A DNA stretch of 52,500 nucleotides from assembly GCA_035624455.1 (NCBI GenBank), contig DASPRM010000121.1, positions 1 through 52,500 of the forward strand, in the 5' to 3' direction. Shown piece after piece: positions 1 to 52,500 of this stretch. How positions within the stretch are numbered: the stretch's first letter is position 1; each line of letters starts with the position of its first letter. The notes beneath the pieces were generated by a model. That model was not told the origin of the DNA, made no database searches, and saw only the letters and a program-made list of their open reading frames with translations. Origin of the DNA: Terriglobales bacterium. GTDB lineage: Bacteria > Acidobacteriota > Terriglobia > Terriglobales > Acidobacteriaceae. The position numbers were made by a program, and so were the translations under genes.

Positions 1-136
1 CCGACCATTGTTCTCACCATAGGAATTCCTTCATTTTTTCTTATCCCTTCCTGGTCCTAGGGTTTACATCTGTTTCCGTGAGCGTATGATGGTGCGCCAT
101 TTCGCAGGACCAATCAAAAAGGGAGGCATGGACGCC

Positions 137-562
137 ATGAAGAGAGTATGTGGGCTCTTTTTGTTGCTATTTGCGATTCCGTTGCTTGCGCAGGAAAATT
201 TCACCGAGGGTCCGGTGTGGCGGGTGACCATCGTGAAGATCAAGCCAGCACAGTTCGATGCGTATATGACTACGCTGAGGCAAACGACCAAGCCCCTGCT
301 GGATGAAGAAAAACGCCAGGGCATAATCGTCGATTACAAAGTGTTTCTCAAAGAAACCCAGGCGAGTCCGCACGATTGGGACATCGCCCTGGCCGTCCAG
401 TACAAGAATCATGCCGCGATGGACGGGCTGACGGCTAAGGGGGAAGCCATCCGTGACAAGATTCTGGGAGGCAAACAGCCGGCCCAGCAGGTAGCGGAGA
501 AACGGGTAGAGATGCGTGAAGTCATCAGCTCCGAGTTGTTGCAGGAGATCACATTGAAATAA
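137..562 (+). CDS. Secreted protein of unknown function
   Basis: Encodes 141 residues starting with a clear signal peptide: Met-Lys-Arg, a leucine-rich hydrophobic core and a cleavage-like Leu-Leu-Ala-Gln. It is therefore probably exported to the periplasm. The mature part is hydrophilic with a VTIVKIKPAQFDAY stretch that resembles the start of small alpha/beta dimeric-barrel proteins, but I cannot name a family. I chose the ATG at 137 because the GGGAGG at 121-126 lies about 10 nt upstream; in-frame ATGs at 86 and 128 are possible but badly spaced. A strong terminator hairpin follows at 584-615, so the gene appears to be its own transcription unit. Confidence 0.7.
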   Translation: MKRVCGLFLLLFAIPLLAQENFTEGPVWRVTIVKIKPAQFDAYMTTLRQTTKPLLDEEKRQGIIVDYKVFLKETQASPHDWDIALAVQYKNHAAMDGLTAKGEAIRDKILGGKQPAQQVAEKRVEMREVISSELLQEITLK

Positions 563-583
563 GAGGGCTTGAGTTCGATGGGC

Positions 584-615
584 GGCCCCGTTGGCCAATG
601 AAACGGGGCCTTTTT
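584..615 (+). terminator. Rho-independent terminator after the first secreted protein
   Basis: GGCCCCGTT at 584-592 pairs with AACGGGGCC at 602-610, a 9-bp perfect stem with a 9-nt loop, and is followed directly by TTTTT at 611-615. Confidence 0.88.
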
Positions 616-676
616 ATAACTTTCCCGAAGCGCCGTAACCTTTCTTTGGCTCGGCAGTTTACCTGAATGAGAGAGG

Positions 677-1240
677 ATGATGGCGGCCGGCAAATCTGCA
701 CCGACGATCTCCCGCGGAGAAGCTGAGGAGCGCCTTCTTGTGGAGGCCGCGCAGAAGGATCCGACCCGTTTTGCCGAGCTCTATGAAGACAATTTTGAAC
801 GGGTTTATGCCTTCATTCGGCGGCGTGTCCGCCAGCGTGAGGTTGCGGAAGACCTTACGGCAGATGTGTTCCACAAAGCGCTGGTGCATCTTCCCAAGTT
901 TGACTGGCGAGGCATTCCGTTTTCGGCATGGTTGCTGAGGATTGCTTCTAATGTGATTGTCGATGAATGGAAGCGCTCCCGCCGTGAGGTGGTGGAAGAC
1001 CCTCCCGAGCAGGCAGGCGGCGAAGTCGATGTGGAGGAGTTAGAGAACCGTGCCCGCCTCTTTCGCCTGGTGGAGCAGCTCCCGTCTGATCAGGGGCGTG
1101 TAATCGCAATGCGCTTCGCCGATCAGAAAAGCATTCGTGAAATTGCTCACGAAATTGGACGCAGCGAAGGGGCAGTGAAACAGCTGCAATTTCGCGGGCT
1201 GAAGATGTTGCGCACTCTGTGGGGTAGCAAGCATGGCTAA
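677..1240 (+). CDS. ECF-type RNA polymerase sigma factor
   Basis: A 187-residue sigma-70 family factor. Region 2 runs from about residue 30 to 100 (LYEDNFERVYAFIRRR, then EDLTADVFHKAL and the FSAWLLRIASNVIVDEWKR stretch), and region 4 is near residues 125-180, with the helix-turn-helix KSIREIAHEIGRSEGAVKQL. The size and the absence of regions 1 and 3 fit the extracytoplasmic-function group, which redirects RNA polymerase to a small set of promoters. The last 8 bases overlap the next gene, so the two are almost certainly co-translated and the downstream product is the natural candidate for its partner. GAGAGAGG lies very close to the start, so ATG 677 or ATG 680 are both possible. Confidence 0.93.
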   Translation: MMAAGKSAPTISRGEAEERLLVEAAQKDPTRFAELYEDNFERVYAFIRRRVRQREVAEDLTADVFHKALVHLPKFDWRGIPFSAWLLRIASNVIVDEWKRSRREVVEDPPEQAGGEVDVEELENRARLFRLVEQLPSDQGRVIAMRFADQKSIREIAHEIGRSEGAVKQLQFRGLKMLRTLWGSKHG

Positions 1241-2237
1241 GCGACCCTTGTCGGAACAACTCGATGAGCTGGTACAGGCGATGCTGGACCGCCCAGATTC
1301 CTCGCCTCCGCAAGTGGACGCCAAGGTAGCTCCGTTGCTGCCAGTGCTGAAGGAGTTGCGAGAGCTGCCACGCCCATCATTCAAAACCCAACTCAAGTCC
1401 GATCTGCAAAGGAGGATTACCATGATGACGCAATCATCGGCTGTAACTGCTGAGGCAAAGCGTACGATCAACCACCTACCCGAAGGTTTCCACACTGTGA
1501 CGCCCTATCTGATAGTGAGCGGGGCAGCGCGACTGATGGATTTCCTGAAGCAAGCTTACGGTGCGCAAGAGAAACTGCGGGTGCCAAAGCCGGACGGCAG
1601 CATCATGCATGCCGAGATGCGGATTGGCGACTCTGCACTCGAGTTGGCGGACGGCAACGAGCAGCATCCGCCACAAGCGGTAGCCTTGCACTTCTATGTG
1701 GAGGATGCTGACGCGGTCTATGAGCGTGCATTGCAGGCGGGAGCTACGTCCTCACACGTGCCCGTGAACCAGGAATATGGCGATCGCGAAGCGTCGGTGA
1801 AGGATCCTTCCGGAAACTCCTGGTATATCGCCACCCATCAGGGGGCTCGCTATATTCCGGAGGGGTTGCATAGCATCACGCCTTACCTGCACCCTCGCGG
1901 AGCGGCAGCGATGATCGACTTCCTGAAGCAAGCGTTCGGAGCGGAAGAGGAAGCCCGCTATCAGAGTCCGGACGGCGTTATTCAGCATGCGAAAGTCAGA
2001 ATTGGCGATTCCGTTATTGAGATGGGCGAGGCGCACGGGGAATATCAGCCCGTGCCAGCTACGCTGCATATGTATGTCCAGGATTGCGATGCCCTCTACG
2101 AACGCGCTCTGGGCGCAGGGGCCAAGTCGCTGATGGCGCCGAAGGACGAACCTTACGGAGATCGCGCCTCCGGAGTGGTGGATCCGTTCGGGAACCGCTG
2201 GTTCATTGCCACGCACATCAAGGATGTGCAGTTCTAG
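1233..2237 (+). CDS. Tandem VOC (glyoxalase-like) protein with an anti-sigma-like N-terminal region
   Basis: 334 residues. Residues about 75-195 and 205-330 are two copies of the same VOC/PhnB-like fold; each starts with an HTVTPYL or HSITPYL motif and ends with a DPSGNSWYIATH or DPFGNRWFIATH motif. VOC domains usually bind metals and small molecules. The first 62 residues are a separate alpha-helical, leucine-rich segment that ends FKTQLKSDLQRR. It resembles short cytoplasmic regulators found next to acidobacterial ECF sigma factors (inference). The gene overlaps the sigma gene by 8 nt. A perfect AAGGAGG at 1409-1415 precedes ATG 1422, so a shorter 271-residue form with only the VOC domains could also be made. 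No catalytic activity can be assigned. Confidence 0.85.
   Translation: MAKRPLSEQLDELVQAMLDRPDSSPPQVDAKVAPLLPVLKELRELPRPSFKTQLKSDLQRRITMMTQSSAVTAEAKRTINHLPEGFHTVTPYLIVSGAARLMDFLKQAYGAQEKLRVPKPDGSIMHAEMRIGDSALELADGNEQHPPQAVALHFYVEDADAVYERALQAGATSSHVPVNQEYGDREASVKDPSGNSWYIATHQGARYIPEGLHSITPYLHPRGAAAMIDFLKQAFGAEEEARYQSPDGVIQHAKVRIGDSVIEMGEAHGEYQPVPATLHMYVQDCDALYERALGAGAKSLMAPKDEPYGDRASGVVDPFGNRWFIATHIKDVQF
1409..1424 (+). promoter_or_regulatory. Internal Shine-Dalgarno and start codon inside the VOC gene
   Basis: AAAGGAGG ends at 1415, six bases before ATG 1422, with a second ATG at 1425. It is the best ribosome-binding site seen near any start in this part of the window, yet lies inside an open frame that begins at 1233. 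It may permit independent synthesis of the VOC domains without the helical N-terminus. The AGG AGG may also simply encode the two arginines there. Confidence 0.5.
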
Positions 2238-2263
2238 ATTGGCAAAGGGCGGTAACAGGCGTA

Positions 2264-2300
2264 CCCAGGTTAGCGCCGGACTGCATGGCGCGAACCTGGG
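2264..2300. terminator. Hairpin between convergent genes, possible bidirectional terminator
   Basis: CCCAGGTT (2264-2271) pairs with AACCTGGG (2293-2300), continued inward by GCGCC/GGCGC after one mismatch. It lies between the ends of the VOC gene and the oppositely oriented secreted-protein gene. No clear U-tract follows on either strand, so a terminator role is uncertain. Confidence 0.45.
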
Positions 2301-2316
2301 GCACCTTCTGGGGATG

Positions 2317-3048
2317 CTAATGCCGGTGGGTCAGGCTCTTGAAGAGAGTCGGCCAGTATTCCTTCATCAGGTTGGCGCCAGCGTGCGTAGCCAGCAAGAC
2401 TCCATAACGGCTAAAGGTCCTGCCAACGGTCCGCTCATTCTCCGGGAGGTAGCTGTTGGCCAGCCCCGAGGCCATCAGGGGTCCGACTAATCCTCGCCAG
2501 TTGACAGCATTGCCGCCGCTATCGGTGCGCGTCACTACGACTCGGTACAGCGCATACTTCAGGCTCTGGCCGAAACTGCCGTTACCCATCACGAAGAAAC
2601 GGGGATCCTGGTGCAGGGCGGAGCTGATTATGAAGGTTCCGAAAAACTGGTCGGAAGAGTTCAAGGCCAACCCAGCTCCAAAGCGTTTGAAGTACCCGCT
2701 CGCTCCCTGCCCGTAGCCGCTGGGCGAATTGGTGGCTTGCGCGATTCCCGCCCCGAGCGCCGCCCCGACAAATGCCGCTCCGGAGGTGCTATTGCGAAGG
2801 AATAGTCCAAATTTTTGTCCGCTGGTCAACGGCTTATCACTGGTGGCGAGGTCGGGGAAGAACATGGACTGTTTCGTCAAGAATTGGAATTCCCTGGGCA
2901 CCGGCAGATTGGACTTCTGTTTACTGCTGGCTGCGGGGGATGGCGGGTCATTCACGGTGCGGGAGCTATCCTGAGCGACAAGCGAGCAATTCGCGAATAA
3001 CACTCCCACCGCCAGAAAACGCAAAAGTGTCAGAGGCCCTGCTTTCAT
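2317..3048 (-). CDS. Exported protein of unknown function
   Basis: 243 residues. ATG 3048 is chosen because AAGGTG lies 7 nt upstream and the following residues form a signal peptide (MKAGPLTLLRFLAVG, ending near SLVAQ). The mature region has Pro/Ser-rich residues, then a glycine- and alanine-rich segment (GAAFVGAALGAGIAQATNSPS), then YGQGASGYFKRFGAG and HQDPRFF motifs. I recall similar proteins as common uncharacterised secreted or outer-membrane-associated proteins in Acidobacteriota (memory, not a search). The gene converges on the VOC gene and has no operon partner. Confidence 0.75.
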   Translation of the reverse strand: MKAGPLTLLRFLAVGVLFANCSLVAQDSSRTVNDPPSPAASSKQKSNLPVPREFQFLTKQSMFFPDLATSDKPLTSGQKFGLFLRNSTSGAAFVGAALGAGIAQATNSPSGYGQGASGYFKRFGAGLALNSSDQFFGTFIISSALHQDPRFFVMGNGSFGQSLKYALYRVVVTRTDSGGNAVNWRGLVGPLMASGLANSYLPENERTVGRTFSRYGVLLATHAGANLMKEYWPTLFKSLTHRH

Positions 3049-3238
3049 AGTTGGCACCTTTGACCGCCTTAGCGGTCCTTGGGAGATTTCATCCGACAAG
3101 CGAAAACGTCTTTAGAAGAAGACTCCTGGCCTAAGTAGTTCGGGGCACGTTCTTACTATATCTGCCGCTAAAGGAGGAGTGGCAAGCCTACCACAGCCCG
3201 GCAATGAGCATGCAAAATTCGTGATCTTCGGTTGCGAC

Positions 3239-3982
3239 TCAACCTAGCAGGGCAATGCGAGAGTTGGGCAGGCGGAATGCTGTCAGTACGGAAAGCAGGC
3301 GTGAACGAGTGAGCGGTTTGTGCAGGAAACAGCTGGCGCCAGCAGCAAAGGCCCGCGACAACGCCCCCAGTTCGTCCTCCCCAGTCACAACAACGATGTG
3401 AGCTTTACTGTTGGTGATCGACTGACGGGCGAGCTTGGTCAGATAGAGGGCGTCAGGCCCAGGTAAGCGAAGGCCGATCAAGATCAAGTCGAAAGCTCTG
3501 GCCTGGATTTCTTTGGCTGCAGCCCAGCCTTCGTCCGCTTGCACACAATGAAATCCTTCACCTTGCAGGCATTCGCGAAGAAACTCCAGGGTTGCTGTAT
3601 CGTCCTCTATGAGGAGAGCGGTTGTGGGGGCTTCGGCGCGGGCTGGAGGTTTTCGCAACCGCTCATATCGAGCGCGCCTAAGGCTCGACCAGACCTCGCT
3701 GGTCAACGATTCGAGCAGCACAAAACCGTAGCGAGTGCCGCGCCGGTTTGCCACCAATGCCGGGACTTTGCGGCGAGTAGCGGCACTTTCAGCGTCGTAA
3801 TATTCGAGACTAACGCGTTCGCTGATGTCCAAATCAGCGCTGATCACGATTGCGCCGACGCCGCCATCACTGACATCGCGGCAAAGTGCGCGGTAGCGTT
3901 GGCCGCTGGCAGTGATAACCAGCATGCTCTCGCGCGTCTTTCGCCTGGGGAATTTGCGTCGATCGCGGCGTGCCACCGGCAT
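3239..3982 (-). CDS. PilZ domain plus degenerate receiver domain protein
   Basis: 247 residues in two parts. Residues 1-110 form a PilZ domain with the c-di-GMP-binding signature: an arginine cluster (RRDRRKFPRRK) and then DVSDGGVG. Residues about 120-240 form a response-regulator receiver fold: the acidic pair in LLIEDD, VVVTGE for the switch threonine, and HKPL for the conserved lysine. The phosphoacceptor aspartate, expected in the strand before LRLPG, is glycine here (FDLILIGLRLP; codon GGC). The protein may thus respond to c-di-GMP rather than to phosphorylation. No kinase gene is adjacent. Confidence 0.88.
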   Translation of the reverse strand: MPVARRDRRKFPRRKTRESMLVITASGQRYRALCRDVSDGGVGAIVISADLDISERVSLEYYDAESAATRRKVPALVANRRGTRYGFVLLESLTSEVWSSLRRARYERLRKPPARAEAPTTALLIEDDTATLEFLRECLQGEGFHCVQADEGWAAAKEIQARAFDLILIGLRLPGPDALYLTKLARQSITNSKAHIVVVTGEDELGALSRAFAAGASCFLHKPLTRSRLLSVLTAFRLPNSRIALLG

Positions 3983-4331
3983 TCGCAGTGGTCCTCGTGA
4001 GTGGTTAATTATCCGATATCAAAGGGCCCAAACTGCTTATGTGAATTCTTCTTCTTCTCGGCTTGACGGCCTGAGATCGCCGAAGATATCAGCTCGCGGG
4101 TCCCTCATCCGGTTCCCTGCGAAGCAGGTGATGTCGGCGGAGTCAAATATCAGTTCGCGGACTGGGGGGAGGTTCTGAATAGGGAACGCTGCCCGCCCGC
4201 CTTCTTGCTCAGGATTTTGCGGCGAGAACCGAGTTCTGCAAAGTAAGGTGACCCGCAGCCAGTGCATAGCATGCTCTTTTTCCAGACGCCGTACAAGATA
4301 GGACGCTAGCGTCGAAGCAATTCTAATCCGG
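3983..4331. other. 349-bp spacer with no gene recognised
   Basis: Only short open frames without family resemblance are present, such as a 76-codon frame on the minus strand at 4037-4267. No hairpin with a U-tract, tRNA or repeat was found. It lies between two minus-strand genes and may carry the promoter of the PilZ-receiver gene. Confidence 0.4.
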
Positions 4332-4877
4332 TCAGGATTCGTTTTGCTTACGAAGCGGCTGCTTGATGAAGACCACCTTCTGATCGATCCCCTGCTCTCC
4401 GCTATCGATATGTCTTTGAATGGTCAGCTCTTTACCATCCCCGGACAGCGACCATCGGCTGGTCCAGCGAACACTGGGCGTTTGCTTCAGACCCCGAGGC
4501 TTGACGCGCGACTCATTAACCAATGTCCGACCGTTCCAATAGCTACGGGTCAAGGTATCCCCGTCCTCGTTAGAGTCTGTAACCCTCTCCTCACCATCAG
4601 CGGTTAACTCTGTTCGGGTGCGGCGGCCATCCTGGATGTAGTCAAATTCCAGCTTGGCTCCAATATGTCGAATCACGTACTGTGCCGCCATTGGGGGTGT
4701 AACTGGACCAAAAGAGCTTTTGTCTGGATCGAGGTTCCAGATGCCGGAGAAGTTCGGCTTGGTCGTATCCTGAGCGATGGCAGGCAGGAAAACAGCCAAA
4801 AGGAAGAGCAGGCCGACTACCAGGGACAGCGCATACCTGGCCGGAAAGAAACGGGAATGCCAAACAGCCTTGAGCAT
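4332..4877 (-). CDS. Secreted lipocalin-like protein of unknown function
   Basis: 181 residues from ATG 4877. Residues about 15-36 are a hydrophobic signal segment ending LPAIAQ. The mature part opens with KPNFSGIWNLDPDKSSFG, typical of a large family of small secreted beta-rich proteins in Acidobacteriota, in which a 'FSG-W-L' opening is followed by alternating beta strands. The rest is polar with many Thr, Arg and Asp. Its ligand and role are unknown. The longer reading frame to 4916 has no better ribosome-binding site and would push the signal peptide inward. Confidence 0.75.
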   Translation of the reverse strand: MLKAVWHSRFFPARYALSLVVGLLFLLAVFLPAIAQDTTKPNFSGIWNLDPDKSSFGPVTPPMAAQYVIRHIGAKLEFDYIQDGRRTRTELTADGEERVTDSNEDGDTLTRSYWNGRTLVNESRVKPRGLKQTPSVRWTSRWSLSGDGKELTIQRHIDSGEQGIDQKVVFIKQPLRKQNES

Positions 4878-4975
4878 CAACACTCTATCGTACCGTATTC
4901 TCGCGCAGTTGCGCACTTGTCTGCCAGCGAGGCCGGCAACTTCCTAATGGGTAGGATGAGCGTGAAACGACCCAG

Positions 4976-5410
4976 CTAATGGCGTCCAGCAGTTGGGCGA
5001 GCAACTTTGCTCTTTGTTGATAACAGGCTAAGGATTTCCTGCAGCTGCTGACGGACTCGGCGCAGGCCATCCTGCTTGACAATGGCTTGAAAGGGCAAGG
5101 CTGGCTGCGACTTCGACGGCTTGCCTTCCGCCTTGAGCAAATGACGCGCGCCCGCGATAGTGTAGCCATCCTCGTACAGCAGCTTGCGAATTCGTACCAC
5201 GAATTCCACATCCCGACGCCGATACATGCGCTGGCCAGTGCTGCCCTTGGCAGGCTTGAGCTGAGGGAACTCGGTCTCCCAAAAACGCAAAACGTAGGGT
5301 GGCAAGTGACACAAGCGGCCAACTTCGCCGATTCGAAAATAAAGTTTGTCCGGAATATCGATCTCTTCGCCCTTTTTTCTGTTGTCGGATTTCCGGGTGG
5401 CAGTGCTCAT
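4976..5410 (-). CDS. MerR-family transcriptional regulator
   Basis: 144 residues. After a charged N-terminal 20 residues, a winged-helix MerR DNA-binding domain follows: [22 protein letters not shown], then [30 protein letters not shown]. The C-terminal part (about 50 residues) is short and lacks the metal-binding cysteines of MerR or CueR, so no effector can be named. MerR proteins usually distort a promoter spacer to activate transcription. It sits downstream of the lysine-rich peptide gene but beyond that gene's terminator, so it probably has its own promoter. Confidence 0.92.
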
Positions 5411-5568
5411 GAAGATACCCTTCTAGCGAAGCTCTGGCGCGCAGCGGTGAAGAAGTCTACGTCAGACCACAATCGTATCCGCTTCTTCTAGCACGGAGTC
5501 ACTCGCAAGAACAACTTGAAAACCGGACAGGCCCACAAAAAAGAAGGACAGGTACCGATTTCCACCGC

Positions 5569-5593
5569 AAAAAGGGCCCCCAAATGGAGGCCC
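5569..5593 (-). terminator. Rho-independent terminator of the lysine-rich peptide gene
   Basis: On the minus strand GGGCCTCC (5586-5593) pairs with GGGGGCCC (5574-5581) around a 4-nt loop with one U-G pair, followed by TTTTT (5569-5573). It lies about 50 bp after the stop codon of the 15-codon gene. Confidence 0.88.
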
Positions 5594-5641
5594 AACCCTT
5601 TTCCGAGTTTCGGATGACCCTGTACAGTCGGGCTCCGGTTA

Positions 5642-5689
5642 TTACTTCTTTTTCTTTGTGGCCTTTTTTGCTTTCTTCTTTGTAGCCAT
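5642..5689 (-). CDS. Lysine-rich 15-residue peptide
   Basis: A 15-codon frame encoding MATKKKAKKATKKKK, 9 lysines out of 15. It has a full set of expression signals: a promoter-like TTGACA-N18-CAATAT upstream (5823-5852), GGAGG seven bases before the ATG, a TAA stop, and a strong terminator 50 bp downstream. Its composition resembles the basic tails of histone-like proteins, so binding to nucleic acid or anionic lipid is conceivable but is inference. It is far shorter than ordinary gene-finding limits and so may be unannotated in relatives. It could instead be a leader peptide, but no downstream gene precedes the terminator. Confidence 0.7.
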   Translation of the reverse strand: MATKKKAKKATKKKK

Positions 5690-5822
5690 GGTCAAGCCTC
5701 CGTTTTTTGTCCCTGACACGCGGTCCGCATGTAAAGGAAGTTTTCTTGCTTCTCCCAATCTAGGGCCCTGAAAAGCTGCACCTTCGCCCCATTACTTGGA
5801 GCAGAGGTCGCACTAACGCAAG

Positions 5823-5852
5823 ATATTGCGGTGTATCAATTGAGCTTGTCAA
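5823..5852 (-). promoter_or_regulatory. Sigma-70-like promoter for the lysine-rich peptide
   Basis: TTGACA (5847-5852) is separated by 18 bp from CAATAT (5823-5828), read on the minus strand. Transcription would start near 5815 and give a 5' leader of about 125 nt before the peptide start at 5689. Confidence 0.6.
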
Positions 5853-5870
5853 GAAAAATGTATTGTCAAG
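5846..5870. repeat. Tandem direct repeat TTGTCAAG, 17-bp period
   Basis: TTGTCAAG occurs at 5846-5853 and again at 5863-5870, so two TTGACA hexamers stand 17 bp apart on the minus strand. One is the -35 of the promoter above; the second may be an operator or a second -35. The divergent hydantoinase gene starts 104 bp away. Confidence 0.6.
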
Positions 5871-5973
5871 TCTGACGCTTTCTGCTAAGTCGGCCCGATT
5901 TCGTGGCTGCATTGGGTAGTTCAAATCGCGCGCGTGCCCGGGCGGGAGTTTTTCTGGCTACAATCTGAAGCTG

Positions 5974-7650
5974 ATGCCTCGCCGCGATCCCGTCGAGCTT
6001 GAGATCTTCAAGAACCTATTCCACTCTATCGCCGAGGAGATGGGCGCCGCACTTCGCCGCACTGCCTTTTCTCCCAATATCAAAGAACGCCGCGATTATT
6101 CGTGCGCGGTATTCGATGCTCAGGGCGATGTGATCGCAATGGGCGATCACATGCCCGTTCATCTCGGCTCCATGCCCATGTCGGTACGGGCGGCAATCGA
6201 ACAGCTGCAGCTGGGGCTGGGCGATGTGGCCATGCTCAACGATCCTTTCCGGGGCGGCACGCACTTGCCCGACATTACCCTGGTGGCTCCTGTTTTTATC
6301 GGCAGACGCGGCGAAGGCAATGGCAGGAGTCAACCACTGAAGAGACTGCCAGAGCGGAAGAATAATCGGGCTAAGCCTGACTTCTACGTCGCTTCGCGCG
6401 CGCACCACGCCGATGTTGGCGGGACCTATCCCGGCTCGATGGGGATTTGCCGGGAGGTGTATCAGGAAGGGTTTCGTGTTCCTCCGGTCAAGCTGATCCG
6501 TGGTGGGACGATTGACCGTGATGTCCTCTCATTGCTGCTGGCGAATGTGCGGACGCCTGGCGAGAGGGAAGGAGATCTGAGCGCACAAATCGCTTCCTGT
6601 CACACGGGCAGGGTGAGGCTGGAAGAGATCTGCTCCCGCTACGGGCTGGCGCGTGTACGCCGAGCTGCCCAGGATCTGCTGGCGTACTCTGAGGAGATCA
6701 TGCGGGCGTTTCTGGCCCTGGTCCCTGCTGGCACCTATAGGGCGGAGGATTTTCTTGATGACGATGGAGTCAGCGATCAGCCGGTCCGCATTCGAGCCTC
6801 GATAGCCTTCCGAGCGGCTGCACCGGTTGGCCGCTATTCCGCTTCAGGCAAGGCTGGGGAGAAAATCGTAATTATTGATTTCCAGGGCAGTGATGCACAG
6901 GTTGCAGGCAGTCTCAACGCAGTGGAAGCGGTCACGTGGTCCGCCTGTTTCTATGTGTTTCGGTGCTTGCTATCGGAGGATGTTCCAGCGACAGCGGGAT
7001 TGATGCGTCCCATCCGCGTGATTGCTCCCGCAGGGACGATAGTCAATCCTGGTCCTCCTGCCGCGGTGGCCGGCGGCAATGTCGAAACTTCGCAAAGAAT
7101 TGTGGACGTTCTGCTGCGAGCGCTGGCCCAGGCGCTGCCACAGCGCATCCCGGCGGCCGCCTCGGGAACGATGAATAACCTGACGGTTGGTGGCATTGAT
7201 CCGAGAAGCGGCGAACCTTTCGCGTACTATGAAACGGTCGCTGGGGGGATGGGGGCACGCCCCTCTAAGGCGGGAGTCTCGGGCGTGCATACCCACATGA
7301 CAAACTCTCTAAATACACCGATAGAGGCGCTGGAATACGCGTATCCTTTCCGGGTAACCCGCTACGCCCTGCGGCCCGGCAGTGGCGGTATTGGAAAGTA
7401 CCGGGGCGGGGAGGGCATCATCCGCGAGATTGAAGTGCAAGTCGAAAGCGAGGTTACGATTCTTTCTGATCGCAGGAAATTCGCGCCTTACGGTCTGGTG
7501 GGCGGAGGGGACGGCACTCTCGGAGAGTCTGTGATAGTGCGTCGAAACGGCGCGAAGGAACCCCTAGCGGGGAAATCGCATGTCCGGCTGCTTCCCGGAG
7601 AGCGCATCCGCATCGAAACTCCAGGCGGGGGCGGATGGGGGTCAGCCTGA
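5974..7650 (+). CDS. Hydantoinase B / oxoprolinase family protein (HyuB-like)
   Basis: 558 residues, a complete HyuB family protein from DPVELEIFKNLFHSIAEEMG at the N-terminus through DHMPVHLGSMP, NDPFRGGTHLPD and SRAHHADVGG to the C-terminal GGEGIIRE and PGGGGWG motifs. In the family, HyuB is the partner of HyuA in ATP-dependent hydrolysis of N-methylhydantoin or 5-oxoproline. No hyuA lies nearby, so a partner elsewhere or an orphan role is implied. Near residue 115-135 there is a basic segment (RRGEGNGRSQPLKRLPERKN) before the HHADVGG motif that seems an insertion relative to the usual pattern. Next gene begins 31 bp downstream. Confidence 0.92.
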   Translation: MPRRDPVELEIFKNLFHSIAEEMGAALRRTAFSPNIKERRDYSCAVFDAQGDVIAMGDHMPVHLGSMPMSVRAAIEQLQLGLGDVAMLNDPFRGGTHLPDITLVAPVFIGRRGEGNGRSQPLKRLPERKNNRAKPDFYVASRAHHADVGGTYPGSMGICREVYQEGFRVPPVKLIRGGTIDRDVLSLLLANVRTPGEREGDLSAQIASCHTGRVRLEEICSRYGLARVRRAAQDLLAYSEEIMRAFLALVPAGTYRAEDFLDDDGVSDQPVRIRASIAFRAAAPVGRYSASGKAGEKIVIIDFQGSDAQVAGSLNAVEAVTWSACFYVFRCLLSEDVPATAGLMRPIRVIAPAGTIVNPGPPAAVAGGNVETSQRIVDVLLRALAQALPQRIPAAASGTMNNLTVGGIDPRSGEPFAYYETVAGGMGARPSKAGVSGVHTHMTNSLNTPIEALEYAYPFRVTRYALRPGSGGIGKYRGGEGIIREIEVQVESEVTILSDRRKFAPYGLVGGGDGTLGESVIVRRNGAKEPLAGKSHVRLLPGERIRIETPGGGGWGSA

Positions 7651-7681
7651 CAGTGCAAGCGTTCTGTCAAAAAGGAACCAC

Positions 7682-8266
7682 ATGACCGACATTGCCGCTC
7701 ACTATCTCGATGAGGCTCTTCGCCAACTGCGTGGCTACAAGCGTCTAGGGGACAGCGCTTTTGCGCAGCTCCGGGATGAAGAATTCTTTCGCACTCTTGA
7801 TTCCGAATCGAACAGCGTGGCCATCACGGTGAAGCACCTGGCAGGCAACATGCGCTCCCGCTTCACCGATTTTCTCACCAGCGACGGCGAGAAGCCCGAT
7901 CGCCAGCGCGACCAGGAGTTTGAGCTTTCCACTGGCACTACGCGCGAGGAAGTAATGCGATGGTGGGAACAGGGCTGGGCCTGGGTCTTCGATGCTATTA
8001 ACCCTCTTAAGCCTGAAGATCTGGGGCGCACGGTGACCATTCGCGGCGAGCCGCACAGCGTGTTGCAAGCCATCAATCGACAAATCGCGCATTACGCCTA
8101 CCACGTCGGGCAGATCGTTATCCTGGCAAAGCACTTCCGCGGGCGGGATTGGAAATCGCTGAGTATTCCCCGCGGCAAATCCGAGGAATATAACGTTCGC
8201 AAGGCCGCCAAGGACCCTACTGCGCGACAAGAGATCAGCGCAACTCCCGCGGGCTCGAAAGAGTGA
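7682..8266 (+). CDS. DUF1572 / DinB-superfamily protein
   Basis: 194 residues starting at ATG 7682. The sequence matches DUF1572 proteins: HYLDEALRQLRGYKRLGD, then SNSVAITVKHLAGNMRSRFTDFLTSDGEKPDRQRD and QIAHYAYHVGQIVILAKHF. DinB-like folds are four-helix bundles whose three histidines bind a metal; here KHLAGN supplies the first and HYAYHVGQI the other two. The physiological substrate is unknown; related proteins include thiol S-transferases. The last 30 residues are polar and look unstructured. It follows the hyuB-like gene in the same direction. Confidence 0.87.
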   Translation: MTDIAAHYLDEALRQLRGYKRLGDSAFAQLRDEEFFRTLDSESNSVAITVKHLAGNMRSRFTDFLTSDGEKPDRQRDQEFELSTGTTREEVMRWWEQGWAWVFDAINPLKPEDLGRTVTIRGEPHSVLQAINRQIAHYAYHVGQIVILAKHFRGRDWKSLSIPRGKSEEYNVRKAAKDPTARQEISATPAGSKE

Positions 8267-8273
8267 ACCGGTC

Positions 8274-8363
8274 ATGGGTAGGCGAGCAAGTACGCTGTTG
8301 CCGGCTGTAGCAGGTCTTCTGTTGTTGGCGGCGAATCTTCAGGCCGAGTTGAACCCTCCTTAG
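8274..8363 (+). CDS. Possible 29-residue signal-peptide-like ORF
   Basis: A 29-codon frame starting at ATG 8274, 7 nt after the DUF1572 stop, encodes an Arg-Arg N-terminus, a leucine-rich core (LLPAVAGLLLLAANLQA) and a five-residue tail. It looks like an intact export signal with almost no mature protein. The Shine-Dalgarno is weak (AAAGAG, 10 nt away). A perfect 8-bp hairpin follows immediately. It could be a small membrane peptide or the stub of a lost secreted protein. Confidence 0.3.
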   Translation: MGRRASTLLPAVAGLLLLAANLQAELNPP

Positions 8364-8386
8364 CGTCCGCAGCGCCGAGCGGACGC
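8363..8386. repeat. Perfect 8-bp inverted repeat
   Basis: GCGTCCGC (8363-8370) pairs with GCGGACGC (8379-8386) around an 8-nt loop. No U-tract follows, so it is not a canonical terminator. Confidence 0.6.
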
Positions 8387-8463
8387 CAGTGCAACCAGCG
8401 AATGCCGACTCGTTGTAGAATTTTTGTTCTTGTGCCGTCCGGAATTCAATGCGTGGAGCTTTG

Positions 8464-9684
8464 ATGCCGACCCAGACGCCGACTCGCACCAATCCGCTCT
8501 CCTATCTTGGTGATCAACTTCAAGAGCTGAAAGTTAAGGGCACGTACTTCCGCCTGCGAGTGCTGGAAGACGAACAAGCGCCGGTCTGCACCTTCGATGG
8601 CAAGAGGGTGATCAATCTGGCTTCCAACAACTACCTGGGATTGACGACGCACCCGAAGCTGCGCGAGGCGGCGCTGGAGGCCACCCGCAAATATGGAGTG
8701 GGATCAGGCGCGGTGCGCACCATTGCGGGGACGATGTCGCTTCACATGCAGCTCGAGGAGAAGATCGCGCGTTTCAAGAACGTGGAAGCCTGCGTCGTTT
8801 TCCAGTCGGGGTTCACGGCCAATGCGGGCACGGTTTCAGCGATCCTGGGCAAAGAGGATTTCATCATCTCCGACGAGTTGAATCATGCCTCGATCATCGA
8901 TGGCGCCAGGCTCTCACGGGCCAAGATTCTGGTTTTCCACCACAAAGACATCGCTCATGCGGAAGAGCATCTTGCCAGCGTCAAGGACGAGCCGGGGCGA
9001 AAGCTGCTGATCAGCGATGGGGTTTTTTCCATGGACGGCGATATCGCGCCGTTACCTGGGCTTTGCGATCTCGCGGAAAAGTACGGCGCCATCATGATGG
9101 TGGACGATGCGCACGCCTCCGGGGTGCTGGGACGCAATGGCCGTGGCACAATCGATCACTTCAACGTGCACGGACGGGTAGATGTGCAGGTGGGCACGCT
9201 TTCCAAGGCCATCGGCGCGCTTGGGGGCTACATCTGCGGATCCCGCGAGCTGATCGAGTTCCTGTACCATCGCGGGCGTCCGTTTCTGTTTTCCACCTCA
9301 CATCCGCCGTCGGTTGCTGCTACCTGCATCGCCGCCTTTGAGGTGTTGGAGCAGGAGCCAGAGCGCATCGAGAAACTCTGGGAGAACACACGGTATTTCA
9401 AGAAGGAGCTGGGCAATCTGGGGTTCAATATCGGTGGACGGAACACGCCCGCCAGCGAGACGCCGATTACACCCGTCATTGTTGGAGAGGGGCGACTGGC
9501 AATGGATTTTTCCCGCGAGCTCTTCCAGGAAGGTGTCATGGCAACCGGCATCGCTTTCCCGACGGTGCCCGAAGGCAAGGCTCGCATCCGCACCATCATG
9601 ACCGCGACCCATACCCGACAGGAATTGGACCAGGCGCTGGAAACATTGAAGCGGGTTGGCAAGCGATTGGGAATCATCTCCTGA
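8464..9684 (+). CDS. kbl: Glycine C-acetyltransferase (2-amino-3-ketobutyrate CoA ligase)
   Basis: 406 residues from ATG 8464, chosen because GGAG lies 6 nt upstream; an in-frame start at 8449 is less well placed. This is an alpha-oxoamine synthase, fold-type I PLP enzyme: INLASNNYLGL near the N-terminus, GSGAVRTIAGTMSLHMQLE, DELNHASIIDGARLS, MVDDAHASGVLG, and the PLP-lysine in GTLSKAIGALGGY. The full-length match to Kbl (about 400 residues) favours cleavage of 2-amino-3-ketobutyrate with CoA to glycine and acetyl-CoA in threonine breakdown. BioF and serine palmitoyltransferase share the fold. No threonine dehydrogenase gene is adjacent. Confidence 0.92.
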   Translation: MPTQTPTRTNPLSYLGDQLQELKVKGTYFRLRVLEDEQAPVCTFDGKRVINLASNNYLGLTTHPKLREAALEATRKYGVGSGAVRTIAGTMSLHMQLEEKIARFKNVEACVVFQSGFTANAGTVSAILGKEDFIISDELNHASIIDGARLSRAKILVFHHKDIAHAEEHLASVKDEPGRKLLISDGVFSMDGDIAPLPGLCDLAEKYGAIMMVDDAHASGVLGRNGRGTIDHFNVHGRVDVQVGTLSKAIGALGGYICGSRELIEFLYHRGRPFLFSTSHPPSVAATCIAAFEVLEQEPERIEKLWENTRYFKKELGNLGFNIGGRNTPASETPITPVIVGEGRLAMDFSRELFQEGVMATGIAFPTVPEGKARIRTIMTATHTRQELDQALETLKRVGKRLGIIS

Positions 9685-9688
9685 GCTT

Positions 9689-10153
9689 GTGACTACGACG
9701 ATACTTCGAAGTAAGAATCTCCAACTCGCAAGTTTCGCAGGGATGTTGGCCATCGCAGCCGTGGCCGCACCCGTGCTGCTTCATTTCAATTTCCCATTTG
9801 CAGCCGTGAGCTTGCGGCTCTTCTTCGCGAGCGTGTGTCATCAGGATGCAAACCGCTGTTTCGCTGTTTTCGCCATTCCGATTGCGGTTTGCGCAAGATG
9901 CCTGGGGATCTATGCGGGAGCGGTGGCGGGCTTTTTGCTGAAAACCGAGCGCACGACAGCGGTTCAGGCATTGATCGGTTTCGCAGTCATCAATCTGGTC
10001 AGTGCGTTGGCAGAACTGGCTGGACTGACAGTAGGGAACAGGTTGCGCTTCTGCCTGGGAGTTGGATTGGGAGCAGCAGCAGCGAATCTGCTGGGGAGCA
10101 GGCCGCGGATTACGCGGATAGAAGCGGTTGAGAGTCAATTCATTGGGAATTGA
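9689..10153 (+). CDS. DUF2085 membrane protein
   Basis: About 154 residues with three or four hydrophobic segments (near residues 18-35, 60-85, 90-115 and 125-135). It carries the DUF2085 hallmark cysteine/histidine motifs: FFASVCHQDANRCF and CARCLGIYAGA. These suggest a metal or redox site at the membrane face, but the function of the family is unknown. I start it at GTG 9689, just after the kbl stop; a TTG at 9656 overlapping kbl and an ATG at 9743 are alternatives. The gene is probably co-transcribed with kbl. Confidence 0.8.
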   Translation: MTTTILRSKNLQLASFAGMLAIAAVAAPVLLHFNFPFAAVSLRLFFASVCHQDANRCFAVFAIPIAVCARCLGIYAGAVAGFLLKTERTTAVQALIGFAVINLVSALAELAGLTVGNRLRFCLGVGLGAAAANLLGSRPRITRIEAVESQFIGN

Positions 10154-10174
10154 ATCATTAGAGCTCGGCATCTT

Positions 10175-10188
10175 CCTGCATCTGGTCC
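10175..10188 (+). repeat. 14-nt repeat CCTGCATCTGGTCC, copy 1
   Basis: Identical to 22888-22901. Both copies are on the plus strand shortly after a plus-strand stop codon. Confidence 0.55.
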
Positions 10189-10295
10189 TAACTCTTGGAG
10201 ACGAACTGCAAGCTCAGAATGAAGTTTCGGACCTGAGAACACGGCTAGAAAGTCGTTGGCCACCGATGACACGGATCTCCACGGATTTCTAGAAG

Positions 10296-11645
10296 TCAGT
10301 CGTCGACCCGGTACACGACCTTCCCGCCCACGATTGTGGCTACCGCCATGCCGGTGAGCTTCCAGCCGTCGAAGGGACTGTTTCTCGATTTCGAGCGCGA
10401 GCGAGCGGCTTCGAAGGTCCAACGCTTCCGCGGGTCGAAGAGGGTGAGGTCGGCTCGGGCGCCTTCTTCCAGGCTGCCGCGATCGCGGCAGCCGAGAATG
10501 CGAGCCGGATTTGTGGAGAGTAGTTCCACAATTCGCTTCAAGGAAACATGGCCGGGCACGTAGAGCTGAGTGATGGCCAAAGCCAGTGCCGTCTCCAGTC
10601 CGGTGATTCCGAAGGCAGAGCGCTCGAATTCGACTTCCTTTTCGTGCATGGCATGAGGGGCATGGTCGGTGGCGATGGCATCGATGATGCCGTCACGCAA
10701 TCCCGGAATGAGCGCATCCCGGTCGGCACGCGAACGCAGAGGAGGATTCATTTTGAAGCGCGTGTCGTAGTCGCCGACGTCCTCGTCGATGAGGGTGAAA
10801 TGATGGGGCGTGACCTCGCAGGTGACATGAATGCCCTGGCGCTTGCCGCGACGTACGGCATCCATCGCTTCTGCCGTGGAAAGGTGAGCCACGTGCACAT
10901 GGCCGTCAGTCTGGCGGGCAAGTTCGATATCGCGCTCGACGATGCTCCACTCCGAGCGATTCGAGATGCCCCGCAGGCCCAGGCGAAACGCTACTACTCC
11001 GGCATTCATTACCCCGCCGGTGCTAAGACGGGTATCCTCGGCATGTTGGATTACCGGGAAGTCCACTCGGCGGGCTTCCCGCAGAGCCATCTCCATAATG
11101 TTGTCAGCCAATACCGGGTGTCCGTCGTCAGAAACGGCGACAGCTCCAGCCTGGCGCAAAGCTGCATAGTTGGTAAGCCGTTCGCCCTTACTCTCAACCG
11201 TAGCAGCAGCGACCGGGAATACAGTGACGATCGCGTCTCGGCCCGGCTCCTGCATCCAACTCGTGATCTCGGGCGAATCATTTACTGGAACGGTATTCGG
11301 CATAGCGCAGACCGCGGTAAAGCCGCCAGCTGCGGCTGCCGCGGTTCCAGTGGCAATGGTCTCCTTGTAGTCCTGACCGGGCTGGCGCAAGTGAACGTGC
11401 AGATCGATAAAGCCCGGCGCCACGATAAGCCCACGCGCCTCGAAAACCTCGCCCGCGCTCTGCTGCAGGTTGCGGCTGGGATTGATGGCGGCTACCTTGC
11501 CGTCGCGCAGCAACACATCCACAAGATCGTCGAGATCGGAGGCGGGATCGATCACGTGCCCGCCGCGAATCAGCAGCGAGTTCGCGCCTTCACTGCTGGA
11601 CGTTTTCCTGGCCACGCGTTTCGTCATCTGCACCACAGGTGTCAT
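10296..11645 (-). CDS. pyrC: Dihydroorotase
   Basis: 449 residues. Amidohydrolase family, class I (multifunctional-type) dihydroorotase: the metal-binding HVHLRQPG motif is near residue 84, with VIQHAEDTRL, VAHLSTAEAMDAVR and the catalytic IATDHAPHA downstream. It closes N-carbamoyl-aspartate to dihydroorotate, the third step of pyrimidine synthesis. It begins with the ATGA overlap (4 nt) on the end of pyrB, which implies translational coupling. It is the last gene of the pyrR-pyrB-pyrC unit. The first 20 residues are an unusual basic extension (MTKRVARKTSSSEG). Confidence 0.96.
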   Translation of the reverse strand: MTPVVQMTKRVARKTSSSEGANSLLIRGGHVIDPASDLDDLVDVLLRDGKVAAINPSRNLQQSAGEVFEARGLIVAPGFIDLHVHLRQPGQDYKETIATGTAAAAAGGFTAVCAMPNTVPVNDSPEITSWMQEPGRDAIVTVFPVAAATVESKGERLTNYAALRQAGAVAVSDDGHPVLADNIMEMALREARRVDFPVIQHAEDTRLSTGGVMNAGVVAFRLGLRGISNRSEWSIVERDIELARQTDGHVHVAHLSTAEAMDAVRRGKRQGIHVTCEVTPHHFTLIDEDVGDYDTRFKMNPPLRSRADRDALIPGLRDGIIDAIATDHAPHAMHEKEVEFERSAFGITGLETALALAITQLYVPGHVSLKRIVELLSTNPARILGCRDRGSLEEGARADLTLFDPRKRWTFEAARSRSKSRNSPFDGWKLTGMAVATIVGGKVVYRVDD

Positions 11646-12658
11646 CGTACGTGGCTGGCTCCGAGCGCTCGCGCCAGAATCGCCATCCTCACCGCCACGC
11701 CATTGTGAACCTGATCAAGAATTACCGACTGTTGGGCATCGGCCACGTCGGAAGTCAGCTCGAGACCGCGAATGATCGGCCCGGGATGCATCAGTAACAC
11801 ACCCTTTTTGGCCCAGGCGAGCCGGTCGAGCCGTATCTGATAGCGCTCGATGAATTCGTCGAGACTAATTTGCAAGCCAGCCAAACGTTCTTTTTGTATT
11901 CGCAGAGCAATGATGACGTCTGCGCCTTCCAGGGCGGTCTTCAACTCGCGCGTGATGCTGACGTGTGGCGCCAGACTGGTGGCCAGCTCTGGTACCAGCT
12001 CCTGTGGGCCGCAGAGCACCACTTCTGCCCCTGCCTTGGTAAGCAGATGTACGTCAGAGCGCACCACCCGGCTGTGGAAGATGTCCCCCACCATGGCAAC
12101 TCGCAGTCCTTGCAGTTTTTTCTTCTGTTGGAGAATGGTAAAGGCATCGAGCAGGGCCTGTGAAGGATGCTCGTGCATTCCATCTCCGGCGTTGATGACC
12201 GGCACGGGAACGTGGCGCGCCAGCAAATGCGGCGCCCCGGATGACGGATGGCGGATCACGATGGCCTGTGCTCCAAGGGCGGTCAAGGTATAGCCGGTAT
12301 CGATCAGGGATTCCCCTTTTTCAATGCTGGAAGCGGCGGCAGAAACCAGGGATGTAGTAGCACCAAGAGCCTTGGCCGCGAACTCGAAGGAGACTCGAGT
12401 GCGAGTAGAAGGCTCATAGAACAACAGGACGAGCCGCTTGCCTTGCAAGAGCGATGACCGAGGAGAAGTCTTGAACTTAGCCGCCTGATGGAGGATGGCC
12501 AAAATCTGGTCCCAAGAGAGCGGTTCGATTCCGAGCAGGCCTCCAGGGTGCACAGTGCGAGGGTGAAGAGCGTTGGAGGAATCGCGAGCGGCAGGAAGGG
12601 TGGGGGTTTTTCGCGAACTACGCGCTGGTTTAGAAGCAGTGCGTCCAGTCGCCTTCAT
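11642..12658 (-). CDS. pyrB: Aspartate carbamoyltransferase catalytic subunit
   Basis: 338 residues. The carbamoyl-phosphate-binding FYEPSTRTRVSFE motif, IRHPSSGAPH, INAGDGMHEHPSQALLDAFTI and LMHPGPIIRG are all present, so the enzyme should be active in joining carbamoyl phosphate to aspartate. The first 40 residues (Lys/Arg/Ser-rich) precede the usual start of the family and may be a real extension, because AAGGA lies 10 nt upstream of ATG 12658. No regulatory subunit gene (pyrI) is nearby, as expected for the PyrR-linked type of catalytic subunit. Confidence 0.96.
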   Translation of the reverse strand: MKATGRTASKPARSSRKTPTLPAARDSSNALHPRTVHPGGLLGIEPLSWDQILAILHQAAKFKTSPRSSLLQGKRLVLLFYEPSTRTRVSFEFAAKALGATTSLVSAAASSIEKGESLIDTGYTLTALGAQAIVIRHPSSGAPHLLARHVPVPVINAGDGMHEHPSQALLDAFTILQQKKKLQGLRVAMVGDIFHSRVVRSDVHLLTKAGAEVVLCGPQELVPELATSLAPHVSITRELKTALEGADVIIALRIQKERLAGLQISLDEFIERYQIRLDRLAWAKKGVLLMHPGPIIRGLELTSDVADAQQSVILDQVHNGVAVRMAILARALGASHVR

Positions 12659-12761
12659 GCCCTTCTAATCCTTGGGAAATGCAGCAGGATAAAACGAGGG
12701 ATCGAACAAAAAAGGATTCTTAAACGGAGTGCCTGCCTTACCAGCAATGCACGCTGCACGG

Positions 12762-13343
12762 TCAGACTTGCTTCTCCACGAGCAAGACTTTTTCCATATT
12801 GTCAGTCTCATTCAGCTTGACTTCGATAATTTCGTTATCGGACGTTTGTACGTATCGGCCCACGAATGCAGCTTCAATAGGCAGCTCGCGGTGACCGCGA
12901 TCGATGAGCGCGAGCAGCTGTACACGACGCGGGCGTCCGTGGTCGAACAAAGCATCCAGTGCCGCCCGCGTGGTTCGCCCGGTGTAGAGGACGTCGTCGA
13001 CGAGGACTACGTTCATCTCCACGATATCGGCTCCGAGGTCACTCTTCTGTACCAGTGGCTTAGGGCCCACGGTGGAAAGGTCATCGCGATAAAGGGAAAT
13101 ATCCAGAGTTCCGACCGGAACTGGCTTGTTCTCGATGCGGCCGATCAGCTTAGCGATGCGCTGGGCGATAGGTATGCCGCGGCGCTTGATGCCGATCAGG
13201 ACAAGCCGTTCGGTGCCATTGTTCTTTTCGATGATTTCGTGGGCCAGCCGCACAAGCGTGCGCTCAATTTCGGAGGCGGACATCAGCTGGGCTTTTTCGC
13301 GCAGATTAGCTCGGATCGCAGTCTCGGGGGTCATCCCGCGCAT
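12762..13343 (-). CDS. pyrR: Bifunctional pyr operon regulator / uracil phosphoribosyltransferase
   Basis: 193 residues from ATG 13343 (ATG 13334 also possible). PyrR family: LREKAQLMSASEIERTLVRLAHEIIEKN at the start, LVLIGIKRRGIPIAQRIA, and the PRPP-binding loop VVLVDDVLYTGRTTRAALDAL near residue 105-125. In Bacillus PyrR binds pyr mRNA in response to UMP and promotes attenuation; the protein also has weak uracil phosphoribosyltransferase activity. Its position first in pyrR-pyrB-pyrC supports an autoregulatory role. I did not recognise the consensus PyrR-binding RNA loop in the leader, which is only about 80 nt. Confidence 0.95.
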   Translation of the reverse strand: MRGMTPETAIRANLREKAQLMSASEIERTLVRLAHEIIEKNNGTERLVLIGIKRRGIPIAQRIAKLIGRIENKPVPVGTLDISLYRDDLSTVGPKPLVQKSDLGADIVEMNVVLVDDVLYTGRTTRAALDALFDHGRPRRVQLLALIDRGHRELPIEAAFVGRYVQTSDNEIIEVKLNETDNMEKVLLVEKQV

Positions 13344-13419
13344 GATACGCGTTGGGCAGGGAGGCGAGCAAGGCAGAGCGCCCCGCAATTGACTTACACG
13401 AAGACCCGTCCCGATTTAA

Positions 13420-13449
13420 AACAAAAGGCCACCTTATCGGGAGGTGGCC
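13420..13449 (-). terminator. Terminator after skp
   Basis: On the minus strand GGCCACC (13443-13449) pairs with GGTGGCC (13427-13433) around a 9-nt loop, followed by TTTTGTTT downstream. It ends the envelope cluster and separates it from pyrR. Confidence 0.85.
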
Positions 13450-13484
13450 CTCTATCAGTCTTTAGTCCTTGGTCGCGTTGGAGA

Positions 13485-14204
13485 TTACTGCGGCTTAGTC
13501 GTAGCGGGCGGCGTAGTCGTCGGCTTTGAACTACTGGTTCCCGGGGTCGCAGGCTTGGCACCGCCGGTCGCCGCTCCACCACCAGGTGTGGGCCGCACGG
13601 CCGAGGTTGGCGGTTTTGCGCTGCTGGAAGCCCCGACGGGAGCGGCAACCCCCGATTGCGCGTTATATAAATCAACGATCTCTTTCGTGATGTTGGTCGA
13701 CTGGCCCGCCCAAACTACCGGGCTCTGCTGACCGGAAACGTCCAGAATAAGGCCGTAGTTGTTCTGCTTGGCGAATTTGTCCACTACGTCCATGAGCTTG
13801 ACGCCAATTTTTTGCGCCAGTTCGTTCTGCTGGGTCTGGTATTCGTTTTGGGCATCCTCGAACGAGCGCTGCAGATTCTTTTGCTTGGATTCGATATTCT
13901 TGACCAGAGTGGCGCGGGCGTCATCGTTCATCTTGTCGCCCTGGGTGTTGAGCTGCTTCTTCAGGTCGTCGATTTCCCTATTCAGGTTCGCCAGTTCAGT
14001 CTGCTTAGGTTCGAATTTCTTTTGCAGCTGTTGGAAATCGCGCTGGCCCTCATTAGTCGCCAGGATCGCGTCCTGAATACTGATAATACCAATCTTGTTG
14101 GACAGCTGAGATGCTGACGGCGCTGCAGGCGAAGCCGCCTGCGCAAAACCGGCAGCCGATAACAGCAGCAAGGGCAGAAGTGTGCGTTGAGCGTAACTAG
14201 TCAT
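13485..14204 (-). CDS. skp: Skp/OmpH-type periplasmic chaperone
   Basis: 239 residues from ATG 14204; the longer frame to 14237 adds residues before a typical signal peptide (MTSYAQRTLLPLLLLSAAGFAQA). The mature protein opens with the Skp beta strand KIGIISIQDAILAT, then a long charged coiled coil (about residues 60-145: QQLQKKFEPKQTELANLNRE and following), then the closing GLILDVSGQQSPVVWAG. Skp holds unfolded outer-membrane proteins on their way to BamA, encoded just upstream. The last 55 residues are an unusual Pro/Ala/Gly/Thr-rich tail absent from Skp of model bacteria. Confidence 0.88.
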   Translation of the reverse strand: MTSYAQRTLLPLLLLSAAGFAQAASPAAPSASQLSNKIGIISIQDAILATNEGQRDFQQLQKKFEPKQTELANLNREIDDLKKQLNTQGDKMNDDARATLVKNIESKQKNLQRSFEDAQNEYQTQQNELAQKIGVKLMDVVDKFAKQNNYGLILDVSGQQSPVVWAGQSTNITKEIVDLYNAQSGVAAPVGASSSAKPPTSAVRPTPGGGAATGGAKPATPGTSSSKPTTTPPATTKPQ

Positions 14205-14260
14205 TGGTTGTGTCGTGGACTCCTTGGAGAAACCCATCCCGGGAACGTCGAACCTTCAGA

Positions 14261-14278
14261 GGCGGACCTGAGTCCGCC
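14261..14278. repeat. Short perfect palindrome between bamA and skp
   Basis: GGCGGAC and GTCCGCC flank a 4-nt loop. No T-tract follows on the minus strand, so it may be a palindromic repeat or an attenuation/processing hairpin within the operon. Confidence 0.55.
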
Positions 14279-14380
14279 ACTACCCTCTGATTTGGAGGTG
14301 TGGAATAACCGAGCAATTATAGGTTGCGCAATTGTCCAGCGTCAAACCAAGGGAACCCTCTGGCTCACTTCCGGAGAGCG

Positions 14381-17356
14381 CTAGAACGTGGTGCTCACAG
14401 TAAAGCGGAAGGTCTTTTTGGGCTCGCTGATGGTGTAGTTGGGATTCAGGTTTCGCTGCACCAGTTGGAACGTAGTGTCGCCTGCGCCCCCAACCGGGAA
14501 CATGCTGCGAGTAATGGCGTTGGGAGTCACTGTGACCTGGTCGATACGTAGCGGGTTATAAGCGTAGTAGATGCGGAACGGGGCATTGATTACCGGCATA
14601 ATGACTTGCAATTCGAGCCCGGTGGACATGCGGGGAGCGTAATTGGTCCCAGAAGCAATCTTCAGTTGGCCATTGAAGTTCAGATTGGAGCCGCCAACGC
14701 AGTTAAACGTAACATCGAGCGAAGGACAACCAAATGCGGTGGAATTGAGGCTTGCCAGTTGGGTCTGATTGATCTGCAGCTGGGATTCGCGCACCACGAA
14801 GTTCATGCCGAAATCGACAAAGGGCGCCAGGGTCACGGGGCCGGCAATGGGCATCCGGTATTCCAAGTTGCTGACCAGGCTGGTGTCGCCGCCCGGAAAA
14901 ATGATGCGGCTTACGGGCAAGGGTATGGCGACCGTACCCCGCCGGGGATTATTTGGATCCTTCAAGACTCCAGTGCAGCCGGTGGGATAAGTTCCCTGGC
15001 TGACGCAGGGATCGCTGGCGTTCACCAGGGGAACGTCCTGCCGCTCGACGAAAAAGGCAACCGGGGAAACGGTGCGGATGTCGAACCCGCGAAGGTCAGT
15101 ATCTCCACCAAGGTAGAAGCGCTCAAAAGGCGGGGCTACACGTCCGCCGTAGCCGGTCAGGAAGCTGCCCTGCAAACGAAATCCCAGCGCCTGCCTGGCA
15201 TCCTGCCTGGCAACATGCTTCAGACCACGCATGGGAATGAACTGCTTGTATTCGACGATCGGCCGTATGGCCGAGACATTACCCCCAAGCCCAGAGATTT
15301 CCCCGCCTAAGAAAATGCTCCTGCCATACATGGGGTGCTGTGGATTGTTGATGGTATTCATGGTGAAGCTGGGAACGACTTTGCTGGTGATGATCCCTTT
15401 CAGAGCATCCGGACCAGACACGTTGCGGAAATTCAACTCCTGGAAATAGAGGCGTGAGAAGTCGCTGAAGACTTCAATCGATGATGAGGAGAACGAATAA
15501 GTGATGCCCACGCTCTTCAGGGAGCGACGCAGTGGATAGCTCGCCGACACGGTGAATCCGGTGCTCGACTGGCTGTAGTTCTGCAGAGTCTGCAAAACGC
15601 TTTCTGGAAGATTGACTTTCTGCCCGGCAACGACCTCGGTCTGTTTAGCCTGGTTGTAATCATAGCGGTTGGTGAAAACCGTGAAGCCTAAGCGCAGCGG
15701 CCGATCGAACATGTAAGGTTCGGTGAAACCAAACAGAACGTTGCGCGAGAGGTCGCCTACCGAGGCTTGGACTGTGAGGGTCTCGCCCAAACCAAGAAAA
15801 TTGTTGGTTTCATAGGTGATTCCAATAAACGAGCCGGACAGACCACTCACACCGCCATTAAGACCGATGCTGTTTTTGCCTTTTTCCTTCACCTTCAGGG
15901 TAAGGTCGACGGTGCCATTCTGATTGTCCTGCTTGATCTCAGTGTCCTGCTCGGGTTTGAAGGGTTCGAAATAGCCTAACTGATTCAAGCGAAGCAAGCT
16001 GAATTCCCAGCGCTTGCTGTTGTAGACGTTGCCCTCTTCCAGCGCCAACTCACGGCGTATCACTTTGTCGCGAGTGGTGGTGTTGCCCTTGAACTCAATG
16101 CGGCGGACGAAATACTGCTTTCCCTCATCCAAGTCAAACTTCAGGTTGATTACTTTCTTGTCTTCGTCTATCTCAGTATCGGGAACCGGGGTGAAGTTGA
16201 TGTATCCCAGCTCGCCGTAGGCATCGCGCAGGTTCTTGATGCCTTTGCGCATCAGCTCCACATTGAAAATGTCACCATCTTTCATGGGAATCAGTCTGCG
16301 AAGCAGGTCAGTGTTAGTGACTGCCTTGTTGCCACTAAAGCTGATCGTGCCCAGGCGGTAGCGGTCCCCCTCCTCTATAGGCATGGTGATATCAACTGCC
16401 TTGCCGCCGCCTTTCTGAACGATGGGGAAGTGGAATCCACTGGTGTCGTGAATCTCGGTTTTAGGGGTCTGCACTACGGCTTTGAAATAACCCTTTTGCT
16501 GGTAGGCATCTCGTACCCGCTCGGCGTCCTCCTCCAGCTTGGAGGCGTCGTAGGTTTTGGAAAATAGATTTTCCAGGAAGATGCTATGCGGGATGCCGAT
16601 GGGCTTCAGGTTTTTCATCGAGCTACGCAGGTAGCGCGAGCTCTCGTGGGGGTTACCTTCAAACTTGATGTTGCCCACCTTGACCTTGGGGCCTTCCTTG
16701 ATGACGAAGGTCAACCCGACAGCGGCGGGGGGTATAGGCCGCACTTCCGAGCGGATGGTGGCAAATTGGCGGCCGTGCTCGGCCAGGAGCTCCTTCAGCA
16801 CCACTTCCGCTTTTTTTACCTTGGTCGGATCGTACTGGCTTTCCTGGGTAAGACTGACCTTGCGTTCCTTGAAACGATCCAGGACGTCGGATTGTGAAAC
16901 CGAACTGAGACCTTCGTACTTGATTTCGCGGATCGTGGGTTTTTCTTTTACATAGACGTGAAGAATCCAGCCGCCCTCAGGCGCTTGTTCCCGCTCGATG
17001 CGGATGTCCTCAAAATAGCCGGTGTTCCAGAGCGAATTGAAGTCACGCTCTACTTCGATTGGGTCATAAATATCACCTCGCTTCACGGTGAGCCGGGCAT
17101 GGATGGTTTCCTGCGGAATGCGGCGGCTGCCGTGGATCACGATATCGCGAATGACGTCCTGTTGGGCGCCAGCGAACTGAGCCAGGAGAAGCAAGACGCT
17201 CAAAAGGAGGGGAGCGAGGCAGCTACGCTTCTGCACCCGGAGAGATGCGAGGGCGACGCTGAGTAAACCGCTTGAAGGCTTGGGAGCGCAAACCTGCGCG
17301 CTCTTCTCTTCCTCGCTGGGCAAACTTCGGGAGCTAAGAATAAAACCCACCCTCAC
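14381..17356 (-). CDS. bamA: Outer membrane protein assembly factor BamA
   Basis: 991 residues starting at GTG 17356. After a signal-like segment near residues 45-63 come five POTRA domains (about 65-480; the first starts VIRDIVIHGSRRIPQETI), then a 16-strand Omp85 barrel with the conserved YLGGDTDLRGFDIR lid motif and a C-terminal phenylalanine (VSTTF) for outer-membrane insertion. It folds and inserts beta-barrel proteins. It is longer than E. coli BamA (810), mainly in barrel loops. The 40 residues before the signal segment are unusual, so the true start may be lower, but no clear ribosome-binding site decides it. Confidence 0.95.
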   Translation of the reverse strand: MRVGFILSSRSLPSEEEKSAQVCAPKPSSGLLSVALASLRVQKRSCLAPLLLSVLLLLAQFAGAQQDVIRDIVIHGSRRIPQETIHARLTVKRGDIYDPIEVERDFNSLWNTGYFEDIRIEREQAPEGGWILHVYVKEKPTIREIKYEGLSSVSQSDVLDRFKERKVSLTQESQYDPTKVKKAEVVLKELLAEHGRQFATIRSEVRPIPPAAVGLTFVIKEGPKVKVGNIKFEGNPHESSRYLRSSMKNLKPIGIPHSIFLENLFSKTYDASKLEEDAERVRDAYQQKGYFKAVVQTPKTEIHDTSGFHFPIVQKGGGKAVDITMPIEEGDRYRLGTISFSGNKAVTNTDLLRRLIPMKDGDIFNVELMRKGIKNLRDAYGELGYINFTPVPDTEIDEDKKVINLKFDLDEGKQYFVRRIEFKGNTTTRDKVIRRELALEEGNVYNSKRWEFSLLRLNQLGYFEPFKPEQDTEIKQDNQNGTVDLTLKVKEKGKNSIGLNGGVSGLSGSFIGITYETNNFLGLGETLTVQASVGDLSRNVLFGFTEPYMFDRPLRLGFTVFTNRYDYNQAKQTEVVAGQKVNLPESVLQTLQNYSQSSTGFTVSASYPLRRSLKSVGITYSFSSSSIEVFSDFSRLYFQELNFRNVSGPDALKGIITSKVVPSFTMNTINNPQHPMYGRSIFLGGEISGLGGNVSAIRPIVEYKQFIPMRGLKHVARQDARQALGFRLQGSFLTGYGGRVAPPFERFYLGGDTDLRGFDIRTVSPVAFFVERQDVPLVNASDPCVSQGTYPTGCTGVLKDPNNPRRGTVAIPLPVSRIIFPGGDTSLVSNLEYRMPIAGPVTLAPFVDFGMNFVVRESQLQINQTQLASLNSTAFGCPSLDVTFNCVGGSNLNFNGQLKIASGTNYAPRMSTGLELQVIMPVINAPFRIYYAYNPLRIDQVTVTPNAITRSMFPVGGAGDTTFQLVQRNLNPNYTISEPKKTFRFTVSTTF

Positions 17357-17563
17357 GGAACAGCCGGGATGACAGAATTGTGAATTATAAAGTCCCGCCG
17401 CCTCTCACGCCAAAGAGAACAAACACAAGGAGTAACAGAAATCCCCGGCGGGCCAAGACGTAGCGATTGTGGGCTGCAGCGCGCAGTCCGCGAAATAGTT
17501 TTTGTAAGTTGGAAGCGAGGCGAAGGTCTTTGGGATGCCCGAGGCAATCAGGATAGCGAATCG

Positions 17564-18691
17564 CTAGCTGCCTGGCTGAAGCGCCCGCAGGTCGAATCGA
17601 TGGGCATGTTCCTCGATGGCGGATTGCACGAGCAGGGCCACTTCCAAAGCGCGCCGTCCTTCCGCAAGCGAGACTTCTGGCTGGGTACGGTGGCGAACTG
17701 CCTCGAGAAAAGAGCTTAACTCCGCTCGTAGCGGTTCCTGCTGCTCCACAGCCGGCTTGGAGAAGGTGATCCCCGCTTGTGCCAAGACCGCGGCGCCGGT
17801 GAGCATTGCGGAAGCCGGCCCGAATTTCTGCCCAGCCATGGCCGGGGTTCCCGCGGCCGAGGGCGAGTTAATCCTACTGGCTGAACCGGCCGGTTGTGCG
17901 CTGTCGATTAATGAATCAGGGCCAGCGGTAACAGTGAATGCCAGAACCTCCTGTCGCGAGTAATCGATGGAAATATACTGTCGCGGCTGAAAAAATCTCA
18001 GCTTGCGCACTCTCTCCGTGCTTACCCGGCTGGCGGTGAAGTTGGCAACACAGCCGGACTCAAACTCCATTCGCACATTTGCGATATCCACTTTGTGGGA
18101 AAGAATTGGCAATCCCACAGCCCGTATCTCGCGCACCGGCGACTTTACGAAAGCCAGCACAATGTCCAAGTCGTGGATCATGAGGTCAAGCACGACGTCC
18201 ACATCCAGTGAGCGGGGACTGAAGACGCTGAGCCGATGCACCTCGAAGAACATCGGCTGGGTCAGCAGAGGCAAGGTGGCGCGTACCGCTGGGTTGAATC
18301 GCTCCAAATGCCCAACCTGCACCAGACGTCCGGTATGTTTAGCTATGGCCGCGATTTCGTCAGCCTGTGCGAGGGAGGCGGCCAGTGGTTTCTCGATAAG
18401 AACGTCAATGGAATTTTCCATCAAGGCACGAGCGACCTCGAGGTGGCGGTCAGTGGGAACTGCCACCGAGGCAGCGTCGATCTTTGCAGAGCGAAGCGCT
18501 TCCCCGAGAGATCCGAATGCCAGAGCCCGAAATGGTGCGGCAACAATCTGAGCACGAGGGAGATCCGTGTCCACCACCGCAACCAGTTCGACTGGATATC
18601 CCGATTCCTGCAGTTCGTGATAGACGCGGGCATGGTTGCGCCCGAAAGCGCCGGCTCCGATGACTGCGACAGGCAGGTTTTCAGCTTCCAT
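17564..18691 (-). CDS. Gfo/Idh/MocA-family oxidoreductase in a lipid A cluster
   Basis: 375 residues. The N-terminal Rossmann fold binds NAD(P) (VAVIGAGAFGRNHARVYHEL), followed by the family motif LIEKPLAASLAQADEI and VGHLERFNPAVR. Its position between bamA and lpxI/lpxA is typical for oxidoreductases linked to lipid A sugar modification; GnnA, for example, oxidises the 3-OH of UDP-GlcNAc before amination by GnnB. No aminotransferase gene is adjacent, so that role is inference only. A stop at 17564 is followed by about 200 bp before bamA. Confidence 0.9.
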   Translation of the reverse strand: MEAENLPVAVIGAGAFGRNHARVYHELQESGYPVELVAVVDTDLPRAQIVAAPFRALAFGSLGEALRSAKIDAASVAVPTDRHLEVARALMENSIDVLIEKPLAASLAQADEIAAIAKHTGRLVQVGHLERFNPAVRATLPLLTQPMFFEVHRLSVFSPRSLDVDVVLDLMIHDLDIVLAFVKSPVREIRAVGLPILSHKVDIANVRMEFESGCVANFTASRVSTERVRKLRFFQPRQYISIDYSRQEVLAFTVTAGPDSLIDSAQPAGSASRINSPSAAGTPAMAGQKFGPASAMLTGAAVLAQAGITFSKPAVEQQEPLRAELSSFLEAVRHRTQPEVSLAEGRRALEVALLVQSAIEEHAHRFDLRALQPGS

Positions 18692-18701
18692 AGAGGCAAA
18701 T

Positions 18702-18729
18702 GTGGGAACGGATGTCTCGTCCGTTCAGG
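18702..18729 (-). repeat. Palindromic repeat family A, degenerate copy
   Basis: On the minus strand this reads CCTGAACGGACGAGACATCC and then GTTCCCAC. It matches the core of the copies at 38722-38766 and 41495-41539 but lacks their first hairpin. It sits just upstream of the Gfo/Idh gene start. Confidence 0.65.
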
Positions 18730-18761
18730 TTGATGTCCCGCCTCGACAATCTTGCGGCGGC

Positions 18762-19235
18762 TTACCAGCGCTCCAGAGAGCTGGCCTTCTTCAAAAGTGC
18801 GATCTGTCCGGCGTGATAGAGATCGTGCTGGACCATGCCGTGCAACATAAACCAGATGTTGTGAGGACGGTTCGGCACTGGATCACTCAAACGTGCCTCC
18901 GGTAGAGCTAAGGTTGCCTCATGTAGCCCGCGATGGGCGGTCTTCAGATTGTCCAACGTCGCCTGCCACGCCGATTCGCCGACGTCTTCCACCGGAGGCC
19001 AATCCTGCTCGCCTCGCAGTTCGATAGCCTCCCCCCGCATGCGAACCGGGATGGCACGCTTCCAGGCGGTCAGGTGATAAACGATCTCCCAGATGCTGTG
19101 GACCTCATTCACCGGATGAGCTGCCGCGGTAGGTGCATCCACATCCCCGAGCAACTCCAGGAGCGACGGACCATGCCAGGCCTCGCGCTCGAAGGCACGC
19201 TGCATCTGATCGGCAATTCGCTTTACTTCGCTCAT
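18762..19235 (-). CDS. DinB-family putative metal-dependent protein
   Basis: 157 residues forming a four-helix DinB-type bundle. The three expected metal-ligand histidines are visible: IWEIVYHLTAWK near residue 50 and MVQHDLYHAGQIALLKK near 130-140. Related proteins include damage-inducible and thiol-transferase-type enzymes, but this one's substrate is unknown. It lies inside the lipid A gene cluster, between Gfo/Idh and LpxI, with no obvious functional link. A second DinB-superfamily gene is at 7682-8266. Confidence 0.87.
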   Translation of the reverse strand: MSEVKRIADQMQRAFEREAWHGPSLLELLGDVDAPTAAAHPVNEVHSIWEIVYHLTAWKRAIPVRMRGEAIELRGEQDWPPVEDVGESAWQATLDNLKTAHRGLHEATLALPEARLSDPVPNRPHNIWFMLHGMVQHDLYHAGQIALLKKASSLERW

Positions 19236-19265
19236 GTTTTCCTCCCACGGGTGCCGCGACCATGA

Positions 19266-20114
19266 TCAATCGGCCTGGATAGCTATTCCCGACAGGTTGG
19301 CAGCATTAAGGACGTTATCTCCATCGATCAGCAAACATTTTCCGGCATCCACGGCCAAGCAAGTAGCCCCAGCTCGCTGCATTACCTCCATTGTCCTTAC
19401 GCCGATTACCGGGACGTCAAAGCGCATATCCTGTTTTGGTTTGGCCACTTTCACCACCACCAGGTTGCGATCCAAAGTGGAGGCTGCTCCTGCTGGGGCC
19501 AGTGTCGCCATGATCTTTCCAGCTCGCTCTATGGTAGCGTCGGTTCCCTCCATGGCTTCGAGGGCAACGCAGGCTGCTCCTGCAACCACCACGGTCTGCC
19601 CGATGTCATATTGCGCCAGGTGGCGTGCGACCGCACGTCCGTACTCGATATCGGCGCGCTCCTGTTGGCTGGGGCTGCGGGCTGTCAGGATTCCGGCTTT
19701 GGCCAGCAGCGGCTCGAGCATCTCGGCGGAGTTGACCAGCGTGATGCCTTCGTCGGCAAGTACGCGAGCCACAGCGCCAATAAGGGCATCGGTATTGCGG
19801 GTTCGCAATCCCAGAAGCAGCTTAGCCAGCCGCCAATCAGGACGAATGCTGGAGAAGATCTGCTTATGTTTTACCTGCCCAGCCATTACAGCGCGTGCGA
19901 TGCCCGCCTGCTTGAAGGTTTCGATCAGGCGGGAGAGCTCCCCTAGCGAGAGCCAGTGCACTGCCGCCGCACCCTGTTGTTCAATCTCGGGAGAGGCCTC
20001 TTCCTTGATGGCCGCTACCACTACCTCCAATCCCCGAGCCTTGGCAGCCTCCAGGACGAGAAAAGGGAAACGTCCATTTCCGGCAATCAGACCCAGCCTG
20101 TCCATGCCTGTCAT
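19266..20114 (-). CDS. lpxI: UDP-2,3-diacylglucosamine pyrophosphatase LpxI
   Basis: 282 residues of the LpxI (DUF1009) type: MDRLGLIAGNGRFPFLVLEAA at the N-terminus, AVMAGQVKHKQIF, DALIGAVARVLADEGITLV and the C-terminal GIKVMQRAGATCLAVDAGKC-like region (here VMQRAGATCLAVDAGKCLLI). It cleaves UDP-2,3-diacylglucosamine to lipid X and UMP in lipid A synthesis, replacing the unrelated LpxH of E. coli. Its start overlaps the lpxA stop by one base (TAATG), so the two are coupled. Confidence 0.95.
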   Translation of the reverse strand: MTGMDRLGLIAGNGRFPFLVLEAAKARGLEVVVAAIKEEASPEIEQQGAAAVHWLSLGELSRLIETFKQAGIARAVMAGQVKHKQIFSSIRPDWRLAKLLLGLRTRNTDALIGAVARVLADEGITLVNSAEMLEPLLAKAGILTARSPSQQERADIEYGRAVARHLAQYDIGQTVVVAGAACVALEAMEGTDATIERAGKIMATLAPAGAASTLDRNLVVVKVAKPKQDMRFDVPVIGVRTMEVMQRAGATCLAVDAGKCLLIDGDNVLNAANLSGIAIQAD

Positions 20115-20890
20115 TATTTGATCACGCCACGCTCAGAGGTTTCGATGAAGCGGATGAGCATCTCCACATCTTCGCCACGATCCGGCTCTGCCTTGAGCTT
20201 GGCCAGCGCCTGGGAAGTGTTCATCCTGGAAGCCAGCAGGATCTTGTAGGCATGATGAATTTTGCGGATCCTCTCGGGCGAAAAGCCCCTCCGTTCCAAT
20301 CCTACCGAATTCATGCCGAAGGCATGCACGTCACGAACGGCGCTGGTCCTGGAAAAAGGCAGCACGTCCTGGGTAATGGTGGTTCCTCCGCCGATGTAGG
20401 AATGTGCACCGATACGCACAAACTGGTGTACCGGGCAAAGCGCGCCTACCACCGCCCACTCTTCCACGGTGACATGGCCAGCCAGGGTAGCGGCGTTGAT
20501 CAGCATGGCATGATCTCCGATCTGGCAATCGTGGCCGATGTGGGTGTATGCCATGATCAGGACATCGTTCCCGATGCGCGTGACCCCGCCACCCTTGAGG
20601 GTTCCGCGGTTGATGGTCACCGACTCGCGAATCACGTTGTTGTCGCCCATATCCAGCCGTGTGGCCTCTCCGCGATAGCTGATGTCCTGCGGTTCGATGC
20701 CTACCACGGCAAAGGGAAAGATTCGATTGTTCGTGCCCATACGAGTGGGGCCGTGGAGCACGACATGGGAGATGAGCTCGCAGGATTCACCTAGCTCCAC
20801 GCCAGCACCTACGATGCAGTATGGACCGATTGTGCAAGATTGCGGGATCATCGCATCCGAATCGACTATCGCTGTAGGATGAATGGGCAT
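20114..20890 (-). CDS. lpxA: UDP-N-acetylglucosamine acyltransferase LpxA
   Basis: 258 residues, a left-handed beta-helix of hexapeptide repeats (IHPTAIVDSDAMIPQSCTIG and onward) followed by an alpha-helical C-terminus. The catalytic histidine lies in YTHIGHDCQIGDH near residue 125. It transfers a 3-hydroxyacyl chain from acyl carrier protein to the sugar 3-position of UDP-GlcNAc, or to an amine if the precursor was aminated. Length matches the family (about 260). It is followed immediately by lpxI with a 1-nt overlap. Confidence 0.97.
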   Translation of the reverse strand: MPIHPTAIVDSDAMIPQSCTIGPYCIVGAGVELGESCELISHVVLHGPTRMGTNNRIFPFAVVGIEPQDISYRGEATRLDMGDNNVIRESVTINRGTLKGGGVTRIGNDVLIMAYTHIGHDCQIGDHAMLINAATLAGHVTVEEWAVVGALCPVHQFVRIGAHSYIGGGTTITQDVLPFSRTSAVRDVHAFGMNSVGLERRGFSPERIRKIHHAYKILLASRMNTSQALAKLKAEPDRGEDVEMLIRFIETSERGVIK

Positions 20891-21003
20891 CAGGAGCGCG
20901 AGACAGGCAGCATTGACAGTTGCAAGAGTAGCGCAGGTGCGAGACAGGTGTTCATTCGTAATTTGGATGCGTGATCGACGGTTTCATCCGTGGACGAGAT
21001 TGG

Positions 21004-21534
21004 TTATTCCGTTTCCCTGGAAGATTCCGGTTCCCGGGGCACCACACGGCAGGTGACTACGGCTTCTGCGACCAGTTTGTCGTCCACAAAGATGTCTCCC
21101 TGCATACGCACGGCCACGGTACGCCAGGCCAGCACGGTAACAACGATTTTCAGCTGGTCTCCGGGAATTACCGGCCGCCGGAAGCGAGCCCGCTCGATAC
21201 CGGTGAACACCATCAATTTGGCGTCGCGGTCGGGAATCTCAGTCAACAACAATGCTCCGCCAGCCTGCGCGATGGCTTCCACCATCAACACTCCTGGCAT
21301 GATAGGAAAGCCGGGGAAATGGCCGGCGAAGTAAGGCTCATTGATGGTCACGTTCTTAAGCGCGACGATGCGCTGCTTGCGCGTCAGCTCAGTTACCCGG
21401 TCAATGAGCAGAAACGGATAACGATGAGGCAGGATTTTTTGGATTGCATTTATGTCGAGCACAGTCTTGCCCTCACCGCTGTGGTTGACCGGCGGAGCTG
21501 GCGCCATAGTCACGGATTCAGAATCGGACGGCAT
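21004..21534 (-). CDS. fabZ: 3-hydroxyacyl-ACP dehydratase FabZ
   Basis: 176 residues; ATG 21507 is an alternative start. Hot-dog fold with LPHRYPFLLIDRV, the catalytic His in AGHFPGFPIMPGVLMVEA (His and Glu both present) and GIERARFRRPVIPGDQL. It dehydrates 3-hydroxyacyl-ACP in fatty-acid elongation and competes with LpxA for its substrate, which explains the pairing. A 113-bp spacer separates it from lpxA. The usual lpxD neighbour is absent. Confidence 0.96.
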   Translation of the reverse strand: MPSDSESVTMAPAPPVNHSGEGKTVLDINAIQKILPHRYPFLLIDRVTELTRKQRIVALKNVTINEPYFAGHFPGFPIMPGVLMVEAIAQAGGALLLTEIPDRDAKLMVFTGIERARFRRPVIPGDQLKIVVTVLAWRTVAVRMQGDIFVDDKLVAEAVVTCRVVPREPESSRETE

Positions 21535-21616
21535 TGCGAGATGGATGCTTTCGCGACGCTATGCCTGAACCCGGCTGGCGCACAGCGCGTGAAACGGGCA
21601 TTATAGCGAATCCAAT

Positions 21617-22885
21617 ATGCCACCTCGCAAAAGCAACTCGCCCGAAGGGCGTCCCAAGCTGGCGAAAGGCAAGACGAGGACGTTGAATCGCTTGGCCCTT
21701 GCGGGCACAGACCGTGGCTGCGGAGGCGGCTCCGAGGCGTCAAGCAAGCTCCTGAGATACGTGGAAAATCGCCAGGGGGCGATGATCGAGACCATCCGGC
21801 ACCTGGTGGAACTGGAGTCGCCCAGTCATGAAAAACCGGCACTGGATCGTCTGGGCGAACGGTTAGCACAGTCATTTCAGAAGCTTGGCGGGAAAACGCA
21901 GTTCCATTCAGGCATAAATTCCGGCAACCACCTGCAGGTGGATTTTTCGGGCTCTTCCCTGCACCGGCATGGAGAACCCCTGCTGCTCCTGGGTCATTTT
22001 GACACCGTCTGGGAACTCGGGACGCTCGCAACCATGCCCTTTCAGATCGCCGAAGAACGCCTGTGGGGCCCCGGCGTTTACGACATGAAAACCGGTATCG
22101 CGCAGATGATCTTCGCAATCGAGGCCATTGACGCTTGCGGATATGGTGTACCACGGCCGATCACTGTGCTGCTGGTCAGTGACGAGGAGGTTGGCAGCGA
22201 GAGTTCACGTCAGATCACGGAGTCGGTCGCCAGAAAATGTGGTGCCGTGCTCGTACTGGAGCCATCGTTTGGACTGCAGGGCGCACTGAAAACTTCCCGC
22301 AAAGGGGTTGGCACTTACTATCTCACTGTAAAAGGCAAAGCCGCGCATGCGGGGCTCGATTTCGAAATGGGCGCCAATGCCATCGTAGAAATGTCTCGTC
22401 AGCTGATCGCGATATCTGAGTTCACGGATGCGAAACGCGGGGTGAGTCTCAGCCCCGGCATTGTGCAGGGGGGAACGCGTTCCAACGTGATACCGGCGGA
22501 GGCTTCGGCCGAAATTGACGTTCGCGTGACTACCATGCGCGATGTCCCATACTTGCAGAGGAAGTTCAAGAGCCTCAAGCCATTCAATCCGCGTTGCGAA
22601 TTGCAGATAACGGGCGGGGTCAACCGGCCGCCGCTGGAGCGCGCGAAGGAGGTCGTAAGCCTGTTGGCGAAAGCGCAACAGATAGGGCGCGAGCTCGGCA
22701 TGGATCTAGGGGAAGCGGCCGTCGGAGGTGGTTCGGACGGCAACTTCACGGCGGCGATCGGTATTCCCACCCTGGATGGATTGGGCGCGGTCGGGGAAGG
22801 GGCGCATGCCCGTCACGAGTCCGTGTTGATCGCCGCGTTGGCTCCGCGCACGGCCCTTTTAGCGCGACTTATCCAGGAAATTTGA
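21617..22885 (+). CDS. M20-family metallopeptidase, glutamate carboxypeptidase-like
   Basis: 422 residues. Di-zinc M20 enzyme related to carboxypeptidase G2: the ligands are visible in LLGHFDTVW, GVYDMKTG, SDEEVGSE (catalytic Glu-Glu), VLEPSFG and GEGAHARHE. The lid domain insert is near residues 215-325. Members hydrolyse C-terminal glutamate or N-acyl amino acids. The first 55 residues are basic and low in hydrophobicity, so a start at 21782 (MIETIRH, with GGGGG just before) is possible. It is divergent from fabZ and starts 83 bp away. Confidence 0.92.
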   Translation: MPPRKSNSPEGRPKLAKGKTRTLNRLALAGTDRGCGGGSEASSKLLRYVENRQGAMIETIRHLVELESPSHEKPALDRLGERLAQSFQKLGGKTQFHSGINSGNHLQVDFSGSSLHRHGEPLLLLGHFDTVWELGTLATMPFQIAEERLWGPGVYDMKTGIAQMIFAIEAIDACGYGVPRPITVLLVSDEEVGSESSRQITESVARKCGAVLVLEPSFGLQGALKTSRKGVGTYYLTVKGKAAHAGLDFEMGANAIVEMSRQLIAISEFTDAKRGVSLSPGIVQGGTRSNVIPAEASAEIDVRVTTMRDVPYLQRKFKSLKPFNPRCELQITGGVNRPPLERAKEVVSLLAKAQQIGRELGMDLGEAAVGGGSDGNFTAAIGIPTLDGLGAVGEGAHARHESVLIAALAPRTALLARLIQEI

Positions 22886-22887
22886 AT

Positions 22888-22901
22888 CCTGCATCTGGTC
22901 C
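22888..22901 (+). repeat. 14-nt repeat CCTGCATCTGGTCC, copy 2
   Basis: Identical to 10175-10188 and located 3 nt after the M20 gene stop. Confidence 0.55.
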
Positions 22902-23039
22902 AAGGCTGCCAAACCATGTAGTGCGCGATTCGTGGTTTTGACTCGCGGCAGCCAAGAGCCTAGAATCTAGTTAACGGATAAGCTCTGAAGCTACGTTTCG
23001 CACCCCGGCTACGGGTGGTGAGACTGACTGGAGTCTTTC

Positions 23040-23216
23040 ATGCTTGGCAAATTGGGTTTGCCGGAAATTCTGGTGATTCTGGCGATCGCCCTTCTCATCT
23101 TTGGCCCTGGCCGGCTCTCCGAGCTTGGTAAAGGTCTGGGCGAGGGCATTCGCAACTTCAGGTCGTCCCTCAAGGATGGCGAGGCTAACGCCGAAAAAGC
23201 GGAGAAGAAAGAGTAG
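23040..23216 (+). CDS. tatA: Sec-independent (twin-arginine) translocase component TatA
   Basis: 58 residues, MLGKLGLPEILVILAIALLI followed by FGPGRLSELGKGLGEGIRNF and a charged tail ending EKKE. It has the single transmembrane helix, the FGP hinge and the amphipathic helix of TatA. TatA oligomers form the pore through which folded proteins cross the inner membrane. GGAG lies 7 nt upstream of the ATG. It stands alone; no tatB or tatC is nearby. At 58 residues it falls below common length cut-offs. Confidence 0.95.
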   Translation: MLGKLGLPEILVILAIALLIFGPGRLSELGKGLGEGIRNFRSSLKDGEANAEKAEKKE

Positions 23217-23456
23217 GATCGCCCTATCTATCTCTTCTGATCGTCCAGTTTCTCTGCGTTCCTGCCCATCAGGAATCCTGCAATCTCTGCTTATGTCACG
23301 AATATTTTCGCCAAGAGACCGGCGTGCTTCCCTCAATCGCCGCAGACGAAGGAATTGGCCGGTAGAAATCAGCAGTCAGAAGCTATCTCCCGCAGGGGCG
23401 TAAAGCCCGCGTCTTTTGAGTACCGACTGCTACTTCACGTGCTTACAATTTTCGGC

Positions 23457-23954
23457 TTACTCTACGATTGCCAGGACCTCTCCGGCGCTGACAGAGGCTC
23501 CTTCGGCGGCCAGAATCTGTTTTACTGTTCCCTGCTTAGGGGACTTCAGCTCGTTCTGCATTTTCATAGCTTCGATGACCACCACCCCGTGACCGGCTTC
23601 CACTGGGGTCCCGGCGCCGGCCACGATGCGAACAATTCTTCCAGGCATGGGGGCCAGCACTTTGACCGGGCCTTCTCCCGCCCCAGCGGCTGCCTTGCGG
23701 CTGCGGAGAGACCGTGGATCGCGCACCTCCACCGCGAAGCGCGCATTTTTGACCCACAGGTGCAGGTCGGTAGGCGTGCGCTCGCGCTTGACCTCGTATG
23801 CTACGCCGTCGATGATGAGCGAAATCACATTGGGACGCGCCAGAACGGCATCGACCTGCAATTCTTCGCCGTCAAGCTTGCAATGCCAGGCGTGTTCGCC
23901 GCGCGCCAGCTCAAGCTTGTGGGATTTGCCGTCGACGATGACTTCGTAGGTCAC
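23457..23954 (-). CDS. Biotin carboxyl carrier protein of an acyl-CoA carboxylase
   Basis: 165 residues. The C-terminal 70 are a biotinyl domain with the biotinylation site in VVVIEAMKMQNEL (lysine near residue 133). The N-terminal part (residues 1-90, beta-rich: YEVIVDGKSHKLELARGEH) resembles the BT domain of propionyl-/methylcrotonyl-CoA carboxylase alpha subunits rather than the E. coli AccB N-terminus. It overlaps the biotin carboxylase gene by 4 nt (ATGA), so the two act together. Confidence 0.9.
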   Translation of the reverse strand: MTYEVIVDGKSHKLELARGEHAWHCKLDGEELQVDAVLARPNVISLIIDGVAYEVKRERTPTDLHLWVKNARFAVEVRDPRSLRSRKAAAGAGEGPVKVLAPMPGRIVRIVAGAGTPVEAGHGVVVIEAMKMQNELKSPKQGTVKQILAAEGASVSAGEVLAIVE

Positions 23955-25501
23955 GAGTGGCTCCCCCCGAGAGCCTCAATGCGCCCCGCCTGCTTCCACC
24001 GTGAGGCGGCTGCTTCGCCGTTTCCGTGAGCGGCCGTGCGGTTGCCGCTGCCATTCAGAGAGCCCGGGGGGTCCAGGGCCGCGAACAACCCGCCCGCAAG
24101 GGCTGCGATCTTTGCTTTGCCGTCTTTTTGCATGTCGGGGTCGGCATCCGCGTCTCTGCGATCGCCCGAGAGCAGGCGGTCCAGGAAGCCGGTGTCCAGC
24201 TTGCCGGCACGAAAATCCGGATCGCGCAAAATGCGGCGAAACAAGCTGATATTCGTCTTAATCCCACCGACAAAATATTCGTAGAGGGCACGCTCCAGCC
24301 GCGAGATGGCTTCCTCACGGTCGAAGCCGTAGCCGATCAATTTGGCCAGGAGGGGATCGTACTCAATGGGCACTGTCCAACCTTCGTACATGCCGCTGTC
24401 CCGGCGGATGCCGGGCCCAGAAGGGGCCAGAAGCAGGGTGATCTTGCCCGGGCTGGGGAAGTAGTTGTTGTCGGGATCTTCCGCGTAAATACGGCATTCG
24501 ATGGCATGTCCGCGAACCCGGATGTCATCCTGTGCAAACGGCAATTTTTCACCTGCCGCGATGCGGATCTGCAGATGCACGAGATCCAGCCCAGTGACCA
24601 GCTCCGTAACCGGATGTTCCACCTGCAGACGCGTGTTCATTTCCAGGAAGTAGAAATTTCGTGCCTGATCGACCAGAAACTCTACTGTCCCCGCATTGGT
24701 GTAATTGGCGGCTTGCGCCACGCGTACCGCTACCTCACCCATCTGCCGGCGCATTTCCGGGGTGACGATGGGGGATGGGGACTCCTCCAGCACCTTCTGG
24801 TGCCGCCGCTGCACGGAGCATTCCCTTTCTCCCAGATAGACAGTGCTGCCATGCTCGTCGGCCAGAATCTGTATTTCAATGTGCCGAGGATTCTCGATAA
24901 ACTTCTCCAGATACACTTCGCTGTCGCCAAACGAGCGCTGCGATTCGCTCCGAGCGGCTTCAAAAGCGGACTTCAGGTCGCGCGGATCGCGCACCAGCCG
25001 CATGCCCTTGCCGCCACCCCCAGCAGCCGCCTTGAGCATCACGGGGTAACCGATTTTTTCTGCGAGTTCCGCGGTCTGGGGGAATTCCATTCCGCTCCTG
25101 GATCCCGGAACCAGGGGAACGCCAGCATCGCCCATCAGCTGACGAGCACGTGTTTTTGAGCCCATTGCGTCCATCGCGACCGCCGTCGGGCCAATGAATT
25201 TCAATCCTGCATCTGAACACGCCTGTGCGAATCGCGAGTTTTCGGAAAGAAATCCGTAGCCGGGATGAATCGCTTCCGCACCGCAATGCCTGGCGACCTC
25301 CAGCAGCTTGGGAATGTTCAGGTAGGATTCGGAGGCACCGGGGGGTCCGATGTGATAAGCCTCGTCCGCTTTGCGAACGTGGAGAGACGCGCGGTCGACG
25401 TCAGAGTACACAGCAACCGAGCGAATACCGATCTCGCGGCAGGCACGGATCACGCGGACAGCGATTTCGCCACGATTCGCGACGAGTATTTTCTTGAACA
25501 T
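23951..25501 (-). CDS. accC: Biotin carboxylase subunit
   Basis: 516 residues. ATP-grasp biotin carboxylase: KKILVANRGEIAVRVIRAC at the start, IHPGYGFLSEN, the glycine-rich AAAGGGGKGMR loop, ECSVQRRHQKV, and FLEMNTRLQVEHPVTE. It carboxylates biotin on the carrier protein encoded next to it. About 60 residues beyond the normal AccC length are Gly/Ala/Asp-rich, of the kind that link to a BT domain in acyl-CoA carboxylases. No carboxyltransferase gene is adjacent, so the acyl-CoA substrate cannot be fixed; acetyl- or propionyl-CoA are likely. Confidence 0.92.
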   Translation of the reverse strand: MFKKILVANRGEIAVRVIRACREIGIRSVAVYSDVDRASLHVRKADEAYHIGPPGASESYLNIPKLLEVARHCGAEAIHPGYGFLSENSRFAQACSDAGLKFIGPTAVAMDAMGSKTRARQLMGDAGVPLVPGSRSGMEFPQTAELAEKIGYPVMLKAAAGGGGKGMRLVRDPRDLKSAFEAARSESQRSFGDSEVYLEKFIENPRHIEIQILADEHGSTVYLGERECSVQRRHQKVLEESPSPIVTPEMRRQMGEVAVRVAQAANYTNAGTVEFLVDQARNFYFLEMNTRLQVEHPVTELVTGLDLVHLQIRIAAGEKLPFAQDDIRVRGHAIECRIYAEDPDNNYFPSPGKITLLLAPSGPGIRRDSGMYEGWTVPIEYDPLLAKLIGYGFDREEAISRLERALYEYFVGGIKTNISLFRRILRDPDFRAGKLDTGFLDRLLSGDRRDADADPDMQKDGKAKIAALAGGLFAALDPPGSLNGSGNRTAAHGNGEAAASRWKQAGRIEALGGSHS

Positions 25502-25670
25502 GGTGCGGGTGTCCGCTCCGGGGCAGCAGGCAATTCGATTTTACTTCAGAGATGCCCGGACGACCTTGGGTGCGCTCCCGACTCTAGCAAGGCTCAATCG
25601 CAATGCCTGTGAGGAGGATCACAAGGGATCGAATGCGGGCGGCATACGGTGGAGCCAGGTCCGCCGCAAG

Positions 25671-25710
25671 AAATAAAAGACCCCATCCAGATCCCAGCCC
25701 GGATGAGGTC
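25671..25710 (-). terminator. Terminator after the TPR lipoprotein gene
   Basis: On the minus strand GACCTCATCC (25701-25710) pairs with GGATGGGGTC (25679-25688), with one U-G pair and a 12-nt loop, followed by TTTTATTT. Confidence 0.85.
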
Positions 25711-25732
25711 GGATGGGAACGGCCACGAGAGG

Positions 25733-26545
25733 CTATTTCTGCTGACCACTCATGGTGATGCCGCCCGGGCCTTGCTTCTCAGCCTTCGACTTCTTGGTTG
25801 CCAGGGTCTTATCCACCCACTCATCGGCTTTCTTGAGATCAGCCTCGCGGGCTGCGGCGTCGCCACACTCAATGTCGGCCTTCTCGCGCCACATCAGGTT
25901 CATGTAGGCCATGGCATCGTCGTAGTCGGGGCGCAGTTGCAGGGCTTTATCCAGCGCTGTCATCCCCTCTTCCACGTAGGGGGTGTTCTTTTGCTTGACG
26001 GCCTCGCAGACCTTCTTGTCTTTGATCGGCTCTTCCGGCTTCAGCCCGAGTTTGTTGCGCTCTTCCATGCGTGGCTGATAGGCCTGGGTCCAATCGATCA
26101 CAGCAATCGAGTAATAGGGCTCGGGATCGTTGGGATCGATTTGGGTCGCCTTGCGGTAATATTCTTTTGCGTCCTCAAACTTCTTCATCTGCAAATACAA
26201 ATAGGCGATTCCCTTGGCACTGTTCAGGTTCTGCGGGTCCTTAACCAGAACTTGCTTGTATTCTTCGATCGCCTGCTCGGCCATACGGTTATTCTCAGGC
26301 GTATCGGCTCCCGGGATGTACTGCTGGGCGTAAGCTGTGGCCAGGTAGAGTCGGGCATTAATCAAAGCTGGATCCAATGCGACCGCATCCTTGAATTTCT
26401 CAATGGCATCCTCATACTTAGCGTTCTTGTAGGCCTGCACGCCTTTGTTGAGCCTATCGCGTGCCTTGAGTTTATTGCACCCAGCAGTTGTGATGAGCGC
26501 TGTCGCGAGTGCCAGGAAAGCGATCACCTTTATGCTTCTATTCAT
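25733..26545 (-). CDS. TPR-repeat lipoprotein
   Basis: 270 residues. A lipoprotein signal peptide ends at a lipobox-like TTAGC (Cys near residue 23). At least three tetratricopeptide repeats follow (KGVQAYKNAKYEDAIEKFKD; KGIAYLYLQMKKFEDAKEYY; GMTALDKALQLRPDYDDAMA). It is thus a membrane-tethered protein-protein scaffold. Immediately upstream in the same direction are exbD and exbB, then tonB, so a role in the energy-transducing complex or in envelope assembly is plausible (inference). A strong terminator lies about 20 bp after the stop. Confidence 0.88.
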   Translation of the reverse strand: MNRSIKVIAFLALATALITTAGCNKLKARDRLNKGVQAYKNAKYEDAIEKFKDAVALDPALINARLYLATAYAQQYIPGADTPENNRMAEQAIEEYKQVLVKDPQNLNSAKGIAYLYLQMKKFEDAKEYYRKATQIDPNDPEPYYSIAVIDWTQAYQPRMEERNKLGLKPEEPIKDKKVCEAVKQKNTPYVEEGMTALDKALQLRPDYDDAMAYMNLMWREKADIECGDAAAREADLKKADEWVDKTLATKKSKAEKQGPGGITMSGQQK

Positions 26546-26716
26546 TGCTTTATTAATCCCCCTTTTTACAGGGCTTAGATACGAATTGCGGATGAATTAA
26601 CCGCGCGGCCTGTAAACGAACTTCGGATGCAGCTTCCCGACCGAACAGGAACCCTCGCCAGCTGATGCTGTACAGAAAAACTCGCGCTGACAATTCCGCG
26701 GACAATTGTCGCCCGG

Positions 26717-26739
26717 CCGGCTGACCAGAGACCAGCCGG
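26717..26739. repeat. GC-rich hairpin downstream of exbD
   Basis: CCGGCTG and CAGCCGG form a 7-bp stem with a 9-nt loop, 20 bp after the exbD stop. No U-tract follows, so termination here is uncertain. Confidence 0.4.
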
Positions 26740-26758
26740 GACTCAGGTATTGTATTCC

Positions 26759-27193
26759 TTAACCGCCTGCTTCAATCTTCGCTGTGATCAGTCCGACCTT
26801 GTCCACCCCAGCCGCATGGGCAATATCGATTACCTGGGCCACATCCGCGAATGGCAGATCCGTGTCAGCCTTTACGAACATGACTTTCTCAGCACGGGTC
26901 TTGTAGATATCCGAAAGCCGGCCCTGCAGGTTCTCCCAGGTCACGTCTTCCTGGTTGATCTTAAGCGCAGGTTGACCACCACCAGACTTCAACAACTGCA
27001 CGACCACCGTCCGATCCGTAGGCTCGTTCTTCGGCGCATTGGGCGGCGGTGGCTGAGGCACCAGGGCCTCCAACCCTTTAGGGGTCAGCGGCGTGATCAC
27101 CATAAAAATGATCAACAGCACCAAGAGCACGTCGATCAACGGAGTTACGTTGATGTCCGCGCTCTGACCACCGGTCGAAACTCCCATTCCCAT
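26759..27193 (-). CDS. ExbD/TolR-type biopolymer transport protein
   Basis: 144 residues. One N-terminal transmembrane helix with the proton-path aspartate in DINVTPLIDVLLVLLIIFMV, then a proline-rich linker and a periplasmic domain ending VGLITAKIEAGG. AGAGGAG lies upstream of the ATG. ExbD works with ExbB to turn the proton-motive force into TonB motion. A second ExbD gene is directly upstream (13 nt gap). Two ExbD paralogues with one ExbB is an arrangement I have seen in Acidobacteriota. Confidence 0.95.
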   Translation of the reverse strand: MGMGVSTGGQSADINVTPLIDVLLVLLIIFMVITPLTPKGLEALVPQPPPPNAPKNEPTDRTVVVQLLKSGGGQPALKINQEDVTWENLQGRLSDIYKTRAEKVMFVKADTDLPFADVAQVIDIAHAAGVDKVGLITAKIEAGG

Positions 27194-27205
27194 AGTCGAT
27201 CTCCT

Positions 27206-27673
27206 CTATTGCCCGCCACTCGGGGTTGCCGCTCCCGGCGGAGGCGGGGCCGTTGTCTTGCGTTGTTCTGTGAGGAGGCCAAGCTGATCCACACCGGCAG
27301 CGCGGACGTTGTCCACCACTTCCGCCACGACTCCGTAGCGTGCCCTGGCATCAGCACGCACGAAAACGCGCTTATCCACGCGATTGGCCAGCCGATCTTT
27401 GATTTTTGGCGTCAACTGGTCAGCCGGAATCTTGTCCGTGCCGAAGAAGACGCTGCCATCCCGGGTGATCGCCACCAGCAGCGCATCTTCCTTGTCGGCA
27501 TCCGGCATCTGGATCGGGTTATTGGTTTTGGCCAAATCCACGCTGATGCCCTTCTGCAACATGGGCGTTACCACCATGAAGATGATCAGCAACACCAACA
27601 TAACGTCCACCATCGGCGTGACGTTGATGTTGGAGTTGACCTTCGCCCCTTCATTCCGTTTTGCTAATGCCAT
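27206..27673 (-). CDS. ExbD/TolR-type biopolymer transport protein, second paralogue
   Basis: 155 residues from ATG 27673; the longer frame starts with TTG at 27703. The transmembrane helix holds NVTPMVDVMLVLLIIFMVV with the conserved Asp. The periplasmic domain runs to about residue 145, then a Pro/Gly/Ala-rich tail. It differs from the paralogue at 26759-27193 in the linker (ISVDLAKTNNPIQMPDADKE here, proline-rich there), so the two may form a heterodimer. Confidence 0.95.
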   Translation of the reverse strand: MALAKRNEGAKVNSNINVTPMVDVMLVLLIIFMVVTPMLQKGISVDLAKTNNPIQMPDADKEDALLVAITRDGSVFFGTDKIPADQLTPKIKDRLANRVDKRVFVRADARARYGVVAEVVDNVRAAGVDQLGLLTEQRKTTAPPPPGAATPSGGQ

Positions 27674-27789
27674 AGGAACCTGTTCCTTCCTCGCGGCTGT
27701 CAAATTGAGAGCGGCAGTTGCTCGCTGCCAGCCGACAGCCGCTTACCTTTTTCACCGAGCTCGAGCAAAGCCCGCCGGAAGCTGAACGC

Positions 27790-28545
27790 CTACTTGCGGA
27801 CGACGTTGCGCCGCTTCAGGAAGTAGTCGAGCAGTTCGCTGGAGGAGTTGTCCATCTCCACGTCGAACGCCTCTACACGCCCGGTGAGATAGTTGAACAT
27901 CATCACGGCCGGGATGGCGACGAACAATCCGACGGCGGTGGTCACCAGAGCTTCTGCGATACCGCCGGCGACCGCGCCCAGACCGGTAGCCTTCTGCTCG
28001 GAAATGCCGCGGAACGCGTTCAAGATTCCGACCACCGTTCCGAACAGTCCGACGAAGGGAGCGGTGGAACCGATCGTGGCAAGACCACCCAAGCCACGCT
28101 TCAGCTCGGCGTGCACGATGGCTTCAGCGCGCTCCAGCGCACGTTTCGAGGCCTCAATCTGTTCACCGGGAATTTCGCTGGATTCGCCGTGAGCTTTGAA
28201 TTCCTGAAGTCCGGCGGTTACGACCTTGGCCAAGTGGCTCTTCTTGTTCTTTTCGGCGATACGGATGGCTTCGTCGATCTTGCCTTCGCGCAGAGCTCCG
28301 GCTACCTGGGGTGCGAAGGTGCGCGATTGCTTGCGGGCGGCGCTGAATGCCATCCAGCGGTCGATCATGACGCCAATCGACCAACCGGACATGATGAACA
28401 GAATGATGACCACGATCTTGGCGAGGACGCCCATCTGTTTCCAAAGTGAGATCGGGTCCCATCCCACCGGTTGCTCCTGGAAAATCCACACGGCAGCGGT
28501 GGAAGCGTGTACGAGCAGGGCTGATGCCAGATTTGCTACGAGCAT
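27790..28545 (-). CDS. exbB: MotA/TolQ/ExbB proton channel family protein
   Basis: 251 residues with three transmembrane segments: about residues 40-60 (KIVVIILFIMSGWSIGVMID), 150-172 (GLATIGSTAPFVGLFGTVVGI) and 190-215 (GIAEALVTTAVGLFVAIPAV). The TVVGILNAFRGI and GIAEALVTTAVGL motifs are diagnostic for the family. It forms the proton-driven motor with ExbD and powers TonB. GAGGAGG lies 13 nt upstream of the start, a long spacing. It is flanked downstream by both ExbD genes and upstream by tonB. Distinction between TolQ and ExbB cannot be made from sequence alone. Confidence 0.95.
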   Translation of the reverse strand: MLVANLASALLVHASTAAVWIFQEQPVGWDPISLWKQMGVLAKIVVIILFIMSGWSIGVMIDRWMAFSAARKQSRTFAPQVAGALREGKIDEAIRIAEKNKKSHLAKVVTAGLQEFKAHGESSEIPGEQIEASKRALERAEAIVHAELKRGLGGLATIGSTAPFVGLFGTVVGILNAFRGISEQKATGLGAVAGGIAEALVTTAVGLFVAIPAVMMFNYLTGRVEAFDVEMDNSSSELLDYFLKRRNVVRK

Positions 28546-28774
28546 GAGTTGCTTGTTCCTCCTCAGAACTTATTCAGGCGTGAGCTGGCGTGAATTCGCG
28601 CAGGGCTGAATTTGAGAACGCTATGCTCCGCGTCCCGCCGCCTAACCCAGGTTCGCCTGAGAGCCGAGTGTTGGCAGCGTTTCTTTGTTTCCTGCGGCTA
28701 TGGGGAGGTGGCGAACTCCGGAGAGGATCTCCGCCACCATACCCGCAATGAAAAAACTCCAGGAGACCCTGGCT

Positions 28775-29524
28775 TTAACCGCCAGAGAGGTTGAAGTTGA
28801 CGGTTATCTGCGTGTCCACTTCTACCGGCTCTCCATTCAAGAAGTAAGGCTTATATCTCCACTGTTTTACCGCGTCAATTGCTGCTGGCGCCAACATCGG
28901 GTGCCCCGATACCAAGCGCAAATTCTGGATCGCACCATCCTTCCCGATGACCGCCTGCAGCACGACTTGCCCCTGAATCCGAGCCTGGCGAGCAAGGGGA
29001 GGATACTGGGGCACTACTTTGTGAACCAGCAGGCCCTCTGAAACACCCTGGGATACCCGAACTCGTTGCGGGGTTGCCACTTTGGGGACGGCGGTGGTTG
29101 TGCCTGTGCTGCCAATGATGCCGCCGATCACGCCACCCATCGACCCGCCGGGGACGCCACCGGGCACTCCCCCCACGACACCACCAGAGGCCGTCATCGG
29201 AGGGGGAGCCTCCTCTTCTTTGATCATCTGCACTTTTTGTGGAATCTTGGTCGGAGTGCGCAACTGACCGTTAAGGAGATCGCTCTGCACCTTCACTACC
29301 TTGACCGGGGGCGTCGCAGCTGGCGGCGGCGGAGGCGGCGGGGGTGGAGGCGGAGCTACCAGGAATGTCATTAATTGTTGTTTGGGCAAGGCCTCGGTGT
29401 AGATGAGGGGGATCAACACCAGAATTCCCACCAGGAGGACTTGCAGAATGAAGGAAACTATGGTGGTGGCACCACGTTTCGTCCTCAGTCTGCCTCCAGA
29501 CTCCAGAAGGCTATCTTCAAACAT
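28775..29524 (-). CDS. tonB: TonB-family energy transducer
   Basis: 249 residues. An N-terminal transmembrane helix (residues 20-42, IVSFILQVLLVGILVLIPLI) is followed by a run of eleven prolines near residue 58, a glycine-rich segment (GGVVGGVPGGVPGG, GGVIGGIIGS) and the C-terminal TonB domain (YPPLARQARIQGQVVLQAVIGKDG, DAVKQWRYKPYFLNG). The proline stretch spans the periplasm; the C-terminal domain contacts TonB-dependent receptors. GGAG lies 8 nt upstream. It is the first gene of the tonB-exbB-exbD-exbD-TPR group. Confidence 0.95.
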   Translation of the reverse strand: MFEDSLLESGGRLRTKRGATTIVSFILQVLLVGILVLIPLIYTEALPKQQLMTFLVAPPPPPPPPPPPAATPPVKVVKVQSDLLNGQLRTPTKIPQKVQMIKEEEAPPPMTASGGVVGGVPGGVPGGSMGGVIGGIIGSTGTTTAVPKVATPQRVRVSQGVSEGLLVHKVVPQYPPLARQARIQGQVVLQAVIGKDGAIQNLRLVSGHPMLAPAAIDAVKQWRYKPYFLNGEPVEVDTQITVNFNLSGG

Positions 29525-29758
29525 GGCCTATTCTCCATCGCTGACTTGCCTGCGAATGTTTAGACACCAACTAGCCCGATTTTGCTCCCATTCCCCAAAT
29601 ATGCTCGAAAACTCCGTAAAACCCGTGCACGAACTAAGCCAGTTAAGATGCAAATTCTACACTTGGCGGCAACGGTGGCAGGGGACATCGTGCCGCAGAC
29701 GGCATTCATCACCTAAAGATCGCTTATGACCCGGCTGCCGGGGCGCAGCCGACGGAAC

Positions 29759-30961
29759 TTAGCGAGCGCGAATCTTCTCCCGCCGCGCCGCCGGCAGTGC
29801 CGCCACCTGAACCCGCTGGCCCTTACGCTTCGCCTGCCATTCCTGGTAAGCCACCAACATGGGCGCTGCTACCGCGATCGACGAATACGTCCCGATGAGG
29901 ATTCCGATCACGAGCGCGAACGAAAATCCATGCAGCACCTCACCACCGAACAGAAACAGCGAGAGTACTGTCAGGAACGTCAGACCCGAGGTCAGAATGG
30001 TTCGGCTCAGGGTCTGATTAATGCTTTTGTTGACGATGTCCGCCAGGTTCTCGCGCCTGAGCAGTTTTATGTTCTCACGTATGCGGTCGAAGACCACGAT
30101 GGTGTCGTTCATGGAGTAGCCGACCAGGGTCAAAATCGCTGCGATCACCGTTAGCGAAATTTCCTTGTTGGTTAGCGAGAACGCCCCAACGGTGATCAAA
30201 GTGTCGTGGAATACTGCCACAACCGCAGCCACTCCGTAAATCAATTCGAACCGGAACCACAAATAAACCAACATCCCGGCCAAAGAGTATAAGATAGCGA
30301 GTTTGGCCTGGGTCTGAAGTTGCCTACCTACCTGCGGGCCTACGATCTCGACATTTCGGACACTAAAGTCCGAGAGGTAAAAGCCCTCCCCGAGCGAGGT
30401 GACCAGGGCGGGGTCCACTGGACCTTTCAGTTGATCCAGTGAAGTCAGGGTTCCGTTATTCTGCCGGTCGCGTATGTTCACGATCTGTTGGGCAATTGCC
30501 TGATAGCGTTGGTTGGCATCAGATCCCAGCCGCAGGGGATCCTTCTCCAGCAGATACTCAAAAATTGCCTGCGAACTGGCATTGTTCAGATCCTTGCGGT
30601 TAGGATCGGGGGTCTTCTCCAGCGCCTTGACAATCGCTACCTTGCCGGCATCCAGGGCCGCCTCGCTGGTCTCTTTCTGATCCAGCGAGATGAGGACCTC
30701 GTTAAGACTGGGGTCGCCGTAGCGCTGGATACGGAAGTTCTTCAAGCCCGCGCCGTCCAGCGCCGATCGAATGCGACCGTCGTTGGGAACGTGGGTGAAC
30801 TTAACGTAAACCAGGGTGCCGCCACGAAAATCAACGCCCAGAGGAATGCCATGCCAAAACAGCATGGACAGCACTCCTGACACGCTGAACACCAGCGAAA
30901 AGGCGAGAAAGTACCACTTCTTGCCTAGAAAGTCGATATTAGTATTGCGAAAAAACTCCAC
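29759..30961 (-). CDS. secF: Protein translocase subunit SecF
   Basis: 400 residues from GTG 30961 (GAGG about 9 nt upstream). Six transmembrane helices with the SecF hallmarks GVDFRGGT at residue 45, the GYSMNDTIVVFDRIREN motif near 285 and SLTVIAAILTLVGYS. Its large periplasmic loop (residues 60-190) is unusually long and includes an NASSQAIFEYLLEKDPLR stretch not typical of E. coli SecF (323 residues). With SecD it uses the proton-motive force to help release exported proteins at the periplasmic face. Its start is 65 bp after the secD stop. Confidence 0.97.
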   Translation of the reverse strand: MEFFRNTNIDFLGKKWYFLAFSLVFSVSGVLSMLFWHGIPLGVDFRGGTLVYVKFTHVPNDGRIRSALDGAGLKNFRIQRYGDPSLNEVLISLDQKETSEAALDAGKVAIVKALEKTPDPNRKDLNNASSQAIFEYLLEKDPLRLGSDANQRYQAIAQQIVNIRDRQNNGTLTSLDQLKGPVDPALVTSLGEGFYLSDFSVRNVEIVGPQVGRQLQTQAKLAILYSLAGMLVYLWFRFELIYGVAAVVAVFHDTLITVGAFSLTNKEISLTVIAAILTLVGYSMNDTIVVFDRIRENIKLLRRENLADIVNKSINQTLSRTILTSGLTFLTVLSLFLFGGEVLHGFSFALVIGILIGTYSSIAVAAPMLVAYQEWQAKRKGQRVQVAALPAARREKIRAR

Positions 30962-31026
30962 TGTTTCTGGCCTCGAATTTGTCTATGCGCAGGTAACCAG
31001 CCTCAGAGGTTACTCTGCTAGTACTG

Positions 31027-32646
31027 TTAGATCGACAGCGGTTCTCCTGCGCGATGCCGCTGCAGATTGGAATCGAAGATCACGCGCGATACAAACACTG
31101 CTGTAAACAGATTTGCCAGCAGACCAAAAGTCAGGGTGACAGCAAACCCGCGCACCGGTCCGGTTCCGAAAATGAACAGGATGACTGCGGAAACGATGGT
31201 GGTCACGTGGGTGTCGACGATGGTCAGCCAGGCACGGCCAAACCCCTGCTCAACCGCCGAGGGCGGTGTTTTGCCATTGCGCAATTCCTCGCGAATGCGC
31301 TCGAAGATCAGCACATTGGAATCTACGCCCATGCCGACAGTGAGGATCACTCCGGCGATGCCGGGCAGCGTTAGCGTCGCACCACTGAATCCAAGAAAGC
31401 CGAGCAGGATGACAAGGTTCAGCAGCAGCGCCAGGTCAGCATTGATCCCAGCACCGTGATAGTAGATCAGCATGAACACCATCACGGCCGCCAGGCCAAT
31501 CGCTGCAGCCATCACGCCGTGGCGGATCGAGTCCGCACCCAGGGACGGGCCAACAGTGCGCTCCTCCAGGTAGCGGATTCCGGCGGGAAGCGCGCCCGAT
31601 CGCAGCACCATGGCAAGATCCTTGGCCTGCTGCTCGGTGAAGCTGCCAGTGATGCGGCCTTCGTCGTGAATCTGCTCCTGAATGGTGGCGACTTCCTGCA
31701 CTTTGTTGTCGAGGACGACTGCCAGGTAGTCGCCAACGTGGCTCCCGGTAAACGCGGCAAAGCGGCGGCCCCCCTCACCGGTCAGCAGGAAACGAACCGC
31801 CGCGCGGTTGTTCTCGTCACGAGTCGGCTGGGCATCACGCAGGTCGCGGCCAGTAACCGCAGAGGAGCGTGAGATCAGGTAATAAACGTCGGTTCCTTCG
31901 GGGATGCCTTTGCTGCCGATGCTGCGTCCTTTCATCAACACCGCATCCGCGGGAAGAACTCCGCCATGCGCGGCCAGGGCCTCCTGCTCGCTCGCATAGG
32001 GACCACCCAGGGACTGGCGGATTTCAAGCATCGCGGTGGACTGCATGATCTCTTTTACGCGCGCAGGATCATCCACTCCGGGCAGTTGCACCAGAATCTG
32101 GTACTGCCCAAGCCCGTGCTCTTCGATGACGGGCTCGCTTACTCCGAGACTGTCAATGCGGTTGCGAATCGTTTCAATGGCTTGGGCTACGGAGCGGTTC
32201 TTGAGATCAGTGAGGGCCTGCGGTTTCATAAACAAAACCCAGGAATTCTCCGGACCCGAGGCCAGGTTGTATTCAGGCAATCGGTCGTTTACCAGGTTGC
32301 GCAATTCGCTGCTCGACTCGGGTGGAACGCCCTTCAGCAGAACCCGGTCGGGCTGGTTTTGCGGGTCGGGCTGGCTGATTTCGGCGTAGCTGACATTGCG
32401 TGAACGCATGTCTTCTTTGAGGCGCTCTACGGCGCGATCCGCGTCGGCCTTGACGGCATCGTTCACCATTACCTGGAGGATCAGGTGGGTGCCGCCTTTC
32501 AGATCCAGGCCAAGATGGATCCGCTGCTGCATGGCGGAGATCAGTCCGCTCTTGCTGAAACTGGAGGGAATGCCGAAAATCCCAAAGAAGAAGACCAGCA
32601 GCACCGCAACAATGAAGACCGTTTTCCAGAGTAGGTTCTTTTCCAT
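31027..32646 (-). CDS. secD: Protein translocase subunit SecD
   Basis: 539 residues. N-terminal helix, then the periplasmic P1 region starting LGLDLKGGTHLILQV, and six C-terminal transmembrane segments (AAIGLAAVMVFMLIYY, LALLLNLVILLGFLGF, LTLPGIAGVILTVGMGVDSN and so on). The GMGVDSNVLIFERIREEL motif is the classical SecD signature. The operon order yajC-secD-secF matches most bacteria. No clear Shine-Dalgarno precedes the ATG, suggesting coupling to yajC translation. Confidence 0.97.
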   Translation of the reverse strand: MEKNLLWKTVFIVAVLLVFFFGIFGIPSSFSKSGLISAMQQRIHLGLDLKGGTHLILQVMVNDAVKADADRAVERLKEDMRSRNVSYAEISQPDPQNQPDRVLLKGVPPESSSELRNLVNDRLPEYNLASGPENSWVLFMKPQALTDLKNRSVAQAIETIRNRIDSLGVSEPVIEEHGLGQYQILVQLPGVDDPARVKEIMQSTAMLEIRQSLGGPYASEQEALAAHGGVLPADAVLMKGRSIGSKGIPEGTDVYYLISRSSAVTGRDLRDAQPTRDENNRAAVRFLLTGEGGRRFAAFTGSHVGDYLAVVLDNKVQEVATIQEQIHDEGRITGSFTEQQAKDLAMVLRSGALPAGIRYLEERTVGPSLGADSIRHGVMAAAIGLAAVMVFMLIYYHGAGINADLALLLNLVILLGFLGFSGATLTLPGIAGVILTVGMGVDSNVLIFERIREELRNGKTPPSAVEQGFGRAWLTIVDTHVTTIVSAVILFIFGTGPVRGFAVTLTFGLLANLFTAVFVSRVIFDSNLQRHRAGEPLSI

Positions 32647-32708
32647 AACTATGAATCCATAACTGTGAGCTTCGCCCTTCCAGTTCCCTTGCCGATGCAG
32701 GGGATAGG

Positions 32709-33059
32709 TTACGACGCCGCTTTGGTGGTCGCTTCCTCCCCGCTGCTGACGGCCACAATCGCGCTGCGAGCTACCTCCAGACGAATGTTGTCGGGCGGCA
32801 CGCGGAGATGAACGTTATCGTCGCGCAGAGCGATGATCGTTCCCTTGAGTCCGCCGCTGGTGGTCACCCGGTCGCCGGTCTTCAGGTTACCGAGCATCGA
32901 CTTCCACTGTTTCTGACGCCGTTGCTGGGGCAGGATCAAGAGAAAGTAAAAAATGACGAAAATGAACAGCAGCGGCAGCCACATGATGATGCCGCCCCCG
33001 GCGCCACCCGGCGAGCTCTGCAAAAACATTCCGAACAGGGCAAAATTGATCGTGCTCAT
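32709..33059 (-). CDS. yajC: Preprotein translocase subunit YajC
   Basis: 116 residues from ATG 33059; the longer frame to 33092 adds 11 residues without a signal. One transmembrane helix (MWLPLLFIFVIFYFLLIL) is followed by the diagnostic PQQRRQKQWKSMLGNLKTGDRVTTSGG. YajC associates with SecDF and the Sec channel. Its gene is followed by secD and secF and preceded by tgt, an order common across bacteria. Confidence 0.95.
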   Translation of the reverse strand: MSTINFALFGMFLQSSPGGAGGGIIMWLPLLFIFVIFYFLLILPQQRRQKQWKSMLGNLKTGDRVTTSGGLKGTIIALRDDNVHLRVPPDNIRLEVARSAIVAVSSGEEATTKAAS

Positions 33060-33216
33060 TCTCTCGCACCACTCTCCCGGCCAGAGACGCACCTTATGCC
33101 TACATGGTGCAATCCGGGCCTTTCATTGTACCTGCGGGAACTGAATGGATCACACTCAGAACGGGGGACCCGACACCTCTACCTCCGGCATTCGGGGACG
33201 CCTTCGGGTCTTCCCT

Positions 33217-34392
33217 TTAGGTATGAGCAGGGGAGCTCAACGCTCGTGACCGGACACCGGAAATAAACCTGGAGAATTCCCCAAGTTCTATAGATTGCCG
33301 CACCCTCTGCATAGTGTCAAGGTAATAGGCCAGGTTGTGAACGGTATTCAGGACCTGGGCCAGGATCTCGCGCGAGGAATACAGGTGGCGGAGGTAGGCG
33401 CGCGAATATCGCGCACAGACCCGGCAGCCGCAAGCGGGATCCAGGGGACCCTCGTCCAGCGCATATCGCGCCTGTTTGATGTTGATCCTGCCTTCGGAGG
33501 TGAACAATAGGCCGTGGCGTGCTGCCCGCGTGGGAAGCACACAATCCATCATGTCAATTCCCATGGCCGCGTACTCGACGATCTCCTCCGGCGTGCCGAC
33601 TCCCATCAGGTAGCGAGGTTTGTGCGTCGGGAGATGACGCACCGTTTCCTGGACCACTTCGTAGGTCACAGACCGCGGCTCGCCAACACTGAGTCCGCCG
33701 ATCGAATATCCAGGGAAGTCTATTTCCTGGAGACGCTCGGCACACTCGCGGCGCAGTTCCGGGTGCATTCCGCCCTGCACGATGCCGAACAGAGCCTGGG
33801 TAGCGCTTTTGTCGGCGGATTCCAACTCAGAGGTCTGGCTCCACGGGACCTCCCGTTTATGCTGCTCGAAATATCCCTTGCACCGCTGAGCCCAGCGGAG
33901 GGTCAGCTCCATGGATTGTCGCGCTCTGTTCTCTTCTGCGGGATGTTCGGTGCACTCGTCGAAAGCCATGATGATGTCGGCGCCCAGCGCAATCTGGATT
34001 TCCATCGACTTTTCGGGGGTGAACAGATGAGATGAGCCATCCAGATGGGAGCGAAACGACACGCCTTCTTCGCTGATCCTGCGCAACTCGGTCAGGCTGA
34101 AAACCTGGAACCCGCCGGAGTCGGTGAGAATCGCGCGCTCCCAGGACATGAAACGATGCAGCCCGCCAAGTTTGCGGACTTGCTCATGTCCCGGCCGCAG
34201 ATAGAGATGATAGGTATTCCCAAGAATGATCTGCGCGCCAAGCTCCTCCAGAAGCTCCTGCGGTACGCCTTTTACCGATGCCACCGTGCCCACCGGCATG
34301 AACACGGGCGTATCAACTGTCCCGTGCGGAGTGCGAATCCTGCCTAGCCGCGCGTCGCCCTCGCGCTTCTCGACGTTGAACTGGATGGACAC
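33217..34392 (-). CDS. tgt: Queuine tRNA-ribosyltransferase (tRNA-guanine transglycosylase)
   Basis: 391 residues from GTG 34392. Key motifs: TPHGTVDTPVFMPVGT, LTDSGGFQVFSL with the catalytic Asp, GGLSVGEPRS, and the Zn site CGCRVCARYSRAYLRHL (three Cys plus His). It exchanges guanine for a queuosine precursor at position 34 of GUN-anticodon tRNAs. A longer frame reaches ATG 34464, but that ATG is inside the ftsH terminator palindrome, so I prefer GTG 34392. It heads the tgt-yajC-secD-secF group. Confidence 0.95.
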   Translation of the reverse strand: MSIQFNVEKREGDARLGRIRTPHGTVDTPVFMPVGTVASVKGVPQELLEELGAQIILGNTYHLYLRPGHEQVRKLGGLHRFMSWERAILTDSGGFQVFSLTELRRISEEGVSFRSHLDGSSHLFTPEKSMEIQIALGADIIMAFDECTEHPAEENRARQSMELTLRWAQRCKGYFEQHKREVPWSQTSELESADKSATQALFGIVQGGMHPELRRECAERLQEIDFPGYSIGGLSVGEPRSVTYEVVQETVRHLPTHKPRYLMGVGTPEEIVEYAAMGIDMMDCVLPTRAARHGLLFTSEGRINIKQARYALDEGPLDPACGCRVCARYSRAYLRHLYSSREILAQVLNTVHNLAYYLDTMQRVRQSIELGEFSRFISGVRSRALSSPAHT

Positions 34393-34446
34393 GATTGCGA
34401 TTGTAGCGAATCGGCTTACTGCGGCGTCGAGGGGGTTCACAGGAGG

Positions 34447-34473
34447 AAACAAAAGGGCGGCCATTGGCCGCCC
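34447..34473 (-). terminator. Terminator after ftsH
   Basis: On the minus strand GGGCGGCC (34466-34473) and GGCCGCCC (34455-34462) form an 8-bp stem with a 3-nt loop, followed by TTTTGTTT. It lies just beyond the ftsH stop and overlaps the possible long tgt start. Confidence 0.9.
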
Positions 34474-34496
34474 CGATTTCGTAAATGTGCTTCTGC

Positions 34497-36398
34497 TTAC
34501 GCCGGACTCGGATGCTCTCCCGGCACGATTCCAGGCTTGGTCTGTGGCGCCGGCTTCAGCACCTGCTGGACGCCGCCATCGTCGTGCGGCGCAACCTTCA
34601 CCGGCAGCTCCTTGCCCTCGATAATCATGCGGATTTCGTTAGCATCGAGGACTTCCCGCTCCAGCAGCGCCATGGCGATGGTGGTCAGGATTTCACGATT
34701 TCCCACCAGTAGATCGTGGGCAGTCTGGTAGGCGGTGTCGACCAATTTCTTCACTTCCTGATCGATCTTGATGGCGGTGTCTTCGCTGTAATCGCGATGC
34801 TGAGCGATTTCGCGGCCCAGGAAGATCTGCTCGTCCTTCTTGCCGAAGGTGATCGGTCCCAGGTCGCTCATGCCGAACTCGCACACCATCTTGCGGGCCA
34901 GTTCGGTGGCCTGCTCGATGTCGTTGCCGGCGCCGGTGGTCATGGTATCGAGGAACAACTCCTCCGCCAGACGGCCGCCCATCATGATGGCCAGCCGCGT
35001 GGTCAGATAGTCGCGGGTATAGGTGTGCTTGTCGTCGATCGGCAACTGCATGGTGACACCCAGCGCCATACCGCGCGGGATAATCGTCACCTTGTGCAGC
35101 GGATCGGAATCCTTGCTCATAGCTGCGACCAGTGCGTGGCCAGCTTCGTGATAAGCCGTGACCTTCTTCTCCTCGTCGGAGAGGATCATCGACTTGCGCT
35201 CGGCGCCCATCAGTACTTTGTCCTTCGCCAATTCGCAATCGTACATAGTGACGACTTTGCGATTGGCGCGAGCGGCCAGCAGAGCCCCCTCGTTCACCAG
35301 GTTCGCCAGATCGGCGCCGGAGAATCCAGGTGTGCCGCGGGCCAGGACGGAAAGATCCACATCATCCGCCATGGGAATCTTGCGGGTATGCACGCGCAGA
35401 ATTTCTTCTCGGCCGCGGACATCGGGACGCGGGACGACCACTCGGCGGTCGAAGCGGCCGGGGCGGAGCAGAGCCGGATCAAGAACGTCCGGACGGTTGG
35501 TGGCGGCGATAAGAATCACACCTTCGTTGGATTCGAAACCATCCATCTCCACCAGCAACTGGTTCAGGGTCTGCTCGCGCTCGTCATGACCGCCGCCGAG
35601 ACCAGCGCCGCGGTGGCGACCAACAGCGTCAATTTCATCAATGAAGATGATGCAAGGTGCATTCTTCTTGCCCTGCTCAAACAGATCGCGCACGCGGCTG
35701 GCGCCGACACCCACAAACATCTCTACAAAATCGGAGCCGGAAATGGAGAAGAACGGAACATTGGCTTCTCCGGCCACTGCCCGGGCCAGCAGAGTCTTAC
35801 CGGTTCCGGGAGGTCCAACAAGCAGTACTCCCTTGGGAATGCGTCCGCCCAATTTCTGGAACTTCTGGGCTTCACGCAGGAACTCGATGATTTCGCGCAG
35901 CTCCTCTTTGGCTTCATCGACGCCGGCCACGTCCTTGAAGGTGACCTTTTTTTGCTGCATGGAGAGCAGCCGGGCGCGGCTCTTGCCGAAGGAAAGCGCC
36001 TTGTTTCCGCCGGTCTGCATCTGGCGGATCATGATGAACCACAATGCACCCAGCAGAATCAGCGGCGCCAGATTCAGCAGCCAGGTCGGCCAGTTGCCGC
36101 TCTGAACATCCTTTACCGTTACGGTGACGCCCTTATCTTGCAGGGCCTTGTACATATCGGGATAGTTTGGGGGAACAGTGGTGTGGAAGGTCGACTTGTC
36201 TGTGTAGGTACCGCGAACCTCAGTGCCGATGATGGTAACCTCAGAAATCGCGCCCTTGTTCACATCAGTCATGAACTGAGAGAATTTAACGTCCTTTTCT
36301 TTAGAACTGGTCCCGCCCGCCTTCACGACCTGCCAAAGCAGGACACCCGAAAGCACAATTACCAACCAGAAGACGACCGTTTTAACCGTTGAATTCAC
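34497..36398 (-). CDS. ftsH: ATP-dependent zinc metalloprotease FtsH
   Basis: 633 residues from GTG 36398, with AGGAG seven bases upstream. Two transmembrane helices (residues 6-24 and about 106-126) flank a periplasmic domain. The AAA module has Walker A GPPGTGKT near residue 195, Walker [12 protein letters not shown], and the second-region-of-homology [15 protein letters not shown]. The protease active site HEAGH is near 420. FtsH degrades misfolded membrane proteins and regulatory proteins such as LpxC. C-terminal tail is short and proline-rich. Confidence 0.98.
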
Positions 36399-36703
36399 CG
36401 AAAGCTCCTGAAAGTGTTACCCAGCGAACAAAGGCGCTTGACTAGCGAATATTAACCTACACCTCGCCCACCCATTAGATGCGGACGGGCAAGATCCGGC
36501 TCACGAAGTGTTGCCGCGCACCTCATTGTAACCCCATCGGCGGGCATTCTGTCCTTATCTGAATGTACTACGCCGAAATATCTCTCAGCATGGCAGTTGC
36601 ATATCGAACCAATCCAAAGTACGTGCTTGCCAACTGACCGGATGGAGGCAGGCAGAATTGCCTGTCCTACGAGAGCAGCCAAATCGAGACAGGAAAGCCC
36701 CGA
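36399..36703. other. Intergenic region between tilS and ftsH with a palindromic repeat
   Basis: About 300 bp with no gene recognised. It contains one copy of repeat family B at 36647-36670. The ftsH promoter presumably lies near 36400-36500, but no strong -35/-10 pair stood out. Confidence 0.5.
36647..36670 (+). repeat. Palindromic repeat family B, copy 1
   Basis: GGCAGGCAGAATTGCCTGTC followed by CTAC. GGCA and TGCC flank the centre. It matches 38199-38222 (inverted) and 45217-45236. Confidence 0.6.
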
Positions 36704-38146
36704 TTACTCAGGGAGCTCCTCGATGAGTATCGCCTCCGTCGAGCCCGGCTGGGCAAAATAGTTCGCAGAGATAGAAAAGCCTCTCATCCAGATGATCTCC
36801 GTGCCGCTGGTGACGACTGGCCATAGGGGCCTTGTGGCTCCGCTTATTTTCCGTTGTTGCAGCAATTCCTTCACTTTCTTCGGAGACTTGGTATGCACCG
36901 GCCAGAAGCGGTCTCCCGGGCACCAATTTCTCACTCGCAGCTCATGCAACCGATCGGACGCAAGCAGGCATCGGGCAAGTCCTTGCTCTTCCTGGTTCGG
37001 AACCACATGCCGAGCGCGAAAAACTACGCCCAGCTCCGGTACCCGAACTTCGCCTGGAACCGGCAGCACATAGTCATAGCCATGGCCGCCAGGCTCCTGC
37101 ATTCTCTTTGGACACCTTTTTTCGATCCGCAGTTCCCCGCCCGAGAGCTCTGCCAAGTGCCCCGAAGGGAGTTCAATTCCTTTGGTGGCAATCGATGACC
37201 GTTGCCCCATCAGGTCCAGGATTTCTTGAACGTGGCGGAACTCCAGGCTAAGTCCGAGATCCTCCGCGGCAGCTCGAATCAGGCGACGCTGCATGGCCAG
37301 CGGAGCTAGCCGCAGCTCCCTGGCGTTCAGGACGACCGCTTGCTGGGAGCCGATTTCGCCCGGAGATGTTGTTTTTGCAGCGCGAGAGATCTTCAGTCGC
37401 GCTCGAACTTGTGCCGATGCCAGCTCACGACTCCAGAAACTCTCCTCTTCACGCGCCACGTCAGCCAGCTCGGCCAGGGTGCTAACGATCCCCGGCTGGA
37501 ATTCCTGCTCGAGTGTCGGAATGAGCCGATGCCGCACGCGGTTGCGCAGAAAGCGGATATCGAGGTTACTTGTGTCTTCCCGCCACGGCTGGCCAATCTG
37601 CGTCAGGTATTCAGCAAGCTCGCTGCGGCGCACCCCCAGGAGTGGGCGAACGATGGTTTTACCAGGGGCAACGAACAGTTGGGGATAAATCCCTGCCAGC
37701 CCTCGAGTGCCGGCGCCGCGCAGGATGCGCAGCAACACCGTCTCGGCCTGATCGTCCATGGTGTGTGCCGTGGCGATCTTGTCGAGAGCACTTTCTGCAA
37801 ACAGCTGCCGAAAGAATTGATGGCGTAATTTACGACCCGCTGCCTCCAGACTCATCCGACTCTGCTGCGCAAATTCGCGGGTGTCGGCGGAGGTTGAATG
37901 AAGGTGGAGGTCATGCTGGTGGGCAAGTGCCGCGACGAAGCGCTCGTCCTGTTGGGCGTCGTGGCCACGGATTTTGTGATTGAAGTGGACCACCGAGAGC
38001 ACGATGCCGAGCTCATCTCTGGCATCGAGCAAAAGCCGCAGAAGGGCGACGGAATCCTTTCCTCCGGAAACGGCCACGCCGAGGCGATCGCCCGCATGCA
38101 GCAACTGGTGCTTGCGAGTGGAGTTAAGGAGGGATTCGAGGAGCAT
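36704..38146 (-). CDS. tilS: tRNA(Ile)-lysidine synthetase
   Basis: 480 residues. PP-loop ATPase motif AVSGGKDSVALLRLLLDA near residue 27, VVHFNHKIRG, and ATAHTMDDQAETVLLRILRGAGTRGLAGI. It adds lysine to C34 of the CAU-anticodon tRNA so that it reads AUA as isoleucine. The C-terminal domain is present (RVRNWCPGDRFWPVHTKSPKKVKELLQQRKI). It is essential in most bacteria. Confidence 0.95.
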   Translation of the reverse strand: MLLESLLNSTRKHQLLHAGDRLGVAVSGGKDSVALLRLLLDARDELGIVLSVVHFNHKIRGHDAQQDERFVAALAHQHDLHLHSTSADTREFAQQSRMSLEAAGRKLRHQFFRQLFAESALDKIATAHTMDDQAETVLLRILRGAGTRGLAGIYPQLFVAPGKTIVRPLLGVRRSELAEYLTQIGQPWREDTSNLDIRFLRNRVRHRLIPTLEQEFQPGIVSTLAELADVAREEESFWSRELASAQVRARLKISRAAKTTSPGEIGSQQAVVLNARELRLAPLAMQRRLIRAAAEDLGLSLEFRHVQEILDLMGQRSSIATKGIELPSGHLAELSGGELRIEKRCPKRMQEPGGHGYDYVLPVPGEVRVPELGVVFRARHVVPNQEEQGLARCLLASDRLHELRVRNWCPGDRFWPVHTKSPKKVKELLQQRKISGATRPLWPVVTSGTEIIWMRGFSISANYFAQPGSTEAILIEELPE

Positions 38147-38507
38147 GGCAGATCCGACGCTTGCTCCCGCAGGAGATTGGCATCGTCACGAACTGAGTGT
38201 AGGACAGGGAATCCTGCCTGTCACGGGCAGGACTGGCGATCTCTCATTTGTGGGGCTTTTGGCTGGCAGTGTGCAAAGGGTTCGAATTGCGCTGTCTCAT
38301 CTGCATAGAAATAACGAACCGGCTGCCTTTCCTCCCCTGTTGATTCCAGGCAGCCGGCTGAATCAGACCCCATCAGGAGGCCAACACCAGCTTTAGTATC
38401 GAACTCGGAAGAAGACGAGGCGTAGATTTTTTCAATCAACAATGCGGATGTCCCGATGTGGAACGCTGCAGGGCTAGTGCACAAACCCGAAACGGAACCA
38501 GGCTGGC
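38147..38507. other. Intergenic region with inverted repeats, no gene recognised
   Basis: Contains the inverted copy of repeat family B (38199-38222) and a large hairpin in which CCGGCTGCCT (38319-38328) pairs with AGGCAGCCGG (38348-38357) across 19 nt. An 87-codon minus frame at 38221-38484 shows no family resemblance. Confidence 0.5.
38199..38222 (-). repeat. Palindromic repeat family B, copy 2 (inverted)
   Basis: Read on the minus strand it is GACAGGCAGGATTCCCTGTC followed by CTAC, close to copy 1 at 36647-36670. Confidence 0.6.
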
Positions 38508-38720
38508 CTAGTCCGCTGGATCGCAGCGTGGCTCCAGCTTTGGTGAGCGCTGGGTGAACCCTTTAAGCAGGCGCGGCAGAAGCTCCGCCGAAAGCATCGC
38601 CAGCAGTATCAGGAGGGCTCCCACTAATTGCAGGGGCAGCAGGACTTCTTTGAGCCAGAGCACGCCGACTACCAGAGCGGTGAGCGGCTCCAGGCTGAAA
38701 ATCATGTGCCGAAAACGCGC
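38508..38720 (-). pseudogene. C-terminal remnant of an EamA/DMT-type transporter
   Basis: About 70 codons remain. The visible part (RHMIFSLEPLTALVVGVLWL, then EVLLPLQLVGALLILLAMLS and a basic tail to the stop) matches the last two transmembrane helices of EamA-family drug/metabolite transporters. The rest of the roughly 300-residue protein is missing: the frame breaks at the edge of a palindromic repeat (38722-38766), beyond which thrS begins. It is either a truncated gene or a decayed relic; it is unlikely to function. Confidence 0.7.
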
Positions 38721-38721
38721 A

Positions 38722-38766
38722 GGCGAGCTTCGCTCGCCCTGAACGGACGAGGACGTCCGTTCCCAC
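38722..38766 (+). repeat. Palindromic repeat family A, full copy
   Basis: A double hairpin: GGCGAGC/GCTCGCC with a 3-nt loop, then AACGGACG/CGTCCGTT with a 4-nt loop, ending TTCCCAC. Nearly identical in layout to 41495-41539. It sits between thrS and the EamA remnant. Confidence 0.75.
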
Positions 38767-38784
38767 GTGGTTCTTTCTCCTGTC

Positions 38785-40785
38785 CTACACTTTTGCGGCC
38801 TTGTTCTCGATCAGTCCCCGGATCTTGGTCAGGAATTCAGCGGTGGCCATCGTCTCGGTTTTCTCCTGGCCGCGGGTGCGTACGTTGACCTGGTCCGATT
38901 CTGCTTCTTTGTCGCCGACTACCAACAGGAAGGGCACCTTTTGGAGCGCATGTTCGCGGATTTTGGCGTTCATCTTCTCGTTACGCTCGTCGATGTCGAC
39001 CCGAACCCCCGCTGAGCGCAGTTGCTCCGCAACTTTGCGAGCATATTCCACGTGCCGCTCGGCAATGGGTATCATCACCACCTGCACCGGCGCGAGCCAC
39101 ACCGGGAAGGCTCCGGCGTAGTGCTCGATCAGCACGCCGAAGAATCGCTCCACCGACCCGTACAGAGCGCGATGCACCATTAAGGGCTGATGGCGCTGGC
39201 CGTCTTCGCCGACGTACTCCAGCGCAAAGCGCTGCGGCAGGTTGAAATCGAACTGCACGGTGGAGAGCTGCCACAGGCGGCCGATGGCGTCCACCAGCTT
39301 GATATCGATCTTCGGTCCATAGAAGGCCGCTTCGCCGGGGATGACTTTGTAGCCGATCTTGCGTTCCTTGAGCACTTTCTCGAGCGAGTCAGTGGCCATG
39401 TTCCACTGCTCTTCGCTGCCCACGAAATTCGCGCGATCATCAGGATTCCAGGTGGAAAGCTCGACCTGAAATTCGTCGAAACCGAAATCGCGCAGCACAT
39501 CAAGAGCGAAGTCGAGGCAGCCGGCGATCTCACCCTCGATCTGCTCGCGGGTGCAGAAGATGTGGGCGTCGTCCTGGGTGAAGCCTCGTACTCGCATCAG
39601 GCCGTGCATCACACCGGAGCGCTCGTAGCGGTAGACAGTGCCCAGCTCTCCCAGGCGGATGGGCAGATCGCGATAGGAGCGGAGCGTGTCCCTATAAATG
39701 AGGATGTGGAAGGGACAATTCATCGGCTTCATGCGGTATTCCGCGTCGTCCAGTTCCATCACGTCAAACATGTTCTCGGCGTAGTAACCCTCGTGGCCGC
39801 TGGTTTGCCATAGCTGACGGCGCGCCACGTGCGGCGTATAAACGAGTGAATAGCCGCGCTTGAGGTACTGCTCGCGCATCCAGTCTTCCATGATCTTGCG
39901 GACCATTCCGCCCTTGGGATGCCAGAAGATCAGCCCCGGTCCGGCGAGCTCCTGGATTGAGAACAAGTCGAGCTGTTTACCAAGCACGCGATGATCGCGC
40001 TTCCTGGCTTCCTCGATGTGCTTGAGATGTTCCTCGAGCTCTTTCTTCGAGTAGAACGAGGTGCCGTAAATGCGTTGCAGCTGGGGATTATGCTCATCGC
40101 CCAGCCAATAGGCGCCGGCGATATTAGTCAGCTTGAAAGCTTTGATCCGGCCGGTGGAGGGGATGTGCGGTCCGCGGCAGAAATCCAGGAACTTGCCGGT
40201 GCGGTAGATGGAAACCTTTTCGCCGGGCTTGGTGAATTCCTCGATGAAGTGGCATTTCATGAAGTCGCCTTCTGCCTTGAAGCGCTCGAGAGCCTGCTCG
40301 CGGGGAAGAAATTCCTGGCCGTAAGGCTCGTCTTTATCCACCAGCTCCTGCATCTTCTTTTCGATCTTCTCCAGGTCTTCGGGAGTAAAGGGCGCGGGGC
40401 GGTAGAAGTCGTAGAAGAAACCGCTTTCGGTAGCCGGCCCGTGACCAAGCTTGGTCTCCGGAAACAGCTCGAGCACCGCTGCTGCCATCAGATGCGCGGA
40501 GGAATGGCGAAATACCTGAAGAGCTTCAGGATCCTTCTCGGTCAAGATTCGGAGTTCGGCATCTTCCTCCAGCGGACGATTGAGGTCGATCAGCATGCCA
40601 TCGGAGGGTACCTTGGCAGCGTCAAGACCCGGTTTGTGGCCGTTGGATGCGGGCGCAATCTTCGCTACCAAGGCCGCCTGCGCCAAGCGAGGGCTGATGG
40701 CTTTCGCAATGTCGAGGGCGGTGGTTCCCCTGGGGACTTCCTTCACGCTGGCGTCAGGAAGCTTGATGTGGATAGTTTCTGCCAT
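38785..40785 (-). CDS. thrS: Threonyl-tRNA synthetase
   Basis: 666 residues, full length for the family. Domain order: N-terminal TGS domain (residues 1-65), editing domain with HSSAHLMAAA (HxxxH) and CRGPHIPSTG, the class II catalytic core with MNCPFHILIY (zinc cysteine) and YRYERSGVMHGLMRVRGFTQDDAH (motif 2), VHRALYGSVERF (motif 3), and the anticodon-binding domain (VQVVMIPIAERHVEYARKVA). GAGG is 8-9 nt upstream of the ATG. It attaches threonine to tRNA-Thr and clears mis-charged serine. Confidence 0.98.
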   Translation of the reverse strand: MAETIHIKLPDASVKEVPRGTTALDIAKAISPRLAQAALVAKIAPASNGHKPGLDAAKVPSDGMLIDLNRPLEEDAELRILTEKDPEALQVFRHSSAHLMAAAVLELFPETKLGHGPATESGFFYDFYRPAPFTPEDLEKIEKKMQELVDKDEPYGQEFLPREQALERFKAEGDFMKCHFIEEFTKPGEKVSIYRTGKFLDFCRGPHIPSTGRIKAFKLTNIAGAYWLGDEHNPQLQRIYGTSFYSKKELEEHLKHIEEARKRDHRVLGKQLDLFSIQELAGPGLIFWHPKGGMVRKIMEDWMREQYLKRGYSLVYTPHVARRQLWQTSGHEGYYAENMFDVMELDDAEYRMKPMNCPFHILIYRDTLRSYRDLPIRLGELGTVYRYERSGVMHGLMRVRGFTQDDAHIFCTREQIEGEIAGCLDFALDVLRDFGFDEFQVELSTWNPDDRANFVGSEEQWNMATDSLEKVLKERKIGYKVIPGEAAFYGPKIDIKLVDAIGRLWQLSTVQFDFNLPQRFALEYVGEDGQRHQPLMVHRALYGSVERFFGVLIEHYAGAFPVWLAPVQVVMIPIAERHVEYARKVAEQLRSAGVRVDIDERNEKMNAKIREHALQKVPFLLVVGDKEAESDQVNVRTRGQEKTETMATAEFLTKIRGLIENKAAKV

Positions 40786-40846
40786 GACAAATTCCTCTTA
40801 TCGAATCAATGAGTCTAATGAACGGTTTTGGGGAGGGTCAAACCGC

Positions 40847-41158
40847 TTACGGGAGGGATGTTCGTGTTTTCGAGGCGAAGGCGACGGGGAGCCGGCTCTG
40901 CCGGCGGATCTCATACACGAGCATGGCAACGAAGGTCACGATTGATCCGCACACGGCGAGTGGTGCGGCCACAAAGCGGTAAGCCACGGTCATATCGGGA
41001 CGCACGCCGCGGATGGCTCCAACGGTCACAACTCCTATGATACCCAAGAGCAATCCCAGAGCAAAGCTGGCCAGGGTAAACAGAACGGTCACGATCAGCA
41101 CGCGAAGGGCGATCGCCACACCGACCTGGAATTTGCTTTTGTGCCTCGGCTGCTTCAT
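40847..41158 (-). CDS. Small two-helix membrane protein of unknown function
   Basis: 103 residues. Basic N-terminus (MKQPRHKSKFQ), two hydrophobic segments (residues about 15-48, VLIVTVLFTLASFALGLLLG and on, and 62-82, FVAAPLAVCGSIVTFVAML), then a basic tail. No family recognised. Its start overlaps the end of the upstream small membrane gene by 4 nt, so the pair is translated together. It lies 61 bp upstream of thrS in the same direction. Confidence 0.7.
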   Translation of the reverse strand: MKQPRHKSKFQVGVAIALRVLIVTVLFTLASFALGLLLGIIGVVTVGAIRGVRPDMTVAYRFVAAPLAVCGSIVTFVAMLVYEIRRQSRLPVAFASKTRTSLP

Positions 41159-41442
41159 TGATGCACCTGAAGAGCGGATGAGCCGGGTGAGTATCTTGCC
41201 TGGTCTTGGCGGCGAAACCTGCGCCTGGCCAAGGCGAAGCAGACGGCAAACGCCACGGCGGCCAGCGGGATTCCCACCATGCGCACTGCCCAGGCCGGAT
41301 CTACTACTACCGATTGCTGATTAATCCGGGTGGTGCTGCGCGCGATAACCGCCAGAGTGGGAATGAGCGCCATCATGAAGAAGAAGGAGAACACTCCGGC
41401 TCCGACCAGTCCCAGCGCCGCGCTTTTGAGCAGGTTCTTCAC
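41155..41442 (-). CDS. Small two-helix membrane protein of unknown function, partner
   Basis: 95 residues from GTG 41442. Two transmembrane segments (residues about 8-34, LGLVGAGVFSFFFMMALIPT and onward, and 54-70, GIPLAAVAFAVCFALA) and a basic tail (RRRFRRQDQ). It has the same topology as the gene it overlaps by 4 nt. No family recognised; no strong Shine-Dalgarno found. Confidence 0.65.
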   Translation of the reverse strand: MKNLLKSAALGLVGAGVFSFFFMMALIPTLAVIARSTTRINQQSVVVDPAWAVRMVGIPLAAVAFAVCFALARRRFRRQDQARYSPGSSALQVHQ

Positions 41443-41494
41443 TTCAGCAGAGAAACATTCTAATCCGAGGCTGGAGAAGGGGGCAGAGCTGGCT

Positions 41495-41539
41495 GCGGAG
41501 CTTCGCTCCGCCTGAACGGACGGGGACGTCCGTTCCCAC
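41495..41539 (+). repeat. Palindromic repeat family A, full copy
   Basis: GCGGAGC/GCTCCGC with a 3-nt loop, then CTG, then AACGGACG/CGTCCGTT with a 4-nt loop, ending CCCAC. It lies between divergent genes and has compensating changes in the first stem relative to 38722-38766, so the pairing is conserved. Confidence 0.75.
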
Positions 41540-41567
41540 GGGGTCCAATACGTTAAAATGCTGCTAC

Positions 41568-42302
41568 ATGGCCGAGGCAGCCCAAGCCGCTACACTTACA
41601 CCTTCCGAGGTTGTGCGCCAGACTCCAGTCTCGCAGGCGGTCAACGGGATCTGCTATGCACTCCGGGACGGCTCCAGTGTGAACCTTGCCGACGTCGAGC
41701 GCATGGTGGCAGCGGTGCCTCGCCCGGTAGCTTCAGCCCTCGACCGCAAAGCCTACTACTTCGTTCCGCTGACGGTCAGCCAGGGTGAGGAAACCGTTAT
41801 CGCCGACCGCTACGACGTGGCGCTGAGCGATCACGCAGTGTGCCACCGGAACCTGAACCTGGGCACTTCGCAGTGCGTGTTCATTTCCACGCGGCTGATG
41901 GACGACCGCTTCTCGCTCGCCTTCGAGTTCTATATCAACGTGGCCCATGCTTTTGTGGAACGCGTGGGTGTGCCGGCGGATTTTGGAGACCTGGTCTGGA
42001 AACAGGTGGAGGACAAGCAGCGCGGCGAGACCGGACTAGATGCCTGGGAGTTTCGCAAAGCCGCCACCAGCGGCATTCCGGATGGCGAACGAGCCAAGAA
42101 CGAATATTTCTCTGCGGCTTTTTCCGATGCTATTGCAATCTACATGCTGTCGATCTTCACCGACGTCGAATACTACGACCTGCGCGAACGCGAGTATCCT
42201 CTGCTTGCGCCGCAGGCTCTGGCCGAGCGCCTGCGCAAGGTGGCAGAACTGTTCCCGGTGAATCCGGGATTCGAGTTCAACATTTTTTATCGGCGGCGGT
42301 AG
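41568..42302 (+). CDS. Soluble protein of unknown function
   Basis: 244 residues, no signal peptide or membrane helix. Features seen: RKAYYFVPLTVSQGEETVIA, a CHRNLNLGTSQCVF motif, an FYINVAHAFVERVG helix, and many charged residues towards the C-terminus (LAERLRKVAELFPVNPG). I do not recognise the family. It stands alone, divergent from the small membrane pair (125 bp, including a family A repeat) and converging on the large receiver protein. The start ATG 41568 has no strong Shine-Dalgarno. Confidence 0.75.
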   Translation: MAEAAQAATLTPSEVVRQTPVSQAVNGICYALRDGSSVNLADVERMVAAVPRPVASALDRKAYYFVPLTVSQGEETVIADRYDVALSDHAVCHRNLNLGTSQCVFISTRLMDDRFSLAFEFYINVAHAFVERVGVPADFGDLVWKQVEDKQRGETGLDAWEFRKAATSGIPDGERAKNEYFSAAFSDAIAIYMLSIFTDVEYYDLREREYPLLAPQALAERLRKVAELFPVNPGFEFNIFYRRR

Positions 42303-42446
42303 GTGGTTGGATACCGATTCAACATCTGCTTCCGCCGCAGATCGTCATTCGGGAAGCCAGAGGCGGAAAATCCGCCTGGTTGTTTCGCCTATCCTCCCGG
42401 CGAAACTGCTGTCAGACTCCCCGGCTCAGATCGGGGATGGACCCCA

Positions 42447-44639
42447 TTACTTCGATCCCAGTTCGCGGGAGATTTCGCTGATCAGATGTGACTTCAGGCG
42501 TTCCAGAGCCCGGGTCACGGCGCGTTCGATCTGGTCGTCGCCGGGGGGCTGATCCATGCGGGCAGCGGCCGCGGCTGTGGCTTCGGCGAGTGGAGCAAAA
42601 GCTGGTGACGCCTCGACAATCGCCTCCGCCGCCGGTTCTTCCGGCACGGGTGTCTTCGCCGCTGATATTTCTGGCGCTGCTTCCTGTAACTCGGCCGCGA
42701 GATAGGTTTTAGCCGGCGCTACCTCTGGCGCTTCTTCCTGCAACGGTTCCAGATCGCTGCTCTCTGTTTGGGTGTTTGGCCGGGCCGGAGTGAACCACTC
42801 GGAAGCCGGCGGGAGATTCATTTCTGACGTGCTGATGGCCGCCGATTCATTGACTTCGATGAGCTCGTGGATGCGCGCATCCGCGCCCGCTGGTTCAGCC
42901 GTAATTTCGCCGGTGTCGTTGGTTTCGGCAAAGGTTTCTGCCGGGTCCGCCACCTCCAGCTTTTCTGCTGCCTGTTCGAAGCTAATGGCAGGAGAGCCAC
43001 TCACTTCCCACATCATTCCGGCAGCGCTGGTGGAGGCGCTGTCGGCAGCTTCGGTGTCAGTCACGATTGGCTCAGGTAAGGCTGGCTCAGGTTCAGCCGC
43101 TTCTGCTGCCGCGGGTCCGGCCACATCGGCCAGCGGAGTGTCTACGACCGGTTCGCAATTCTGCGTCTCCTCCTCACGATCGGCCTGAGGTTGGAGAACG
43201 TCGCCAAAAGCGACCGATCCGAAGCTCATGCTTGCGGATGAGGGAGCTTCCGGCATGCTCTCGCCAAAAGAAGTGCTTGCTGGTTCAGGCGGCATTTGCA
43301 GGCCAGAGAGCTCAGGCAGGCAGGCCGGCGGAACATCTGTAGCTGCCGTATCGATCAGTGGCTCTGACCAAGCCTCGGCTGCGGGAGATGGCTCGGTGGT
43401 TTCTGCGCTCGGCCATTCGGCGGCGGCTTCGGTCGAGATATCGTCGGGAAGCTCCTGCCCGACCTTCACGGCAAACTGCGCCACATCTTCGTCTGTATTG
43501 GTGACCAGCGCAGGATCGGTAGCTACCGTTACCTCGCCCAGCGCCGGTGAGCCCGTGAGATCGAGTTCGGGAGCGGTGGCGGCCTGGATCTCGCCCGTTT
43601 CCACTGGTGCAGCGGTGAATTCCAACTCGGGCAGGGGAGGCAAGCCGACCGCCTCGGGGGATGCGGCCTGGCTGGACTCCAACTCATACTCCTGTTTTTC
43701 AGGCTCGGGCAAAGCGGTGAGCGGCTCAGCTGTTTGCCCCGAAGCAGGGGGAGCCGCGTTCGCGGTATTCGCCTCGGCGAAATCGACTCCAAACGCGGGA
43801 ATTTCGGTCAGTGGGATTTCCAGCGGCGCGGCTGGCGCAGCGTTGGCGGCAGGGAGCGGGTTCGCGCCCACAGCGAATCCGTAGTCCTCGGTGGGAGGCG
43901 CTGCAGGAGGTCCGCTTAACTCGTCCTGGTGGAGCGGAGTTGCCGGATCGACGACTGCCGCGGAAGACGCTGTTTCCGCTGACATCAGGGGCTGTGAAAC
44001 CTGCGAACTGGACGATGACGGGCCGGTGCCGGCGACGGACGGTTCTGCTGGACTGTATTCCGCGGCTTCAGCCGCGGCGCTGCTCTTCCACTCTTCGTAG
44101 TGCGCGTCCTGGATTTCGATTTCTTTGATTTCTTCCGGAGTCAACCGGATGGTGTCTTCGTAATCCCGCAGAACCGCAGGCAGGCTCAGCTTTTGCCCAT
44201 TACCGTTGGTCTTAGGAGGCGGGGCTACGGGCGCACTCAGAGCCGCAGGGAGTGCGCCGCCATGAACTTTCTCCAAGATGGTGCGCACAGCGGCGGTGAG
44301 ATCGGTGGCTTCGAAGGGTTTGATCATGACCCCATCGGCGCGTACGCGGTTGGCTTCTTCCGGGCGGAAAGGCTCCATCTTGCCGACGGTTAAGAGCACG
44401 GGCGTAGACGAGGTCTCGAGGGAGTTCTTGATGCGCTCGCAAACCTCGAGCCCGGTATAGCCGGGCATGTAGACGTCCAGGATGATGATGTCGGGCTTGT
44501 CAGCGGCCACTTTCTTCATGGCGGCGGCGCCATTACTGACGGCCACCACGTCAAAACCGGCATCAGTGAGAATCTTCTTGCCCATGTTCTGGGCGGTCAT
44601 GCTGTCATCGGCCAGCAAAATCTTCAACGCCACGGACAC
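42447..44639 (-). CDS. Response regulator receiver protein with a 600-residue disordered tail
   Basis: 730 residues from GTG 44639; GTG 44633 is better spaced from GAGG. Residues 1-120 are a complete receiver domain: LLADDSMTAQNMGKKIL with the acidic pair, phosphoacceptor Asp in DIIILDVYMPGYTG, and MIKPFEATDL with the lysine. Residues about 135-690 are Ala/Pro/Glu/Ser-rich, low-complexity and probably unstructured. The end is an amphipathic helix (IERAVTRALERLKSHLISEI). This is not a classical DNA-binding regulator; the layout recalls scaffold-like receiver proteins of motility or polarity systems, but that is inference. No kinase gene is next to it. Confidence 0.85.
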   Translation of the reverse strand: MSVALKILLADDSMTAQNMGKKILTDAGFDVVAVSNGAAAMKKVAADKPDIIILDVYMPGYTGLEVCERIKNSLETSSTPVLLTVGKMEPFRPEEANRVRADGVMIKPFEATDLTAAVRTILEKVHGGALPAALSAPVAPPPKTNGNGQKLSLPAVLRDYEDTIRLTPEEIKEIEIQDAHYEEWKSSAAAEAAEYSPAEPSVAGTGPSSSSSQVSQPLMSAETASSAAVVDPATPLHQDELSGPPAAPPTEDYGFAVGANPLPAANAAPAAPLEIPLTEIPAFGVDFAEANTANAAPPASGQTAEPLTALPEPEKQEYELESSQAASPEAVGLPPLPELEFTAAPVETGEIQAATAPELDLTGSPALGEVTVATDPALVTNTDEDVAQFAVKVGQELPDDISTEAAAEWPSAETTEPSPAAEAWSEPLIDTAATDVPPACLPELSGLQMPPEPASTSFGESMPEAPSSASMSFGSVAFGDVLQPQADREEETQNCEPVVDTPLADVAGPAAAEAAEPEPALPEPIVTDTEAADSASTSAAGMMWEVSGSPAISFEQAAEKLEVADPAETFAETNDTGEITAEPAGADARIHELIEVNESAAISTSEMNLPPASEWFTPARPNTQTESSDLEPLQEEAPEVAPAKTYLAAELQEAAPEISAAKTPVPEEPAAEAIVEASPAFAPLAEATAAAAARMDQPPGDDQIERAVTRALERLKSHLISEISRELGSK

Positions 44640-44781
44640 TAACCTCGTTACCGGCGGGAGTGACAGGAACGTTACTTGTTCTGTAGAGGCAAGTCAATCG
44701 AACGGGTACCCTAAAGGTCATAGCACCAGTGGGTTGGGAATTCAGATTCGAACTTCCCATTTGCGGAAAAGCGAAGCGCGG

Positions 44782-44997
44782 CTACTGCTCCGGAGCCAGT
44801 TGCTTTTTGAAGGCAGCGTGCAGGCGTTGGATTTGTGCGCGCATCCTAAGTTTCTCGCGAGGCGAGATGCTGTAGATACCCATGCAGAACTCGAGCATCT
44901 TGCGATCCAATTCGAGGATCAGGTCCAGATTCCTGGTTGGATTCGCGGCGGTGGCAGCGTTGCTTAGTTCGCGCTGTTTCTTTTCCTGCTGGGTCAT
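44782..44997 (-). CDS. Small soluble protein of unknown function
   Basis: 71 residues from ATG 44997 (the frame is open to 45108). Highly helical and charged: NLDLILELDRKMLEFCMGIY then SPREKLRMRAQIQRLHAAF. A single cysteine is near residue 40. No family recognised. It lies 142 bp upstream of the large receiver protein gene in the same direction. Confidence 0.55.
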   Translation of the reverse strand: MTQQEKKQRELSNAATAANPTRNLDLILELDRKMLEFCMGIYSISPREKLRMRAQIQRLHAAFKKQLAPEQ

Positions 44998-45216
44998 GGG
45001 TTGCACTCTGATTGACTCTGTCCTTCCACAAAGGGCGGCTGGATGTGGCAGGCGCGAGCGCCTTACAAGCATCCCTAATTGAGAGTACTTATAACGAAAC
45101 CAATGCAATAGTTAAAATTCAAAGAATTTATGGGTTGGATAGAAGGAATCGAGGGTATTGTTCGTCATTATTGTAATAAGTACTCGGGATGGAGGGGCTG
45201 TCTACACAACCCGTGA

Positions 45217-45236
45217 GGCAAGATTGCCTGCCCTAC
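45217..45236 (+). repeat. Palindromic repeat family B, copy 3
   Basis: GGCAAGATTGCCTGCCCTAC, in the spacer between bamD and the small protein gene; compare 36647-36670. Confidence 0.55.
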
Positions 45237-45260
45237 ACCCGCCTGCTGAGCTGATGCCCG

Positions 45261-46703
45261 TTAGAAGGGATTCAGCTTGCCCAGGCCCTTCTTCTTTTTG
45301 ATCTTGCTGGTGGAGGTGCTCTTGTCATCAGCAGGCGGCGCGGCGGACGAAGATGAAGCAGCCTGTGCGGCAGTCGAGGAATCTTGAGCTGTGGACGAAG
45401 AAGAGGATGAGGAAGATTGTGCCTGATCGGAAGGCTGTGCTGCCTCGTTAACCTGCGGCGGCGGCGTGTTGGAACCGCTCCCCTGAGTGGTGGCATTGGG
45501 GTCGGGGAGAGGCGTGAGCTCAGGAATTGCGGAATCCGCCGGCGCGCTGCTCGCCGAACGCGGGGGTTCCTGGTTGGGTGGAGGAGCGCCCTGTTTTACC
45601 ACTTCTCCACTGAGTGCGCCGGTGCCTGCTTGTGAACCCTGGGTGACAGCTTTCTGGATCAACTCCTGGTTGTGTTTCACGATCTCCGGCGCGCTGACTT
45701 GCTCGGGATCTTTCAGCGAGGGCTCGCCATACTTTGCGGAATGAGCCACGTCCGGGCCCTTGCGGAAATTGCCCATGACTTTGTCAACCATGCCGGCGGC
45801 ACTGCGGCTTTCCTCCTCCTTCTTGTTCTGCGCGATGGCCTGGGGCGTGGGCGTGGGCACGGGACGCTTCATCTCCTGCAGGCGGGCGCGGGCGTCGCCC
45901 GCCCGTGGCATGATCGGATAACGGGTAATAATGCGAGAGTAGGCTTCCGCCGCCTGATCCTGGAGTTGGTGGATCAATTGCCCTTTCACGTTTTCCGGAA
46001 GACCACGCGCCGCCCGCACATTGTCGAGCTGGCGCTGATAGGAACTTGCGAGCAGGAACAGAGCCTCGTCGGCCTGGCTGTAGAGCGGGTAGGTGTCGAC
46101 CAGTGATCTCAAGCGTGCGATGGCCGCCGGATAAGATTCGCGGTTGAAGTAGAAGCGTCCGATGCGGAACTCACGCTCGGCCAGGACTTCCTGCACTTCC
46201 AACAATCGCTGCTTGGCTTCGGGAATCAGCTTGCTGTCGGGGTAGGTTTGAATCAGGTTGCGGTACTCATCCTCGGCGCGCATGGCATGGGTGAAGTCGC
46301 GATCCGGCTTCTCCATTTCGTGATAATGAATGTTGGCAACCTTCAGCTGAGCTTCGGCAGCTTCCGGCATGTTGGGGAAGAAGGTGATGAAATCCTGGTA
46401 CTCCTTCTCGGCCTGGGTGAGCGCAGCGGTGCCGCCTTCGGCATACCAGGAATCGCCGACCGCTAATTTGGCACGGGCGATATATTCGGAATCCGGGTAG
46501 GTGTTGATGAGGGTCTGCAGCGTCAGGCGGGCCACGTCGAACTTGTTGTGCTTCATGGCATCCATGGCGCGGTCGAACAGCACCTTGTCGGGCTGCTTGG
46601 AGTTAACGTCAGCGATCGGATTGTTAACCTTCTTGTTGGTGCAGGCGCCTAACGCCAGCACGAGTGCGATTATCCCGATCACCGGCAGCCGTTTCTGCAT
46701 CAT
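45261..46703 (-). CDS. bamD: Outer membrane assembly lipoprotein BamD-like, with long C-terminal tail
   Basis: 480 residues. A lipobox (LALGACTN) makes it a lipoprotein. Residues 35-280 are TPR-like repeats typical of BamD (FDRAMDAMKHNKFDVARLTL, QTLINTYPDSEYIARAKLAVG, RLRSLVDTYPLYSQADEALF). BamD is the essential partner of BamA. The last 200 residues are a Ser/Pro/Gln-rich, low-complexity tail ending in KIKKKKGLGKLNPF, absent from E. coli BamD (245 residues). The basic end may bind envelope polyanions. It is separate from bamA (14381-17356) in this window. Confidence 0.88.
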   Translation of the reverse strand: MMQKRLPVIGIIALVLALGACTNKKVNNPIADVNSKQPDKVLFDRAMDAMKHNKFDVARLTLQTLINTYPDSEYIARAKLAVGDSWYAEGGTAALTQAEKEYQDFITFFPNMPEAAEAQLKVANIHYHEMEKPDRDFTHAMRAEDEYRNLIQTYPDSKLIPEAKQRLLEVQEVLAEREFRIGRFYFNRESYPAAIARLRSLVDTYPLYSQADEALFLLASSYQRQLDNVRAARGLPENVKGQLIHQLQDQAAEAYSRIITRYPIMPRAGDARARLQEMKRPVPTPTPQAIAQNKKEEESRSAAGMVDKVMGNFRKGPDVAHSAKYGEPSLKDPEQVSAPEIVKHNQELIQKAVTQGSQAGTGALSGEVVKQGAPPPNQEPPRSASSAPADSAIPELTPLPDPNATTQGSGSNTPPPQVNEAAQPSDQAQSSSSSSSSTAQDSSTAAQAASSSSAAPPADDKSTSTSKIKKKKGLGKLNPF

Positions 46704-46757
46704 GTCCTACCTGTCATCTAAGTTGAACCTGGCGCGTTCCCAGGTGGTGCGTGTCGC

Positions 46758-47477
46758 TTACACTTTCTGCCAGCTTGCCTCGTGGGCGGCCTTCAGCAGC
46801 TTTTGAGCGTCGCCTTTGGGATCGCGCTTGCTGAACACCGCGCTGCCCGCCACCAGGATCTCAGCCCCGGCACGAACCACGTCGCCGACAGTCTCCAAGT
46901 CAACCCCGCCATCTACTTCGATGCGGAAATTCAGGGCTCGAGAGGCGCGAATCGAGGCCAGCTTGGCGATCTTGCCGAGCGCTCCGGGAATGAATTTCTG
47001 GCCGCCAAAGCCAGGATTGACCGACATCACCAGAACATAATCCGCGATGTCCAATACTTCGCTGAGCATCTCGACCGGGGTAGCCGGGTTGATCACTACT
47101 CCGGCCTGCGCGCCTCGTGAGCGAATGGATTCCAGGGTGCGATTCAAGTGCCAGCAGACTTCCTGGTGCACGGAGATCCAATCTGCGCCAGCATCGACGA
47201 ACGCCGGAATATAGAAGTCCGGGTCCTCGATCATAAGATGACAATCCAGAGGCAGCTCAGTGATCTTGCGCACAGAGGCGACTACGGGCGGCCCGATGGT
47301 GAGGTTCGGAACGAAATGGCCGTCCATCACATCGAGGTGGAGCAAGGAGGCTCCGCCCTCGGTAGCGAGGTGGATGTCATCGGCCAGATGGGCGAAATCT
47401 GCCGAAAGAATGGAGGGGGCCAGCTCGATCAAAAGAGACTCTCGTGACCAGCGATTTGCCAGAGGAAATTCTACCAT
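46758..47477 (-). CDS. rpe: Ribulose-phosphate 3-epimerase
   Basis: 239 residues. TIM-barrel with IELAPSILSADFAHL, HLDVMDGHFVPNLTIG (metal His and Asp), HLMIEDPD, VMSVNPGFGGQKFIP and EVDGGVDLETVG. It interconverts ribulose-5-phosphate and xylulose-5-phosphate in the pentose phosphate pathway. About 16 residues precede the usual start, so the true start may be lower. It is 54 bp upstream of bamD in the same direction. Confidence 0.97.
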   Translation of the reverse strand: MVEFPLANRWSRESLLIELAPSILSADFAHLADDIHLATEGGASLLHLDVMDGHFVPNLTIGPPVVASVRKITELPLDCHLMIEDPDFYIPAFVDAGADWISVHQEVCWHLNRTLESIRSRGAQAGVVINPATPVEMLSEVLDIADYVLVMSVNPGFGGQKFIPGALGKIAKLASIRASRALNFRIEVDGGVDLETVGDVVRAGAEILVAGSAVFSKRDPKGDAQKLLKAAHEASWQKV

Positions 47478-47607
47478 CAGGGAAGCAGCAATCAGTAGTC
47501 AGCAGCAGCCAGACCACGGAGCTCCCGCTGCGCTCACGCCCGCAAAGTGGCTCAACATCAACTCGGCGCCTGCGCCCATACGATTTGTGTGTGATAACTT
47601 TCCGTGC

Positions 47608-49167
47608 GTGCACACGACCGAAGATCGCGTCGACGAGCGAAAAAGCAGCGCTAGTGAGGGCATTTGGATCGCATGGGTCCTGGCGGGGACAGCCATCGTG
47701 ATCCAGATGCTGACCAACGGCAGGTACGGTTATTTTCGCGATGAGCTGTATTACCTGGCCGCAAGCGATCATCTCGCGCCGGGCTATGTTGATTTTGCTC
47801 CCCTGATCGCCTGGCTGGCGCGCGCCAGCCGCATCGTTTTCGGCGATTCACTGCATGCGATTCGTCTGCTTCCGGCGGCGGCCTTGTGTATGGAAGTCCT
47901 GCTGACAGGCTTCATCGCCCGCGAGTTTGGCGGCCGGCGCTGGGCAGTGCTGCTGGGATGCGTGTCGGTGCTGCTCTGTCCAACAATTCTGGCGAATGCA
48001 GACCGTCTTTCCATGAATCCGCTGGAACCGGTTTTCTGGATGGGCTGCGTGTACTTCCTGGTGCTGGCCGTGAAGCGACAGGAGCCGCGGCTGTTGCCGT
48101 GGTGCGGAGTGATGCTCGGCCTGGGTCTGGAAAACAAGCACTCCACGGTGTTCTTCCTGGGGGCGCTGGTCGCGGGACTGCTGTTGAGTCCGGAGCGGCG
48201 GCTGCTGGCAACGAAATGGTTCTGGATCGCGGCGGCGATCGCGTTGCTGATTGCATTGCCAAATTTTGTGTGGCAGTACCAGCATGGATTTCCCACGCTG
48301 GAAGATCTGCGCAACGTCAAAGCAACGCACAAGAACATTGAGTTGCCGCCGGGATCGTTCCTTTTGCAGCAAGTAATGATGCTGAATCCGGCAACGGCCC
48401 CGGTCTGGATCGCAGGACTGGGGTTCCTGCTGTTCCACCGCGAGGGGAAGCGGTATCGGTTCCTGGGCATCAGCTACCTGGCTTTTCTGGTGGTGATGAT
48501 GGTTCTCCACGGCAAGGATTACTACGTCGCGCCGATCTATCCGATGTTGTTTGCGGCGGGTGGCGTCTTCTGGGAGACGCTGGCGCAGGAGCGCCCGCGG
48601 CTGCGATGGGCGCGCACGGTGGTGCTGGTTACGGTGCTGATCGGGGGTTGCCTGTCGGCGCCGGTCGTTCTGCCCATTCTTCCGCCGGATAGGGTTCTGC
48701 CTTATTTCAGCGCCCTCGGAATCGGCATATCCCGCACTGAGACCGGGATGAAATCGCTGCTGCCACAGTATTTCGCCGACGAGTTTGGCTGGCCGGAGAT
48801 GGTGGAGACGGTGGCCCAGGTTTACAACTCGCTGCCGCCGGAACAACGAGCGAAGACTGCGATTCTCGCCGGCAACTACGGTGGAGCAGGGGCAATCGAT
48901 TTTTTCGGTCCGCGTTACGGCCTGCCCAAGGCAATCAGTGCTCACCAGAATTATTACTATTGGGGGCCGAGGGAGTACACCGGCGAGAGCGTGATTTTGC
49001 TGGAGTGGAGGCTCAAGGATGCCGAGTACTGGTGCGGCAGCGTGGAGCAGGGTCCGGTGAACGCTCCCTACTGGGGCATGGGCTGGGAGCACTACACCAT
49101 CCTGATCTGCCGCGACTTCAAGAAACCGCTGGCGGAAGCCTGGCCGCGGCTGAAAACGTGGAATTAA
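47608..49167 (+). CDS. GT39/ArnT-type membrane glycosyltransferase
   Basis: About 519 residues from GTG 47608; the open frame reaches back to 47260 but that part overlaps rpe on the other strand and has no protein-like features. Ten or more transmembrane helices. The first periplasmic loop carries YFRDELYYLAASDHLAPGY, with the Asp-Glu typical of PMT/ArnT enzymes, followed by FAPLIAWLARASRIVFGDS. These enzymes use polyprenyl-phosphate sugars to glycosylate proteins or lipid A. The C-terminal 130 residues form a soluble domain (YNSLPPEQRAKTAILAGNYG). Acceptor unknown. Confidence 0.88.
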   Translation: MHTTEDRVDERKSSASEGIWIAWVLAGTAIVIQMLTNGRYGYFRDELYYLAASDHLAPGYVDFAPLIAWLARASRIVFGDSLHAIRLLPAAALCMEVLLTGFIAREFGGRRWAVLLGCVSVLLCPTILANADRLSMNPLEPVFWMGCVYFLVLAVKRQEPRLLPWCGVMLGLGLENKHSTVFFLGALVAGLLLSPERRLLATKWFWIAAAIALLIALPNFVWQYQHGFPTLEDLRNVKATHKNIELPPGSFLLQQVMMLNPATAPVWIAGLGFLLFHREGKRYRFLGISYLAFLVVMMVLHGKDYYVAPIYPMLFAAGGVFWETLAQERPRLRWARTVVLVTVLIGGCLSAPVVLPILPPDRVLPYFSALGIGISRTETGMKSLLPQYFADEFGWPEMVETVAQVYNSLPPEQRAKTAILAGNYGGAGAIDFFGPRYGLPKAISAHQNYYYWGPREYTGESVILLEWRLKDAEYWCGSVEQGPVNAPYWGMGWEHYTILICRDFKKPLAEAWPRLKTWN

Positions 49168-49917
49168 AGCGTTATTTTTTGTACCCCAATCTGAGAGATC
49201 CATATGGACAGGTCTTATGCCTGAATGGGGAAGCGGACGCGTTCCCGTTTCGGTAAATCGGCCCGGCTTTTCCTTAGGTTTCCACAGGTAAGTCACGAAG
49301 CGCACAAGTTCTGCACAGCACCGGCATTGACGGCTATTGCGTGGCTCATTGCATTCCGGCAAAGTGCACTGCATCGCGAGTGCAGATACTTGCATGCTAA
49401 ATGCGGTCCTCAGCGCACCCTCGGCGCGATGAGGGCTAATGGGTCGAACGCCGAAGCCACTCTGCGATGCGGTGGCGTCTCGCGGCACGCCGGTGCCGGA
49501 GGGCAGCAAGCAAAGCCTCTCGAGGCTTCTTACTGCTGTAGGCGTTGGGTTCGCTGGCAGTTGGTTGGCTTTCTGGATACGGGAAAGGCGCTGTGCGGTT
49601 TGCTGCCGCCTCTGGGACACCTCAGGAGAGATGGCGCCCGGTCAGTACTCAATGGGATGACTGGCCCCGGCAGAAGGCTGGCTGGCAGGTGGCTTGAGCC
49701 TTGTAACTCATTGATACGCTGGAGCGTCGGTTGACATCGGCCAATCGGAAGAGTTCTGGCGAGCAGAAGAGCATGTAAAGTGTTCTGCAGTCTGCGCGGC
49801 CACGTGGCTGGCGTGGCCGCGCCCTTCTTCCCGGTTCGGAACCCCCTCGGACTATTCATCAAGCTTGCAGAGCAGGCACTTCCCAAGGGCGGGGTCGAAC
49901 GATATCATTTGCAGCGT
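49168..49917. other. 750-bp sparse region, no gene recognised
   Basis: Open frames exist on both strands (for example plus 49439-49660 and minus 49530-49886) but none resembles a family or has a good ribosome-binding site. I saw no tmRNA, RNase P, SRP or 6S RNA signature. A strong 11-bp hairpin lies at 49794-49822. Confidence 0.4.
49794..49822 (+). terminator. Strong GC hairpin, possible terminator
   Basis: GCGCGGCCACG (49794-49804) pairs perfectly with CGTGGCCGCGC (49812-49822) over a 7-nt loop, followed by CCTTCTTCCC, a weak pyrimidine run. Confidence 0.55.
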
Positions 49918-50142
49918 ATGCAAACCAACTCAGACCCAGCCAAGATTCAGTCGGCAACCCGTCAACCCATCTGGATCAACCCCCCCAAGTTTTGGGCGGC
50001 GACCCGCAACATGAGTCCTGACGAGGTCGGGAGCCTGATGGAGCGCATCGAGCAGATGGCCGCCGCAGGCGATAAGGAAGCCCTGCGCAAATTCGACTTC
50101 GTCTACCTGGAGAATCCTCGTCCTGCGCGACGGGCGAGCTAG
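49918..50142 (+). CDS. Small protein of unknown function upstream of dnaB
   Basis: 74 residues from ATG 49918; the frame is open from 49780. WINPPKFWAATRNMSPDEVG followed by SLMERIEQMAAAGDKEALRK and KFDFVYLEN looks like a folded, protein-like segment. No good Shine-Dalgarno is visible. No family recognised. It lies 233 bp before dnaB and may be an accessory factor or unrelated. Confidence 0.5.
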   Translation: MQTNSDPAKIQSATRQPIWINPPKFWAATRNMSPDEVGSLMERIEQMAAAGDKEALRKFDFVYLENPRPARRAS

Positions 50143-50215
50143 CCTGCCGTCTTTGTCGGTTGTTATATTCGTTTTTTCTTCGCCTTTCAAAATCTCTTAT
50201 GACATAATCCCCAAC

Positions 50216-50234
50216 GCGCCTCCGCAAGAGGCGC
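50216..50234 (+). terminator. Hairpin upstream of dnaB
   Basis: GCGCCTC (50216-50222) pairs with GAGGCGC (50228-50234) over a 5-nt loop, followed by TTTGTGTG. It may terminate the upstream small gene or act in the dnaB leader. Confidence 0.5.
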
Positions 50235-50375
50235 TTTGTGTGCGCGAGCACATTTTGGTGGCCGGGAATTTTTTGTTTACGGCTGCTCTTTCCTCAGCCC
50301 TTTTCCACATCGCCGGATGAACCCGTCCGCGGGTCCGTGTAGCTTACCTTTCACAAACGGGGGTTCCCTCAAGCA

Positions 50376-51761
50376 ATGGCCACAACCGAATACAGCCTGG
50401 AGCGGGGGCTGCCCGCCAGCGTTGATGCCGAGCGCGCGATCCTGGGCGCGATTCTTCTCGACAATGATGCTTATTGGCACGCCTCGGCGTCGCTTCGTTC
50501 GGACAAGCTTTCGCTGGATTCGCACCGCCGCATCTACGCGCGCATTACCGAGATGCTGGAGCAGAACCGGGCGGTGGATATCATCACCCTGTGCGAAGAA
50601 CTGCGGCAGCAGCAGCAACTGGAGGCAGTGGGGGGAGTGGCTTATGTCGCCTCGCTGACGGACGGGGTGCCGGCGCGAAGCAGCATTGTCAATCATGTCC
50701 GCATCGTGAAAGACAAAGCGCTGCTGCGCGGTTTGATCAACCTTTCGAATCGCTCGATCGCGCGGAGCTACGAGCAGTCGGAGGCGGTCGAGCTGATCCT
50801 GGGGGAAACCGAGAAGGGGCTGCTGGAACTCTCGGAAGACGCGGTCAGAACGGGCTTCGCGGATGTGAAGACCATCGTCGAGCGCGACTTCAAATCCATC
50901 GATGCGCTGGTCAACCAGGGCCATGAGATCACGGGGCTGCGGACGTACTTTGCCGATCTGGACCGGCTTACCAATGGTCTGCAGAAATCTGACCTGGTGA
51001 TCATTGCGGGCCGGCCTTCCATGGGGAAAACCGCGTTTGCGATGAATGTTGCCGAGAATGCGGCAGTGAATGACCGGAGGATCGTTGCCATCTTCTCATT
51101 GGAGATGTCGCGGCAATCGTTGCTGCAGCGCATGGTGTGTTCGCATGCCCGGGTGGACTCGCACGCCATGCGCACCGGGTTCCTGAACCGCGAAGACCGG
51201 CAGAAGGTGATGGACTCGGTGGGGGAGCTGATGGAGGCGCCAATCTACATCGACGACACGCCGGGAATTTCTGTGCTGGAGATGAGGGCGAAGTCGCGCC
51301 GGTTGCAACAGCAGGCGAAGGGGCTGGATCTGATCGTGGTGGATTACCTGCAGTTGATGGCGGCCAGCCAGACCGGCGGCAATAAGCGCTATGAGAATCG
51401 GACACAGGAGGTGTCCGCGATTTCGCGCGGACTGAAGCTGCTGGCAAAGGAAGTCGGGGTCCCAGTGGTGGCGCTCTCGCAGTTGAGCCGCGCACCGGAG
51501 AGCCGTACCGGCGATCACAAGCCACAGCTCTCAGATCTGCGGGAGTCGGGATCGATTGAGCAGGATGCGGATTTGGTGGGCTTCATCTATCGGCCTGAAG
51601 TCTACGAAAAAGACGAAAACAAACGCCGAGAACTGGATGGGGAAGCGGAACTGATCGTCGCCAAACAACGTAATGGCCCTACGGGTGTGGTGAAGCTGGC
51701 TTTCATCAAGAAGAGCACGCGCTTCGAGACGCGAGTCGGGGATGATGAGTTCGTGGAGTAG
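50376..51761 (+). CDS. dnaB: Replicative DNA helicase DnaB
   Basis: 461 residues. N-terminal DnaB domain (residues 1-110: SVDAERAILGAILLDNDAYW), linker, and RecA-like motor with Walker A GRPSMGKTAFAMNVAENAA near 210, Walker B LIVVDYLQLM near 325, VALSQLSRAPESR, and DLRESGSIEQDADLVGFIYR. It forms the hexameric helicase that unwinds DNA at the replication fork. No intein or inserted domain is present. It is flanked downstream by a probable laterally acquired gene. Confidence 0.98.
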   Translation: MATTEYSLERGLPASVDAERAILGAILLDNDAYWHASASLRSDKLSLDSHRRIYARITEMLEQNRAVDIITLCEELRQQQQLEAVGGVAYVASLTDGVPARSSIVNHVRIVKDKALLRGLINLSNRSIARSYEQSEAVELILGETEKGLLELSEDAVRTGFADVKTIVERDFKSIDALVNQGHEITGLRTYFADLDRLTNGLQKSDLVIIAGRPSMGKTAFAMNVAENAAVNDRRIVAIFSLEMSRQSLLQRMVCSHARVDSHAMRTGFLNREDRQKVMDSVGELMEAPIYIDDTPGISVLEMRAKSRRLQQQAKGLDLIVVDYLQLMAASQTGGNKRYENRTQEVSAISRGLKLLAKEVGVPVVALSQLSRAPESRTGDHKPQLSDLRESGSIEQDADLVGFIYRPEVYEKDENKRRELDGEAELIVAKQRNGPTGVVKLAFIKKSTRFETRVGDDEFVE

Positions 51762-51841
51762 GGCTGACTGGCTAAAACTTCGGCTGACAATATACCTGAC
51801 GAATCAGACTCAGTCATATCGGCCTTGGCGGCGTTTGCTGA

Positions 51842-52500
51842 ATGACTCCCGTGAAAGGGGCTTTGCTTGTGATTTACGCCTATGGCGATGATGGCTCAGA
51901 TGCCAAACACGAGCGCGTAATCGCCGTTTCGATCATCGCCGGATACGAGGAATGGTGGCAAGAACTGGAAGACCAATGGACGGTGAGATGCGGAGGCATC
52001 CCCTTCCATGCCACTGACTGCGAGAGCGACTGTGGAGACTACCAGGGTATTCCACACGATCAAAACAAGGCGATGTATGCAGATTTAACCGGAATTCTCG
52101 CGTCCAGCAGCGTCGGAGGCATCGGAATTGGGATTGATCTAGTCGCTCAAACAAAGATTTTCCCAAACGCATTGCCGATGGCATACCACAGAGCTTTTAT
52201 CGAATGCCTTGAACGTGTGGCGAATGTAGCCGAGAGAGAGAAAGATGTATGTAAGGTCGCGTATGACATCAGCAAAGAGAATGAATATAACGTTAGACAG
52301 CTGTACACATGGATGAGAGAGGGGGACGAGCGACTCTACAGATTGCTACACCCAGAACTCTCATTTGTTTCATGGCGCGACTCTGCACGGGTTCAAGCTG
52401 CCGACCTCGTGGCATTCGAGGCGTGGAAAGCCTTAGATCACACGGTTGGCTCAGTTAGGAGAAAGCGGAAATCATGGGAGCTGCTTCGGTCAACAGATCG
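51842..52500 (+). CDS. DUF3800-like protein, C-terminus cut by the window end
   Basis: At least 219 codons are open from ATG 51842 to the window edge; GTG 51869 (after AAAGGGG) is the more likely start. The N-terminus VIYAYGDDGSDAKHERVIAV followed by WWQELEDQW, the central FHATDCESDCGDY, and the closing SARVQAADLVAFEAWK match the DUF3800 pattern (acidic N-terminal strand, closing QAADL helix), thought to be RNase H-like. Such genes are often in mobile or defence regions. Local base composition is more AT-rich than the rest (AAT, GAT, AGA codons), suggesting transfer. Role unknown. Confidence 0.7.
   Translation, partial: MTPVKGALLVIYAYGDDGSDAKHERVIAVSIIAGYEEWWQELEDQWTVRCGGIPFHATDCESDCGDYQGIPHDQNKAMYADLTGILASSSVGGIGIGIDLVAQTKIFPNALPMAYHRAFIECLERVANVAEREKDVCKVAYDISKENEYNVRQLYTWMREGDERLYRLLHPELSFVSWRDSARVQAADLVAFEAWKALDHTVGSVRRKRKSWELLRSTD

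Follow-up and report, generated by a model that had tools for sequence, protein, structure and literature searches.

In a soil bacterium of the order Terriglobales, an ECF sigma factor gene overlaps the gene of a protein with a brake-like front and a pair of VOC domains at the rear, an arrangement suggestive of gene control through a soluble chemical sensor. The two genes very likely make up an autoregulated sigma/anti-sigma operon, in which a module of the RsbN kind (class III) is joined to a soluble tandem VOC sensor. The structure and conservation of the operon, the linkage of the module with the sigma factor, the exchange of the sensor part, and the promoter were established computationally. 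We infer that the module binds the sigma factor, that the VOC pair senses a ligand, and that the sigma factor is then released.

Organization of the Operon

The whole stretch of DNA that was analysed (the window) has a length of 52,500 nucleotides. The ECF sigma factor gene is located at 677-1240 on the + strand and codes for a protein of 187 aa with regions 2 and 4 only. The next gene (1233-2237, + strand) codes for a putative soluble anti-sigma factor of 334 aa, which consists of a helical module and tandem VOC domains. It begins with an ATG at 1233, inside the end of the sigma gene and 8 nt before its last nucleotide, and the two reading frames share the sequence ATGGCTAA (1233-1240, + strand). 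The sequence-only reading had put the start of the VOC gene within the last 8 bases of the sigma gene, and both open reading frames were found there. When the start codon nearest to the module was taken, the overlap was exactly 8 nt in 60 of 73 homologous sigma/partner pairs, which rules out an overlap by chance. Conservation of linkage and overlap does not by itself mean that the two proteins bind.

A candidate ECF promoter of the BldN type lies in front of the sigma gene at 634-661 (+ strand). It is composed of CGTAAC (634-639), a 15-nt spacer, and CAGTTTA (655-661), and it also reads as CGTAA-N18-GTT at 634-659. Between the upstream gene (86-562) and this promoter, a GC-rich hairpin followed by a T-run was noticed by eye at 584-616 of the window; a simple terminator scan did not report a terminator at this place.

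The sigma factor was assigned by comparison with Pfam, NCBIfam, and the PDB. In Pfam, it matched PF04542 at residues 35-103 and PF08281 at residues 127-178, both above the cut-off. The best NCBIfam model was TIGR02952 (BldN family) with 120.5 bits; the cut-off of this model is 206.45, and because the score lies below it, we describe the protein as BldN-like and not as BldN. Among solved structures, BldN comes closest (6dxo_A, E 1.5e-20), followed by SigW (6.8e-10).

Structure and Distribution of the N-Terminal Module

Residues 1-66 of the partner protein (1233-1430, + strand) constitute a three-helix module with the motif L..LP...F...L...L, which is a putative class III (RsbN-type) anti-sigma domain. 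A distinct N-terminal segment in front of the tandem VOC domains had been proposed from the sequence, and we can confirm it: residues 1-65 gave no match in Pfam or NCBIfam at E <= 1, and three helices were predicted. In the AlphaFold model of the 334-aa protein, these helices occupy residues 6-19, 33-42, and 48-68 and are followed by a low-confidence linker (67-81) and the two VOC domains. The same three helices were obtained when the module was folded alone (over both models, the third spans 47/48-65/68). The pLDDT of the module was moderate, 51-68 in the full model and 72 alone. A search of the PDB with the model of the 66-residue module gave no significant fold match, and RsbN was absent from the list.

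Two sequence profiles of the module were used, built from 19 and 43 modules, respectively. The genome counts obtained with them are lower bounds, as in most genomes a part of the candidates was scored. Among 299 genomes from the class, the profile of 19 modules found at least 56 places, spread over at least 55 genomes (E <= 2.9e-5), and at least 45 further, weaker ones with E values of up to 0.1. Of 396 genomes from the phylum, at least 8, counting the own genome, gave a match to the profile of 43 modules (E <= 1.4e-7). The same profile detected the module in at least 3 of 95 genomes from the phylum to which a 'Candidatus Rokuibacteriota' genome belongs, this genome being one of the three; binning errors are possible in such genomes. 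Absence of the N-terminal segment from homologues had been named as a finding that would speak against the earlier reading, and the segment is conserved in them.

Linkage of the Module with the Sigma Factor

The module proteins were collected without the sigma factor as a query, and in 75 of 78 cases an ECF sigma gene was located directly upstream. This count leaves out six TonB_C cases that were found by the sigma search. In the first set, 67 of 70 distinct module proteins (E <= 2.1e-6, duplicates dropped) had an adjacent upstream sigma gene, although the frame is broken or cut in two of these sigma genes (L093, L044). All six further module proteins of the phylum and both from the other phylum had one as well. 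The three exceptions are L027 and L034, in which the sigma gene and part of the module were deleted, and L061, which lies at a contig start. As a control, 11 of the 45 weak module places (E 1e-4 to 3e-3) were fetched; a VOC match was absent from all of them, and so was a sigma gene within 1.5 kb (0/11). Co-occurrence with ECF genes had been set as a check on the earlier reading, and these counts bear it out. The pairing of sigma factor and module is not accidental.

An ordinary enzyme operon would be another explanation of this arrangement. The module would then serve a tandem VOC enzyme as a linker or for oligomerisation, without contact to the sigma factor, and the overlap would only couple translation. 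Most VOC domains act as enzymes or binding proteins, and adjacency is not binding. The best-scoring matches listed with the whole protein as the query bear on this explanation; 48 loci were examined, of which 47 are distinct (L002 and L003 are one place). The module and an adjacent sigma gene were present together at 22 of these loci, neither was present at another 22, the module occurred alone at two (sigma gene deleted), and the sigma gene alone at one (decayed). Thus, 22 of the 23 distinct VOC loci without the module are also without an adjacent sigma gene, which speaks against a plain enzyme operon. The module is absent from 23 of the 47 loci, so it was rejected as a general feature of VOC proteins.

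Traces of loss were observed at three loci. In L034/L106 (G044:C11) and L027/L103 (G006:C1), the sigma gene and the first part of the module were deleted, and the VOC part was kept; in G044, a sigma-type promoter is still present before a fused reading frame. L049 (G119:C31) is a decayed system in which a broken sigma frame lies next to what is left of a VOC gene.

Exchange of the C-Terminal Part

The search with the sigma factor in 150 relatives gave 28 full-length matches (E <= 4.4e-46). They were followed by a gap, beyond which one distant match (1.3e-21) and one fragment at a contig end were found. The partners of the 28 sigma factors are of two types: 20 consist of the module and VOC domains, and eight consist of the module, a transmembrane stretch, a glycine-rich part, and TonB_C (L094, L095, L183-L188). 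The TonB_C type was assigned with Pfam in two of the eight, and in the other six by the module match and the same sequence pattern recognized by eye. The presence of the module on a wholly different protein beside the same sigma subfamily is a second point against the enzyme operon. As the module is kept with the sigma factor while the C-terminal part switches from soluble to membrane-spanning, it behaves like an anti-sigma domain.

In a tree of the sigma factors (79 rows), the eight TonB types come out as a single group (SH-aLRT 91) amid the VOC types. Many forks of the tree are open and its outgroup branch is very long, which makes the direction of the exchange probable rather than certain. 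Two-VOC proteins and longer ones, distinguished solely by their length, are intermixed in this tree (14 changes). In genome G055, both partner types occur on contig C3, separated by about 4 kb. Among 71 VOC-type proteins, no 19-residue hydropathy window exceeded 1.48, and on this basis they look soluble; the best windows of two TonB types reached 1.61 and 1.72.

Relation of the Module to RsbN

The profile of 19 modules was compared with 177,635 PDB sequences. The first rank was taken by 6dxo_D, the small chain of the BldN entry, with E 0.071, which is not significant alone; with the larger module alignment, the same chain was at rank 2 (E 0.53). This 91-aa chain is labelled BldN, and we take it to be RsbN, based on the nature of the entry and on the fact that the chain is not sigma-like. 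A second similarity was found in Nonomuraea (L119), where a BldN-like gene is followed by the gene of a protein with DUF5667. The N-terminus of this protein, QLTELRELP....AFKERLRAEL, can be compared with the segment LLPVLKELRELPRPSFKTQLKSDL of the window's module, and both carry the motif L..LRxLP....F+.RL+.EL. When this N-terminus, 2,000 shuffles of it, and 599 control N-termini (2,600 sequences altogether) were scored with the module profile, the Nonomuraea sequence ranked first (E 0.017). With the Nonomuraea protein as the query, 6dxo was not found in the PDB and only the protein itself was found in the plasmid search; since it did not match 6dxo, homology of the two RsbN-type sequences is not established here. 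No match to DUF5667 was obtained in the own genome or in 14 control genomes. Individually these similarities are weak; in combination with the evidence from the sigma factor and its promoter, they favour the RsbN class.

RsbN is described as defining class III of the anti-sigma factors and as membrane-anchored (PMC8103513). In the account of its binding mode, helices 1 and 2 contact sigma region 4 and helix 3 contacts region 2, in a source that swaps the two protein names (PMC7406223).

A zinc anti-sigma factor of the ChrR kind, with VOC domains in place of the cupin, would have the same order of parts, an N-terminal anti-sigma domain followed by a C-terminal domain of the small-molecule type, and would also be soluble (layout of ChrR from PMC6852236). 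The zinc motif HxxxCxxC was searched for in the first 75 residues of the partner proteins and was found in 0 of 73, and the module of the window contains neither Cys nor His. We therefore rejected this identity as highly improbable and kept the assignment to the RsbN class.

Other arrangements of sigma genes were seen on plasmids. At L122 (2408-3718, Thermomicrobium roseum megaplasmid), a 436-aa sigma factor with a long C-terminal extension is annotated. By eye, the extension contains an HxxxCxxC motif and a transmembrane stretch, so the protein is perhaps a sigma factor fused to its own zinc anti-sigma factor. In two Micromonosporaceae plasmids (L120 and L123), a sigma gene like that of the window is directly followed by Lsr2-like and GGDEF-domain genes, apparently as a conserved group.

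Properties of the VOC Part

The Pfam analysis of the 334-aa protein revealed two VOC stretches (PF00903, PF18029). The first VOC domain (residues 89-197; 1497-1823, + strand) is supported by PF00903 and by the predicted fold. The second (about residues 211-328; 1863-2216, + strand) matched PF00903 in two stretches and PF18029 best at residues 223-323, and it is likewise seen in the predicted fold. In Foldseek, the best match of the model was a tandem glyoxalase I from Zea mays (E 4.7e-14, TM 0.56), which fits an enzyme operon. A single-domain match was TioX (E 8.4e-9), which is also the only sequence match of the protein in the PDB at E <= 0.001 (E 0.00031).

In 43 two-VOC proteins, many positions are near-invariant, including His126 (93%) and His252 (91%). 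The metal positions were compared with those of GloA, in an alignment that is unsure at the two middle metal positions. The position of GloA H5 is mostly T in the first VOC domain and Q or T in the second, and that of E122 is mostly Y or F. Since conservation is lacking at two of the four canonical VOC metal positions, metal-dependent catalysis is unlikely, and the VOC part is more likely a binding domain than a metal-dependent enzyme. In an enzyme operon, the RsbN-like motif and the BldN-type promoter would moreover be coincidences, and together with the residues found at H5 and E122 this makes such an operon improbable in our judgement.

For the preferred reading, an anti-sigma module with a VOC sensor, the outcome has two sides. 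The sequence-only reading had proposed an anti-sigma function of the module, and this is supported strongly, if indirectly, by the exchange of the sensor part, the RsbN-like motif, and the BldN-type promoter. Its version with the VOC pair as a metal sensor is disfavoured, as two of the four canonical metal positions have no conserved ligand.

Promoter and Target Genes

Upstream of the sigma genes in homologues, we observed CGTAACCTTT, a spacer of nearly constant length, and CAGTTTA or CGTTTA. A regular expression drawn by eye from these same upstream regions fits 65 of 73 of them; in 100 shuffles the mean was 0.32 and the maximum 3. The eight failures comprise two near misses (L067, L076), one region cut short (L044), and five without such a promoter (L064, L068, L073, L083, L099). 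The published BldN motif is CGTAAN18,19GTT (PMC2375139). It was found upstream of 50 of the 73 sigma genes, with a spacing of 18 in 40 cases and 19 in 10 (shuffled mean 0.49), and other spacings from 10 to 27 gave 0 to 4 matches each. A second CGTAAN18,19GTT is present on the + strand of the window. The sigma factor of the window presumably uses the BldN-type promoter at 634-659.

The strict promoter pattern was then searched in whole genomes. It gave one match in the own genome, at 634-661, and the reversed control also gave one. In 150 relatives, 19 matches were found in 17 genomes, and the reversed control gave 29. As the total is below that of the control, only the position of the matches argues for the promoter: 15 of the 19 are located at operons of this family (13 of the VOC type, one of the TonB type in G031, and one in G044, in which the sigma gene is lost). 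The other four had no sigma, VOC, or module match in a 5-kb stretch, and given the 29 matches of the control they are no more than expected by chance. A relaxed pattern gave two matches in the own genome (the second at G000:C86), compared with six for the control. Accordingly, neither pattern, both learned from the family's own promoters, revealed a wider regulon above the control in the own genome or, for the strict pattern, in the 150 relatives.

These results touch on a further explanation, a self-titrating supply loop. Here the operon would exist for the sake of the VOC domains, which would act in binding, in resistance, or as an enzyme, and the module would do no more than feed back on the sigma factor. 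Ligand-loaded VOC protein would let the sigma factor go and so raise its own production, and the only target of the sigma factor would be its own operon. The single strict match in the own genome, the 15 family matches beside four within chance, and the excess of the control for the relaxed pattern would fit, as would TioX as the only PDB sequence match. A pattern derived from the family's own promoters would, however, miss targets with weaker -10 elements, and the TonB_C type of partner cannot be the same kind of product. We regard such a loop as possible but rather doubtful, and we prefer the reading of the VOC pair as the sensor of an anti-sigma factor.

Proposed Mechanism and Comparison with Known Systems

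In the mechanism that we propose, residues 1-66 of the partner protein would bind the BldN-like sigma factor encoded by the overlapping gene and hold it off RNA polymerase. The tandem VOC pair would serve as a cytoplasmic sensor, the protein being predicted to have no membrane segment. Binding of a small molecule to the VOC pair would change the module or expose it, so that the sigma factor is freed. The freed sigma factor would transcribe its own operon from the CGTAAC-N15-CAGTTTA promoter, and the 8-nt overlap may keep both products in ratio.

The closest known system is BldN/RsbN of Streptomyces (PDB 6DXO). The sigma factor is nearest to BldN among solved structures, the promoter motif is that of BldN, three helices are predicted, and the anti-sigma gene follows the sigma gene. 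The similarity at the sequence level is weak, and in contrast to the membrane-anchored RsbN (PMC8103513), the window protein is apparently soluble and has a VOC C-terminus. It also differs from its Nonomuraea relative, the C-terminus of which is DUF5667.

ChrR from Rhodobacter sphaeroides (ECF11) is also soluble and joins an N-terminal sigma-binding domain to a C-terminal domain of the small-molecule type, which is described as required for the singlet oxygen response (PMC6852236). Unlike the system described here, which has no zinc motif and at least two VOC domains, ChrR has a zinc-binding anti-sigma domain and a cupin. TioX and the two-domain maize glyoxalase I share the VOC fold with the window protein, whose family does not conserve two of the canonical VOC metal positions. 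We know of no anti-sigma module on TioX or on a tandem glyoxalase I.

ECF121 is the BldN group of the ECF sigma factors. In ECF125 and ECF127, the anti-sigma factors are described as soluble, as resembling those of ECF121, and as of unknown mechanism (PMC8999054). We liken them to the present system by description only, and their model members are mycobacterial.

The earlier claim that no system of this type has been described stands in part. RsbN-class domains, soluble two-domain anti-sigma factors such as ChrR, and VOC binding proteins are already known. Their combination in a VOC-type anti-sigma factor was not found in literature searched by title and the start of the abstract, a search with the main ECF classification outside its scope. 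In PMC8999054, soluble ECF anti-sigma factors acting by conformational change are described with a zinc domain and as normally responsive to oxidative stress.

Going beyond the single operon, we suggest, with considerable reservation, a class of one-operon chemostats with a BldN-type sigma factor, an RsbN-type brake, and at least two VOC domains. The sigma factor would do almost nothing except make more VOC protein when the ligand is present, and the brake would be a plug-in, transferred between a sensor inside the cell (VOC) and one that spans the membrane (TonB_C).

Because the promoter is a short, well-defined sequence, it could serve in a reporter for finding the ligand. If the proposed mechanism is true, it would add a soluble, zinc-free ECF anti-sigma factor with a VOC pair as its sensor. 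The RsbN class would, by inference, extend from actinobacteria to Acidobacteriota and one more phylum, and the family would offer a natural series of sensor swaps on a single brake module.
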